The translations under genes and the position numbers were made by a program. Positions 1-49,407 of a DNA stretch of 49,407 bases are shown here, piece after piece (the stretch's first letter is position 1; each line of letters begins with the position of its first letter). The stretch lies in assembly GCA_031260285.1 (NCBI GenBank), contig JAIRKD010000101.1, positions 1 to 49,407 of the forward strand. The letters are read 5' to 3'. The notes beneath the pieces were generated by a model. That model was not told where the DNA came from, ran no database searches, and saw only the letters and a list, made by a program, of their open reading frames with translations. Source of the DNA: Gemmatimonadota bacterium (GTDB lineage: Bacteria > Gemmatimonadota > Gemmatimonadetes > Longimicrobiales > Longimicrobiaceae).

Positions 1-120
1 GGAGTGAGGAGCGCAGCAGGAGCGCTGTTCCGAGGGGCAACAGCAGTGTACCCGCATGATATGAATCATTTACAGATCCATCCACCGGGCGGTGATGTAA
101 TACGAATTATGTTTCCATAA
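1..120 (+). CDS. C-terminal end of a truncated protein, possibly a polymorphic toxin tip
   Basis: Frame 1 is open from the first base of the window to a TAA at 118-120, giving 39 residues of a protein that starts upstream. The visible tail includes HDMNHLQIH followed by PPGGDVIRIMF. It is rich in His, Asn and short beta-type segments, the kind of ending seen in nuclease or RNase tips of Rhs, CDI or other polymorphic toxins. The next gene begins only four bases after the stop, which is the usual spacing of a toxin and its immunity gene. No family can be named from 39 residues. The toxin reading is inference; that a coding frame ends here is well supported by the tight junction. Confidence 0.5.
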   Translation, partial: GVRSAAGALFRGATAVYPHDMNHLQIHPPGGDVIRIMFP

Positions 121-123
121 AGG

Positions 124-492
124 ATGGGTATGACTCGGGAAGATGCTTTTCGTTACCTGAATAGCGGGGTTCCCTTGGCTGCCGAGAGGGAGGCTACTTC
201 TTTACAACGTTCCGCGTGGGTGGGTGTATTCCCTCTTGATCTTTCACGAGGAGATGTGCAGCAATTTATGCGTAATAAAGGGTATTCTTCAAAAAGCGTA
301 GATTGGGCCTGCAATGTCCGCTCTTTTGAGGTAGACCGGGAACTCGTTGGGAAATGGATATATGATGGAGATGTTGTTGATTTATCCGATAAAATCGTAT
401 TCAGCGAAAATCAACTGGTTGATGCTCTTAAGTACCTTGTCGTTCCGATTGAAGCACTGGATTTTCACTACAGGTCCGATTATCCGCTGTAG
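124..492 (+). CDS. Small unknown protein, candidate immunity protein
   Basis: 122 residues, ATG preceded by AAAGG and placed just after the stop of the truncated upstream frame. I do not recognise the family. It is a soluble, acidic protein without signal peptide or membrane segment, with no cysteine cluster. Codon use is AT-rich (many TTT, TAT, AAA and GAT codons) compared with trmD and everything downstream, which marks the patch as recently acquired or rapidly evolving. Size, composition and position fit an immunity protein for the toxin tip ending at 120. That role is inferred from context only. Confidence 0.6.
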   Translation: MGMTREDAFRYLNSGVPLAAEREATSLQRSAWVGVFPLDLSRGDVQQFMRNKGYSSKSVDWACNVRSFEVDRELVGKWIYDGDVVDLSDKIVFSENQLVDALKYLVVPIEALDFHYRSDYPL

Positions 493-516
493 TATAGACA
501 ATGCCCGTAAAGCAAA

Positions 517-591
517 ATGTATAAACGGAGTTTCCATAATGCACTTAAGGGGAGGCGAGTCAGTGGGGAAGCAGAGCTACAGTGCCGCTGA
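517..591 (+). other. Short open frame, possible relic of a toxin/immunity cassette
   Basis: A 24-codon frame starts with ATG at 517 and ends at TGA 589. It contains the ten bases GTTTCCATAA (530-539), which also form the end of the truncated frame at 111-120. The shared decamer could be a remnant of a displaced toxin end, as such loci often collect orphan 3' modules, or simply chance. There is no clear ribosome-binding site, so I do not call it a gene. Confidence 0.15.
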
Positions 592-632
592 TGTGATGAC
601 CGGAAAATTAATAACTATCATTCACGACTTGT

Positions 633-929
633 ATGATTACCGAATCTGAAATCGGCACAATTGTCGAATTGGTGCTGGAAGAGCTGCATGGTATTATAAT
701 TCGTGACGGAGAGAGGGATGCTGCCTCTATCATGACCCTGCAAGTCGAAATTGACGAAATCATATCAGCTATCCGCGAACCGGATGTGACAAGAGGCGCT
801 GTTCTGGGGTATTCTTTAGGGCTTGTGGATGAATTTTTGGGGTCCCACGTTGAGCCTCGCTGGAATCAGATCGTTCACGAGATATACCTGGAATATGCTC
901 GACGGCATACCGATGGAAATGGTTCGTAA
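633..929 (+). CDS. Small unknown protein, second candidate immunity gene
   Basis: 98 residues, mostly predicted helical and strongly acidic, with no membrane segment or signal peptide. The family is not recognised. The ATG at 633 has only a weak ribosome-binding site. Like the gene at 124 it uses AT-richer codons than the trmD block that follows. Being the second small gene after a toxin-like C-terminus, it may be another immunity protein or an orphan immunity left from an older cassette. From 930 to 1143 no gene is seen; that gap contains a short GC-rich inverted repeat at 1033-1048. Confidence 0.5.
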   Translation: MITESEIGTIVELVLEELHGIIIRDGERDAASIMTLQVEIDEIISAIREPDVTRGAVLGYSLGLVDEFLGSHVEPRWNQIVHEIYLEYARRHTDGNGS

Positions 930-1143
930 CCATTATCCTTATTAATGGTTTACCGCCGCAGGATCGGCTTTGAAAAAACGTACCGTAGGCTGGAGGTCTG
1001 TAAAGTGAATTGCGCAAACTTGGTTTAACAGGGCGTCCCAGGGGACGCAGCCCTCACCGATGGCGTTGTACCCACGACAACTGAGGCAGTGGCGAGGGAG
1101 GCGTAAGTTTGTGAGTAGCGGATCCGGCTCAGAGCATTGAAAT

Positions 1144-1959
1144 ATGAAACTCAACATCGTCACCCTTTTCCCGGAATTCTTCACCGCGCCTCTGGGTCTC
1201 AGTATCCCGGGGCGGGCGGCAAACGCGGGGCTGGTGTCGTATCGGGTTGTGAACCTGCGGGACTTCGCGGAGGGGCATTACAAGGCCGTTGACGACTATC
1301 CCTACGGCGGCGGGGCTGGGATGGTGCTGAAACCCGGACCCTTCTTCGCGGCGGTGGAGTCGCTGGGCACGCCGGAGAACGGATCGGACGCTGATTCTGC
1401 GGAACCGGCCTCTACTCCGCCGATCCTGACCGGGAGAGAGATGGATGACGCAGCCGGCCTTCCGGCGCAGTTTCCGGGAGGGAAGATCATCCTGATGTCT
1501 GCCCGGGGGCGTCGATTCACCCATAGCGACGCCGTTCGTCTTTCCCTCGAAGATGAGATCACCTTCCTCTGCGGTCACTACAAGGACGTTGACCAGCGGG
1601 TTGTTGAGGGGCTGGATGTCGAGGAGCTCTCGCTCGGGGATTTTGTTCTTTCGGGTGGAGAGTTTGCGGCCCTTGCCGTGGTGGATGCGGTGGTCCGCCT
1701 GCTCCCGGGCGCGATGTCCGACCATGAATCGGCATCAACGGATTCCTTCTACGACGGATCGCTGAGTCCTCCTTCCTACACCCGGCCGGCTGTCTTCCGG
1801 GGCATGCCGGTTCCGGACGTGCTGTTGTCGGGTGATCACGCACGAGTCGCCCGCTGGCGGAGGGAGGAGTCGGAGCGGCTTACCCGGGAGCGTCGGCCGG
1901 ATCTTCTGGTGGATGAATCGCGGGGGGATGGTCCGGAAGGCCAGAAGGGGTTATCTTGA
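1144..1959 (+). CDS. trmD: tRNA (guanine-37-N1)-methyltransferase
   Basis: Methylates G37 next to the anticodon of tRNAs reading CNN codons, using S-adenosylmethionine, and so prevents +1 frameshifting. It is a 271-residue SPOUT enzyme. The start MKLNIVTLFPEFF, the AdoMet-knot segments SARGRRFT (119-126), CGHYKDVDQR (143-152) and LSGGE (169-173) are all family hallmarks. Residues about 76-110, between the first half of the knot and SARGRR, form an acidic Ser/Glu-rich stretch longer than in E. coli TrmD, probably a surface loop. rplS follows after 75 bases, the usual trmD-rplS arrangement. The ribosome-binding site before ATG 1144 is weak. Confidence 0.96.
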   Translation: MKLNIVTLFPEFFTAPLGLSIPGRAANAGLVSYRVVNLRDFAEGHYKAVDDYPYGGGAGMVLKPGPFFAAVESLGTPENGSDADSAEPASTPPILTGREMDDAAGLPAQFPGGKIILMSARGRRFTHSDAVRLSLEDEITFLCGHYKDVDQRVVEGLDVEELSLGDFVLSGGEFAALAVVDAVVRLLPGAMSDHESASTDSFYDGSLSPPSYTRPAVFRGMPVPDVLLSGDHARVARWRREESERLTRERRPDLLVDESRGDGPEGQKGLS

Positions 1960-1978
1960 ATGGCTATTGTGGCTTTTT

Positions 1979-1997
1979 GACGCGAGAGTCTCGCGTC
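1979..1997 (+). promoter_or_regulatory. Hairpin in the rplS leader
   Basis: GACGCGAG (1979-1986) pairs with CTCGCGTC (1990-1997) around a three-base loop. It lies in the 75-base gap between trmD and rplS, preceded by a five-T run. Too few T residues follow for an intrinsic terminator. It could be a processing site or an L19 leader structure that adjusts rplS relative to trmD. Confidence 0.4.
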
Positions 1998-2034
1998 TGA
2001 TGAATTCCAGAGACCAGAAAACGGTAGACTTCCA

Positions 2035-2379
2035 ATGCACCCGTTCATTGAAACCCAGCAGGAGTACCTGAAGGAAGTCCCGGATTTCCGGCCGGGGGAT
2101 ACTCTTCGGGTGAACGTCCGCGTGCGCGAGGGCGATAAAGAGCGGATCCAGGCGTTTGAAGGCGTCTGTATCGCACGCAAGAACGGTGGCGTTTCGGAGA
2201 CGTTCACGGTCCGGAAGATCTCGGGTGGTGTGGGTGTTGAGCGGATCTTCCCGCTGCACACACCGATGATCGAGTCCATCAAGGTGGTGCGTCAGGGCCG
2301 CGTCCGTCGCGCGAAGCTGTACTATCTGCGGAATCTCCGCGGCAAGGCGGCGCGCATCAAGGAGCGCCAGACCCGCTAG
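2035..2379 (+). CDS. rplS: 50S ribosomal protein L19
   Basis: L19 sits at the 30S-50S interface and helps form an intersubunit bridge. The 114-residue product has the family pattern throughout: an early FRPGDTLRV segment, [18 protein letters not shown], the glycine-rich [17 protein letters not shown] and the basic [15 protein letters not shown] tail. Length matches the family. It is cotranscribed with trmD upstream and rnhB, which starts seven bases after its stop. Confidence 0.97.
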
Positions 2380-2386
2380 GTGGCGG

Positions 2387-3067
2387 ATGGCCCCTCGCGA
2401 TCGGGCTCCCGGGCCAGCGTCGCGCGGGAATGAAGTTCAGCGGCACAGAGGCCGACTCCGCGTTGAGTACGGCTTCTGGAGCCGTGGAATCGTTCGGGTC
2501 GCCGGGGTGGATGAAGCGGGGCGCGGGCCATTGGCCGGCCCGGTTGTCGCCGCTGCGGTGATCCTTCCACGGAACTGCGTCATCCATGGTGCGGACGATT
2601 CGAAGAAGCTGACAGCAGCCCGTCGCGAGGAACTCTTCCAGGTGATCCTCAAACGGGCTGTCTGCGTTCGTCTGGGTGCTGCTTCTTCCCGCGAGATTGA
2701 TCAGCTCAACATCCTTCGGGCGACGGGTCTGGCGATGAAGCGCGCGGTTGCCGGGCTGAACCCGCTGGCGGAGCATCTGCTGGTGGACGGGCTGCCCATG
2801 CCCGAACTCGGCCTCGACCGGCAGACGGCGATTGTTGATGGTGACGCAAAGGTACATGCAATCGCCTGCGCGAGTATCATCGCCAAGGTCTGTCGTGACC
2901 GGCTCATGAGGCGGCTTGCCTCGCGGTATCCCGGTTATGGCTGGGAGACAAACATGGGCTACGGAACGGTGGAGCACCGCGAAGGCCTTCGGAAGTACGG
3001 CCCCACCCCCCATCATCGACAGTCGTTTCAGCCGGTCCAGTTTGTGATGGAACTGGGGAGTGCCTGA
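2387..3067 (+). CDS. rnhB: Ribonuclease HII
   Basis: Cleaves RNA in RNA-DNA hybrids and starts the removal of single ribonucleotides from DNA. The 226-residue protein carries the signature [15 protein letters not shown] with catalytic Asp42 and Glu43, a later LLVDGL segment and the [15 protein letters not shown] region with the last acidic ligand. The first 35 residues are a basic extension before the conserved core. No in-frame GTG lies closer to the core, and GGTGG precedes ATG 2387, so I keep this start. It follows rplS by seven bases. Confidence 0.95.
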
Positions 3068-3167
3068 AGACGGAATCGGCCGGAGAGGTCAGGCGCACTC
3101 TTGTCCGGTGCCTCACCATGGGGGTAACCTCTCCAGAGGCCTGAGCTTACCAGCGGAAGAAAAACCG

Positions 3168-3584
3168 ATGATCAATTCATTGAAGAGACTGCGGTGGGAC
3201 TGGATCTTTTTCGGATGGTTCATGGCCGTCGCGATCGCGTCGCTGCTTCTGCTTGGTTTGAATACATTCGGGCTGATGGGAACGGGTTCAGGAGATGAGA
3301 GCCTGGCGGTGGCGCTGTCTCTGGTGGTCGGCTTCCTTCTGATGGGCTTTTTTGTGGGAACCCGGGTGGTAGCCGCGCCGATCCTGCACGCGCTGGCAAT
3401 GGCGCTGGTTTCAGCCGTAGTCTGGCTGGCGGTGAACTTCTTTGCGGGGGCTCTTGCGGGGAGTGCAGACTGGTGGCCGATCGAGCCCGGAACCATTCTC
3501 TCACTCTTCGGTCTTCAGGCGGTTGCCGCTGTGCTGGGTACCCGGATCGGCGTCCGACGGGCGCGAGCGTTCCGCCGGAATTGA
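3168..3584 (+). CDS. Small integral membrane protein of unknown function
   Basis: 138 residues with four predicted membrane helices (about 11-33, 46-62, 68-92 and 111-127) and a basic C-terminal tail. No family is recognised. The reading frame is open further upstream, to 3060, but that part would overlap rnhB and lacks a good ribosome-binding site. ATG 3168 follows GGAAGA at a suitable distance and starts a typical N-in membrane protein. It is 100 bases after rnhB and on the same strand, so probably in the same transcript. Confidence 0.7.
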   Translation: MINSLKRLRWDWIFFGWFMAVAIASLLLLGLNTFGLMGTGSGDESLAVALSLVVGFLLMGFFVGTRVVAAPILHALAMALVSAVVWLAVNFFAGALAGSADWWPIEPGTILSLFGLQAVAAVLGTRIGVRRARAFRRN

Positions 3585-3640
3585 GCCACGGGGGCTGTGA
3601 CGCTCTTCTGTTTTCCGGAACTCTCCCGATTTATGCCTGT

Positions 3641-3688
3641 GGCGCTGCCCCTTCGTGAGACAGCGCCGCTTCATTTACATTTGTTTTT
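3641..3688 (+). terminator. Possible weak terminator before tex
   Basis: GGCGCTG (3641-3647) pairs with CAGCGCC (3661-3667); a T-rich stretch follows from about 3681. The T-tract is some 14 bases from the stem, so termination would be weak. The rest of the gap 3585-3843 shows no gene. Confidence 0.3.
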
Positions 3689-3843
3689 CTGTCCGTCCTT
3701 TTCGGCTCTCCATCTCAGCCCTTGATCCCGGTTCTTCTGTTCCTGCTCGTTATCCATATTCTCCGTTGTCGCGTTGACTGCAGGCCACTTCGGTCTTCGG
3801 CGCGCGGCGATCAGACCGTCTCTGTCCGGGAGTTGAACGCGCC

Positions 3844-5985
3844 GTGCTGGAATACGCTGTAACCATCGCCCGGGAACTGGCGCTTGATCCACGTCGGGTT
3901 GAGGCTGTTCTGAAGCTTCTGGTTGAGGGAAATACCATCCCCTTCATCGCCCGGTACCGGAAGGAAGCGACGGGAGAGCTGGATGAGGTGCAGATCCGGG
4001 ATATCCGGGACCGGGGTGAGTACCTGACTGAACTGGACGCCCGTCGGTCTGTCATCCTCACTTCGATCGAGGAGCAGGGGAAGCTCACTCCCGGGTTGCG
4101 CGGAAAGATCGAAGCGGCTTCCACCAAGGGTGAGCTGGAAGACCTCTACCGGCCGTACCGGCCCCGGCGGCGGACCCGGGCGACAATCGCGGTTGAGCGG
4201 GGGCTTGAGCCTCTCGCTGACCTGCTTGGTGGCGGATCGGTTACGGACGCGGAGCTTGCCCGTCTGGCGGCAACATACATCAACCTCGAACGGGGTGTCG
4301 CTTCCGTGGAGGAGGCGCTTTCAGGTGCCCGGGATATTGTCGCGGAGCGGATCGCGGACGACCCGGGGACGCGCTCCGTTGTGCGCGCCCTGACCCGGGA
4401 AAAAGGGACGCTGGAGTCGAAGGCCGCACGGGGAAAGGAAGGTGAGACTTCGAAGTTCCAGGACTACTACTCGTTTTCCGAACCCGTGCGGAATATCCCC
4501 GGTCACCGGGTGCTCGCGATCCGGCGGGGTGAGGCGGAGGAGTTCCTGACGGTACGGGTCAACGCTCCGGAGGTAGAGGTCCTGGATCGGATGCGGAGCC
4601 GATGGGTCGCTCCGTCAGTGGCCCGGGAGCAGATGGAGCTTGTGGTGTCTGATGCCTACCGCCGGCTTATTTCTCCCTCAGTAGAGGTAGAGGTCCGGAC
4701 CGGGATGAAAGAAGCCGCTGACGAGGAAGCGATCCGGGTGTTCGGCCGGAACCTGGAGAGTCTGCTGCTGGCTCCACCCGCGGGGGGACGGCGGGCACTC
4801 GGGGTCGATCCCGGTTATCGCACCGGATGCAAGCTGGCCGCGGTCAGCGCGACAGGTGGCGTGCTCGAAACCGGACTGATGTACCTGCATCAGGAGGATC
4901 GGGCAATGGCGGAGGTGCGGCGCCTTGTCGAGAAGCATCAGACGGAGCTGATCGCGATCGGGAACGGCACGGCGAGCCGGGAGACGGAGAAGCTGGTACG
5001 CGAGGCTGTCAGTGCTCTGCCGGGGGACCGGCGTCCGGTGGTGGTGGTGGTCAGTGAGGCGGGTGCGTCGGTCTATTCCGCCTCGGATATCGCGCGAGAG
5101 GAGCTTCCCGACCTCGATCTGACCCACCGCTCGGCGGTTTCCATCGCGCGGCGGCTGCAGGACCCGCTTGCCGAGCTGGTCAAGGTTGAGCCCCGGTCGA
5201 TCGGGGTCGGGCAGTATCAGCACGATGTGCCGTCCACTCGCCTGGGCCGGCGGCTGGATGAGACGGTGGAGAGCTGTGTGAACCGGGTGGGTGTTGAGGT
5301 GAACACCGCTTCTGCCGCTCTCCTCGGGTATGTCGCCGGGATCGGTCCGTCGGTGGCGCGGCGGATTGTTGAGCATCGGGATCGCGGTGGAAGGTTTGCC
5401 TCACGCCGGGAACTGATGGGGGTGCCGGGGCTTGGCGCAAAGACCTTCCAGCAGGCAGCGGGCTTCCTCCGCGTTCGGGACGGGGAGCATCCGCTGGATG
5501 GGTCCGCCGTTCATCCGGAGCGTTATGCTCTGGTTGAGCGGATGGCGACGGACGCTGGGGTTCCGGTTGAATCCCTTGTGGGGAATGAGGGAGTGGTCCG
5601 GGGGATAAAGCCGGATCGGTACGTCAGCGGCGAGGTCGGGCTTCCCACAATCCACGATATTCTGGATGAGCTCCGGAAGCCGGGACGCGACCCCCGCAAG
5701 TCGTTTGAGGCCCCCGTCTTCCGCGAAGACGTCCGCGAGATCAGCGACCTGAAAGAGGGGATGATCCTGCAGGGCACGGTGACCAACGTTGCGGCTTTTG
5801 GTGCCTTTGTGGACGTCGGGGTCCACCAGGATGGCCTTGTCCATGTGTCGCAGCTGGCGGACCGGTTTGTCCGTGACCCGAACGATGTGGTTCGGGTAGG
5901 TGATCGGGTAACCGTGCGCGTCGCTGGAGTTGATGAGGAGCGTCGACGGATTTCTCTCTCGATGCGGCTGCGGACACCGGTATAA
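3844..5985 (+). CDS. tex: Tex-family S1 RNA-binding transcription accessory protein
   Basis: Tex proteins bind RNA and nucleic acid through a C-terminal S1 domain and affect transcription; they resemble eukaryotic Spt6. The 713-residue product shows the expected order: helical N-terminal part (1-190, with the conserved GNTIPFIARYRKEATGELDE), a YqgF/RNase H-like domain (about 318-440, starting near LGVDPGYRTGCK), helix-hairpin-helix repeats (about 480-545) and the S1 domain (about 636-708, GTVTNVAAFGAFVDVG). It is slightly shorter than E. coli or Pseudomonas Tex. The start is GTG 3844, with GGGAG eleven bases upstream. A tRNA-Lys gene follows. Confidence 0.93.
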   Translation: MLEYAVTIARELALDPRRVEAVLKLLVEGNTIPFIARYRKEATGELDEVQIRDIRDRGEYLTELDARRSVILTSIEEQGKLTPGLRGKIEAASTKGELEDLYRPYRPRRRTRATIAVERGLEPLADLLGGGSVTDAELARLAATYINLERGVASVEEALSGARDIVAERIADDPGTRSVVRALTREKGTLESKAARGKEGETSKFQDYYSFSEPVRNIPGHRVLAIRRGEAEEFLTVRVNAPEVEVLDRMRSRWVAPSVAREQMELVVSDAYRRLISPSVEVEVRTGMKEAADEEAIRVFGRNLESLLLAPPAGGRRALGVDPGYRTGCKLAAVSATGGVLETGLMYLHQEDRAMAEVRRLVEKHQTELIAIGNGTASRETEKLVREAVSALPGDRRPVVVVVSEAGASVYSASDIAREELPDLDLTHRSAVSIARRLQDPLAELVKVEPRSIGVGQYQHDVPSTRLGRRLDETVESCVNRVGVEVNTASAALLGYVAGIGPSVARRIVEHRDRGGRFASRRELMGVPGLGAKTFQQAAGFLRVRDGEHPLDGSAVHPERYALVERMATDAGVPVESLVGNEGVVRGIKPDRYVSGEVGLPTIHDILDELRKPGRDPRKSFEAPVFREDVREISDLKEGMILQGTVTNVAAFGAFVDVGVHQDGLVHVSQLADRFVRDPNDVVRVGDRVTVRVAGVDEERRRISLSMRLRTPV

Positions 5986-6019
5986 CGCCTGGGTTGAAGA
6001 ACAATCGGGGACCCCGTTC

Positions 6020-6048
6020 TTGAAGCAATGCGGTTTATGAATTATTTT
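6020..6048 (+). promoter_or_regulatory. Putative promoter of tRNA-Lys
   Basis: TTGAAG (6020-6025) and TATTTT (6043-6048) are 17 bases apart and lie about 28 bases before the mature tRNA. Each hexamer matches the sigma-70 consensus at four positions. Confidence 0.45.
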
Positions 6049-6075
6049 TGAAGGCTTCGCGCTTTTCGGCGAACC

Positions 6076-6148
6076 GGGTCGGTAGCTCAGCCGGTAGAGC
6101 ACTCGGCTTTTAACCGAATGGTCCTGGGTTCGAGTCCCAGCCGACCCA
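6076..6148 (+). tRNA. tRNA-Lys (anticodon TTT)
   Basis: A 73-base cloverleaf. The acceptor GGGTCGG (6076-6082) pairs with CCGACCC (6141-6147), with discriminator A 6148. The anticodon stem TCGG/CCGA encloses the loop CTTTTAA with anticodon TTT at 6109-6111. The T arm CTGGG-TTCGAGT-CCCAG is standard. CCA is not encoded. Confidence 0.97.
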
Positions 6149-6163
6149 TCCGAGAGAACAGAA

Positions 6164-6201
6164 GGAGCCGCGGCCATTTTGTGGTCACGGCTCCTTTTTT
6201 T
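6164..6201 (+). terminator. Intrinsic terminator after tRNA-Lys
   Basis: GGAGCCG (6164-6170) pairs with CGGCTCC (6188-6194), with further pairing inside (GGCCA/TGGTC), and is followed directly by seven T residues. Confidence 0.9.
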
Positions 6202-6547
6202 ATGGATCATGATGGATCCGTGACACTTTTCCGGATCGCGGTGTACAGCTCTTAAGCGTGTGTGAGCACGTGATGCTGAACCGGTGTGCTGATCGGGTCG
6301 GACCTCTCCTGAAACGGGTTTGATGGGTTGGATCATCACCGGATAAGGGGCTCCGGTTGTTCGGGGGTCTGATGGTAAGGCCGCCAGCGTGTCGGGGAAC
6401 GATCCGTCTGATATGCCGCTGGTCTGGTGGTTGGAGGCAGTTCGCGTTACACTAGCTGGGGACGGTCTGGATTCGCGCTCCCGGATGGGGGTGATTGAGC
6501 CAACCGTCATTCGTGTCCACGTTTCGTCTTGCTTCGGGAGGGTGGAA
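6202..6547. other. Intergenic region, no gene seen
   Basis: Between the tRNA terminator and the small gene at 6548 I find no convincing coding frame. A frame running into the small gene from 6389 is open, but lacks a ribosome-binding site and a coding look. This stretch probably carries the promoter of the small gene, though no strong pair of hexamers stands out. Confidence 0.5.
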
Positions 6548-6757
6548 ATGAGGAAGCCGATCAGTAAACATGGATTGCGCAGGGCGCTGGAACGGGTACT
6601 CGCGGAAGGTGACTTCGAACTCAAGTCTCCTGTCGGAACTCTGGTTGACAAGGTCTGGCACGAGATTGAAAAAGCGAATTACACGGCGAGTCGAAAAAAG
6701 CCACTCACCCGTGAGTCGCTTCGATCTCAGCCGAGTGAGGTTGCAGTCAGTACCTGA
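6548..6757 (+). CDS. Small basic protein of unknown function
   Basis: 69 residues beginning MRKPISKHGLRRALERV, rich in Arg, Lys and Glu, probably helical, with no membrane segment. ATG 6548 is preceded by GGGAGG at good spacing and the gene ends just before a very strong terminator, so it looks like a real single-gene unit. The family is not recognised; the charge pattern would allow nucleic-acid or protein binding. Confidence 0.6.
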   Translation: MRKPISKHGLRRALERVLAEGDFELKSPVGTLVDKVWHEIEKANYTASRKKPLTRESLRSQPSEVAVST

Positions 6758-6764
6758 TGCTCAA

Positions 6765-6809
6765 ACCCGGCCGGCCTCGTTGATCAGCGGGGCCGGCCGG
6801 GTCTTTTTT
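6765..6809 (+). terminator. Strong intrinsic terminator
   Basis: A perfect 12-base stem, ACCCGGCCGGCC (6765-6776) with GGCCGGCCGGGT (6791-6802), then six T residues from 6804. It closes the small gene and isolates it from the pilus operon. Confidence 0.93.
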
Positions 6810-7134
6810 CTCCTCCTCCTGCAGGCCTGCAGGTACGACTCCGGACGACCCAGATCTGAGGCGTTATCCCCCTCACCACAGGCAGCGGTTCTTCACTCCG
6901 GGTCTTTCTGGCCCGTTCTTGACCTGATTTCTGCGCTGCTTCCGCGCTTGTTCCTGTTCCTTTCAGCTGTTTTCTCCCGCTCCGGTCACATCCCCTTACG
7001 TTGTTCTTTCCCTCGCGTGTAAACTGATACGCAGAAAAGCGATGCCCACATTCTCCCTGCTTTTCTCTGTTGTACAATCTCCTCCTCTTTCCCCGTGCTG
7101 ATCCCCTTCTTCCCGGAGATCCCTCCTGTATCCC
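6810..7134. other. Pyrimidine-rich intergenic region before the pilus operon
   Basis: No coding frame is convincing. The plus strand is rich in C and T runs. A TGTTGTACAAT segment (7068-7078) could be an extended -10 element with -10 TACAAT, about 57 bases before the first pseudopilin gene, but no good -35 is visible. A sigma-54-type GG/GC pair was not found. Confidence 0.35.
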
Positions 7135-7608
7135 ATGACAATCAGACCTCAGGAATCCGGCCGGAGCCTGGCTGGATATACGCTTCTTGAATTGATGGTG
7201 GTGGTTGTTGTTATCGGACTGGTGATGTCGCTGGCGGTACCCTCGGTACGGGGCGAGATGGATCGTCTGCGGGTTGATGCCGCGCTGAACCGGGTGGTCG
7301 GCGAGCTCTACCGGGCGCGAATGACAGCGGTGGAGAGCGGTGCACCGGCGCGTCTGGTGTTTCATCGGGGTGCCGCGGGCTGCGTTGAGAGGATGAGTGT
7401 TGTTACGCTGGCGGATGCGCAGGAGCGCGCTCTCTCAGGTGAGCTCTTCCTCCCCGGGTTATGCATGCAGCATTCGGGGGATTCCGTGCTGACCTTCGAC
7501 AGCCGGGGGATGTTGAAGCCACCTGCCCGCTCATTCCATGTGCGTTACGGAAGCAGGGCGGACAGTGTTGTACTTTCGATCGCGGGCCGCATCCGCCGAA
7601 GCAATTAA
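7135..7608 (+). CDS. Minor pseudopilin of FimT/GspH type
   Basis: 157 residues with a class III prepilin leader: Gly14 then GYTLLELMVVVVVIG, so the prepilin peptidase would cut between Gly14 and Tyr15, leaving Glu19 at the +5 position. The hydrophobic helix spans about 15-35 and a small globular domain follows. The arrangement matches GspH/FimT minor pilins that prime pilus assembly. First gene of the pilus operon. The start ATG 7135 has only a weak ribosome-binding site. The 255-base gap before the next gene is A/T-richer and without a gene. Confidence 0.85.
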   Translation: MTIRPQESGRSLAGYTLLELMVVVVVIGLVMSLAVPSVRGEMDRLRVDAALNRVVGELYRARMTAVESGAPARLVFHRGAAGCVERMSVVTLADAQERALSGELFLPGLCMQHSGDSVLTFDSRGMLKPPARSFHVRYGSRADSVVLSIAGRIRRSN

Positions 7609-7863
7609 TGCCTTCCTTCGAATAGAACCCTCCTTCGAAAAAAACTCTCCATAACGACAATTTCAGATCGCTGGAGTCCCAGACTTTTCCGGAAAAAACC
7701 ATATCCTTCTACAGCATCGCCTGACAGTCGGGTTCTGGTTACCCAGACAACGGTCAGGTTTCCGGTCCGGACGGATCGCTCAGCCATGAATGAGGGAGAT
7801 CTGCAATTGATCATCAATCAGGCCGGAAGATCGTTTTCAGAAGATACCAGAGGGGTCCGACTT

Positions 7864-8352
7864 ATGGTCAGGAGCTGGAGCAGGCATGTCCGGGAAATCA
7901 TGTCGATGGAAAGACCGTCGGGTTTATGCCGCCAGGATGGCTTTACGCTGATTGAGGTGATGGTAGCGTTACTGGTGGTGACTGTTGGTCTGATGGGAGT
8001 GCAGGCGTCCGGAGTGATTGCGTCGCGGACGCTTGCCATGGCGGATCAACAGACCCGGTACACAACCCGGATGGCGCATTCTCTCGAATCCGCACTGGCA
8101 GAGCTTCGTCGAGGCGGGGTTCCGGCGCCCTTCTGCGAGGAAACGAAGTGGGGCGATCAGATCTGGCTTTCAGTGGATTTTTCGGGCGCTCCACTCGCCG
8201 CGGTCTCGGTGCGGATGACCAGGCCGGGAGCAGATCCGGCGATGGAGTTTGCGATGCGAGGGGCCGTTTTCCTTCCGGACAACCACAGCTTTCCCGTTGT
8301 GGGGGAGGACCGGGAAGAGCATGCCCTCCGGTCAGGAGGAGGGTGTGCGTGA
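7864..8352 (+). CDS. Minor pseudopilin of PilV type
   Basis: 162 residues. The leader ends in Gly26 followed by FTLIEVMVALLVV, with Glu31 at +5 after cleavage. A segment typical of PilV follows (GLMGVQASGVIASRTLAM). I start at ATG 7864 because AGGGG lies eight bases upstream. The frame is open to ATG 7786, and ATG 7900 is also possible. Two cysteines are visible, one in the leader and one near residue 85. It overlaps the next gene by eight bases. Confidence 0.82.
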   Translation: MVRSWSRHVREIMSMERPSGLCRQDGFTLIEVMVALLVVTVGLMGVQASGVIASRTLAMADQQTRYTTRMAHSLESALAELRRGGVPAPFCEETKWGDQIWLSVDFSGAPLAAVSVRMTRPGADPAMEFAMRGAVFLPDNHSFPVVGEDREEHALRSGGGCA

Positions 8353-9193
8353 TCAAGGCGGTTTCACCCTGGTTGAGGTCCTTATCGCACTTTCCCTGGG
8401 CGGTTTGATCATCGGATCGGTATTCCGGATCGTTTCGGGATACACCCGGTTTGTCGAAATGGAAAGTGCCCGGGTCGAGGTTCAGCAGAACGCGCGTGCC
8501 GCGTTCGAAATGATTGCGGGAGAGATGCGGTCCCTTGGCCCCGGAGAGGGTCTTGTAAGAGCGGATCGTGATTCGATCACGCTGAGGGTCCCCAGAGTCC
8601 GGGGCGTAATCGGTGGGATCTGCCCGGATGGACGTCCTGTGGTTGTTTTTCCGGCAACGGGAGAGGCGGGGTTCGGTGTGAATCTGGGGCTGGGTATGGA
8701 GGTTCACGGTTCGGGGGAAAGCCGGGCTGCCCGGGTGCTTGAAATCTCTCCTCCCGGAGCCCGATGCGGGGTTGAGACAGCTCCCGGAAACGAACTCCGG
8801 ATGCTGACGCTGGAATCCCCCGCAGACATGGAGTTCTCTCTTCCATGGATGGTTCCGGGTGACCTCGTTTCACTTTCCGAAATGGTCACCTACCGAACCG
8901 GAAGCTCGGCCGGAGTCCCCGGTCGGTGGATTCTGAGGCGCGTGGGCAGCGGGCCGGGAGCAACCAATCAGCCCTTTGCCGGGCCGATTGCCTCGGGAGA
9001 AGACGGTTTTCGGCTGGAGTATTTCGGGGGCGAGTCAGTACTTCCGCTGCCGGTGCCGGTTGAGGATCGAGAGGTGAGAGCCCGGGTGAACCGGGTTGCC
9101 GTGATTGTGGAGTGGGTGAGCCGGTATGGATCGGGAGACCAGCAGATTTCGAGGGTGGATACAATTGTGGTTCCGCTGAGAAACCAGGATTGA
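8345..9193 (+). CDS. Minor pseudopilin of PilW type
   Basis: 282 residues. I place the start at GTG 8345, five bases after a perfect AGGAGG (8334-8339); this gives a short leader MRDQGG followed by FTLVEVLIALSLGG, with cleavage after Gly6 and Glu11 at +5. The ATG at 8321 would add eight residues. The rest is a beta-rich globular domain typical of PilW, the largest minor pilin. It overlaps the PilV-type gene by eight bases, so the two are probably translationally coupled. Confidence 0.82.
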   Translation: MRDQGGFTLVEVLIALSLGGLIIGSVFRIVSGYTRFVEMESARVEVQQNARAAFEMIAGEMRSLGPGEGLVRADRDSITLRVPRVRGVIGGICPDGRPVVVFPATGEAGFGVNLGLGMEVHGSGESRAARVLEISPPGARCGVETAPGNELRMLTLESPADMEFSLPWMVPGDLVSLSEMVTYRTGSSAGVPGRWILRRVGSGPGATNQPFAGPIASGEDGFRLEYFGGESVLPLPVPVEDREVRARVNRVAVIVEWVSRYGSGDQQISRVDTIVVPLRNQD

Positions 9194-9238
9194 GCCGGCT
9201 GTACGGCCATCAACTGATAGAGGTGGAGGGGGCGATCC

Positions 9239-9802
9239 ATGGATGAGCGGGGCGCAGCACTCCCGATGGCCATCTTCGGTCTGGTGATCCTGTCTTTTCT
9301 GGGGACATTTGCCATCGAATCGGCCTCGATGGAGATGACGCTGAGCCGATCCCGGTTCAATGGAATCCGGGGGCTCTTTGAAGCGGATGCAGCGATTGAG
9401 GTGTTTGTCGCTGGTCTGGCGGAAGAGCTTGCGGCAGGGGGGACCCTCGGGTCCGGAGAGTACCTGGTTGACCTTCCCGGTGGAGAGGGGTTCAGGGTGA
9501 TTGTCTCCTTACTCTATCGCGGTGAGAACGAAGGATCCGGAGATTCAACTCCATTCATCGAGACAACGGAAGTACTGAGCATCATTGCCTCACCCGGAGA
9601 GGGATGGGGAAGGGCCGCCGCGGCGCTGGTGGAGGTATCGCGCACTGGCGCACCGGATTCTGATACGGACTCCGCAGGGATCGCTGGTGGTTCTGCCCGA
9701 ACCGATGATGACGCAACCGTTCCGGAGCTGACTGCTGAGCCGTTGATGAATACCTGGGTGATAAAGAAACCCACTTTCGGCTGGTTCGAGGTTACCCGCT
9801 GA
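9239..9802 (+). CDS. PilX-type pilus assembly protein
   Basis: 187 residues. The N-terminus MDERGAALPMAIFGLVILSF has the ERG-A-L/ALP pattern of PilX-N proteins, whose first helix anchors in the membrane, and a conserved Glu (27) lies further along the helix. The C-terminal half is Gly-, Ser- and Thr-rich and low in cysteine. GGTGGAGGGG precedes ATG 9239. The order FimT-PilV-PilW-PilX is the usual minor pilin cluster; no PilY1 tip adhesin and no major pilin occur in the window. Confidence 0.8.
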   Translation: MDERGAALPMAIFGLVILSFLGTFAIESASMEMTLSRSRFNGIRGLFEADAAIEVFVAGLAEELAAGGTLGSGEYLVDLPGGEGFRVIVSLLYRGENEGSGDSTPFIETTEVLSIIASPGEGWGRAAAALVEVSRTGAPDSDTDSAGIAGGSARTDDDATVPELTAEPLMNTWVIKKPTFGWFEVTR

Positions 9803-9832
9803 TCAGAACCCGCACAATTGTTCAGGAATGGC

Positions 9833-10912
9833 ATGGGACTTTTCCGTCGGAACGACACCATGATCGGGATCGATATCGGCAGCGATTCCGTGAAGGCTGC
9901 GGTGATTGATCATGCAGCTCAGATGCCCCGGCTGATGCAGCTTGTGACAACTCCTGTGCGAAAAGGTGCAATCCGGGAGGGCGAGATCATGGATTCCACC
10001 GCCGTGATTGATGCGCTCCGGAAGGTTACCGGCCAGCTGGGGTTGATGCGGAACATCACAGTGGCTGTGGGTGGACGTGACGTCATAATCCGGAAGATCA
10101 GCCTGGACCCTGTGCCGGAGGAGGATCTTCATGAGGTGATCCGCTGGGAGGCTGAGAGTGTTGTGCCTTTTGAGATGCGTGATGTTTCTCTCGGGTACCA
10201 GCTCCTGGATCCGGCGGGGCGGGGAACAACGGATGTCCTGCTTGCCGTTGCAAGGAAGAATCTGGTCGAGCAGCGGCTTCAGCTGCTTGAGAAGGCTGGT
10301 ATCACCGCCGGGATTGTTGATACCGATGCGTTTGCGCTCTTCAACGCATTTGAACTCAACTACCCGATGATTGAGACTGGTCTTTACGCGCTTGTAAACA
10401 TCGGGCTGGAGACAGCCACAATTGTGGTGTGTCATAACGGTATTCCCCTTGGCGCACGCGATGTCCCCTATGGCTCCCGGCAGCTGGGTTGCGAAGGTGT
10501 TGATGTGCCGCCCCTTCTCGCGACGGAGAGTTCCGCCCCGGAGGTATCTGTAGAGGCTGTTGAACGGGTGAGTTCCCTGTCCCGCCAGAGGATTGCGGAG
10601 CTGGGAACTGCTGTTGAACGGATGGTTGGCAGTTCAGTTAGTGCCGCGGACAGAGGCTGCCGCCCCGGGGCGGTTTTCCTGGCTGGCGGTACCGCGGCCG
10701 CTCCGGGGATCGGCGAGTGTCTGGCGCATCAGATGGGCGTCCGCGTTGAAGTTGCGAGCCCTTTCCTGAAGCTGGAGGTGGCCCCCGCGGCTCTGGGGAC
10801 TCTCACGGAGAGCCATCGGCCGTCCGTGTGGATGCTTGCCATAGGCCTGGCACTGAGGCCAGCGACGGACTGCCATCGGAAGAGGGCCCGCGGAAGGCGA
10901 TGGGTGATCTGA
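9833..10912 (+). CDS. pilM: Type IV pilus assembly protein PilM
   Basis: Cytoplasmic actin-like protein that binds ATP and the N-terminal tail of PilN, linking the pilus motor to the periplasmic alignment complex. 359 residues; the phosphate-1 motif IGIDIGSDSVKAAVI follows MGLFRRND at once, and LVNIGLETATIVV and FLAGGTAAAPG are the later actin-fold loops. I use ATG 9833 (AGGAATGG upstream) rather than the TTG at 9818. The stop overlaps the pilN start as ATGA. Confidence 0.93.
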   Translation: MGLFRRNDTMIGIDIGSDSVKAAVIDHAAQMPRLMQLVTTPVRKGAIREGEIMDSTAVIDALRKVTGQLGLMRNITVAVGGRDVIIRKISLDPVPEEDLHEVIRWEAESVVPFEMRDVSLGYQLLDPAGRGTTDVLLAVARKNLVEQRLQLLEKAGITAGIVDTDAFALFNAFELNYPMIETGLYALVNIGLETATIVVCHNGIPLGARDVPYGSRQLGCEGVDVPPLLATESSAPEVSVEAVERVSSLSRQRIAELGTAVERMVGSSVSAADRGCRPGAVFLAGGTAAAPGIGECLAHQMGVRVEVASPFLKLEVAPAALGTLTESHRPSVWMLAIGLALRPATDCHRKRARGRRWVI

Positions 10913-11553
10913 TGATCCGGATCAATCTGCTGGACGCCGGAAGTGAGGAAGTCGCCGCGTCTCCCCGTGTCTTTGGGGTCCCGCGGAATCTGCAAGCTGC
11001 GCAAGCGGGAGTTGCGGGCCTGGCGTTCTTCTGGATGGCGCTTATCGCTGGCTGGGGATGGGTGATCCGGGGTCTTTACGCAAACACCGGTGATACGGCT
11101 GACCTCATTGCGGTTGTCGCAGCTGATTCACTGTTGCTCGTGGAAGAGTTTGATCTTCTGAAGCGAGTGGAAGCGGAGACAGATATTGTTGCAGAGCGGG
11201 TTGCCCTGGTGCAGCAACTGGATGGGCGCCGCCATATCTGGCCACTGCTCCTTGATGAAGTAAGCGCGGCACTTCCCCGGGGCGTCTGGCTCAGGGAGAT
11301 CATCTCTGCTCTTCCGGTTGAGACTCCGGAAAGCCCCGTCTTTGTGATTCATGGTTTTACTCAATCAGCAGCGCTGGTTTCGAAGTATCTGCATGAACTT
11401 GAAATCTCTCCCCATGTGAGGGATGTCACCCTCGGCAATATGAATCTGGTAAAGCGCGGAGTGGAGGGCGCGATCCATCAGTTTGCGATGCAGGCACGGT
11501 TTGAGGTTGGCGAACTTCCCTTGTCATCACCTCCTTCAGCTCCCGGTGAGTAA
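10912..11553 (+). CDS. pilN: Type IV pilus assembly protein PilN
   Basis: 213 residues. Begins MIRINLLD, the conserved cytoplasmic INLLP-like tail that docks on PilM; one membrane helix at about 29-50, then a coiled-coil segment and a ferredoxin-like periplasmic domain (about 110-200). It forms heterodimers with PilO in the inner-membrane alignment complex. The start shares ATGA with the pilM stop. Confidence 0.92.
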   Translation: MIRINLLDAGSEEVAASPRVFGVPRNLQAAQAGVAGLAFFWMALIAGWGWVIRGLYANTGDTADLIAVVAADSLLLVEEFDLLKRVEAETDIVAERVALVQQLDGRRHIWPLLLDEVSAALPRGVWLREIISALPVETPESPVFVIHGFTQSAALVSKYLHELEISPHVRDVTLGNMNLVKRGVEGAIHQFAMQARFEVGELPLSSPPSAPGE

Positions 11554-11555
11554 CC

Positions 11556-12149
11556 GTGATCATTCCTGAAGGTCGATCCGCACGTGAAGTGCTGTTGTTG
11601 ATGATTGTTCTGGCTGTTGCCATGAGCATCTCCTGTTACCGCTTTCTGTACAGGCCCGCGTCCATTGCTGAGAGAGAAGCGGATATGCACCTGGAGAAAT
11701 TACACGCGGAGAACTCCCGGATGAAGACAATCATCGATACTTCCAACCGTGCTGACAGGGAGCGGCGGCTCGCTGAAAAGAAGAGAAACCTGGAACGGAT
11801 CGGACCGCTCCTTCCGTCGGCTGAAGAACTGCCTGTTCTGATGGATCGGATCGTCAGCGAAGCTGCTGCAACAGGCGTTGAGATCGTACTTCTGCAGCCC
11901 CTTGATATTGCCGAGGAGAAACAACACCTCCGGTACCGGTATGTGATGACCATAACGGGGTCATTCCATCAGATCAGCCGATTCCTGGCGGCGGTGGCTT
12001 CGCTCCCCCGGATTATTGTGCCCGCGGAGCTTTCCCTTTTGATGGAGAGCGGAATAGAGGAATCCGGAGTGCCCCTTCTGAAAGCGGATTTCTCCCTCGA
12101 AACTTATGTCCTTCACCCCGAATCTGTGCTGACTGATGTGGACAGGTAA
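11556..12149 (+). CDS. pilO: Type IV pilus assembly protein PilO
   Basis: 197 residues from GTG 11556, two bases after the pilN stop. One N-terminal membrane helix (about 10-30), a coiled coil rich in Glu/Lys/Arg (about 35-80) and a periplasmic alpha-beta domain. It contains ITGSFHQISRFLAAVASLPRII, the usual PilO segment in the final domain. Partners are PilN and PilP. Confidence 0.92.
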   Translation: MIIPEGRSAREVLLLMIVLAVAMSISCYRFLYRPASIAEREADMHLEKLHAENSRMKTIIDTSNRADRERRLAEKKRNLERIGPLLPSAEELPVLMDRIVSEAAATGVEIVLLQPLDIAEEKQHLRYRYVMTITGSFHQISRFLAAVASLPRIIVPAELSLLMESGIEESGVPLLKADFSLETYVLHPESVLTDVDR

Positions 12150-12771
12150 TCCGTGGAGCTGCTGCCTGAAGCTCAGGGCACAACACAGACCTGGGTACTG
12201 GATCATACTGGTGCTGCTGATCGCTGTGTCTCCTTCAGCCGGGTTGGCTCACCCGCCGGGGTGGGCCGGGGATCAGAGTATGTCATGGGGATCTCCTTTT
12301 TCTGCTTTCTCTGCGCCAGTTCTTCCGGCTCAGTCTGCTGCTGCAGACGGTCCACGGGGGCGAGATGGGCGGATTCGCCTGACTGCGCCTCCTGAGACGG
12401 CCCGGATGGCATCCTTGAGTGGATTGACGGATCCCCCCGGGGGAGAGGCATTCCGTTACACCATAGAGAGCTGGCCTGACCCGTTCAGGGCGCCCGAGTC
12501 AGGGAAGGCAATAACTGTTGTTTCCAGATTGATGGTGGTGGGTCTGATTGAGGCTTCGGACGCCTCGCGGTCCATTGCGCTGCTGCGGAGGAAAGAGATG
12601 GATGATCCATATTATATCCGGGTCGGGGACGTTGTTGGAAACCGACGGGTGACCTCGATTCACCTGGATGGGGTGGAAAGTATCCCGGAAGGTGGTGGTA
12701 ATGAGGACGTGGAGCTCATTGTCCTGAACTCTCCTCGCCCGATGGCTTTTGAGAGGGGGTCTGATGAATGA
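12136..12771 (+). CDS. pilP: Type IV pilus assembly lipoprotein-type PilP
   Basis: 211 residues, overlapping pilO by 14 bases. After a hydrophobic signal-like segment (about 20-40) comes a Pro/Ser-rich linker and then the conserved FRYTIESWPDPFRAP, whose Y...DPF core marks PilP, with a beta-sandwich domain from about 120 (VVGLIEASDASRSIALL). PilP bridges PilN/PilO and the secretin. There is no Cys at the end of the signal segment, so it is probably not lipidated, unlike Pseudomonas PilP. Confidence 0.85.
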   Translation: MWTGNPWSCCLKLRAQHRPGYWIILVLLIAVSPSAGLAHPPGWAGDQSMSWGSPFSAFSAPVLPAQSAAADGPRGRDGRIRLTAPPETARMASLSGLTDPPGGEAFRYTIESWPDPFRAPESGKAITVVSRLMVVGLIEASDASRSIALLRRKEMDDPYYIRVGDVVGNRRVTSIHLDGVESIPEGGGNEDVELIVLNSPRPMAFERGSDE

Positions 12772-14236
12772 TTCGACTCGGCTGCCTGTCGGATATCTGA
12801 TGTTGGTTCCGGCTCTTCTTCTGTTGCTTGAAGCGGCTGTTGTAAAGCCGGGAATTGCGCAGACACCGGTGAATGAGGAAGAGCCGGCATCAGCGGGAGC
12901 TTCGGTACTCCGGGCTTCGGAAGTGGCCTCGGATATATCTGATATAGATGTTTCCGAGCGGGTAACTGTCACTTTTGCCCAGGCGGAGATTCAGGATGTA
13001 CTGGCCACTTTTGCGGAGTTCTCGCGAAGGTCCATCATCCCCGGAGCAGCTGTGAAGGGAGAGGTGACCGCGGCCATCCGTAATCAACCCTGGGATATCG
13101 CTCTCGGAGCAATTCTCCGGGCTCACGGGTTGAGTATGAAGGAACTCCCATCCGGCATACTGCTGGTTGACGCACCCGAAAGACTGGAGCTGCTGGAGGC
13201 CGCGGAGCCGCTGATGACCCGTACCTTTCGGGTGGACTACGTTCCGGTTGGTGAAGCCGCCGACGCACTGGAAGCCCTTCGTTCTGAACGGGGGCGGATA
13301 TCCGTAAACCCCTCTGCCAATACTCTGGTTATTACTGACGCTGAGTCTGTAGTGAAGGGGATGACAGAGCTCCTGGCACAGCTGGATGTCAGGGTTCCGC
13401 GAGTGTCTATCCAGGCGGAGATCATCTTTGTAAACCGTACAAACGTCGAGGAGCTGGGGCTTACCTATCAACTGGAAGACAGAGGTCTGTCCCCGTCCAG
13501 CGGGAGTTTTTCGGACAATACCGCTGAAAGCGCATCCGGAGGCAGTACCGGGAATGGAGGTACTTCCTCCCTGACGGGGTATGACGGCGGAATCAATCTT
13601 GGTGGTTCATTGATCTCGGCGATCGGGAACGCTCACGTCCGGGTTCAGCAGCCTCAGCTTGAGGCGGTTATTTCGCTGATCATCGGGAGTCGTTCACTTA
13701 CAACCTTTCTTGACGCACTCCGGATTCTTGAGCTCTCGGATGTTCAGGCCTCGCCAACTATTACCACGCTGGACAACCAGCAGGCCGAGATCTGGGTCGG
13801 GGAACGAACTCCGCTGCGTGTCGTGGATGTCGGGTCGACGGGAAACGCTTCCGGGTCTGGTGAAATCACCCAACCGCGCGCCACTGCCCAACTCGTGGAA
13901 ACCGGGATCCGCCTCAGGGTTACGCCCACTGTCACCGCGGACAGACGCATTCTGATGCAGCTCCATGCAGAGCGGTCGAGTGCTCAACTTGCCGCAACTG
14001 ATATCGGAGTGGTCTTCCAGCAACAGCAGGGGACAACCCGCCTGCTGGTTCGTAACGGCGAAACGGCTGTTATCGGCGGGCTGACCGTAACGGAGCGGTC
14101 AACAACCCGGGCGGGGATTCCTCTTCTCATGGACCTTCCTCTGATCGGCACCCTCTTCCGTACTACCCGGGAAAGGGAGCAGAAGCGGGATCTGGTGATT
14201 CTCGTGACTCCGAGAATCCTGGAGGATCAATCATGA
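12764..14236 (+). CDS. pilQ: Type IV pilus secretin PilQ
   Basis: 490 residues. Forms the outer-membrane pore through which the pilus passes. A signal peptide (cut near AQTP, about residue 34) is followed by a secretin/TonB short N-terminal domain (about 70-125), an N1-type domain (about 145-215) and the secretin pore domain with VETGIRLRVTPTV and LVILVTPRIL near the end. A Gly/Ser-rich insert lies at about 245-275. The AMIN domains of Pseudomonas PilQ are missing, so it is shorter. ATG 12764 follows GAGAGGGGG; it overlaps the pilP end by eight bases. Confidence 0.93.
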   Translation: MNDSTRLPVGYLMLVPALLLLLEAAVVKPGIAQTPVNEEEPASAGASVLRASEVASDISDIDVSERVTVTFAQAEIQDVLATFAEFSRRSIIPGAAVKGEVTAAIRNQPWDIALGAILRAHGLSMKELPSGILLVDAPERLELLEAAEPLMTRTFRVDYVPVGEAADALEALRSERGRISVNPSANTLVITDAESVVKGMTELLAQLDVRVPRVSIQAEIIFVNRTNVEELGLTYQLEDRGLSPSSGSFSDNTAESASGGSTGNGGTSSLTGYDGGINLGGSLISAIGNAHVRVQQPQLEAVISLIIGSRSLTTFLDALRILELSDVQASPTITTLDNQQAEIWVGERTPLRVVDVGSTGNASGSGEITQPRATAQLVETGIRLRVTPTVTADRRILMQLHAERSSAQLAATDIGVVFQQQQGTTRLLVRNGETAVIGGLTVTERSTTRAGIPLLMDLPLIGTLFRTTREREQKRDLVILVTPRILEDQS

Positions 14237-14529
14237 CGATTTGTGAAATTGCCCACATGCGGTCTTGCGTTCGAAGTGACCCCCGATACCTTTCAGCGGC
14301 GAATCGCGTCTCCAGGGTCATGCGTAATCCCGGTGGGTTCTCTGAGGGTTGTCCCTCGGATGACTGCCCGGCGCTTGCGGATGAGAGTGGCAGAAACAAC
14401 CTTCCCGTGAGGTGCCGGGCAGGTCACTTTTCCCGTTGGAGCGCTTCCGGGGTTGCGCGGGGGCTTGGCCTGTCGCCTGGCCCTCGTTCATTTCAGCCTG
14501 ATCCGCAACACAAAGATACAGGACGCAGG

Positions 14530-15717
14530 ATGTTCCGTTTCACAACAGCGGGTGAATCCCACGGGCCAGCGCTTCTCGCTATTGTTGAGGGTGTTCCCGC
14601 CGGGTTGGAGATAGATGGAGAGCAGATCGACGCCGAGCTTCGGCGCCGACAGGGCGGGTACGGCCGTGGCGGCCGCATGCGTATCGAATCTGACCGGGCG
14701 GAGATCCTGTCAGGAGTGCGGCATGGGCAGGCGCTGGGGTCCCCCATCACCCTGCAGGTGCGCAACCGTGACTGGGAGAACTGGACTGTCGCGATGTCCG
14801 CGGCGCCTCTCGACAGTCCGGCGGACGATGAAACGCTGCGACGGGTTTTCTTCCCGCGTCCCGGACATGCGGACCTTGTCGGCATCCTGAAATATGACCG
14901 GCATGATGCCCGGGATATTCTGGAGCGCGCCAGCGCCCGGGAGACTACCTCGCGGGTGGCGGCAGGCGCGGTCGCCAAACAGCTTCTCCGCGCGGTGGGC
15001 ATCGAAATCGGCAGCCATGTTGTGATGCTTGGCGGGATCGAGGCGAAGCTCCCGGACGAACTCCCCGCTGATCTGAACGCCGCTGTTGAACCGTCGCCGG
15101 TCCGCACGCTGGATCCTGATGCGGAAGAACGGATGATCGACGCGATCGACGAGGCGAAGAAGAACGGAGATACCCTCGGCGGTGTTTTCGAGGTGGTGGT
15201 GAGCGGTGTCCCGATCGGCCTGGGTTCTCATGTCTCCTGGGATCGCAAGCTGGATGGCCGTCTCGCGGGCGCCCTGATGTCGATCCAGGCGATCAAGGGA
15301 GTTGAGATCGGGATGGGCTTTGAAGCGGGTGCTCGTCCGGGGTCGCGGGTTCATGATTCAATCGTTGCGGGCGAGCATGGTTATGGGCGGTCCGCCAACG
15401 CCGCCGGCGGTCTGGAGGGAGGAATCACCACGGGTCTGCCGATTGTGCTGCGGGCGGTGATGAAGCCGATCTCCACACTGATGCAGCCGTTGCCCACGGT
15501 TGATCTCCGGACCGGTGAGCGTGGGGATGCGGTCCGTGAGCGGTCCGATGTTTGCGCGCTCCCCGCCGCCGGTGTGGTCGGAGAGGCGATGGTGGCGATT
15601 GTTCTCGCGGAGGCCGTTCTGGAGAAGTTCGGAGGTGATTCCATCACGGAACTGCGCCGGAACATCGACGGGTACCTCGCGCAGATCGCGGGTCGGCAGT
15701 TCCTGCCCGCCAGATAA
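14530..15717 (+). CDS. aroC: Chorismate synthase
   Basis: Last step of the shikimate pathway, turning EPSP into chorismate with reduced FMN. 395 residues; starts MFRFTTAGESHG and shows RPGHAD, the ASARETTSRVAAG segment and the C-terminal RSDVCALPAAGVVGEAM. The start ATG 14530 has AGGACGCAGG upstream; the frame is open back to pilQ, but that part has no homology to the family. The 293-base gap after pilQ has no gene. aroK follows after eleven bases. Confidence 0.96.
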   Translation: MFRFTTAGESHGPALLAIVEGVPAGLEIDGEQIDAELRRRQGGYGRGGRMRIESDRAEILSGVRHGQALGSPITLQVRNRDWENWTVAMSAAPLDSPADDETLRRVFFPRPGHADLVGILKYDRHDARDILERASARETTSRVAAGAVAKQLLRAVGIEIGSHVVMLGGIEAKLPDELPADLNAAVEPSPVRTLDPDAEERMIDAIDEAKKNGDTLGGVFEVVVSGVPIGLGSHVSWDRKLDGRLAGALMSIQAIKGVEIGMGFEAGARPGSRVHDSIVAGEHGYGRSANAAGGLEGGITTGLPIVLRAVMKPISTLMQPLPTVDLRTGERGDAVRERSDVCALPAAGVVGEAMVAIVLAEAVLEKFGGDSITELRRNIDGYLAQIAGRQFLPAR

Positions 15718-15728
15718 CCCCCGGTTCC

Positions 15729-16289
15729 GTGTTCCCCGAGCGGGTTGTTCTCGTCGGTTTTATGGGGTCCGGCAAGACGCGGGTTGGCCGGGAGCTGGCC
15801 AACCGCCTCGGCTGGCGTCATGTGGATCTGGACCGTGAGATCGAAGTCCGTGAGGGGGTTACCATCCCGGAGTACTTCGAGCGCCACGGCGAAACCGCCT
15901 TCCGGGCGATCGAGGCGGAGATCACTCCCCTTTTCACCGCAGCTTCTCACACGGTTATCTCTACGGGAGGCGGTTGGGTCACGAACCCGGGCATGTTCGA
16001 GGCATTGCCATCGGGAACGCTGACGGTCTTCCTCCGGGTTGCACCCGAAGAAGTGCTTCGCCGGGTCTCCGTGGGGCCTGGCCGGTCTACGCGCCCTCTG
16101 CTTGCCGGGCCGGACCCGGCGGCGAAGATCGTGGAACTGATGGCTGCTCGGGATCCTTTATACTCCCGGGCGATGCTCGCTGTTGAGACCGACCGCCGTT
16201 CTCCCCGGGATGTGGCGGAGGAGATCTGCCGGAACATGCAGGGCGGGGAGTGGCAGACCAAGCATGATGTTGACAGCGGAATTGAATGA
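15729..16289 (+). CDS. aroK: Shikimate kinase
   Basis: Phosphorylates shikimate at O3 with ATP. 186 residues with Walker A GFMGSGKT (10-17), the shikimate-binding DLDREIE, FR near 58-59, and STGGG (77-81). Start is GTG 15729. In many bacteria pilMNOPQ is followed by aroK-aroB; here aroC-aroK follow and aroB is not in the window. Confidence 0.95.
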   Translation: MFPERVVLVGFMGSGKTRVGRELANRLGWRHVDLDREIEVREGVTIPEYFERHGETAFRAIEAEITPLFTAASHTVISTGGGWVTNPGMFEALPSGTLTVFLRVAPEEVLRRVSVGPGRSTRPLLAGPDPAAKIVELMAARDPLYSRAMLAVETDRRSPRDVAEEICRNMQGGEWQTKHDVDSGIE

Positions 16290-16331
16290 TATCCAGTGAC
16301 GGATCGGCGGATAACGCCGGGGAGATGGCAA

Positions 16332-19133
16332 TTGGCTAAGGTTCTCGTGGTTGTTGAGTCGCCGACCAAGGCCCGGACGATCAGCGGCTTCCTGCCTGCG
16401 GGTTATCAGGTCGCTGCGTCGATGGGCCACATTCGCGATCTCCCCGAAAAGGCGAGTGAGATTCCCGAGGCACAGCGGGGTGCTGACTGGGCGCGTCTTG
16501 GCGTTAACGTCAAGGACGACTTCCAGCCGCTCTACGTTGTTCCTGCCTCGAAGAAGAAAGTCGTAACCGAACTGCGTGGAAAGCTGCGTGATGCGGAACG
16601 ACTCATCCTCGCAACCGACGAGGACCGCGAGGGGGAAAGCATCGGCTGGCATCTGTTCGAGGTGCTGAAGCCGAAGGTCCCTGTGGAGCGGATCGTCTTC
16701 CATGAGATCACACCCGAGGCCATCCGTGATGCTCTCCGCCATCCGCGACAGGTTGATCTGAACCTGGTCCGTGCCCAGGAGACCCGGCGGATCCTTGACC
16801 GGCTGGTCGGCTACACCGTCTCTCCGGTACTCTGGAAGAAGATCGCTTCAGGCCTTTCCGCCGGTCGTGTCCAGTCAGTTGCCGTTGCGCTCATCGTGGA
16901 GCGTGAGAAGGAACGGCGCGCCTTCCGTTCGGGAAGCTACTGGGATCTCAAGGCCCATCTGCTTCGGGCGCAGGAGCCGTTTACGGCGCAGCTGCAGTCC
17001 GTGGGAGGGAAGCGGGTCGCTACCGGTCGCGACTTTGATGAGTCAACCGGTCGCCTGATCGAGGGCCGGGGTGTTCTCCTTCTCGATGAGGACGCGGCAA
17101 GGGCTCTGCGCGCGCGGATCGAGAACACCGCCTGGACTGTTGGTGAGACGGAAGAGAAGCCGGCGATCCGCAGGCCCGCGGCTCCGTTTACCACCTCCAC
17201 GCTTCAGCAGGAGGCCAACCGGAAGCTCCGGCTTTCGGCGCGCGAGACAATGCGCATCGCCCAGCGCCTCTACGAGGAGGGGCTGATCACCTACATGCGA
17301 ACCGATTCGGTCAACCTTTCGGGCCAGGCGATCGGCGCCGCCCGTGACCGGATCCGCCGCCAGTATGGTGAAGAGTACCTCAGTGCTGCGCCGCGTCAGT
17401 ATACCACCCAGGCCAAGGGCGCCCAGGAAGCTCACGAAGCGATCCGTCCCGCGGGGACCGAGATGCGGCCGGTGGCGGAGACCGGTCTGAGCGGCCGCGA
17501 AGCGCAGCTTTACGAGATGATCTGGAAGCGGACGATCGCTTCACAGATGGCGGATGCCCGTCTTACCCAGATCTCCGCGCTCATTCATGCGGATGACGCT
17601 GTTTTCCGCGCCGCCGGTCGCCGGGTCGACTTCCCCGGTTTCTTCCGGGCGTACGTGGAGGGCAGTGATGATCCTGAGGCGGCGCTGGAGGATCGCGATG
17701 AACCGCTTCCCCGGCTGAAGAAGGGCGACTCTGTTGAGGCGCGCTCCATTGAAGCGATCGGTCACGAGACGCAGCCGCCCGCCCGCTTCACCGAGGCGTC
17801 GCTGGTGAAGATGCTGGAGAATGAGGGGATCGGCCGACCGAGCACCTACGCGTCAATCATCGGAACGATCATCGACCGTGGATACGTGGAACTGCAGGCC
17901 AATCAGCTGGTTCCGACCTATACAGCATTTGCTGTCACGGGTCTGCTCGAAAATCATTTCCGTTCGCTGGTGGATACCCGTTTCACGGCGCGAATGGAGG
18001 AAGAGCTCGACGAGATCGCCCGCGGTGACGCGGCCTGGCTACCCTATCTCCAGCACTTCTTCAACGGACCGGAAGGCCTGGAGCGTCAGACTTCTGAGGT
18101 TGACGCCCGGATTGATCCCCGCGAGGCATCCACGGTTCGTCTTGAGGGTATCCCCGGGACTGTGCGGATTGGAAAGTTCGGCCCCTACGTGGAGGTCGAA
18201 CGTGATGGCGCGATGGTCACCGCATCGATCCCTGCGACCATTCCACCCGGTGACCTTACCGGTGAGGATGTGGACCGCCTGCTCCGCGAAAAGACACTTG
18301 GCCCCGAGGTCATCGGTCATCACCCGACCTCCGGGGAGCCTGTATTCCTCAGGACGGGACGGTTCGGTCTCTACGTCCAGCTCGGCGAGCCTGTTGACGA
18401 TGGAAAGCCGAGGCGCGCATCGCTGCCCAAGGGCGCCGGGGCTGATGATGTGACTCTTGAGATGGCGCTCCGGCTGCTTTCTCTGCCGCGCATGCTCGGA
18501 AAACATCCTGTCACCGGCAAGCCGGTTGAAGCGGGAATCGGCCGCTTCGGACCCTTTGTGGTTCATGACGGCGAATTCCGCTCGCTGACCAAAGGTGATG
18601 ACGTCTATACGATCGGGTTTGAGCGCGCGCTCGAAATCCTTTCGCAGCCGAAGCGCACCCGGTCGACGGTGGAGCCGATCCGCGAGATCGGAAAACACCC
18701 CGCGGATGGCGAGCCGATCTCCCTGTTTGCGGGACGGTACGGCCCCTACGTCAAACATGGTGATGTCAACGCGTCACTTCCACGGGAGATGGACCCTGAC
18801 GCGCTTTCCGTAGCAGAAGCGGTTGAACTCCTCGCCGCACGCGCCGCAACCGCGAAGAAGCCTGCCCGTGGCCGCGGAGGTCGCGCCTCGGGAGCAGGGA
18901 AGACAGGAGCGGTAAAGGCTGGAACTACCCGGGCGGGGAAGGCAAAATCCGGTTCGGGAACGCGGGCCGCCGGAACGGCTGCAGCTGCGACAAAGAAGGC
19001 AACCGCCGGGAAGTCCGCTGCGGCCACAAAATCCCCGAAGGGATCCGCCCGATCTACTGCCGCGAAGTCCTCGGGCGGTACGGGGGCCGGGCGTTCCAGC
19101 GGGCGGAAGGGTACCGCGGGCGGCGAGGCGTAG
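16332..19133 (+). CDS. topA: DNA topoisomerase I (type IA)
   Basis: Relaxes negative supercoils by single-strand passage. 933 residues. Toprim domain at the start ([25 protein letters not shown] near 95-107), catalytic Tyr321 in [12 protein letters not shown]. The C-terminus has no Cys4 zinc fingers; instead there are about four G-[RK]-F/Y-GPYV-type repeats (about 600-820), then a tail of about 95 residues made of Lys, Ala, Gly, Ser and Thr, like histone H1 tails. I start at TTG 16332, eight bases after GGGGAG; a GTG at 16296 would add twelve residues. Confidence 0.94.
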
Positions 19134-19144
19134 ACGAGGCGGGG

Positions 19145-20488
19145 ATGGCGAAGATATCGGTAGTAGGCGGCGGCCTTTCCGGCTGTGAAGCCGCCTGGCG
19201 GCTGGCGGAGCAGGGTCACGAGGTGACGCTCCATGAGATGCGTCCCGTTCGCGGTACTCCCGCGCACAGCACGGATCTCCTCGGAGAGATTGTCTGCACA
19301 AATTCGTTCAAATCAACCGACCCCACAAACGCACACGGTCTCCTGAAGACGGAGATGCGCGCGCTGGGCTCACTCCTGCTCGCGGTCGCGGAGGAAACCC
19401 GGATTCCGGGCGGAACCGCGCTTGTCGTGGACCGGAACGAATTCGCCCGCCGGATGACGGCAATCATCGAAGCCCATCCGTGCATCACAATTGTGCGGGA
19501 CGAGGTCACTGAGCTTCCCGCTGGTCCCGCCATCGTCGCAACCGGCCCGCTCACCTCCGATGCCCTCTCAACCCGCATCCGGGAGGCTCTGGGCGAAGGT
19601 GGTCTCGCCTTTTTCGACGCGATCGCCCCGATTGTCTCCGGCGAATCCCTGGATCACAATGTCGTTTTCCCCGCATCACGGTGGGGGAAGGGTGACGGCG
19701 ACGATTATCTGAACGCTCCTATGGACGCGCCGCAGTATCGCACGTTTGTTGAGGCGCTCAGGAGCGCGGAGGGTTACGAGGGCCACGACTGGGAAGCGGT
19801 TCCCTATTTTGAGGGATGCCTCCCGATCGAAGTCATGGCGGAGCGAGGTGAAGATACCCTCCGCTTCGGCCCGATGAAGCCGATCGGCCTCCAGGTCCCG
19901 CAATGGGGCGGGCGCAGGGCTTTTGCCGTGGTCCAGCTCCGCCGGGAGGACCGGTCCGGGCAGCTCTGGAACCTCGTCGGCTTCCAGACCCGCCTGAAGA
20001 TCGGCGAACAGGCGCGGGTCTTCCGCATGATCCCCGGCCTGGAGAACGCGGAGTTCCTCCGCTGGGGCTCCATCCACCGGAACACGTATCTCAACTTCCC
20101 GGGTGGACTTTCCGCCCACGGCTCTCCTCCCGATCGGCCTGATCTGATCTTTGCGGGCCAGCTGACCGGGGTGGAGGGATACACGGAGTCCACTGCTGTC
20201 GGGATTCTGGCCGCAGTGAACCTTGACCGGATCGTGCGCGGTCACCCCCCCGTGCTTCCTCCCTCAACGGGGATGCTGGGCGGCCTCATGCGCTATCTCC
20301 GCGACGCGAAACCCGCGCACTTTCAGCCGATGAACTCCAACTTCGGCCTCGTTGACACTCTTCCCGAGGTCATCCGGGACAAGGACCGGAAGCGAGAAAT
20401 GATTGTTGAACGTGCCACGGCGGATTTTGAGCGGTGGATGGCGGAGAACGCGATCGAACCGGTGGTCCCGACGCTGAAGGTGCTCTGA
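19145..20488 (+). CDS. trmFO: Methylenetetrahydrofolate-tRNA (uracil-54-C5)-methyltransferase
   Basis: Makes ribothymidine at position 54 of tRNA using methylenetetrahydrofolate and FADH2. 447 residues with the FAD-binding start VVGGGLSGCEAAWRLAEQG, CTNSFKSTDPTNAHGLLKTEMR and the C-terminal GMLGGLMRYL, close to the family length. It sits between topA and xerC as in Bacillus. The stop overlaps the xerC start as ATGA. Confidence 0.96.
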   Translation: MAKISVVGGGLSGCEAAWRLAEQGHEVTLHEMRPVRGTPAHSTDLLGEIVCTNSFKSTDPTNAHGLLKTEMRALGSLLLAVAEETRIPGGTALVVDRNEFARRMTAIIEAHPCITIVRDEVTELPAGPAIVATGPLTSDALSTRIREALGEGGLAFFDAIAPIVSGESLDHNVVFPASRWGKGDGDDYLNAPMDAPQYRTFVEALRSAEGYEGHDWEAVPYFEGCLPIEVMAERGEDTLRFGPMKPIGLQVPQWGGRRAFAVVQLRREDRSGQLWNLVGFQTRLKIGEQARVFRMIPGLENAEFLRWGSIHRNTYLNFPGGLSAHGSPPDRPDLIFAGQLTGVEGYTESTAVGILAAVNLDRIVRGHPPVLPPSTGMLGGLMRYLRDAKPAHFQPMNSNFGLVDTLPEVIRDKDRKREMIVERATADFERWMAENAIEPVVPTLKVL

Positions 20489-21483
20489 TGAGCGCGGGGG
20501 GACGGGGTCGACGTGCGCGGCAGGCAGATGCCGAGGCTCCCCGCCCGGATGACCCTTCCGGTACCCGCACTGCTGAACTGACCGCCTTCCTTCTCCACAT
20601 CTCGGGTGAGCGGCGGCTGTCTCCGCAGACAGTTGCCGCCTATACTCGCGACCTCAGTGAACTGGAGCTCTTCCTCGGGGAGTATTTCGGCACCGGGACC
20701 CTCCTCTGGAAGGACGTTGACCGCCTCGCGATCCGTTCCTTTATGGGTGACTGTGCTGGTCGCCGCGGTCTCTCCCGACGGTCCGTCGCCCGCAAACTGT
20801 CCGCGGTCCGGACGTTTTTCCGCTTCCTTCATCTCGAAGAGATTGTTGACGCGAACCCCGCGCGCACCGTACGCACCCCCAGGGCAGAACGCACGCTTCC
20901 CGCATACCTGACCCGCGAACAGACCGAACGACTTTTCGCGACACTGGAAGCCCGCGCGATGGAAGGCGGTTTCCAGGCCACCCGTAACCTCGCGATTGTC
21001 GAGCTCTTCTATTCCTGCGGTCTCCGGCTCTCGGAACTTCAGGGGTTGAACCTGGGGGATGTTGATCTTGTCTCGGATCGCGTTCGTGTACTGGGGAAGG
21101 GAAGAAAGGAGCGGATCGTGCCGATGGGTCGCCTCGCGACAGCAGCGATCCGCCGGTATCTGACCCGCCGTGATGAGCTTGCTGTGACGGCCCCGGGCTC
21201 CGACCGTCGGGCGCTTTTCCTTTCCCGTTCCGGTCACCGCCTCTCTGCGCGCCGGATCCAGCAGTTCATCACCCGGTTCCTGGATCTTGTCGCGAACGAG
21301 ACCGGCCTCTCCACACACTCGATCCGCCACAGCTTTGCCACCCATCTTGTGGATGCCGGGGCGGATCTGATGGCCGTCAAGGAGCTGCTCGGCCACTCCA
21401 GCCTTTCGACGACCCGTATCTATACGCACACCTCCACGGAGCGGCTGAAGAAGGTTTACCGGAAGGCGCACCCCCGGGCATGA
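20488..21483 (+). CDS. xerC: Tyrosine recombinase XerC
   Basis: Resolves chromosome dimers together with XerD at dif. 331 residues: SAM-like N-terminal domain (about 27-120) and a catalytic domain with all active-site residues visible: Arg180, Lys204, His277, Arg280, His303 and nucleophile Tyr312. The first 25 residues are a basic, Gly-rich extension. ATGA overlap with trmFO. In this gene order it could equally be annotated CodV; the context favours XerC over a mobile integrase. Confidence 0.92.
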   Translation: MSAGGRGRRARQADAEAPRPDDPSGTRTAELTAFLLHISGERRLSPQTVAAYTRDLSELELFLGEYFGTGTLLWKDVDRLAIRSFMGDCAGRRGLSRRSVARKLSAVRTFFRFLHLEEIVDANPARTVRTPRAERTLPAYLTREQTERLFATLEARAMEGGFQATRNLAIVELFYSCGLRLSELQGLNLGDVDLVSDRVRVLGKGRKERIVPMGRLATAAIRRYLTRRDELAVTAPGSDRRALFLSRSGHRLSARRIQQFITRFLDLVANETGLSTHSIRHSFATHLVDAGADLMAVKELLGHSSLSTTRIYTHTSTERLKKVYRKAHPRA

Positions 21484-21621
21484 GTCATCAGGGAAGCCGG
21501 GAAGGGAACCCCTGCTTCTTCTCAGGACATACCCGTGGCTGCACGGTTTTCGGGACGGGAGGGGGTCAATCTGGATCCGCGGATAAATACCGGCGTCACA
21601 CATATCAGCAGCCCGCGGGGA

Positions 21622-21635
21622 CGTTGCATGCAACG
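21622..21635. repeat. Dispersed palindrome, copy 1
   Basis: CGTTGCATGCAACG, a perfect 14-base palindrome. The inner 12 bases recur at 28446-28457 and 40470-40481, always between genes. Confidence 0.7.
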
Positions 21636-21714
21636 CCCGATAGATGCATCTGTGTGGACTCTGCGTATCCCACCCGCTGATGGTACAGGGCACCCTCCGC
21701 GCCTGTGGGGTATA

Positions 21715-21737
21715 GGGGCAGGATTGAAACCTGCTCC
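21715..21737. repeat. GC-rich TGAAACC palindrome, copy 1
   Basis: A 23-base inverted repeat with arms GGGGCAGG and CCTGCTCC around TTGAAA-type sequence. It is related to the copies at 28527-28547 and 41160-41179. Confidence 0.6.
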
Positions 21738-21826
21738 TGTTGTGCGCATGGCATACCACATTCGCGCAAAGCGCCGGTAATTCACTGCTCCGGACACGTT
21801 GAATCACCCAGGCTGCGTCAGGAAAT

Positions 21827-22363
21827 ATGATTGAAATACACGCCACAACGATTCTCGCGGTCCGGAAAGACGGACGGGTCGCCCTTGGCGGTGACGGCCA
21901 GGTCACGATGGGTGACAGCGTGATGAAGGCAAACGCCGTGAAGGTACGGAAGATCGGGGAAGGCAGGGTTCTCGCCGGCTTTGCGGGTTCCGTTGCGGAT
22001 GCTTTTACGCTCTTCGAGAAGTTTGAGGAGAAGCTTGAGCGCTATCCCGGCAACCTTTCCCGCGCCGCGGTTGAACTCGCCCGGGACTGGCGTTCCGATC
22101 GGGTGCTCCGTCGTCTCGAAGCGCTTCTTGCGGTCGCGGACCGGCAGAACCTGTACGTCCTTTCGGGCAACGGAGATGTGATCCAGCCTGATGACGAGGT
22201 TGTCGGCATCGGGTCCGGCGGTTCCTATGCCCTCGCAGCGGCCCGTGCCCTGAAGGAGAACACCGACCTCTCCGCCGCGGAAGTGGTTCGCCGCAGCCTG
22301 GAGATCGCTGGTGATATCTGCATCTATACGAACCGGAATATCACGGTTCTTGAACTCGATTGA
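21827..22363 (+). CDS. hslV: ATP-dependent protease subunit HslV
   Basis: Proteasome-like peptidase that forms two hexameric rings with the HslU unfoldase. 178 residues. A six-residue propeptide MIEIHA precedes the catalytic Thr7 ([21 protein letters not shown]), so processing is expected after Ala6. This resembles E. coli HslV, not the Ser-type Bacillus Clp[16 protein letters not shown] is the conserved Gly loop. hslU follows almost at once. Confidence 0.96.
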
Positions 22364-22374
22364 TCAAGCCCGAC

Positions 22375-23943
22375 ATGACGCCAGGAAACGGATCCGAAAA
22401 GAATACGCCGGAAGCAGAAACGCCCGGGAAACCCGCGCCGGATACTTCGACAACAGCTTCCTCCGATGAGGAGTCCTGGCTGGAGGACCTCACCCCCCGG
22501 CAGATCGTTGCGGAACTCGACAAGTATATCGTCGGGCAGGACGCGGCCAAGAAAGCAGTGGCTATCGCCCTCCGCAACCGGTGGCGGCGCCAGCGTGTGC
22601 CCGTGGATCTCCGGGAGGAGATCATGCCGAATAATATCATCATGATCGGCCCGACCGGGGTGGGGAAGACGGAGATCGCCCGCCGCCTTGCCCGGCTCAC
22701 CGGCGCGCCGTTTGTGAAGGTGGAGGCCTCGAAGTTCACGGAGGTCGGGTACGTGGGCCGAGATGTGGAGTCCATGATCCGCGATCTGGTGGATGTGGCA
22801 ATCAACCTCGTCCGCAACGAGCGGGAAGAGGATGTCCAGGAGGAGGCGGAGAAGCGGGTGGAGGAGCGTCTGCTCGACCTGCTGATTCCGCCAATGGAAA
22901 GTACATCCGGAAACGCGGAAACAGGGGCAGCCATTCCCCGGGCGTTTATTGTCGGAAGCGACGGGGTTGAGGATCGCCGGGGTGAACCCGCAACCGCCAC
23001 TGACTCGGCCGGCGAGGCTCCTTCTTCCGATCACGATGAAGACCGGAAGGCTCGTGAGCGCCGGGAGCGTACGCGCGCCAGAATGCGTGACCTGCTGCGC
23101 GAGGAGAAGCTGGAGGAGCGTGAGGTGGAGGTTGAGGTCCAGCAGACCGCACCCGTCGAGAACATGATGATGCCGGTGGGCGGGATGGAGGGAATGGACT
23201 TCAACTTCACCGAGATGCTCCAGGAGATGATGCCGAAGCGGATGAAGCGCCGCCAGGTGACGGTGGCGGAGGCCCGCCGCATCCTCCTGCAGGATGAGCT
23301 GGACAAGCTGGTGAATATGGACGAAGTCATCTCCGAGGCGCTTGACCGGGTGGAAGAGACGGGGATAGTCTTTCTTGACGAGATCGACAAGGTGGCGGGT
23401 GAACGTGGCGGGGCCGGGCCGGATGTTTCGCGCGAGGGGGTCCAGCGCGATCTCCTGCCGATTGTTGAGGGCTCCAACGTTCAGACGAAGTACGGGATGG
23501 TACGCACCGATCACATCCTTTTTGTTGCCGCCGGCGCGTTCCATGTCGCAAAGCCGTCAGACCTGATCCCCGAGCTGCAGGGGCGTTTCCCGATCCGGGT
23601 GGAGCTGAAGAACCTGACCGAGGCAGACTTCATCCGGATCCTCCAGGAGCCGAAAAACGCACTGCTCACCCAGTACGAGGCGCTTGTTTCGACCGAGGGC
23701 GCGACGCTCCGGTTCACCCGGGGAGGGGTGGAGGCGATTGCTTCCACCGCCGCCACACTGAACAACCGGATGGAGAATATCGGCGCGCGCCGGCTTCACA
23801 CGGTGCTGACAACGCTTCTGGAGGAGATCATGTTCGACCTCCCGGATGTCGGGAAGGGAGAGATTGTGATTGATGAGGAGCGGGTAAGAGACCGTCTCAA
23901 GGGGATTGTGGAGGACGAGGACCTGCGGAGGTTCATTCTCTGA
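22375..23943 (+). CDS. hslU: ATP-dependent protease ATPase subunit HslU
   Basis: AAA+ unfoldase partner of HslV. About 522 residues against about 443 in E. coli. Walker A GPTGVGKT (92-99), the pore loop GYVGRDVESM (125-134), Walker B IVFLDE (331-336) and the C-terminal LRRFIL that docks in HslV are all present. The extra length is an N-terminal acidic leader (1-35) and an enlarged I-domain (about 170-295) with a Ser/Asp/Glu stretch and a Met-rich part. Start taken as ATG 22375; TTG 22360, overlapping the hslV stop, is possible. Confidence 0.94.
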   Translation: MTPGNGSEKNTPEAETPGKPAPDTSTTASSDEESWLEDLTPRQIVAELDKYIVGQDAAKKAVAIALRNRWRRQRVPVDLREEIMPNNIIMIGPTGVGKTEIARRLARLTGAPFVKVEASKFTEVGYVGRDVESMIRDLVDVAINLVRNEREEDVQEEAEKRVEERLLDLLIPPMESTSGNAETGAAIPRAFIVGSDGVEDRRGEPATATDSAGEAPSSDHDEDRKARERRERTRARMRDLLREEKLEEREVEVEVQQTAPVENMMMPVGGMEGMDFNFTEMLQEMMPKRMKRRQVTVAEARRILLQDELDKLVNMDEVISEALDRVEETGIVFLDEIDKVAGERGGAGPDVSREGVQRDLLPIVEGSNVQTKYGMVRTDHILFVAAGAFHVAKPSDLIPELQGRFPIRVELKNLTEADFIRILQEPKNALLTQYEALVSTEGATLRFTRGGVEAIASTAATLNNRMENIGARRLHTVLTTLLEEIMFDLPDVGKGEIVIDEERVRDRLKGIVEDEDLRRFIL

Positions 23944-24036
23944 GGGGGTGGGGAAGCTGACATTATTCCGCGATTGCCCTCGCCTCTGCCTCAAGTCGCG
24001 AGACCGCAATGCCTGTCACGAGCTCAGGGGGACATC

Positions 24037-24690
24037 ATGAAGAAACCGTTTCTCCTCGCATGCCTCGCCTCTGTCATCGTCGCCGCGCCGGCTCTGGCCC
24101 AGCAGGGTGATGATACGATAGAGGTATGGACCTACAGCGCCCGGTATCTCGAAGCCATGGCCGGTATGGCCACCGTTACAATGGCATCGGATAATATCGA
24201 GACCACCGCTACGGGTGCGAGGCTTGGCGTCATCGCGGGCTGGGGCCGTCAGTTCTGGGCGACAGAGGATGGGATTGGACTGGCGGGCTCTTTTGAGACT
24301 GAGGTCGGGTACAGCGCGGGGGAAGCCTGCGGTAGTCCGTCATATGATCCGAATCAGGAACGATGCATCAAAACAGGTCTTGATGTATATGGTGGTGCGA
24401 AGTTCGGTGCCAATCTGCATGATCGGGTTATTCCATACATCAAGGCAGGACTCAGCAGCGGGAAGGTTAAAAGCGCGTATACAAATCCCTTATATGGAGA
24501 TCCGCAGACGTCCGGCGAGTTCATTCGCATCGGGTTCGGAATGGACTATAATCTCGGGGAAGCGCAGACCTGGATCGGGACGCCGCTTGTACATCAGACT
24601 TATGTAAAACTGGAATACCGGATCAATAATTTTGATTTCCATACCACGGGTGGTCAGCTTCTCGTGGGAGTTGGCCGTCGATTCCCCTGA
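24037..24690 (+). CDS. Outer-membrane beta-barrel protein, OmpA/opacity-type
   Basis: 217 residues. A clear signal peptide (MKKPFLLACLASVIVAAPALAQQ, cut after ALA) is followed by alternating aromatic/small residue strands, e.g. GARLGVIAGWGRQFW, YGGAKFGANL, RVIPYIKAGL, and a C-terminal strand ending LLVGVGRRFP. This is the pattern of small eight-strand porin-like barrels. ATG 24037 follows AGGGGG. It sits where codY is found in Bacillus after hslU. A 169-base gap without gene separates it from the convergent gene at 24860. Confidence 0.75.
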   Translation: MKKPFLLACLASVIVAAPALAQQGDDTIEVWTYSARYLEAMAGMATVTMASDNIETTATGARLGVIAGWGRQFWATEDGIGLAGSFETEVGYSAGEACGSPSYDPNQERCIKTGLDVYGGAKFGANLHDRVIPYIKAGLSSGKVKSAYTNPLYGDPQTSGEFIRIGFGMDYNLGEAQTWIGTPLVHQTYVKLEYRINNFDFHTTGGQLLVGVGRRFP

Positions 24691-24859
24691 TGTGGGTCGC
24701 GGTTTCGAACAGTCGTTCAGCCATCTCTCTGGAAGCGGACAATCCCGGCGCAGGCTTCCCCACCAGCTATTGCCTTTTGTGCTCGATTCGAGGTGTCTCG
24801 CACTTCCGATTTGCTGCCGGTGTGCGGATCTTCGGCAGTTTCCCGGGGAAGCTTTCCCG

Positions 24860-25285
24860 CTAATCCGGAAACGCCACCGTCCGCACCGACTCATCTGTCG
24901 GGCGCTCGCCGGTGATCAGTTCAATCATCGCTGACATCTCTGCGCCCATCTCATCCAGCCGGCGCAGGACCCCGTATGCATGAGCATAGTCGAAGTACAG
25001 CGCCACGGCTTCCTCATGTGCGGGGTGGTACTCCAGGACCTTTTCGTCGAGCCGGTCATGAAGCCCATGGCAGATCGCCGCAACCGCCTGGCGGACGGAG
25101 CGCTGCTCCAGAAGCGTATCAATGCTCAGTGATCCCTTGAGACGCGGCTTCAGCAGCGCCACCTCGACAAGAGACTCAACAGGCGCGGCGACGGCACCTT
25201 CCGGCGCCCCCAGCGGCCCTCCGAGCAACAGATCCGCCCCCGACTCCAGTGCCCGGAGCTCCTCGAAATTGCAGTTCAGGATCAC
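24860..25285 (-). CDS. Conserved-looking soluble protein of unknown function
   Basis: 141 residues, GTG start at 25285 with GGAGG five bases upstream, so the start is secure. The product is acidic and mostly helical from residue 45 on, with His-rich and Tyr-rich parts (ICHGLHDRLDEK, YFDYAHAYGVLRRLDEMG) that could bind a metal or cofactor. The N-terminal third is Leu/Gly/Ala-rich. Family not recognised. It is 130 bases downstream of purK on the same strand, perhaps in the same transcript. Confidence 0.65.
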   Translation of the reverse strand: MILNCNFEELRALESGADLLLGGPLGAPEGAVAAPVESLVEVALLKPRLKGSLSIDTLLEQRSVRQAVAAICHGLHDRLDEKVLEYHPAHEEAVALYFDYAHAYGVLRRLDEMGAEMSAMIELITGERPTDESVRTVAFPD

Positions 25286-25415
25286 AGGCCCTCCAGTGAA
25301 GAACGGTTCAACAATGACCGATCTGATACCCCGCTCCCTCTCTCCCCGGCACTACGCCCATCCGTTCAGCCCATCCGTCTGATCAATCCGGATGAGACTG
25401 CCGTGAGGAGTTCTT

Positions 25416-26642
25416 CTACTCAATACCTCGGTTTCCGGCGGCCGGTTCCGGATTCCGCCTGTATTCCGCCTCAATCGCGGCCCGGGCTTCCATGACCTGA
25501 GTGGCGGCCTCTTCCGCGCTGTCAGCAAGCGCCGTGAGGTGGCCCATCTTGCGGCCCGCCCGCGCAGACTGCTTGCCATACAGGTGAAGGGCAAGTCCCG
25601 GTCGGGCCAGCGCATCCGCAACGGAAAGCAGTCCTTTCCCCGTCCCGCAGTGCTCACCCAGAAGATTCGCCATCGCGGCGGGCCGAAGCAGCTCCGGCCT
25701 GGCGAGCGGCAGGCCGCATACTGCCCGCAACTGCTGCTCGAACTGCGAGACGCTGCAGGCTTCCCAGGTGTAGTGTCCGGAGTTGTGAGGACGTGGCGCG
25801 ATCTCGTTTACGTACAGCTGGTCATCGCGGCCCACAACCATCTCCACAGCGAGCAGCCCCACCACTCCGAGCCCCCGGGTCAGAGTCTCTCCGATCTTCA
25901 CGGCCTCCCGCGCGAGTGGGGCGGGCAGCGGGGCAGGGGCGAGTGTCAGATCGAGAATCCCGTTCTGATGGCGGTTTTCAACAACGGGGAAAGACTCCAC
26001 CCTTCCATCCGGCCCCCGTGCGCAGAGGACGGACACTTCCATCCGGAAGTCCACGAACGCTTCCAGGATAAGGGGAACGACTCCGCCGCCGAGCTCGGCA
26101 AACGCTGTTGCCGCGTCCCCGGGCGAGCGGATCACCGCCTGACCCTTCCCGTCGTAGCCACCGGTTGCGGTCTTGAGAATGGAAGGGGTCCCCAGGTCGC
26201 GCACCGCATCAACCAGCTCCGCCTGTGAGGAGACGGCCCGGAAGTCAGCGGTGCTCAGGCCGAGGCGCCGGGCTTCCGTCTTTTCGAGGATACGGTTCTG
26301 CGCAACCCGCAGCACCCCGGCCCCCGGCCGGACAGGGATAAGCTCCTCCAGTGCGCTGATCGCCCCCACATCCGCGTTTTCCCACTCAAGGGTGACAACA
26401 TCCGCACGGGCGGCAAGCTCCCGCGCCGCGCTGATATCCGCGAGTGGTGCACGGATCTGGTCGTCAGCCACCTGACCAGCCGGTGCTGAACTGTCGGGGT
26501 CCAGAATGATGGTATGGTAGCCCATGCGCCGGGCTTCCAGCGCGAAGAGCCGGCCGAGCTGCCCCCCGCCCACCATACCGATTGTGGCGCCGGGGAGAAT
26601 CGGAGAACCCGGGAGATCCGGGTTATGGATGCGGGAGCTCAC
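25416..26642 (-). CDS. purK: 5-(carboxyamino)imidazole ribonucleotide synthase
   Basis: Carboxylates AIR with ATP and bicarbonate to N5-CAIR in purine synthesis. 408 residues of the ATP-grasp fold: [17 protein letters not shown] at about 21-37, the ATP-binding [14 protein letters not shown], and [15 protein letters not shown] in the active site. GTG start overlaps the purE stop by four bases (GTGA), so purE-purK are translationally coupled. Confidence 0.96.
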
Positions 26643-27130
26643 GGATGGAGAGGGGGCCCTTCAAGCGCGGCCCCGGCGGCGCGTTCCCGCCAGCTGCGCA
26701 GCTGATTCCGGATCCCCGCGTCTGATACGCCCAGAATCTCCGCCGCAAGGAGCCCCGCGTTTGCCGCGCCCGGCTTGCCGATCGCGACGGTTGCAACGGG
26801 CACGCCCCGCGGCATCTGCACGATGGAGAGCAGGGAGTCGAACCCCTGCAGCGCAGAGGAAAGGACCGGCACGCCGATGACGGGCAGAACCGTTTTGGCC
26901 GCCGTCATTCCCGGCAGATGGGCGGCGCCTCCCGCTCCGGCGATGATCACACGGATGCCCCGTTCCTCCGCTGTGGAGGCGTATTCAAACATCCGGTCCG
27001 GTGTCCGGTGGGCGGATACAATCTCCATTTCGAAGGGGATCCCCAACTCCTCAAGGACCTTCGCGGCTTCGATCATTGTCTCATGATCGGAGCGGCTTCC
27101 CATGATGATCCCGACTCGCGGCTCGCTCAA
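26639..27130 (-). CDS. purE: N5-carboxyaminoimidazole ribonucleotide mutase
   Basis: Converts N5-CAIR to CAIR, the step after PurK. 163 residues starting [19 protein letters not shown]; the class I motifs GSRSD (11-15), SAHR (39-42) and [11 protein letters not shown] are present. I start at TTG 27130 because GGGGAGAAGG lies just upstream and the protein then has the usual family N-terminus. GTG 27181 would add 17 residues without homology. Confidence 0.94.
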
Positions 27131-27175
27131 CCTTCTCCCCTGGTCTGGCGCTTCAGCTGCGCGGCCCCAGATTCC

Positions 27176-27198
27176 GGCCACGCTTCGTTAACGTGGCC
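27176..27198. promoter_or_regulatory. Inverted repeat between purE and the MazG-type gene
   Basis: GGCCACG (27176-27182) and CGTGGCC (27192-27198) are separated by nine bases. With the starts chosen here, the repeat lies in the divergent intergenic region (27131-27291) and could be an operator for one or both genes. Confidence 0.35.
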
Positions 27199-27291
27199 AA
27201 TCTACTTTCGCGCGGAGACTCTCTCAACCGGGGAGGCGCGATATCGGTCACGGACGAGTCATCCACCCGTAACCCTGACCCTTCCCGATTC

Positions 27292-27606
27292 ATGGATCTG
27301 GCCTCTCTGCAGCGACAGGTTGACGACTACATCTCCCAGTTCCGGGAGGGATACTTCCCCCCGCTTGTGAACCTCGGCCGGCTGACGGAGGAGGTCGGTG
27401 AACTGGCCCGGGAGCTGAACCACCTTCACGGGCCGAAAAAAAAGAAGGCGGATGAACCGGAGGGTGCCATCGCCTCGGAGTTGGCGGATGTCCTCTTCGT
27501 GGTGGTTGTACTCGCCAACCAGCATGGGATCGATCTGACCGATGCGGTGGAAGGCACGCTCCGGAAGTACGCGGTGCGCGACGCCAACCGCTGGGAAAAG
27601 AAGTAA
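27292..27606 (+). CDS. MazG-type nucleoside triphosphate pyrophosphohydrolase
   Basis: 104 residues from ATG 27292 (MDLASLQRQVDDYISQF), like Bacillus YpjD in length and start. The all-alpha NTP-PPase motifs are visible: EEVGE (33-37) and ELADVLF (63-69) with the Mg-binding acids, plus a basic stretch GPKKKKADEP before the second helix pair. It would hydrolyse noncanonical dNTPs. The frame is open to GTG 27193, but no ribosome-binding site supports that longer form. Confidence 0.82.
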   Translation: MDLASLQRQVDDYISQFREGYFPPLVNLGRLTEEVGELARELNHLHGPKKKKADEPEGAIASELADVLFVVVVLANQHGIDLTDAVEGTLRKYAVRDANRWEKK

Positions 27607-27700
27607 CCGGGATGAGGTCTGTGTCCCCCCGGTGAGATGAGCAACGGGGGGATGGGGATACGGGAGATCCTGTCGCGCGACCGCAATCGCAATGGTCGCA

Positions 27701-27727
27701 GATCAGTCAGATCAGTCAGATCAGCGG
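27701..27727 (+). repeat. Three tandem 9-base units
   Basis: GATCAGTCA GATCAGTCA GATCAGCGG, in the 137-base gap between two converging genes. A nearby inverted repeat of C6G/CG6 type (about 27625-27652) could act as a convergent terminator, but no T run follows. Confidence 0.5.
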
Positions 27728-27743
27728 CCGCAGACAGGCAGAA

Positions 27744-28112
27744 TCAGCGGACCGGCAGGACGGGGTCGCGGATCAGCAGAAGGATGCTCGCGTGAGGAAC
27801 AATCACATACCTGCTGTCATCGATCTCCACCTCCACCGAATCGCGTCGGAGGAAGAGCGCAAAGTCGCCCTTGCGGGCCTGAAGGGGAACAAACCGCACA
27901 TCGGAAGAGCGTGAGGTGCTGAGCCAGGGCTCTCCATCCGTCGCAACTTCCGCGGTCGGGTACCCTGGTCCGACGTTGACAATATAGCCGCCGAACACCG
28001 CCTCCTTCTCCGCGACCCCCTGTGGCAGGTAGAGCCCCGACGGGGTCTTGGATGCTTCTTCCTCGGGTTTGATGAGAACCTTGTCCCCGACGACAATCAC
28101 TTCGCGTGCCAT
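27744..28112 (-). CDS. GroES-like co-chaperonin (Cpn10 family)
   Basis: 122 residues from ATG 28112, with AGGAGA upstream. DKVLIKPEEEASKTPSGLYLP and the following VFGGYIVNVGPG are the Cpn10 fold with its mobile loop; the end RYVIVPHASILLLIRD is the last strand. It is about 25 residues longer than GroES because of a loop (about 57-80). No groEL gene is near, so this is an orphan paralogue, perhaps serving a specific chaperonin or a different role. Confidence in the fold is high, in the function moderate. Confidence 0.8.
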   Translation of the reverse strand: MAREVIVVGDKVLIKPEEEASKTPSGLYLPQGVAEKEAVFGGYIVNVGPGYPTAEVATDGEPWLSTSRSSDVRFVPLQARKGDFALFLRRDSVEVEIDDSRYVIVPHASILLLIRDPVLPVR

Positions 28113-28441
28113 TGATTCTTCTCTCCTGAGTTGTACCGCGGGTGTGCCGTCTGGTGTAACGCCCGGATATATAATGCTCGGCTGAAACCTTCCGGCCGGA
28201 ATCTCTGGTCGGAATCCCTGATCGGAACCTTCTGCCGGACTGCCCGGCTGCAATCACCCCGGTTTCTACGGGCGGTTCGGGATCTTACGAAGCCGGAAGC
28301 GCGACAATATGCGAGCTCCGGCTGGCACCCGCCAACCATCTGCGATCTCTGCCTGTATGCATATGACTCAGGATATGGATCCGGGAATCGGGATTCTGCT
28401 CAAAGCGCTTTCCCTTCACGCGCGAGTCCTGCTGACGGGCA

Positions 28442-28461
28442 GGGTGTTGCATGCAACGCCC
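28442..28461. repeat. Dispersed palindrome, copy 2
   Basis: A 20-base near-perfect palindrome (one wobble pair) with core GTTGCATGCAAC at 28446-28457. Confidence 0.75.
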
Positions 28462-28502
28462 CAAAACAACAAAGGCCGGCAGACGTGATGTCTGCCGGCC
28501 TT
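28461..28502 (-). terminator. Terminator of the autotransporter gene
   Basis: A perfect 13-base stem, AAGGCCGGCAGAC (28472-28484) with its complement (28490-28502), loop of five. On the minus strand it is followed by TGTTGTTTTGG, a U-rich tail. It is about 150 bases past the autotransporter stop. Confidence 0.7.
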
Positions 28503-28526
28503 CTGTCCCCGCTGCCCTGGCTGGCA

Positions 28527-28547
28527 GGGCGGGTTTGAAACCCGCCC
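28527..28547. repeat. GC-rich TGAAACC palindrome, copy 2
   Basis: A perfect 21-base palindrome: GGGCGGGTTT, one G, AAACCCGCCC. Related sequences lie at 21715-21737 and 41160-41179. From memory, similar GGGCGGGTTTGAAACCC-type repeats are common in several phyla. Confidence 0.75.
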
Positions 28548-28651
28548 GTACCCCCCAAGCGAAATGCCGCTTTCGATGCTGGCTTTTGAAACCCGCCTCC
28601 TGTCCCCGGAAGGGTGCAAGGGCCTCTGCATCAGACAAGCCCGCTGGCCAC

Positions 28652-31600
28652 CTACCAGTTCAGGCGCGCACCCAGCGTCCCGTGGACACCGGTCAGTTCA
28701 TGCCGGGCACCTCCCACCGAGTGACGGTAGGTCGCCTCCCCGTACACACTCAGCAGCTGGCTCGCCTTCGCCGTCATCCCCAGACCCCCTTCCAGAGCCG
28801 TTCCACCAGAACGCACCAAGATCGGGTTTTCCCCGTCAAAAGCGATCCCGTCCGCGGCGTTGAACTCATGCCAGACGTTGACCCGCCCATACCTCTGCCA
28901 GAGTGGCCCGTCCGCGCACTTGCAGCTCTGCTGGATCCGCACCCCCAGACGGCCCGTCCACACATCCGCCGGAGTCCACTCCACCGTCGAGCTCTCGGGT
29001 ACGATCCCGGACGGAGCTCCGGTCGAGGGTGACGACGCTCCCGGATACCGGTCCACACGGAAGCCCTGCCAGATCACCTGCGCCTGCGGCTCCACTAGCC
29101 ACATCCCGTTGCTCCCGAGATGGATCGGATACCCTGTCTCCAGCGACGCGGTCAGACCATCCAGATCCGTCTCCAGCCGCGAGCCGGAAGGTGCGGTTGT
29201 CTGGGCTGTCGCTTTCACATTGGACCAGCTCTCCTGCGCCACCGCGTCCAGATACCAGCCGCCCGGCCCGAAATGCGTCCAGTACAGACCCGCGGACGGA
29301 CCCCTCATCTCGATCTCGCCCACTTCGGTATCCAGCTCACCCCGTGCATCACCACGCACCGAGCTGGATCGGAAACCCGTATAGCTGCCCAGCACTCCGA
29401 GGTGGTTCCGGCTTCCCCCATCCGTTGTGTGACGGTAGAGGTCCAGACCCAGCTGGCCACCCCAGAAGTTCCCATCCACCGACGGGTCACCCGCTCCTGT
29501 GAAGCTGTTCGTCTGATGCTCACCCAGCGCGCGAGCCCAGATCCCGTTCAGAAGACTCCGGCTTTCCGCCTGCCCTCGCAGGTTTTCCTCTTCACCCACA
29601 CGCTCGTGCAGCGTCCGAACCGTAAAGAGGCCCAGGCTCCGGCCGATCGCGGGGATCGGCCCGTAGCCCGGTGTTTCATCCCGGAAGATATCCCGGTTGT
29701 TCCGCCGGCTTGTCAGGAACCAGTCCTGGCCGGTGCGCTCCAGCAGGTACTCATAAGCGCCCGCCGTGTACCGCTGGCCACCCAGGCTGAACGCCGTCGG
29801 GGTTGTTGTGCCACCGTTGGTCGTCTCCACCACCCGGATCCCGTTGGTCGTCTGTGCACCCTGACCCCCAACGTTTGTGAAACGCAGCACGGTGCTCCCT
29901 GACGCGTTCCCACCGTTGATCACCAGCTTGTCCGTAGCACTGTTATCATCACCCAGCACGGTGTTCATTTCGATCACGCCGCCGTTGCCCAGGTAGCTCC
30001 CGTTCACAGTCAGCACTGTTCCCGGTGTCGAGGTCGGCGTCGCACTCATCCGGATCGTCCCCGCGTTCACCAGCGAGGCTACCGTCTGGTTGAAGCCTGC
30101 CAGATCCAGTGTACCCGCGCTCCCCACATTGACTGGCGAGTTCGTACCGAAGGCGTTCACCACACCCGCGCGCAGGGTGCCGCCCGCGACGTTGATCCCT
30201 CCACCGTTCAGGTTTGTAACCGAACCGGCCATTGTCAGGAGACCGCTGTTCACGGCGATCGCATCCGGCGCGGTCCCGGCGATCCTGAGATCTCCGGTCA
30301 GTGTCCATTGGGTACCTTCCATCACCAGCGACTCAAAACCAGCTCCGCCGAAGTTGCTGTCCTCGCTGCCTGTTCCCTGCAGGTGAATCGTGTTGCCGTC
30401 CGCAATGGCGGTGAATACATCACCCGTCAGGACAGAACCGGTTGTAAGGTTCAGCCTGTTTCCGGTGCCATTCATCCGTACCGCACTGGAGCCACCGGCG
30501 ATGGTGCCGGCGTTGGTAATGGTGGCATTGCTCAGGACAAAGACACCGTTACCAACACCGGAAGTAATTGACCCCGAATTGTTGATCGCCACAGTACCGG
30601 TACCTGTGATCCCCTGGATGCCATCGGACGCTGCGGCCGTTGTGACGATTATTCCGGTATTGGTCACATCGACAGATCCACTGGTCGAGGTTGCCTGAAT
30701 ACCATGGCTGGATATCCCGTTCGTCGTGATGTCCCCCGCATTTGAAACCGTCGCCTGGCCTGCGGCCGTCACAGAGGTGATGCCATTCGCCTGGTCCCCG
30801 ATTGTGCGGATTCTCGCGGCAGTCGTCAGATCGACAGTGCCATTGAGTGTCGTCGCCACCCGGATCCCTGCATTGGAGAACGCTGTCCCCGAGTTCGTAT
30901 TATCGAGATTGACCTTGACATCCGACCCGATGGTGGCGCTCACGTTGCCACCCCCGAGTGCGCCCTGGGTCAGCGAATTGACAAAAATCCCGTTTCCCCC
31001 ACGGACGTTGACTGTCGCATCAACATCCGTCATCACCAGCGTCGCCGAGCCACTGCGGGATGTCACCTCGATACCGTCCTGGCCATCGGAGTTATCCGAC
31101 AGGTTATTGATCAGCAGGAACCCGCTGATATCCGCGGAGGCATTTCCCGCCCCACGGACGTTAACCAGAATCCCGCCACCATTCGTCGTCGTGATGACGT
31201 TTGTTCCGGTCAGGGTCAGTATACCATTACTCGATCCGATGCCGGCGACCCCGACAACGACGTTGATCCCGATCGAAGCCAGGGTAGTGTTGGTATTGAG
31301 AATTGTCGTATTGTCAACGGTAATATTCGCCCCACCGGGGTTGGGGTTCGCGGCGTTCCCGGAGGTCTGTGCGAGGATGCCATTAAGCGCAGGGCCGGGG
31401 TTATTAACGATGATCGTTGCTCCGGTGACGTTTCCGACAATGGTTGCCGTGGAAGCCAGAGCCGTCTGACATCCCACCTGCCCGGCGGCGGTGTTGGTCG
31501 TATAGGTCCCCGGACCAACCGTGAATGTATTGCACGTGGCTTGCGCGACCCCTGCTGTCGGAACCCAGAGAACGGCCATGACCGCTGCCAGTGGTAATTT

Positions 31601-31702
31601 CCAGAAACAAAAAGATTGCCCTCCTTTTGTGATGGACCGGACTGCGGCGGAGATTTCTGTGGTTCTCTTGACGAGCTTGGTACCCAATGACGTGATTATC
31701 AT
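28652..31702 (-). CDS. Type Va autotransporter, outer-membrane beta-barrel and passenger
   Basis: 1016 residues from ATG 31702. A long signal sequence (cut near GVAQA, about residue 55) precedes a Thr/Asn/Gly/Ala-rich passenger (about 56-700) of beta-helix type: many NSGSI, NAGTI and GNAxI turns, then a PATR-like strand repeat (about 500-560). The C-terminal barrel (about 755-1016) starts near RTLHERVGEE and ends GTLGARLNW, a terminal aromatic as BamA requires. Two Cys occur at the start of the passenger, and a CKC in the barrel. An open GTG at 31750 lies at the predicted transcription start, so the shorter form is used. A near-identical 3' end is at 49291. Confidence 0.88.
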   Translation of the reverse strand: MIITSLGTKLVKRTTEISAAVRSITKGGQSFCFWKLPLAAVMAVLWVPTAGVAQATCNTFTVGPGTYTTNTAAGQVGCQTALASTATIVGNVTGATIIVNNPGPALNGILAQTSGNAANPNPGGANITVDNTTILNTNTTLASIGINVVVGVAGIGSSNGILTLTGTNVITTTNGGGILVNVRGAGNASADISGFLLINNLSDNSDGQDGIEVTSRSGSATLVMTDVDATVNVRGGNGIFVNSLTQGALGGGNVSATIGSDVKVNLDNTNSGTAFSNAGIRVATTLNGTVDLTTAARIRTIGDQANGITSVTAAGQATVSNAGDITTNGISSHGIQATSTSGSVDVTNTGIIVTTAAASDGIQGITGTGTVAINNSGSITSGVGNGVFVLSNATITNAGTIAGGSSAVRMNGTGNRLNLTTGSVLTGDVFTAIADGNTIHLQGTGSEDSNFGGAGFESLVMEGTQWTLTGDLRIAGTAPDAIAVNSGLLTMAGSVTNLNGGGINVAGGTLRAGVVNAFGTNSPVNVGSAGTLDLAGFNQTVASLVNAGTIRMSATPTSTPGTVLTVNGSYLGNGGVIEMNTVLGDDNSATDKLVINGGNASGSTVLRFTNVGGQGAQTTNGIRVVETTNGGTTTPTAFSLGGQRYTAGAYEYLLERTGQDWFLTSRRNNRDIFRDETPGYGPIPAIGRSLGLFTVRTLHERVGEEENLRGQAESRSLLNGIWARALGEHQTNSFTGAGDPSVDGNFWGGQLGLDLYRHTTDGGSRNHLGVLGSYTGFRSSSVRGDARGELDTEVGEIEMRGPSAGLYWTHFGPGGWYLDAVAQESWSNVKATAQTTAPSGSRLETDLDGLTASLETGYPIHLGSNGMWLVEPQAQVIWQGFRVDRYPGASSPSTGAPSGIVPESSTVEWTPADVWTGRLGVRIQQSCKCADGPLWQRYGRVNVWHEFNAADGIAFDGENPILVRSGGTALEGGLGMTAKASQLLSVYGEATYRHSVGGARHELTGVHGTLGARLNW

Positions 31703-31754
31703 GGCTGGCGTGCATGGGAAATTCTGTGCCTCGGGGATTTCCGAGGCCACAGGC

Positions 31755-31783
31755 AGAATAGCTTTCTGTTAACGCCTAATCAA
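31755..31783 (-). promoter_or_regulatory. Promoter of the autotransporter gene
   Basis: On the minus strand TTGATT (31783-31778) and TATTCT (31760-31755) are exactly 17 bases apart. Transcription would start near 31748, leaving about 45 bases before ATG 31702. Confidence 0.55.
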
Positions 31784-32114
31784 CCATCGGGGAGAAGCGG
31801 TTCCCGAATGGAGTTCGGGAATGAGGATATTGCCCTGGGGAGGCACGGGCTGTTCGCCCGGGTATGGTGCACAATACCCCCACGGCTTTCCCCTCGTGCG
31901 CGCGAGCCCTATTTTCAGGATCTGGCTGCCGGAACCGGTTCGGGACCCGGATCATTCGGGGTCCGGACGGCTCTGGAACCCTTTCGGGGTTCAGGCGGAT
32001 CCGGCCAGCCGCCGGGAAGGGGAGGCCCCTCACCCGGCCAGGCACTGTCGCGGGAACTCCTGACGGGTTCCGGCGATCTCCACTTCATCCATAGATCGGC
32101 GCGGAGAAAGATAG
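31784..32114. other. Divergent intergenic region before acnA
   Basis: No gene is seen between the autotransporter promoter and acnA. The region carries one clear operator-like palindrome (31801-31821) and several GC-rich short hairpins, e.g. GAACCC/GGGTTC near 31976-31991. No convincing acnA promoter could be picked out. Confidence 0.5.
31801..31821. promoter_or_regulatory. Operator-like palindrome upstream of the autotransporter promoter
   Basis: TTCCCGAA (31801-31808) and TTCGGGAA (31814-31821) form a perfect inverted repeat with five bases between, 18 bases beyond the -35 element of the autotransporter promoter. Position suits an activator or a regulator shared with acnA. Confidence 0.45.
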
Positions 32115-34928
32115 ATGACGAGAGACAGCTTCGGGGCTCGCTCCACCCTGCGCGTCGGGGACCGCGAATACGAGATTTATCGACTCTCCGCGCTTCAGCG
32201 TGAGGGAATCGATGTCTCGCGGCTGCCGTATTCTCTCCGGATTCTGCTGGAGAACCTTCTCCGGTATGAGGACGGGGTTTCGGTGGCGCGTGAGGATATT
32301 CTGGCGCTTGCGCGCTGGAACCCTGCGGCCGCGGTCGACAGGGAGATCGCTTTCACTCCCGCCCGCGTGATTCTCCAGGACTTCACGGGTGTCCCGGCGA
32401 TTGTGGACCTCGCCGCCATGCGCGATGCGATGTCTGCCCTAGGAGGTGACCCGAAGAAGATCAATCCGCTCCAGCCGGTTGAACTGGTGATCGACCACTC
32501 GGTGCAGGTCGACGCCTCTGCTTCCGCGGACGCCTTCCGGATCAACGAAGAGCTCGACTACAGCCGCAACGGGGAGCGGTATTCGTTCCTCAAGTGGGGC
32601 CAGCAGGCGTTTTCGAACTTCAAGGTTCTTCCACCGAACACCGGCATCGTTCACCAGGTGAACCTGGAGTATCTCGCCCGTGTGGTGTTCAGTTCGGACG
32701 AGCTCCGGAATGAGGACGGGAAGCCGGTTGCCTATCCGGATACAGTGGTCGGAACGGATTCGCACACGCCGATGGTCAACGGCCTGGGTGTGCTCGGCTG
32801 GGGGGTCGGCGGGATCGAGGCGGAGGCAGGGATGCTCGGCCAGCCGATCTCGATGCTGATTCCGCAGGTCATCGGCTTCCGTCTGGAAGGCAACCTCCCC
32901 GAGGGAACCACCGCGACCGACCTGGTGCTGACCGTCACCGAGATGCTCCGGAAGAAGGGTGTGGTCGGGAAGTTCGTGGAGTTCTACGGGCCGGGGATCT
33001 CGAACCTGCCGCTTGCGGACCGCGCCACGATCGGCAACATGTCGCCCGAGTACGGGGCCACCTGCGCCATCTTCCCGGTGGATGAGATCACCCTCGACTA
33101 CATGCGCCTCACCGGCCGTTCGGAGGAGCGTGTCGCGCTGGTCGAGGCGTACATGAAGGAGCAGGGGCTCTTCCACACCTCCGAGTCGCCCACGCCGCTT
33201 TTCACCGATACGCTTACGCTTGACCTGAGCACGGTGGAGCCGAGCATCGCCGGGCCACGTCGGCCGCAGGACCGGATCCGGCTGGCGAAGTCGAAGGAGG
33301 CGTTTGCCGAGGTGCTTCCTTCGCTTCTGCCCGCGGGTGGTGCGTCGGAGAAGCCAGCCTCCGCTTCGGGCCATGACCTGGATAACGGCAGTGTGGTTAT
33401 CGCCGCGATCACCAGCTGCACCAACACTTCGAACCCGTCGGTGATGATGGCCGCCGGGCTTGTCGCCAAGCGCGCGGTGGAGCGGGGCCTCTCCCGCCAG
33501 CCCTGGGTGAAGACGTCGCTGGCTCCGGGCTCGAAGGTGGTGACCGCATACTACGACAAGGCTGGCCTGACGCCCTACCTCGATCAGCTTGGCTTCAATG
33601 TGGTGGGCTACGGCTGCACAACCTGCATCGGAAACTCCGGTCCCCTTCCGGATGAGATCTCCACGGAGATCACGGAGGGCAACCTTGTTGTGGCGTCGGT
33701 GCTCTCCGGCAACCGGAACTTCGAAGGCCGGATCAACAGCGAGGTGCGCGCAAACTATCTGATGTCACCGCCGCTGGTGGTGGCGTTTGCGATCGTCGGC
33801 CGTATGGACTGGGATCCGTACAGCGAGCCGCTTGGTACCGGGAAGGATGGTGAGCCGGTCTTCCTGAAGGATATCTGGCCGACCCGGGCGGAGATCGACG
33901 CGGCGATGCGGGCGGGTATCCAGTCGGGGATGTACGCAGGCAGCTACGGGGCGGCGTTCTCGGGAGATGAGCGCTGGCTTTCGCTCCCGGCGCCGGGGGG
34001 TGACCGCTTCGAGTGGGTGGACGATTCGACCTACATCCGTCGCCCGACCTACTTTGACGATATGCCCCGCCATGCACGCGAGAAGGTGCGTGAGATCAGC
34101 GATGCGCGGGTGATCGCGGTGCTTGGAGACAGCGTCACGACCGACCATATCTCTCCCGCGGGATCGATCAGGAAGGACAGCCCGGCCGGTCGTTACCTGC
34201 TGGAGCACGGTGTCAGCCAGGTGGATTTCAACTCCTACGGCTCCCGTCGCGGCAACCATGAGGCGATGGTGCGCGGTACCTTCGCCAATACCCGTATCCG
34301 CAACCGGCTGGTTCCGGGTGTGGAGGGTGGCTTCACAAAACACTTCCCGACGGACGAGATCACTACGATCTACGACGCGGCGATGCGTTACGCGGATGAG
34401 GGTACGCCGCTTGTGATCCTCGCCGGCAAGGAGTACGGCTCCGGCTCAAGCCGCGACTGGGCTGCCAAGGGTCCCTACCTCCAGGGGATCAGCGCGGTGA
34501 TCGCGGAAAGCTATGAGCGGATCCACCGGTCGAACCTGATCGGGATGGGGATTCTGCCGCTGCAGTTCCTGGCGGGTGAATCGGTGGATTCGCTGGGGCT
34601 TACCGGGGAAGAGGTGATCAACATCGATGGGCTGGAGAACGCCTTTGCGACGGGCTTCTCCAATGGCCGGGAGATCACGGTGACGGCGAAGCGTGCGGGT
34701 GCGGAGCCGGTGGTGTTCCGGGCGACGATCCGGATTGATACGCCGCAGGAGGCACTCTACTACCGGCATGGGGGAATCCTGCAGTACGTCCTCCGGCAGC
34801 TGCTGGGTGACTCCGAGGCCCCCGCTTCGATTGTAGAGAACATGGAAGCCCCCATTGATGCAACCAACGGACGGGCGACCGAGAATTCGATCCAGTCGTT
34901 TCCGGCGAGCGACGCTCCGGGGTACTGA
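32115..34928 (+). CDS. acnA: Aconitate hydratase A
   Basis: Interconverts citrate and isocitrate in the TCA cycle using a 4Fe-4S cluster. 937 residues of the AcnA/IRP1 type. Cluster ligands Cys435 ([12 protein letters not shown]), Cys501 and Cys504 ([13 protein letters not shown]) are present; [17 protein letters not shown] is the swivel-domain active-site loop. The last 30 residues after the conserved core are a polar tail with no known role. GGAGAAAGATAG precedes ATG 32115. thiL starts about 20 bases after the stop. Confidence 0.97.
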
Positions 34929-34947
34929 GGCCATGGAAGGGTCGGAC

Positions 34948-35985
34948 ATGCGCCGGTCCACCGGCGGCGGGGAGTTCCCCGCCGCCGGTTCTGGTTTCCG
35001 GGAGGAAGAGCCTCTCCCGGCAACCGGGTCGGAGTTCAACCTGATCGGGGAGTTCCTGCGTGGCATCCCCCGGTCGCGCCTCCCCGATATCCGGGTCGGG
35101 GCAGGGGACGACTGTGCAGTGGTTGCCGGGGACGGGATCGTCCTGGGAACAGATCTGTGTGTGGAGGATGTACACTTCCGGCGGAGCTGGCTGACGGGGG
35201 AGGAGATCGGCTACCGCGCGGCGGCGGCGGCGCTCAGCGACCTCGCGGCGATGGCGGCCCGGCCGATCGGAGTCCTTGCATCATTGGGAGTGGCTGCACG
35301 CGACGCAGACACACTTGCGGCAGAGGTGATGCGCGGGGTCCGTGCGGCGGTTGAAGCTTTTGGCGGTCAGCTGCTCGGCGGTGACCTGACCCGTTCCCCC
35401 GGTCCGCTGATTCTGGATCTGGTGGGGGTTGGAGAGTCCGGTACCCCGGTGCTGCGGACAGGCGCAACGCCTGGTGATGAGATCTGGGTGACGGGAGCGC
35501 TTGGTGGAGCGGGTGCTGCTGTATCTGCCTGGATGGCGGGCGGACAACCGGAACCGGATGCCCGGAACGCCTTTGCCAACCCGGTTCCACGGATCCGCGA
35601 AGCGCTCTGGCTGGCCAGTCGCGGACTGCCCCGGGCGATGCTCGACCTCTCCGACGGGATCGGGGGTGACCTGGGCCATCTGGCCACGATGAGCAACGTT
35701 GCGGTTGTGCTCGACGCGCAGGCCATTCCGGTCCATGCCGCTGCCCGGCAGACAGATGATCCGCTGGGGTTTGCGCTGAACGGCGGAGAAGACTACGAAC
35801 TCTGCTTCGCCGCCCGTCCGGGGGATACGGAGCTGTTCCATGAGGAGTTTGTGAAGACCTTTCACCTTCCCCTCACCCGCGTTGGTCGTGTTGAGGCCGG
35901 CAGAGGGGTTTACATCATCCTGCCGGATGGCGGCCGGAAAGAGCTGAATGGTATGGGGTTTCAACATTTCGGAGACGAAGGATGA
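34948..35985 (+). CDS. thiL: Thiamine-monophosphate kinase
   Basis: Makes thiamine diphosphate from thiamine monophosphate and ATP. 345 residues. The family motifs VGAGDDCAVV, DVHFRRSW, AAAAALSDLAAM, GGDLTRSP, LDLSDGIGGDLGH and NGGEDYELCF are all visible in order. I start at ATG 34948, six bases after AAGGG; ATG 34933 would add five residues. The first 30 residues are a Gly/Glu-rich extension. It overlaps plsC by four bases. Confidence 0.95.
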   Translation: MRRSTGGGEFPAAGSGFREEEPLPATGSEFNLIGEFLRGIPRSRLPDIRVGAGDDCAVVAGDGIVLGTDLCVEDVHFRRSWLTGEEIGYRAAAAALSDLAAMAARPIGVLASLGVAARDADTLAAEVMRGVRAAVEAFGGQLLGGDLTRSPGPLILDLVGVGESGTPVLRTGATPGDEIWVTGALGGAGAAVSAWMAGGQPEPDARNAFANPVPRIREALWLASRGLPRAMLDLSDGIGGDLGHLATMSNVAVVLDAQAIPVHAAARQTDDPLGFALNGGEDYELCFAARPGDTELFHEEFVKTFHLPLTRVGRVEAGRGVYIILPDGGRKELNGMGFQHFGDEG

Positions 35986-36722
35986 TCTGGTCGGTCTGGG
36001 CGTACTTCTGCGCCGCGGTTGTGACATTCGGGTGCGGCTCGGTGGTGATCATATCCTCGCTGCTGGGGCTGAGAGGAAGCGTCTACTCCAGAGCCACACG
36101 AGCCTGGGGGCGGGGCCTTCTCCGGGGCTCCGGTGTGCGCCTGGTGCTGCACGGTTACGACCGCGTGGACTGGAGCGCGCCGCAGGTGCTGGTCGCGAAC
36201 CATACCGGCGCCTTCGAGATCCTGGCCCTCGCTGCCACCATTCCGGTGGACTATCACTTCGTCGCCAAGAAGGAACTCGAACGGATTCCTTTCTTCGGCC
36301 GTGCCTGGAAGGCAGCCCGGCATATCTCGATTGATCGTGAGAACCGGCAGAAAGCCGTGGAGAGCCTTCGCAAAGCCGCTGAGATCATCCGTGAAGACGG
36401 TGGAACGGTTGTGATCTTCCCCGAAGGGACCCGATCTCCCGATGGCGAGCTTCAGCCCTTCAAGAAGGGAGCATTCCAGCTTGCAGTTGCGGCTGGTGTG
36501 CCTCTCCTTCCCACGATTGTAACCGGGAGCAGCAGGATTCTCGGAGGTGGGGATCGCCGGGTTCGCCCAGGGGTGATGCATATGTACTTCGGGGAGATGA
36601 TTCCCCTGGCTGCCGATTCCTCTTCGGGTACGGACGCACTGATCGAGAGAACCCATACCATCATGCGGGAGATGCTGGCTGCGGCGAGAGCCGCGGAACA
36701 GAAAGGGCCGTCTCTGTCATAA
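35982..36722 (+). CDS. plsC: 1-acyl-glycerol-3-phosphate acyltransferase (PlsC type)
   Basis: Transfers the second acyl chain to lysophosphatidate at the inner membrane. 246 residues: an N-terminal membrane helix (about 7-30), acceptor block VANHTGAFEI (71-80), FFGRAWK, and the FPEGTRS block (146-152) plus VPLLPTIVTGS. The usual HX4D motif is HX4E here (His74, Glu79), a conservative change at the catalytic relay. Operon with acnA and thiL; ATGA-type overlap with thiL. Confidence 0.9.
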   Translation: MIWSVWAYFCAAVVTFGCGSVVIISSLLGLRGSVYSRATRAWGRGLLRGSGVRLVLHGYDRVDWSAPQVLVANHTGAFEILALAATIPVDYHFVAKKELERIPFFGRAWKAARHISIDRENRQKAVESLRKAAEIIREDGGTVVIFPEGTRSPDGELQPFKKGAFQLAVAAGVPLLPTIVTGSSRILGGGDRRVRPGVMHMYFGEMIPLAADSSSGTDALIERTHTIMREMLAAARAAEQKGPSLS

Positions 36723-36905
36723 GTCATTGCAGCGTTCTCTGAAGAAGACGGCTGCGGGAAGCTATCATTCAGGGCGTAACTCCGGTCTGAAACTCCTTCT
36801 TCGCGCTCCCGGCGCAGGCTGTGCATTCCCTTCTGATACGTAGCAGGCTTGCATGGCGCGAGATATGGGGAGCGCGCAAGGGAAGTTTACAGACCGACGG
36901 TTTCC

Positions 36906-37967
36906 ATGGATGCATATCGATATCTGATTCTTGCCGAGGGCTCCTTCGGGCCGCTCACCTCCAAGACGGCGAACAGCGCGGTCCGCTATCTGGGGGACCG
37001 GGTAGTTGCCGTTCTGGATTCGACCCGGGCTGGAAGTACGGTGGAAAGCGTGCTCGGTTTTGGAGACGGAATCCCGGTTGTGGCAACCCTCACCGAAGGG
37101 CTGGAGTATGGTCCTACAGCGCTGCTGATCGGCGTTGCTCCTTCCGGCGGAATGCTTCCCCTCAACTGGCGTCCCATGCTGATCGGGGCGCTTGAAGCTG
37201 GTCTTCCGATTGTCAGTGGTCTCCATTTCTACCTTGGTGACGATCCTGAACTGCAATCGTTTGCGGAGTCACGAGGTGTTCCTATCCACGACCTCCGCCG
37301 TCCTCCTGACGACCTCAGCGTTTCCACCGGCCTGGCCAGGGATGTGGATGCGTTTGTGGTTCATACGATGGGCACCGACTGCAACATCGGGAAGATGACC
37401 GCCTGCCTGGAGATCCGGCGGGGACTCCAGGAGCAGCACCGCAGCGTCGGCTTTGCACCAACCGGACAGACCGGAATCCTGATCGAGGGCTGGGGAATCG
37501 CTGTGGATTCCGTGGTGGCGGATTTCATCGCCGGCGCCGCGGAGCGCCTCGTTCTGCAGGCGGCGCGGGGGAACGATTTTGTAGTTGTGGAAGGTCAGGG
37601 CTCCCTGGTGCATCCCGCGTACTCGGGAGTCACCCTCGGGCTGCTTCACGGCTGCCTGCCCGATGCAATCATCCTCTGTCACCAACCATCCAGGACGTGC
37701 GCCTACGGTGGAAACGGCGCATATTCCTGGGTGACGCTTCCCTCACTTCCGGAGATGATCCATGCCTGTGAGGCGGCAGTTGCGCCTCTCCGGCCGGCAA
37801 AAGTGATCGGCATAGCTCTCAACACATGGGATCTGTCTCCGGAAGAAGCAGCGCGGGAGGTGGAGAAGGCGGAACGTGAAACCGGGCTTCCCGCAACCGA
37901 CCCCGTCCGGTTCGGGCCGGAGCCTCTGGTTGCCGCTGTGATTGCCGCGCGGGATGCACAGAATTGA
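36906..37967 (+). CDS. DUF1611/DgcN-family P-loop protein
   Basis: 353 residues. An N-terminal Rossmann-like domain (about 1-140) is followed by a P-loop ATPase domain with GTDCNIGKMT (156-165) as its phosphate loop, FAPTGQTGILIEGWG and VVEGQGSLVHPAYSGVTLGLLHG, all typical of DUF1611. Some members (DgcN) acetylate D-glutamate and are encoded beside the DgcA enzyme; no such partner is seen here, so the substrate is open. Start ATG 36906; the open frame to 36849 lacks a better ribosome-binding site. The 183-base gap upstream has no gene. Confidence 0.85.
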   Translation: MDAYRYLILAEGSFGPLTSKTANSAVRYLGDRVVAVLDSTRAGSTVESVLGFGDGIPVVATLTEGLEYGPTALLIGVAPSGGMLPLNWRPMLIGALEAGLPIVSGLHFYLGDDPELQSFAESRGVPIHDLRRPPDDLSVSTGLARDVDAFVVHTMGTDCNIGKMTACLEIRRGLQEQHRSVGFAPTGQTGILIEGWGIAVDSVVADFIAGAAERLVLQAARGNDFVVVEGQGSLVHPAYSGVTLGLLHGCLPDAIILCHQPSRTCAYGGNGAYSWVTLPSLPEMIHACEAAVAPLRPAKVIGIALNTWDLSPEEAAREVEKAERETGLPATDPVRFGPEPLVAAVIAARDAQN

Positions 37968-38130
37968 GCTGGCAGGATATTTCCAGCAGTACAACCGTTT
38001 ATCTCCAGGAACCCGCAGACGGATCAGGGATCCGGAGAGGACGAGGTTTGCGGTGAATATGGATTATATGTATCTGTCAGAATCGCTTGCTCCCACGTAC
38101 ATGCGACCGGGGAAGCAATAAGGATATCGG

Positions 38131-40407
38131 ATGAAAGTCCGCGACGAATCAGAACCGGAGAATGGAAGCAGGGCGACCCCGCCGCCTGACCTGAAAGGTG
38201 AAACGGCGGAAGTACAGGCCGTCCGCTTCCTCGCATCCCTCAGTGAAGCGCTGAGACCCCTCATCGATCCCGATCAGATGATTGGTCAGGCGGCTGCCAG
38301 GCTTGCTGACCACCTCGGCGCTGCGGGATGTATCTACGCGGAAGCCGTTGCCGGTCTGGACCGGCTGGCGACTCCGCTGGTTACCGGGGTCTCGGGGCCC
38401 TGCTTTGAGCGGGCTTCTTCCGCATCCTCCGCTGACTCCCCTGCCAGCTTCGGGGAAGTGACGCTGGATTATCTGCGGCGGAACAAGGTCTTCGTTCTGG
38501 GTGACGCCGGGACCGACCCGAGGCTGAGCGAAGCAGACAGGGAAACCTTCCATGAACACCGGATCGAGTCCATGATTGCGGCTCCGCTCCGGAAGGATGG
38601 GCAGTTTGCGGCGATGATGGCGGTTTACGAGCCTGAGCCCCGGCAATGGACGGTTGAGGAGGCCGAGCTGCTGTGCGCGGTTGCCGCTCGCTGCTGGGAG
38701 TCGGTGGAGCGGGCCCGGGCGCTTCGGGAACTCGAACAGAGCGAGCGCTGGCTCCGCCTCGCCCAGCGTGCGGGACGGGTCGGGGTGTTTGAGTGGAACC
38801 TCCGGGGTGATCACGTCACCTGGTCACCCGAGCTGGAGCGGCTGTACCGGGTTGAAGAGGGGTCGTTCTCGGGAGGATTCGAGGATTGGTGCGCCTGCCT
38901 TGTTCCGGAGGATGCGGAGAGAGCCCGTCACGAGGTGACCGCGGTGATCTCCGCCGCCCGCCGGGAGTTCGCGTTCGAATTCCGTGCTCTTCTTGAGGAC
39001 GGAACCACGGCCTGGCTCGCCTGCCAGGCGCAGATTTCGTACGACGGGAGCGGCCCGCTCCGGATGATCGGTGTCAATATCGATATTGAAGACCGGAAGC
39101 GGGCGGAGCAGGAGCGGGAACTGCTGCTCAGCCAGACACTTGCGGCGCGCGCGGAGGCGGAGGAAGCCAACCGCGCCAAGTCTGTGTTCCTGGCGAATAT
39201 GAGCCATGAACTCCGGACCCCGATCAACGCCATCTCGGGATATACGGAGCTGATGGCTCTTGGCATTACCGGTCCGGTCACTGAAAAACAGCAGAGCCAT
39301 CTGGAACGCATCCGGGTGAGCAGCGACCATCTGCTCACGCTGGTGAACGAAGTGCTGGATCTCGCCAAGGTGGAGTCGGGCAAGCTCACTGTGGCGCGGG
39401 ATCCACTCGTGCTGCATGATATCGTCCGCGAGACACTCTCCATTCTGGGCGCTGACGCCGGGCACCGGGGTGTGACCATCCGGAACGGAATGGATGAGGC
39501 GGGCGACATCGTCTTCCTTGGTGACCGTGACCGTGTGCGTCAGATTCTCGTGAACCTTGTCTCGAACGCGCTGAAGTTCACGGACGAGGGTGGTCAGGTG
39601 ACTCTCCGGGCCTCTGAATCCAATCCGGAAGTGGCGGGGGCGGAGGTGAAAGGTCGGGGATACTGGCTCCGGATGGATGTGGAGGATACCGGAATCGGGG
39701 TCCCGGAAGAGGAGCTCGGGCGGATCTTCGAGCCGTTTGTGCAGGCGGACAGCGGTTATGCCCGGAGGAGCGAAGGCACCGGTCTGGGCCTCTCGATCAG
39801 CCGGCGCCTCGCCCGACAGATGGGCGGAGATCTGACAGTGGCAAGCGAGGAAGGAAAGGGCTCCCGATTCTCTCTCTGGCTTCCGCTTGCGATGGATGAC
39901 ACCTCCGCAGATTCCGCCGACTGGCGCCCGACAGTGCAGGGAACCCCGGGACTCTCCCTGGTTGGACATGTACTCACCCGGTCAGCAGATGAAATTGTGG
40001 AGCTTTTTGAGGAGCGGCTCCGGGGGGAGAATGGAATGGAACGCGCCCGCGGCCTTGTTTCCCCTCAGCTCAGTGCCCATGTCGCAACTCTTCTTGCCGC
40101 GATTGGTGGAACACTCACAACGCTGGATGAGGCCAACGGCGATTCGGAGCTGATGCGTGATGGTGCTGAGGTTCAACGCGCAATTGCACGCCTTCACGGT
40201 GCACTGCGTGGTCGGCTCGGGTGGACGGAAGAGGATATCCGGCATGAGTTTGAGATCCTTCGCGTCATCACCAGCGAGACGCTCCAGCATCTGCTCCACG
40301 ATAACAGGGGCGCTGTGCTTGATGAAGCGATCGGAGTGGTGACCAGGCTTCTGGAGCAGGTGGAGCGTGACAGCATCCGGGGCAGGGCTCGGGCCCTTCG
40401 GGCATAG
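38131..40407 (+). CDS. Multidomain sensor histidine kinase with C-terminal RsbRD-like domain
   Basis: 758 residues, no membrane helix, so cytoplasmic. In order: GAF domain (about 30-195), PAS domain (about 205-322), HisKA with phospho-acceptor His359 in NMSHELRTPINAISGY, HATPase with N box RQILVNLVSNALKFT, DTGIGVPEEE and GTGLGLSISRRL, then an extra helical domain (about 610-758) with a ERLRGENG...LGWTEEDIRHEFEILR pattern like the RsbRD N-terminal domain of stress sensors. No response regulator is adjacent. AAGGA precedes ATG 38131. Confidence 0.88.
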   Translation: MKVRDESEPENGSRATPPPDLKGETAEVQAVRFLASLSEALRPLIDPDQMIGQAAARLADHLGAAGCIYAEAVAGLDRLATPLVTGVSGPCFERASSASSADSPASFGEVTLDYLRRNKVFVLGDAGTDPRLSEADRETFHEHRIESMIAAPLRKDGQFAAMMAVYEPEPRQWTVEEAELLCAVAARCWESVERARALRELEQSERWLRLAQRAGRVGVFEWNLRGDHVTWSPELERLYRVEEGSFSGGFEDWCACLVPEDAERARHEVTAVISAARREFAFEFRALLEDGTTAWLACQAQISYDGSGPLRMIGVNIDIEDRKRAEQERELLLSQTLAARAEAEEANRAKSVFLANMSHELRTPINAISGYTELMALGITGPVTEKQQSHLERIRVSSDHLLTLVNEVLDLAKVESGKLTVARDPLVLHDIVRETLSILGADAGHRGVTIRNGMDEAGDIVFLGDRDRVRQILVNLVSNALKFTDEGGQVTLRASESNPEVAGAEVKGRGYWLRMDVEDTGIGVPEEELGRIFEPFVQADSGYARRSEGTGLGLSISRRLARQMGGDLTVASEEGKGSRFSLWLPLAMDDTSADSADWRPTVQGTPGLSLVGHVLTRSADEIVELFEERLRGENGMERARGLVSPQLSAHVATLLAAIGGTLTTLDEANGDSELMRDGAEVQRAIARLHGALRGRLGWTEEDIRHEFEILRVITSETLQHLLHDNRGAVLDEAIGVVTRLLEQVERDSIRGRARALRA

Positions 40408-40639
40408 CGGCTGGGTCAATATCCGTCAGCGGCGGATCGCTGCCGTCCGGTCCCTTCAGCTGTACGGCCGTTGCATGCAACACCCCGGATAGTCCCCCGG
40501 GTGCACAGGGGATAGTTTCTTGATGTCTGTCACCAGGGGCTTTGTCCGGATATTCCCTCGGGCGCCCAGTGGGATGGATTGTCGGCTGATACCCAGCTGA
40601 CACGGAAAGATCAGACGCGCAGCAGCGGTACAACAACCT
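40408..40639. other. Intergenic region with dispersed palindrome
   Basis: Between the histidine kinase and the riboswitch no gene is seen. The stretch holds the third GTTGCATGCAAC copy and a TCCCC/GGGGA inverted repeat near 40493-40514. The promoter of the riboswitch-exporter unit should lie here; no clear hexamer pair was found. Confidence 0.5.
40470..40481. repeat. Dispersed palindrome, copy 3
   Basis: GTTGCATGCAAC, identical to the cores at 21623-21634 and 28446-28457. Confidence 0.65.
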
Positions 40640-40690
40640 CGGCGGCGGGACGACCCGTCGCCGCTTTCTGTTCTGCGGGGACGACCCCCT
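40640..40690 (+). promoter_or_regulatory. Guanidine-II (mini-ykkC) riboswitch
   Basis: Two hairpins, each capped by the tetraloop ACGA. The first has a ten-pair stem (40640-40649 with 40654-40663, one G-T wobble), loop 40650-40653. The second has GGGG/CCCC (40677-40680 with 40685-40688), loop 40681-40684. They are 13 bases apart. The second ends about ten bases before the AGGAG (40698-40702) of the SugE-type gene at 40712. Paired hairpins with ACGR loops just before a guanidine exporter are the defining layout of this class, in which guanidine binding frees translation. Confidence 0.85.
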
Positions 40691-40711
40691 GTTCATCAGG
40701 AGAAGCACCTA

Positions 40712-41032
40712 ATGGCCTGGGTACTCCTCGTTATCGCCGGTTTCCTGGAAGTTGTCTGGGCGGTTGGTCTCAAGTATTCAGATGGTTTTACACGGCTGAT
40801 GCCAAGCCTGATCACTGCGGTCGGGCTGGTCCTCAGCATGCTGCTGCTTTCCTTCGCGGTGCGCACCATCCCTATCGGAACGGCGTATCCCGTATGGGTC
40901 GGAATCGGCGCGGTTGGTGCGGCGCTGGTGGGAATGCTGGTTCTAGGCGAACCGTACAGTGCCCCGAAACTGTTCTTCCTTGTTCTGTTGATCGCGGGGA
41001 TTGTGGGGTTGCGGGCAACGGCTTCGGGGTAA
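40712..41032 (+). CDS. sugE: SugE/Gdx-type small multidrug resistance transporter, guanidinium exporter
   Basis: 106 residues with four membrane helices, the SMR fold that works as an antiparallel dimer. Glu13 in the first helix is the proton/substrate-binding acid, and the EVVWAVGLKYSDGF segment with Trp16 and Lys21 is characteristic of SugE/Gdx rather than EmrE. AVRTIPIGTAYPVWVGIGAVG is the second conserved block. The riboswitch-type leader upstream strongly supports export of guanidinium in exchange for protons. It is a single gene; the next gene is convergent. Confidence 0.92.
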   Translation: MAWVLLVIAGFLEVVWAVGLKYSDGFTRLMPSLITAVGLVLSMLLLSFAVRTIPIGTAYPVWVGIGAVGAALVGMLVLGEPYSAPKLFFLVLLIAGIVGLRATASG

Positions 41033-41159
41033 CGACGGAAGACAGGTTTTTTGCTGTACAGCTTCCATGAAGCGCGTTCCGTGACGTACATGATAGTGAT
41101 GCGCTGCGGGTCGCGACGGTTCGGCTGACCGTGCAGGCGCTTCAGACAGCGCGTTGCAG

Positions 41160-41179
41160 AGGGGCTGAAACCTGCCCCT
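41160..41179. repeat. GC-rich TGAAACC palindrome, copy 3 (short)
   Basis: AGGGGC (41160-41165) and GCCCCT (41174-41179) around TGAAACCT. A shortened relative of the copies at 21715 and 28527, again between genes. Confidence 0.5.
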
Positions 41180-41228
41180 GAATTACATAACGATCCGGAG
41201 TCAGATACGAGATCGGCATTCTTCGGGG

Positions 41229-41591
41229 TCATTCCCGCCCGAAGATGCGCCTGAAAAATGAACGTATCCTTCCCGGATTCGACGGCGTCGGAGGTGTATC
41301 ATTCTTCCCTTCCGAAGTCATCGTTATCTTGAAGAGCCGTCTCCGGAGTTCCGCTGGCACGTCCCCGGTTGAGCAGTTCCGCATCAAACGGAGGTAGGCG
41401 CGGCGGGCATCATGCTCGGGCAGGCACTGTTCACACTTCTCAATGTGATCCCGGATTGTGTCAGCGAAATTTCCATCCAGCTCACTACTCAGATATTCCC
41501 AGAGCTTCTCGATGACCTGATCGCAGGAGACCATCTCCTGTTCGTTCTCGTTGCTCCCGGCGTATGTAACCCATCTCCAGCGCGTACTCAT
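41229..41591 (-). CDS. Zinc-binding anti-sigma factor
   Basis: 120 residues. The HX3CX2C motif of ZAS-type anti-sigma factors is visible as His49, Cys53 and Cys56, with Cys23 as the likely fourth ligand. No membrane helix, so a soluble sensor of RsrA type, possibly of oxidants. The C-terminus is basic. I start at ATG 41591 because AGGAG lies seven bases upstream; it then overlaps the sigma gene by 107 bases. ATG 41534 (overlap 50) is the alternative. Confidence 0.85.
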   Translation of the reverse strand: MSTRWRWVTYAGSNENEQEMVSCDQVIEKLWEYLSSELDGNFADTIRDHIEKCEQCLPEHDARRAYLRLMRNCSTGDVPAELRRRLFKITMTSEGKNDTPPTPSNPGRIRSFFRRIFGRE

Positions 41592-42171
41592 AAAGCGACT
41601 CCTGCAGCAGTCGCCGACCGCGGAAGATGCGACTTTTCACCGTTCCTACCGGCACATCGAGAATCGTGGAGATCTCGGGATAGCCCATCCCTTCCAGGTC
41701 ACTGAGCACCAGAGCCTCCCGGAATGGTTCAGCGATCCTGTCCATTGCCGCCATCACTTTCCCATCCACAAAGGAATCAAAGAACTCCTTCTCGGGATCT
41801 TCTGAAACCAGCGCCCTGAAAACGGCGCTTGCAGACCGGGATTCCATATCGGAGTCCACGTCACCGGTCAGAATCTCGTGCTTCTTCTTTTCCTGCCCTT
41901 TCTTCCGGAGGAATTCATTGCGGCAGATGGTGAGAAGCCAGGAACGACATTGTGTTCCCGGTTCGTAGGTGTGCCATGACGCCCATGCCCGCAGAAACGT
42001 TTCCTGAACAATGTCTTCCGCATTGCTCTCCTGACCCTGGCAGAGACGGAGCGCGAACCGGAAAACCACATCCATATGTGGAAGCGCTTCTTTTGCGAAA
42101 GAGGCGGACGGATTGGACCGATCAGCCGGGCTCGACTGGCTTTTCTTTGTACCGCGCCGGAAAAACGCCAT
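41485..42171 (-). CDS. ECF-type RNA polymerase sigma factor
   Basis: 228 residues. Region 2 (about 30-100) has DIVQETFLRAWASWHTYEPG; region 4 (about 140-205) has PFREALVLSDLEGMGYPEI and VGTVKSRIFRGRRLLQESL. AAGGAG precedes ATG 42171. The gene continues about 30 residues beyond the usual region 4 end, over the anti-sigma start. A stress-responsive pair: the anti-sigma factor is coded directly downstream. A possible target is the divergent membrane protein gene at 42473, but no GGAAC/CGTC-type promoter was found. Confidence 0.93.
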   Translation of the reverse strand: MAFFRRGTKKSQSSPADRSNPSASFAKEALPHMDVVFRFALRLCQGQESNAEDIVQETFLRAWASWHTYEPGTQCRSWLLTICRNEFLRKKGQEKKKHEILTGDVDSDMESRSASAVFRALVSEDPEKEFFDSFVDGKVMAAMDRIAEPFREALVLSDLEGMGYPEISTILDVPVGTVKSRIFRGRRLLQESLYEYALEMGYIRREQRERTGDGLLRSGHREALGISE

Positions 42172-42472
42172 TCGCTCCTTCTGGGATGGTATTACGTGTT
42201 TGGGGGCGGTCCATTCCGAGAACTTGTTCGGTCGAATCTGGTGCGTTTTGTGGCTTTACACCAGACCAAATGGTCTTGCCAGGCCGGTTTGGTACCGGCG
42301 CTGATTGCTTTATCTCTTTGGATGCGGGAGGCGCGAGCAGCCTGACCAGAAAGGCTCCCGGAACCGGAGGGGCCTTCCGTCGATTAGCTACACATAACGA
42401 CCAGGCAAGGTTGCATCCGTCCTTCCCGGTCGTACCAACCGGGAATCAGACCTTCTGGCAATGGAGAGAGAC
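42172..42472. other. Divergent intergenic region
   Basis: No gene is seen between the sigma factor and the membrane protein gene. It contains a short imperfect palindrome GAACTTGTTC (about 42219-42228) and AT-richer stretches near 42305-42320 that may belong to promoters. Confidence 0.4.
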
Positions 42473-42922
42473 ATGGGTATCCAATTCGGCAGAGCGGCGG
42501 TGGCTGGTGTGATCGGTACGATTGCCATGACGGCGGTTGGCCTCTGGGTTGCTCCGATGATGGGGATGCCGGCCATGAACCCCGCGGAGATGCTGGCCGG
42601 CGCCATGGGCGGAAATCTGGTTGCGGGATGGGCCGCGCACTTCATGATCGGGATTGTTCTGGCGGAGATCTTCGCTCTTGTTGCCGGAACCCTTCCGGGA
42701 GCGGCCGCGGTGCGTGGTGCCCTGTACGGAATCGCTCCTTTCCTGCTTGCCGAGATCGTTGTAATGCCGATGATGGGAATGCCGCTCTTCTCCGGCTCGA
42801 TGGTAATGGCGATGGGAAGCCTGATCGGGCATCTCATCTATGGCGCGGCTGTCGGCGCTGTATATGGAACCGGTGAAGCAGCAGCGACTGATCACGGGGT
42901 TGCCTCTCCCGCTGTCCGATAG
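42473..42922 (+). CDS. Met-rich small integral membrane protein (DUF6789-like)
   Basis: 149 residues, about four membrane helices. Two Met-rich loops, PMMGMPAMNPAEM near 32-44 and MPMMGMPLF near 97-106, are noteworthy since such clusters can bind Cu(I). The overall pattern resembles DUF6789-type proteins, recalled from memory and not checked. GGAGAGAGAC precedes ATG 42473; ATG 42461 would add four residues. It is divergent from the ECF sigma factor. Confidence 0.65.
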   Translation: MGIQFGRAAVAGVIGTIAMTAVGLWVAPMMGMPAMNPAEMLAGAMGGNLVAGWAAHFMIGIVLAEIFALVAGTLPGAAAVRGALYGIAPFLLAEIVVMPMMGMPLFSGSMVMAMGSLIGHLIYGAAVGAVYGTGEAAATDHGVASPAVR

Positions 42923-43163
42923 CTTCTGTTCGATTCGATTGCTCTCGAAGTCCGGTCGCTCGCTCTCCAGTGGGCGACCGGGCCTGCTTCAGGCAGAGAT
43001 TCTGCCCTCTCCGGCAGGACGGCCCGGTTTGATTCCGGAATAACCGCGACCCGTATCATCCCCCTGTCATCTCTGTGCAAGCCGGCGGAGGCGGGTTCCT
43101 CTCACCGGTCCCGGGGTCCCATCAAGCTGCTACCTCCTGTCTCAACAATCTGCTTTCCTGATC
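42923..43163. other. Intergenic region before tRNA-Ser
   Basis: No gene. An eight-base inverted repeat CCGGTCGC/GCGACCGG (about 42952-42981) lacks a T run, so it is at most a weak terminator for the membrane protein gene. Confidence 0.4.
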
Positions 43164-43192
43164 AAGACAAGAACACGTTCCGGTGATATATT
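43164..43192 (+). promoter_or_regulatory. Promoter of tRNA-Ser
   Basis: AAGACA (43164-43169) and TATATT (43187-43192) with a 17-base spacer; four and five matches to the sigma-70 consensus. Transcription would begin near 43199, 47 bases before the tRNA. Confidence 0.6.
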
Positions 43193-43245
43193 ACAGATCT
43201 CCGGTCCGAAACGGGTCCGGTGGATCTGGTATGGAAGGCAGGTCG

Positions 43246-43328
43246 GGAGGGTTGGCAGAACGGCTAATGCACCGGTCTTGAAAACCGGCGTCCGCAAGGA
43301 CATCAGGGTTCGAATCCCTGGCCCTCCG
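43246..43328 (+). tRNA. tRNA-Ser (anticodon TGA)
   Basis: An 83-base class II tRNA. Acceptor GGAGGGT (43246-43252) pairs with GCCCTCC (43321-43327), discriminator G 43328. Anticodon stem CCGGT/ACCGG, loop CTTGAAA with anticodon TGA at 43279-43281. A long variable arm (GTCCGCAAGGAC) precedes the T arm CAGGG-TTCGAAT-CCCTG. CCA is not encoded. Confidence 0.97.
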
Positions 43329-43365
43329 CTGGCTGTAATGATGAAGTGACAACGATGTTTCTGCT

Positions 43366-43402
43366 GACGGGTCCATCTCTTCCGGGATGGACCCGTCGCT
43401 TT
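43366..43402 (+). terminator. Terminator after tRNA-Ser
   Basis: A perfect 12-base stem, GACGGGTCCATC (43366-43377) with GATGGACCCGTC (43386-43397), then GCTTTTGG. Confidence 0.85.
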
Positions 43403-43422
43403 TGGTTGAAGCCGTCAGAAAC

Positions 43423-43457
43423 AGAGAGGGGCGACCGTTTTCCGGCCGCCCCTCTCT
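43423..43457 (-). terminator. Terminator of the PQQ dehydrogenase gene
   Basis: AGAGAGGGGCG (43423-43433) pairs with CGCCCCTCTCT (43447-43457), 42 bases past the dehydrogenase stop. On the minus strand a short GTTTCTG follows, so U-richness is modest. It may also act on plus-strand read-through. Confidence 0.6.
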
Positions 43458-43499
43458 TTCGTTCCCACCACTCTGCCTTCAGTGCCTCACAGCGCCGTC

Positions 43500-45581
43500 T
43501 TACGGCAGCCGGTATGCGACGTACCCGTTGGGAAGCTGTACAAGGATATGCTGCTTCCCGTCAAGCTCCCAGCTCGACATGCCGTAGCTGCTTGCCGCCG
43601 GAATCGGGATCTGGCCAACCCGTCGTCCCGTTGCCTTATCGATGGCGAAGAGAACGGGGGTATTATCCGCCAGCAGGCCCGTTGTGATGAGAAGCGTAGG
43701 AGTCGCGATCATTCCGACTCCGCCGCCACGGCCGCGGTTTGGCTCAATATTCACCCCCTGGAAGAGCGGGTGATTACGGATCGCGTTCTGCTCAGCCTGC
43801 GTAGCCTCGCCCGAAGGGATCACCCAGAGCGCTTCACCGGTGTTGAGGTCAATCGCGGTGATCCGCCCGACCGGACCCTTGAAGAGGATATTGTCGGGGA
43901 GCCCCTGGAAGGGGTTGTTCGCCTGCTGGGGCGCGTCACCCGCGGCAGCGTTGTTCCGTGCCCAGGGCAGAACGGTTGTGCCTGTCTGCATGTCGTTGTC
44001 ACGCAGCTGGGCATCCGCCAGGAACGCCTGTGAGCAACCGCTCGCGGAGTGAACAAAGATCACCCCGTTCACCGGATCCGCGGCTGCCGGGCCGGTGATG
44101 TTGGTGCCACCGCTGTCGCCCGGGCAGCTCCATGCCGGACCCTTGCCCTCGGGGTTCCCCGCATAGGTCGGGGGATTGAACATCGGCGCCAGCCGGTCCG
44201 TGGCCCGGGCGCGTTCAAGCGCCAGCCGGCGGATCTCCGGTGTGTAGTCGATCAGCTGCTCCTCGGTACGGCCCTGAAGGTCGTAGGGCGCCGGCCAGGT
44301 CGGGAAGGGCTGCGTCTCCGCGAGCTTCTCACCCGGAACGTTCGACTGCGGAACGGGACGTTCGACAATCGGCCAGATCGGTTCGCCGGTCTCCCGGTTG
44401 AACGCGTAGAGGAACGCCTGCTTGGTCGCCTGGAAGATGCCCGGAATCTTCTTGCCGTCAACCGTCACATCCATGAGGATGGGAGCCGTCGGGGTGTCGT
44501 AGTTCCAGATGTCATGATGTACAAACTGGAAGTGCCACTTCCGTTCACCCGTCTGCACATCCAGCGCGATCAGGCTGGTGCTGAAGAGGTTGTTGCCGGG
44601 ACGGAAGCCACCGTAGTAATCCATGGTGGCGCCATTGGTCGGAATATAGACAATCCCGAGTTCCGGGTCAGCGGCCATAGGGGCCCAGGAGGAAACGTCA
44701 CCCGTCCACTGCCAGGCGTCGTTCTCCCAGGTATCGTGCCCGAACTCGCCGGGGCGGGGGATCACATGGAACTTCCACTTCAGCGCGCCGGTGCGGGCAT
44801 CGTACGCCATGATGTCGCCCGGGACATTCTCCTGGCGGGTCTGGTTATACCCCTGCTCAGCCGAGTTCCCCACAATCACCACATCGTTCACCACGATCGG
44901 CGGAGAGGACGAGGTGATGTAGCCAAGCGTCAGCGGCATCCCGATGTTCGGGTCGTAGGCAAGTCCTGAATTCTCCCAGGGGCCCCATCCGTTGACGAGA
45001 TCCTGTACCAGATCGACTACGCCGGATTCGGGGAATCCATCCAGATTGACCTTGCGGCCCCAGTTCGGCAGGTGAGCGCCGGTCTTTGCGTCAAACGCAT
45101 GAAGGAAGAACGCCGGGGTCGAAATGTAGACCACTTCCCGCCCGTCGATGTTTGCGTAGGCGACCCCTTTCCCGTAGCCCGCGCGCATCGAGTATTCCGA
45201 GCGGAAGGTGTCGGGCTCCCGGTACGACCAGTTCGTATTGCCGGTCCGGGCATTAATCGAGACCATATCGCGGTGCTCGCCGACAACCGTATAGAGCGTC
45301 CCGTTCACAAAGCTGGGGGTCGCCCGGGAGGTTGTTGACCCGAAGCTCTCCGCGCTCCACTGCCAGGCTGGCTGCAGACTGTTGAAGTTCGAGGCATTGA
45401 TCTGCGCGGCTGGCGTGTAGCGGGTATGGCCCGCGTCGCCGCCCAGGAACTCCCACGATCCACCCGCCGTACCCGCCAGCTGGGCCGCGGCGCCGTCCGC
45501 TCCCACGGCAAGCGTGCCCAGTACGCATGCCGACTGCGCCGCGAACCGCCAGAGCGGCCATGACTTCCGGTTTTTTCTCAT
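43500..45581 (-). CDS. Periplasmic PQQ-dependent dehydrogenase
   Basis: 693 residues. A signal peptide (cut near GAAAQ, about residue 34) is followed by an eight-bladed quinoprotein propeller: [83 protein letters not shown] and [20 protein letters not shown]. These are the soluble glucose/sugar-type quinoprotein signatures, the HHDIWNYD motif especially. It lacks membrane helices and a cytochrome domain, so it must pass electrons to another carrier. No pqq genes are near. GGAGA precedes ATG 45581. Confidence 0.9.
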
Positions 45582-45933
45582 AAGATGTCTCCGCTGAGGA
45601 ATATTCCGCTTCCGGCGAGGGGGGCAGCCGAACCCGCTTCCTGATGCGGATTCTGGTCTGGGCTCGTCCGGGGATAGCGGCGGCTGGTGGGAATGTCGCC
45701 GCTGTGGGAATCAAATATATGGACTCACGCGCTGTACATCCATACTTCCGGTAATGGTTTCCCCGGGGAGGTCTCTCTCGTTCCAATAATATGGATGATT
45801 TTGTGGCGGGCAGGCTCCGGAAGGTGTTACCGGAAGGTACTGGATGTGACGCCCTGACGGAGCGCCGGTCCGGAACCGTCGGCCCATCATGCCGGGAAGA
45901 CCCGGGGACCCGTCCCTGCATCCAGGCCTGCGG
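45582..45933. other. Intergenic region upstream of the dehydrogenase gene
   Basis: No gene in 352 bases. A TATATT-type -10 on the minus strand (about 45716-45721) may belong to the dehydrogenase promoter, but no -35 at the right distance is found. A seven-pair hairpin AGCGGCG/CGCCGCT (about 45677-45704) is the only other structure. Confidence 0.4.
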
Positions 45934-46365
45934 TCAGTTCTCCTCCCGAAGGCGGTTGATCACATCATGGACGCCGGGGATGCTCTGGACATCGTCAACC
46001 AGACGTTCCATCGCGGAACGGGGGGCGACACCTCGAAGGGTGACACGGCCGTGCTCGGCGGATACATCGATATTCCGGGCGAGAGACGAAATCCGCCCGA
46101 GTGCCGAGCGTACCCGGACAACAAGCATTGCATCCTCCACATCATCCATCCGGCGGCGCGTGCGGAGGGGCCGGTCCGGGACCCGATCTTCATCGCGCGG
46201 CAGCTTTCCACCAGCGCTCCGGACCAGTTCCTCGATCTGGCCTGACCCGGCCATCTTCCCGCCGCCGGGGCGCGCACGCTCACGGCCCGGGCGCGCGGGG
46301 CCGAGGAGAAGCATCAGCCCTGCGCCGGTCAGGATCCCGATAAGGAATGGTCCCTGTCTGATCAT
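45934..46365 (-). CDS. BON-domain protein with N-terminal membrane anchor
   Basis: 143 residues from ATG 46365 (GAGG upstream). A hydrophobic segment at 5-21 (signal anchor), a charged Arg/Gly linker, and a BON domain at about 75-140 with VVRVRSALGR, IDVSAEHGRVTLRGVAP and GVHDVINRLRE. BON domains bind phospholipid and occur in osmotically induced proteins such as OsmY. Divergent from phoB. Confidence 0.82.
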   Translation of the reverse strand: MIRQGPFLIGILTGAGLMLLLGPARPGRERARPGGGKMAGSGQIEELVRSAGGKLPRDEDRVPDRPLRTRRRMDDVEDAMLVVRVRSALGRISSLARNIDVSAEHGRVTLRGVAPRSAMERLVDDVQSIPGVHDVINRLREEN

Positions 46366-46543
46366 GATACCTCGCCATACCCCTGTCGGCGTCTTGCGCC
46401 GGAATACTTCTGAAGTGCCGGCACAAGGCCGGTTCCGGCTGCCATGTATTCCGCCGGGTACCTCCTGAATATTACATTTTCCATTCCAGCGGACCGCTCG
46501 CCAGGCATGCGGGAATCTGTTACGATACAGCAGGTTATCCGAT

Positions 46544-46562
46544 ACCGGAACGTGATTCCGGT
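46544..46562. promoter_or_regulatory. Inverted repeat upstream of phoB
   Basis: ACCGGAA (46544-46550) and TTCCGGT (46556-46562) with a five-base spacer, ending 19 bases before phoB ATG. In a divergent region with the BON gene; it could be an operator or a leader hairpin. Confidence 0.4.
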
Positions 46563-46581
46563 GACGCATTGATCAGACAGG

Positions 46582-47295
46582 ATGATGGCTAATCCGCATA
46601 TCCTTGTTGTAGATGATGAGCCGGATATTTCGGCGCTGCTTGCATACCACCTTGCCCGTGAGGCGTACCGGGTCCGAACCGCCTCAAGCGGTCCGGAGGC
46701 GCTGAAGGCGATGGAGGTGGAAGTGCCGGACCTGGTGCTTCTTGACCTGATGCTGCCGGGGTTCTCGGGGCTGGAGGTGCTGAAGGAGATCCGGCGCCAT
46801 GATTCCTGGCGGAGTGTTCCCGTTATTCTTCTGACCGCCCGGACGGACGAGGTTGACCGGGTGGAAGGGTTCCGGGAAGGTGCGGATGACTATGTTCTGA
46901 AGCCGTTTTCGCCGCGGGAGATTGTGCTGCGGGTGGGGGCGGTCCTCCGGCGGGTGCTTCAGGAGCCACCGGTGAAGAGCGGCGGGAAGATCCTGCGTGT
47001 GGGCCCGTTTGTTCTGGATGTGGAGGGGATGGTTGCGCGTGTGGACGGGCGTGAGATGGACCTCACCCCGACCGAATTCCGGCTTCTGCAGGTGCTGATG
47101 GAACGGCGGGGACGGGTACAGTCCCGCCGGCAGCTCCTCGAATCCGTCTGGGAGGTTACGGCCCGCATCGCGACCAGAACGGTGGATATGCATGTTCAGC
47201 GACTCCGGCTGAAGGCTGGCGATGCCGCGGACTGGATCGAAACCGCCCGGGGTTTCGGCTACCGGTTCCGTCTGGATCCTCCTCCCCCGGCCTGA
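46582..47295 (+). CDS. phoB: Response regulator of the PhoB/OmpR family
   Basis: 237 residues: receiver domain with acidic Asp11/Asp12 and phospho-acceptor Asp55 (LVLLDLMLPG), DYVLKPFSPREIVLRV with the conserved Lys, then a winged-helix DNA-binding domain (about 135-232) with MDLTPTEFRLLQVLMERRGRV and RTVDMHVQRLRLK. It controls phosphate or a related regulon; the name PhoB fits by its pairing with a PhoR-like kinase. A second ATG three bases on is possible. Confidence 0.88.
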   Translation: MMANPHILVVDDEPDISALLAYHLAREAYRVRTASSGPEALKAMEVEVPDLVLLDLMLPGFSGLEVLKEIRRHDSWRSVPVILLTARTDEVDRVEGFREGADDYVLKPFSPREIVLRVGAVLRRVLQEPPVKSGGKILRVGPFVLDVEGMVARVDGREMDLTPTEFRLLQVLMERRGRVQSRRQLLESVWEVTARIATRTVDMHVQRLRLKAGDAADWIETARGFGYRFRLDPPPPA

Positions 47296-47460
47296 AATCC
47301 CCGGGGTTGCTGAGACTATCACAACCTCCGATTGGTTTCCCGGAGCGGCTCTCCGGGGAGTGCTACTGTGGGAGTGCTTTCCGGAGCGATTTCCGAGGAG
47401 GAATGTGATTCTGTGATTGGTTTCTCCTGATCTGTTTGCCTCTACTTCATATCTGATCCC

Positions 47461-49200
47461 GTGCGCCTTCGAGCGGACCTCCAGCTTTTTTCCAGCTACC
47501 TCTTCCTGATCGGGACGCTTACTGTCGCAATCAGCCTGGGGGCCGGATACAGCTTTCGCGAACATCTCCTGGGGACCCTCGAAACCGACCTCCTCAGCGA
47601 GCTCAGACTGTCGGGGGTTGCGTACGAAGCGCTCTCTGATACGCCTCCTGACTCGGTTGCGGGACTGCTCGGCGCGGTCACCGGCCATCACATCACGATT
47701 ATCAGTTCTGCCGGAATTGTGATGGGAGAGTCCGGAGTGCCGGCGGATGCACTTCCCGGTGATGACTACGGGAACCGGCCGGAAGTGCGGATGGCTCTTT
47801 CCGAGGGCCGGGGCAGGGCGGTCCGCTTCAATACAGAGTTGAATGAGGATTACCTCTATGTCGCGACCCCGCTGCCGGACGGGTATGTGTTGCGCACGGC
47901 GGTCTCGCTTGTGGATGTAGAGGCCGCGGTCCGTTCTCTTCGCCGCAGGATTCTGGTCAGCGGAAGTGTTGCGCTTCTCGTGGCGGTGTTCTTCTCTCTC
48001 GGCTACAGCATTCTGGTGACCCGGCCGCTGCGGCGCACAGCGGAGGTTGCCCGCTCTCTCGGAGCGGGGGATCTCTCCCGGCGTGTTGTGGGGGTGCACG
48101 ACAATGAGGTCGGTGAGCTGGGTTCCGCACTGAACACGCTGGCGGCCGAGCTTCAGAGACGTCTCGGGCAGCTGGAGGGTGAGCGTGCGGAGATGCAGGC
48201 GCTGATCGACTCGATGTCGGAGGGGGTTGTTGCCTTTGATGCCACCGGGGCGTTACGCCGGTCGAACCCCGCCGCCCGGCAGCTCTTTTCGCTCGGGCCG
48301 AAGCCGGAAGGCATTCCCCCTGAGGCGGTCTCCCGGCGTCCGGAGTTCCTCAGTCTTGTCGGGCGCGCTCTCAAGGGACAGCCGGTTGCTCCCGTTGAGC
48401 TGATGGGGGAAGGGCAGCACCTTCTCGGCAGTGCCCATCCCCTTCCGCGTGGGGGGGCGGTGCTTGTCTTCCTTGATGTTTCCGAACTGCGGCGGCTGGA
48501 AGACGTCCGGCGTGACTTTGTCGCCAACGCTTCTCATGAGCTGAAGACACCTCTCACGGTGCTGCGGGGGTACAGCGAAACGCTGCTTGATCCCGACCTT
48601 CCCCCTGAGCTCGCCCGGAAGTTCATCGAGACCGTGAAGGCAAATGCGGATCGGCTTCAGCGTATTGTGGACGATCTGCTGGATCTGTCACGGATCGAGG
48701 CGGGTGGCTGGCGGGTGCAGCCGGTGTCTGTGGATCTGGAGGATCTTGTCCATGCTGTCCGGGACGCAGGGATTCCCTTTGCAGGGGAGGGTGAGGTTGA
48801 TCTGGCGGTGGATCTCGCCCCGGGGCAGGATAAACTGTTTGCGGATCCGGGAGCGGTACGGCAGATCCTGGTGAACCTTCTGGGTAACGCCTTCCGGTAC
48901 ACTCCTTCTGGAGGCCGGGTCACGGTCCGTACGCGGGCGGTGGGTTCGGGTGGGCGTCGGAGTTCTGTGCTGGAAGCCCGGTTGCCTCGTGATCAGTCAT
49001 GGACGGTTGTGGAGGTCTCGGATACGGGTTCGGGGATCGGTCGTGCGCACCTCGCCCGCATCTTCGAGCGTTTCTATCGTGTTGATCCTGCACGTTCCCG
49101 GGAGGCGGGGGGGATCAGACGGGGAGGGGTGAAGCCTGTCATAATTACCGCAATTGTGGCAATCCCTTGTGACAGTCGCTTATGGCAGTCGCTATGGTGA
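47461..49200 (+). pseudogene. phoR: PhoR-like sensor histidine kinase, 3' end lost
   Basis: 579 residues. Membrane helices at about 12-30 and 163-186 flank a periplasmic sensor, then HAMP (about 187-238), PAS (about 243-345), HisKA with His359 in ANASHELKTPL and HATPase with NLLGNAFRYTP and DTGSGIGRAHL. After FERFYRVDPARSREAGG (residue about 551, base about 49113) the usual GTGLGLAIVKH...HGG is replaced by 28 unrelated residues. So the G2 box and last helices are missing and ATP binding is probably lost. GTG start at 47461; weak ribosome-binding site. Confidence 0.85.
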
Positions 49201-49234
49201 AGCAGGCACCGATCCATCCAGGACCGATCAAAAT

Positions 49235-49267
49235 AGGAGGGGAAGCAGCTGCTTCCCCTCCTTTTTT
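49235..49267 (+). terminator. Perfect-palindrome terminator
   Basis: A 28-base perfect palindrome (49235-49262; arms AGGAGGGGAAGCAG and its complement) followed by five further T residues (49263-49267). On the plus strand it ends the broken phoR transcript; on the minus strand it can end the autotransporter gene. Confidence 0.9.
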
Positions 49268-49290
49268 GATCTCCGTTGGATTCGCTCCGC

Positions 49291-49407
49291 CTACCAGTTC
49301 AGGCGGGCGCCCAGCGTTCCATGGACACCGGTCAGTTCATGCCGGGCACCGCCGACCGAGTGACGGTAGGTCGCCTCGCCATACACGCTCAGCAGACGGC
49401 TTGCCTT
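49291..49407 (-). CDS. C-terminal end of a second autotransporter
   Basis: 38 codons plus a TAG stop, running off the window. The peptide KASRLLSVYGEATYRHSVGG... to RLNW differs from the end of the autotransporter at 28652 at only one position (Arg for Gln). The DNA differs at about 12 of 117 bases, nearly all silent. Similarity stops at the stop codon: the downstream DNA is unrelated. This is the barrel end of a paralogue or a recombined copy. Confidence 0.85.
   Translation of the reverse strand, partial: KASRLLSVYGEATYRHSVGGARHELTGVHGTLGARLNW

Follow-up and report, generated by a model that had tools for sequence, protein, structure and literature searches.

The window, 49,407 nucleotides long, is the entire contig C53 of a 110-contig, 2.76 Mb Longimicrobiaceae (Gemmatimonadota) draft, and it ends at 49407 because the contig ends there. 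Its last three kilobases hold a phoB-phoR pair that faces the end of an autotransporter gene:

46582-47295, plus strand: phoB-type response regulator, intact (Pfam Response_reg and Trans_reg_C, each matched over nearly its full length)
47461-49113, plus strand: orthologous part of phoR, with HAMP, PAS, HisKA and HATPase_c to the F box (orthologue identity, Pfam)
49107-49113, plus strand: run of seven G's at the break, surrounded by a G-quadruplex-like stretch (49100-49129)
49114-49200, plus strand: foreign end of the phoR frame (27-28 codons plus the stop), with no kinase similarity
49130-49132, plus strand: TGA in the next frame (reading GSDGEG and stop), the native stop of phoR in the case of a local deletion or collapse
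49235-49262, both strands: 12-pair stem with T runs on both strands, a strong two-way terminator between the convergent genes (2 such stems found, 0.4 expected)
49289-49407, minus strand: autotransporter gene end, identical to C70:1-119 (the paralogue on C103 has a Pfam Autotransporter domain), with the contig end at a graph branch

The open frame of phoR spans 47461-49200 (stop codon 49198-49200) and encodes 579 amino acids, the foreign tail of 27-28 amino acids included. The intact phoB directly upstream and the Pfam domains identify it as a phoR orthologue, and as far as the F box it has the same domains as the PhoR-type sensor kinases of the Longimicrobiaceae (HAMP-PAS-HisKA-HATPase_c). 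Its HisKA domain scores 81.6 bits over profile positions 2-66 of 66 and carries the phospho-accepting histidine (SHELKTP); the N, G1 (DTGSGI) and F (FERFYR) boxes are retained. The best family orthologues are 52-60% identical up to query residue 552-555, where the alignments end even though the orthologue frames run on; the named relatives that the kinase matches are Gemmatimonadota and Longimicrobium drafts. The match is lost abruptly after residue ~551 (EAGG): the window phoR continues with IRRGGVKPVIITAIVAIPCDSRLWQSLW, whereas orthologue tails read EEGGTGLGLAIVKHLVEAHGG...IRFTLP (also given as TGLGLAIVKHLVEAHGG...IRFTLP), and GGIRRGG stands where orthologues have GGTGLGL. HATPase_c accordingly covers profile positions 2-72 of 111; in two relatives the match extends over 2-110 and 2-109. 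The missing part comprises the G2 box together with the final third of the domain (positions 73-111), both of which the PhoR-type kinases of the family possess, and at least 40 final codons are absent, with the break 294 bases before the contig end. The window phoR therefore has neither the G2 box (GTGLGL) nor the complete HATPase_c of a functional HisKA-type kinase. In this respect the orthologue alignments and Pfam agree with a reading made earlier from the sequence only, which had seen phoR broken in its ATP-binding domain with an abrupt change at about base 49113. A second histidine kinase in the window (39172-39885, in a 761 amino acid frame) has its ATP-domain end and provides a control for assembled kinase ends.

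We asked whether the shortened end recurs in relatives, a case that the sequence-only reading had named as counting against a rearrangement. Among the 28 phoR orthologues whose sequence continues past the break site, to which the count is confined, none is shortened and all 28 carry the full tail with GTGLGL. A selected, functional short PhoR acting as a kinase-dead regulator, for example phosphatase-only, is thus very improbable: an open frame followed by a terminator, and nothing beyond these, speaks for it, but no relative is shortened and the tail resembles nothing that was searched. We consider it just as far-fetched that a natural PhoR without an ATP lid has become fixed and still works, for instance by regulating PhoB as a phosphatase only or in dependence on a partner.

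The junction sits directly 3' of the seven-G run at 49107-49113, as had been proposed. A simple frameshift at this run is excluded, since no frame after it leads into a kinase tail and none restores GTGLGL, which bears out the earlier observation. The G-quadruplex-like stretch at 49100-49129 spans the junction; in its 49 kb, the window has only seven such starts on the plus strand. A general claim that G runs break this assembly fails, because phoR contains another seven-G run (48451-48457) that the assembly crosses intact, and at least two relatives read through the run at the break site itself. In a congener, however, the same site coincides with a contig end. Its phoR, which like that of the window adjoins phoB and a BON-domain gene, lies on a contig of a separate assembly (G001, C233; L029:1-20) that stops 12 bases past the same seven-G run, where the run falls in G2-box codons. 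By our estimate, a contig end would fall by chance within 15 bases of a given site in the congener with a probability of ~0.6% (~960 ends, 5 Mb), in a comparison that comprises one genome.

The other side of the junction leads into a repeat. The autotransporter stop codon, at ~49290 on the minus strand, lies 175-180 bases on, in keeping with the distance of about 180 bases reported before. The final 119 bases of the window equal the first 119 of C70, read in the opposite direction, and the two contigs diverge two bases past the autotransporter stop codon, while C70 and C103 remain common for ~100 bases more. C36 and C41 also share exactly 119 bases. Because this overlap, learned from the starts of 40 other contigs with contig ends sampled, recurs at exactly the same length, the end of C53 is a branch point in a k=119 graph. 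The genome has at least 10 similar autotransporter C-terminal ends, 71 to 100% identical over about 100-120 bases and with mostly differing flanks; members of the family lie in the window (28655-31768 and 49289-49407) and on C31, C59, C8, C30, C44, C70 and C103. This family is one cause of contig breaks in the genome.

Between junction and repeat lies a flank of 175 bases (49114-49288). It is single-copy in the genome, and neither 20 other family genomes nor phage and plasmid collections gave a significant match. The absence of matches in those collections speaks against a phage, plasmid or mobile-element origin of the flank, and no mobile element was found at the phoR junction. Nor does the flank contain a known RNA, as its Rfam matches all score far below the gathering scores and fall nearly all on the terminator palindrome; without the palindrome, it folds no better than shuffled sequences. 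The junction words occur on no other contig of the genome. An assembly chimera should show one side of the junction in another context of the assembly, but neither side was found in one: the flank and the junction words are single-copy, and the phoR tail is absent.

This uniqueness bears on the possibility that a real rearrangement replaced the 3' end of phoR with the flank of a convergent autotransporter gene. The junction is unbranched, its flank is unique, the phoR tail is missing from the genome, and the truncated frame has its own stop followed by a terminator. Conversely, the junction lacks a mobile element, and a true pseudogene less than 300 bases from a contig end would need chance. 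Recombination between autotransporter copies is disfavored as well: identity to C70 and C103 stops at the stop codon, ~175 bases from the junction, so that the repeat does not produce the junction. We therefore regard a rearrangement as rather unlikely. Of the three causes offered by the sequence-only reading, an assembly join is best supported and a deletion is possible, whereas insertion of an autotransporter block by copy recombination is disfavored.

The rearrangement would have a biochemical consequence. G2-box mutants of EnvZ, ArcB, EvgS and BarA fail to autophosphorylate with ATP (PMC4734776). As the whole G2 box is absent from the window phoR, its protein should, if the truncation is real, by analogy be kinase-dead. 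With no G2 box and with the final strands of its ATP domain gone, it would not phosphorylate itself and PhoB would depend on other donors, an outcome that we hold to be as doubtful as the rearrangement.

A search of the genome, 98% complete by score, with a composite of the last 59 residues of the orthologues revealed many kinases but no orphan phoR end on any contig; apart from phoR itself, every match belongs to a longer kinase frame. A loss of phoU or pst genes together with the kinase end, which the sequence-only reading had thought probable, did not hold. phoU is intact at C20:1812-2378, and pstC, pstA and pstB are present on C37 and C20, with pstA and pstB following pstC on C20. Moreover, phoU does not adjoin phoR in relatives: it lies ~12 kb (G007), 15 kb (G008) and 23 kb (G005) downstream, and on a different contig in G001 and G013. 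pstC is itself split by a contig end, into C37:14314-15186 and C20:3-98, with an overlap of 17 bases. Unique coding sequence is thus broken elsewhere in the draft, too.

Weighing these observations, we consider an assembly fault at the contig tip the most likely cause of the phoR break, with somewhat better than even confidence. We infer that reads failed at the G-rich stretch and that a false join followed. Read support would have been lost where G-rich sequence encodes the beginning of the G2 box. At the seven-G run the assembler would then have departed from the phoR path, by a jump to sequence that is not adjacent or by omission of a short segment, and 294 bases later it would have stopped at the autotransporter branch, so that the final ~294 bases of C53 may not be the true continuation of phoR. 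Several findings argue for such a fault: C53, 49 kb long and one of 110 contigs in the draft, has the break 294 bases short of its end; that end is a k=119 branch; the congener contig stops just past the same G run, a weak spot common to both assemblies; the draft also breaks inside the unique coding sequence of pstC; phoB, pst and phoU are present; and all readable orthologues are full length. Other findings argue against it. The flank is single-copy, which means that the bin lacks the true second context expected of a chimeric join, and the junction words lie on no other contig. The genome, scored as 98% complete, does not contain the phoR tail. A k=119 graph requires support at every step over the junction, and both the run at 48451-48457 and the same-site run in at least two relatives were read through. 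The window resembles terminal misjoins and breaks of short-read drafts in having its break near a contig end, at a G run and close to a multi-copy repeat, but differs from such misjoins in that its flank was not found twice.

Second to an assembly fault ranks a real 3' truncation, by rearrangement or by a small local deletion, which we judge somewhat less than evenly probable. In its deletion form, itself not very likely, ~120 bases or more would have been lost inside phoR between the G-rich words that flank the site (GGGAGGCGGGGGGG and GACGGGGAGGGG). What follows the junction would in that case be the genuine end of phoR (GSDGEG and a stop), with its native two-way terminator and the convergent autotransporter gene behind it, a self-consistent arrangement. 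Orthologues commonly end in short tails that are acidic or contain glycine (FTLPAGED and FTLPAED are examples), and GSDGEG resembles several of them, although six residues are too few for a test and none of the relatives has a flank to compare with it. Had the assembly falsely collapsed this stretch, the result would look identical, which makes the two inseparable from sequence alone.

With an assembly fault as the preferred reading, phoR is probably complete in the organism, and at most it would be an ordinary broken gene. The break of a gene at a homopolymer run, within a few hundred bases of where a contig ends, should therefore not be taken as gene loss. If the truncation is real, it would be an ordinary loss of function, leaving a bacterium without the usual sensor of its phosphate regulon that has nonetheless kept phoB, pst and phoU.
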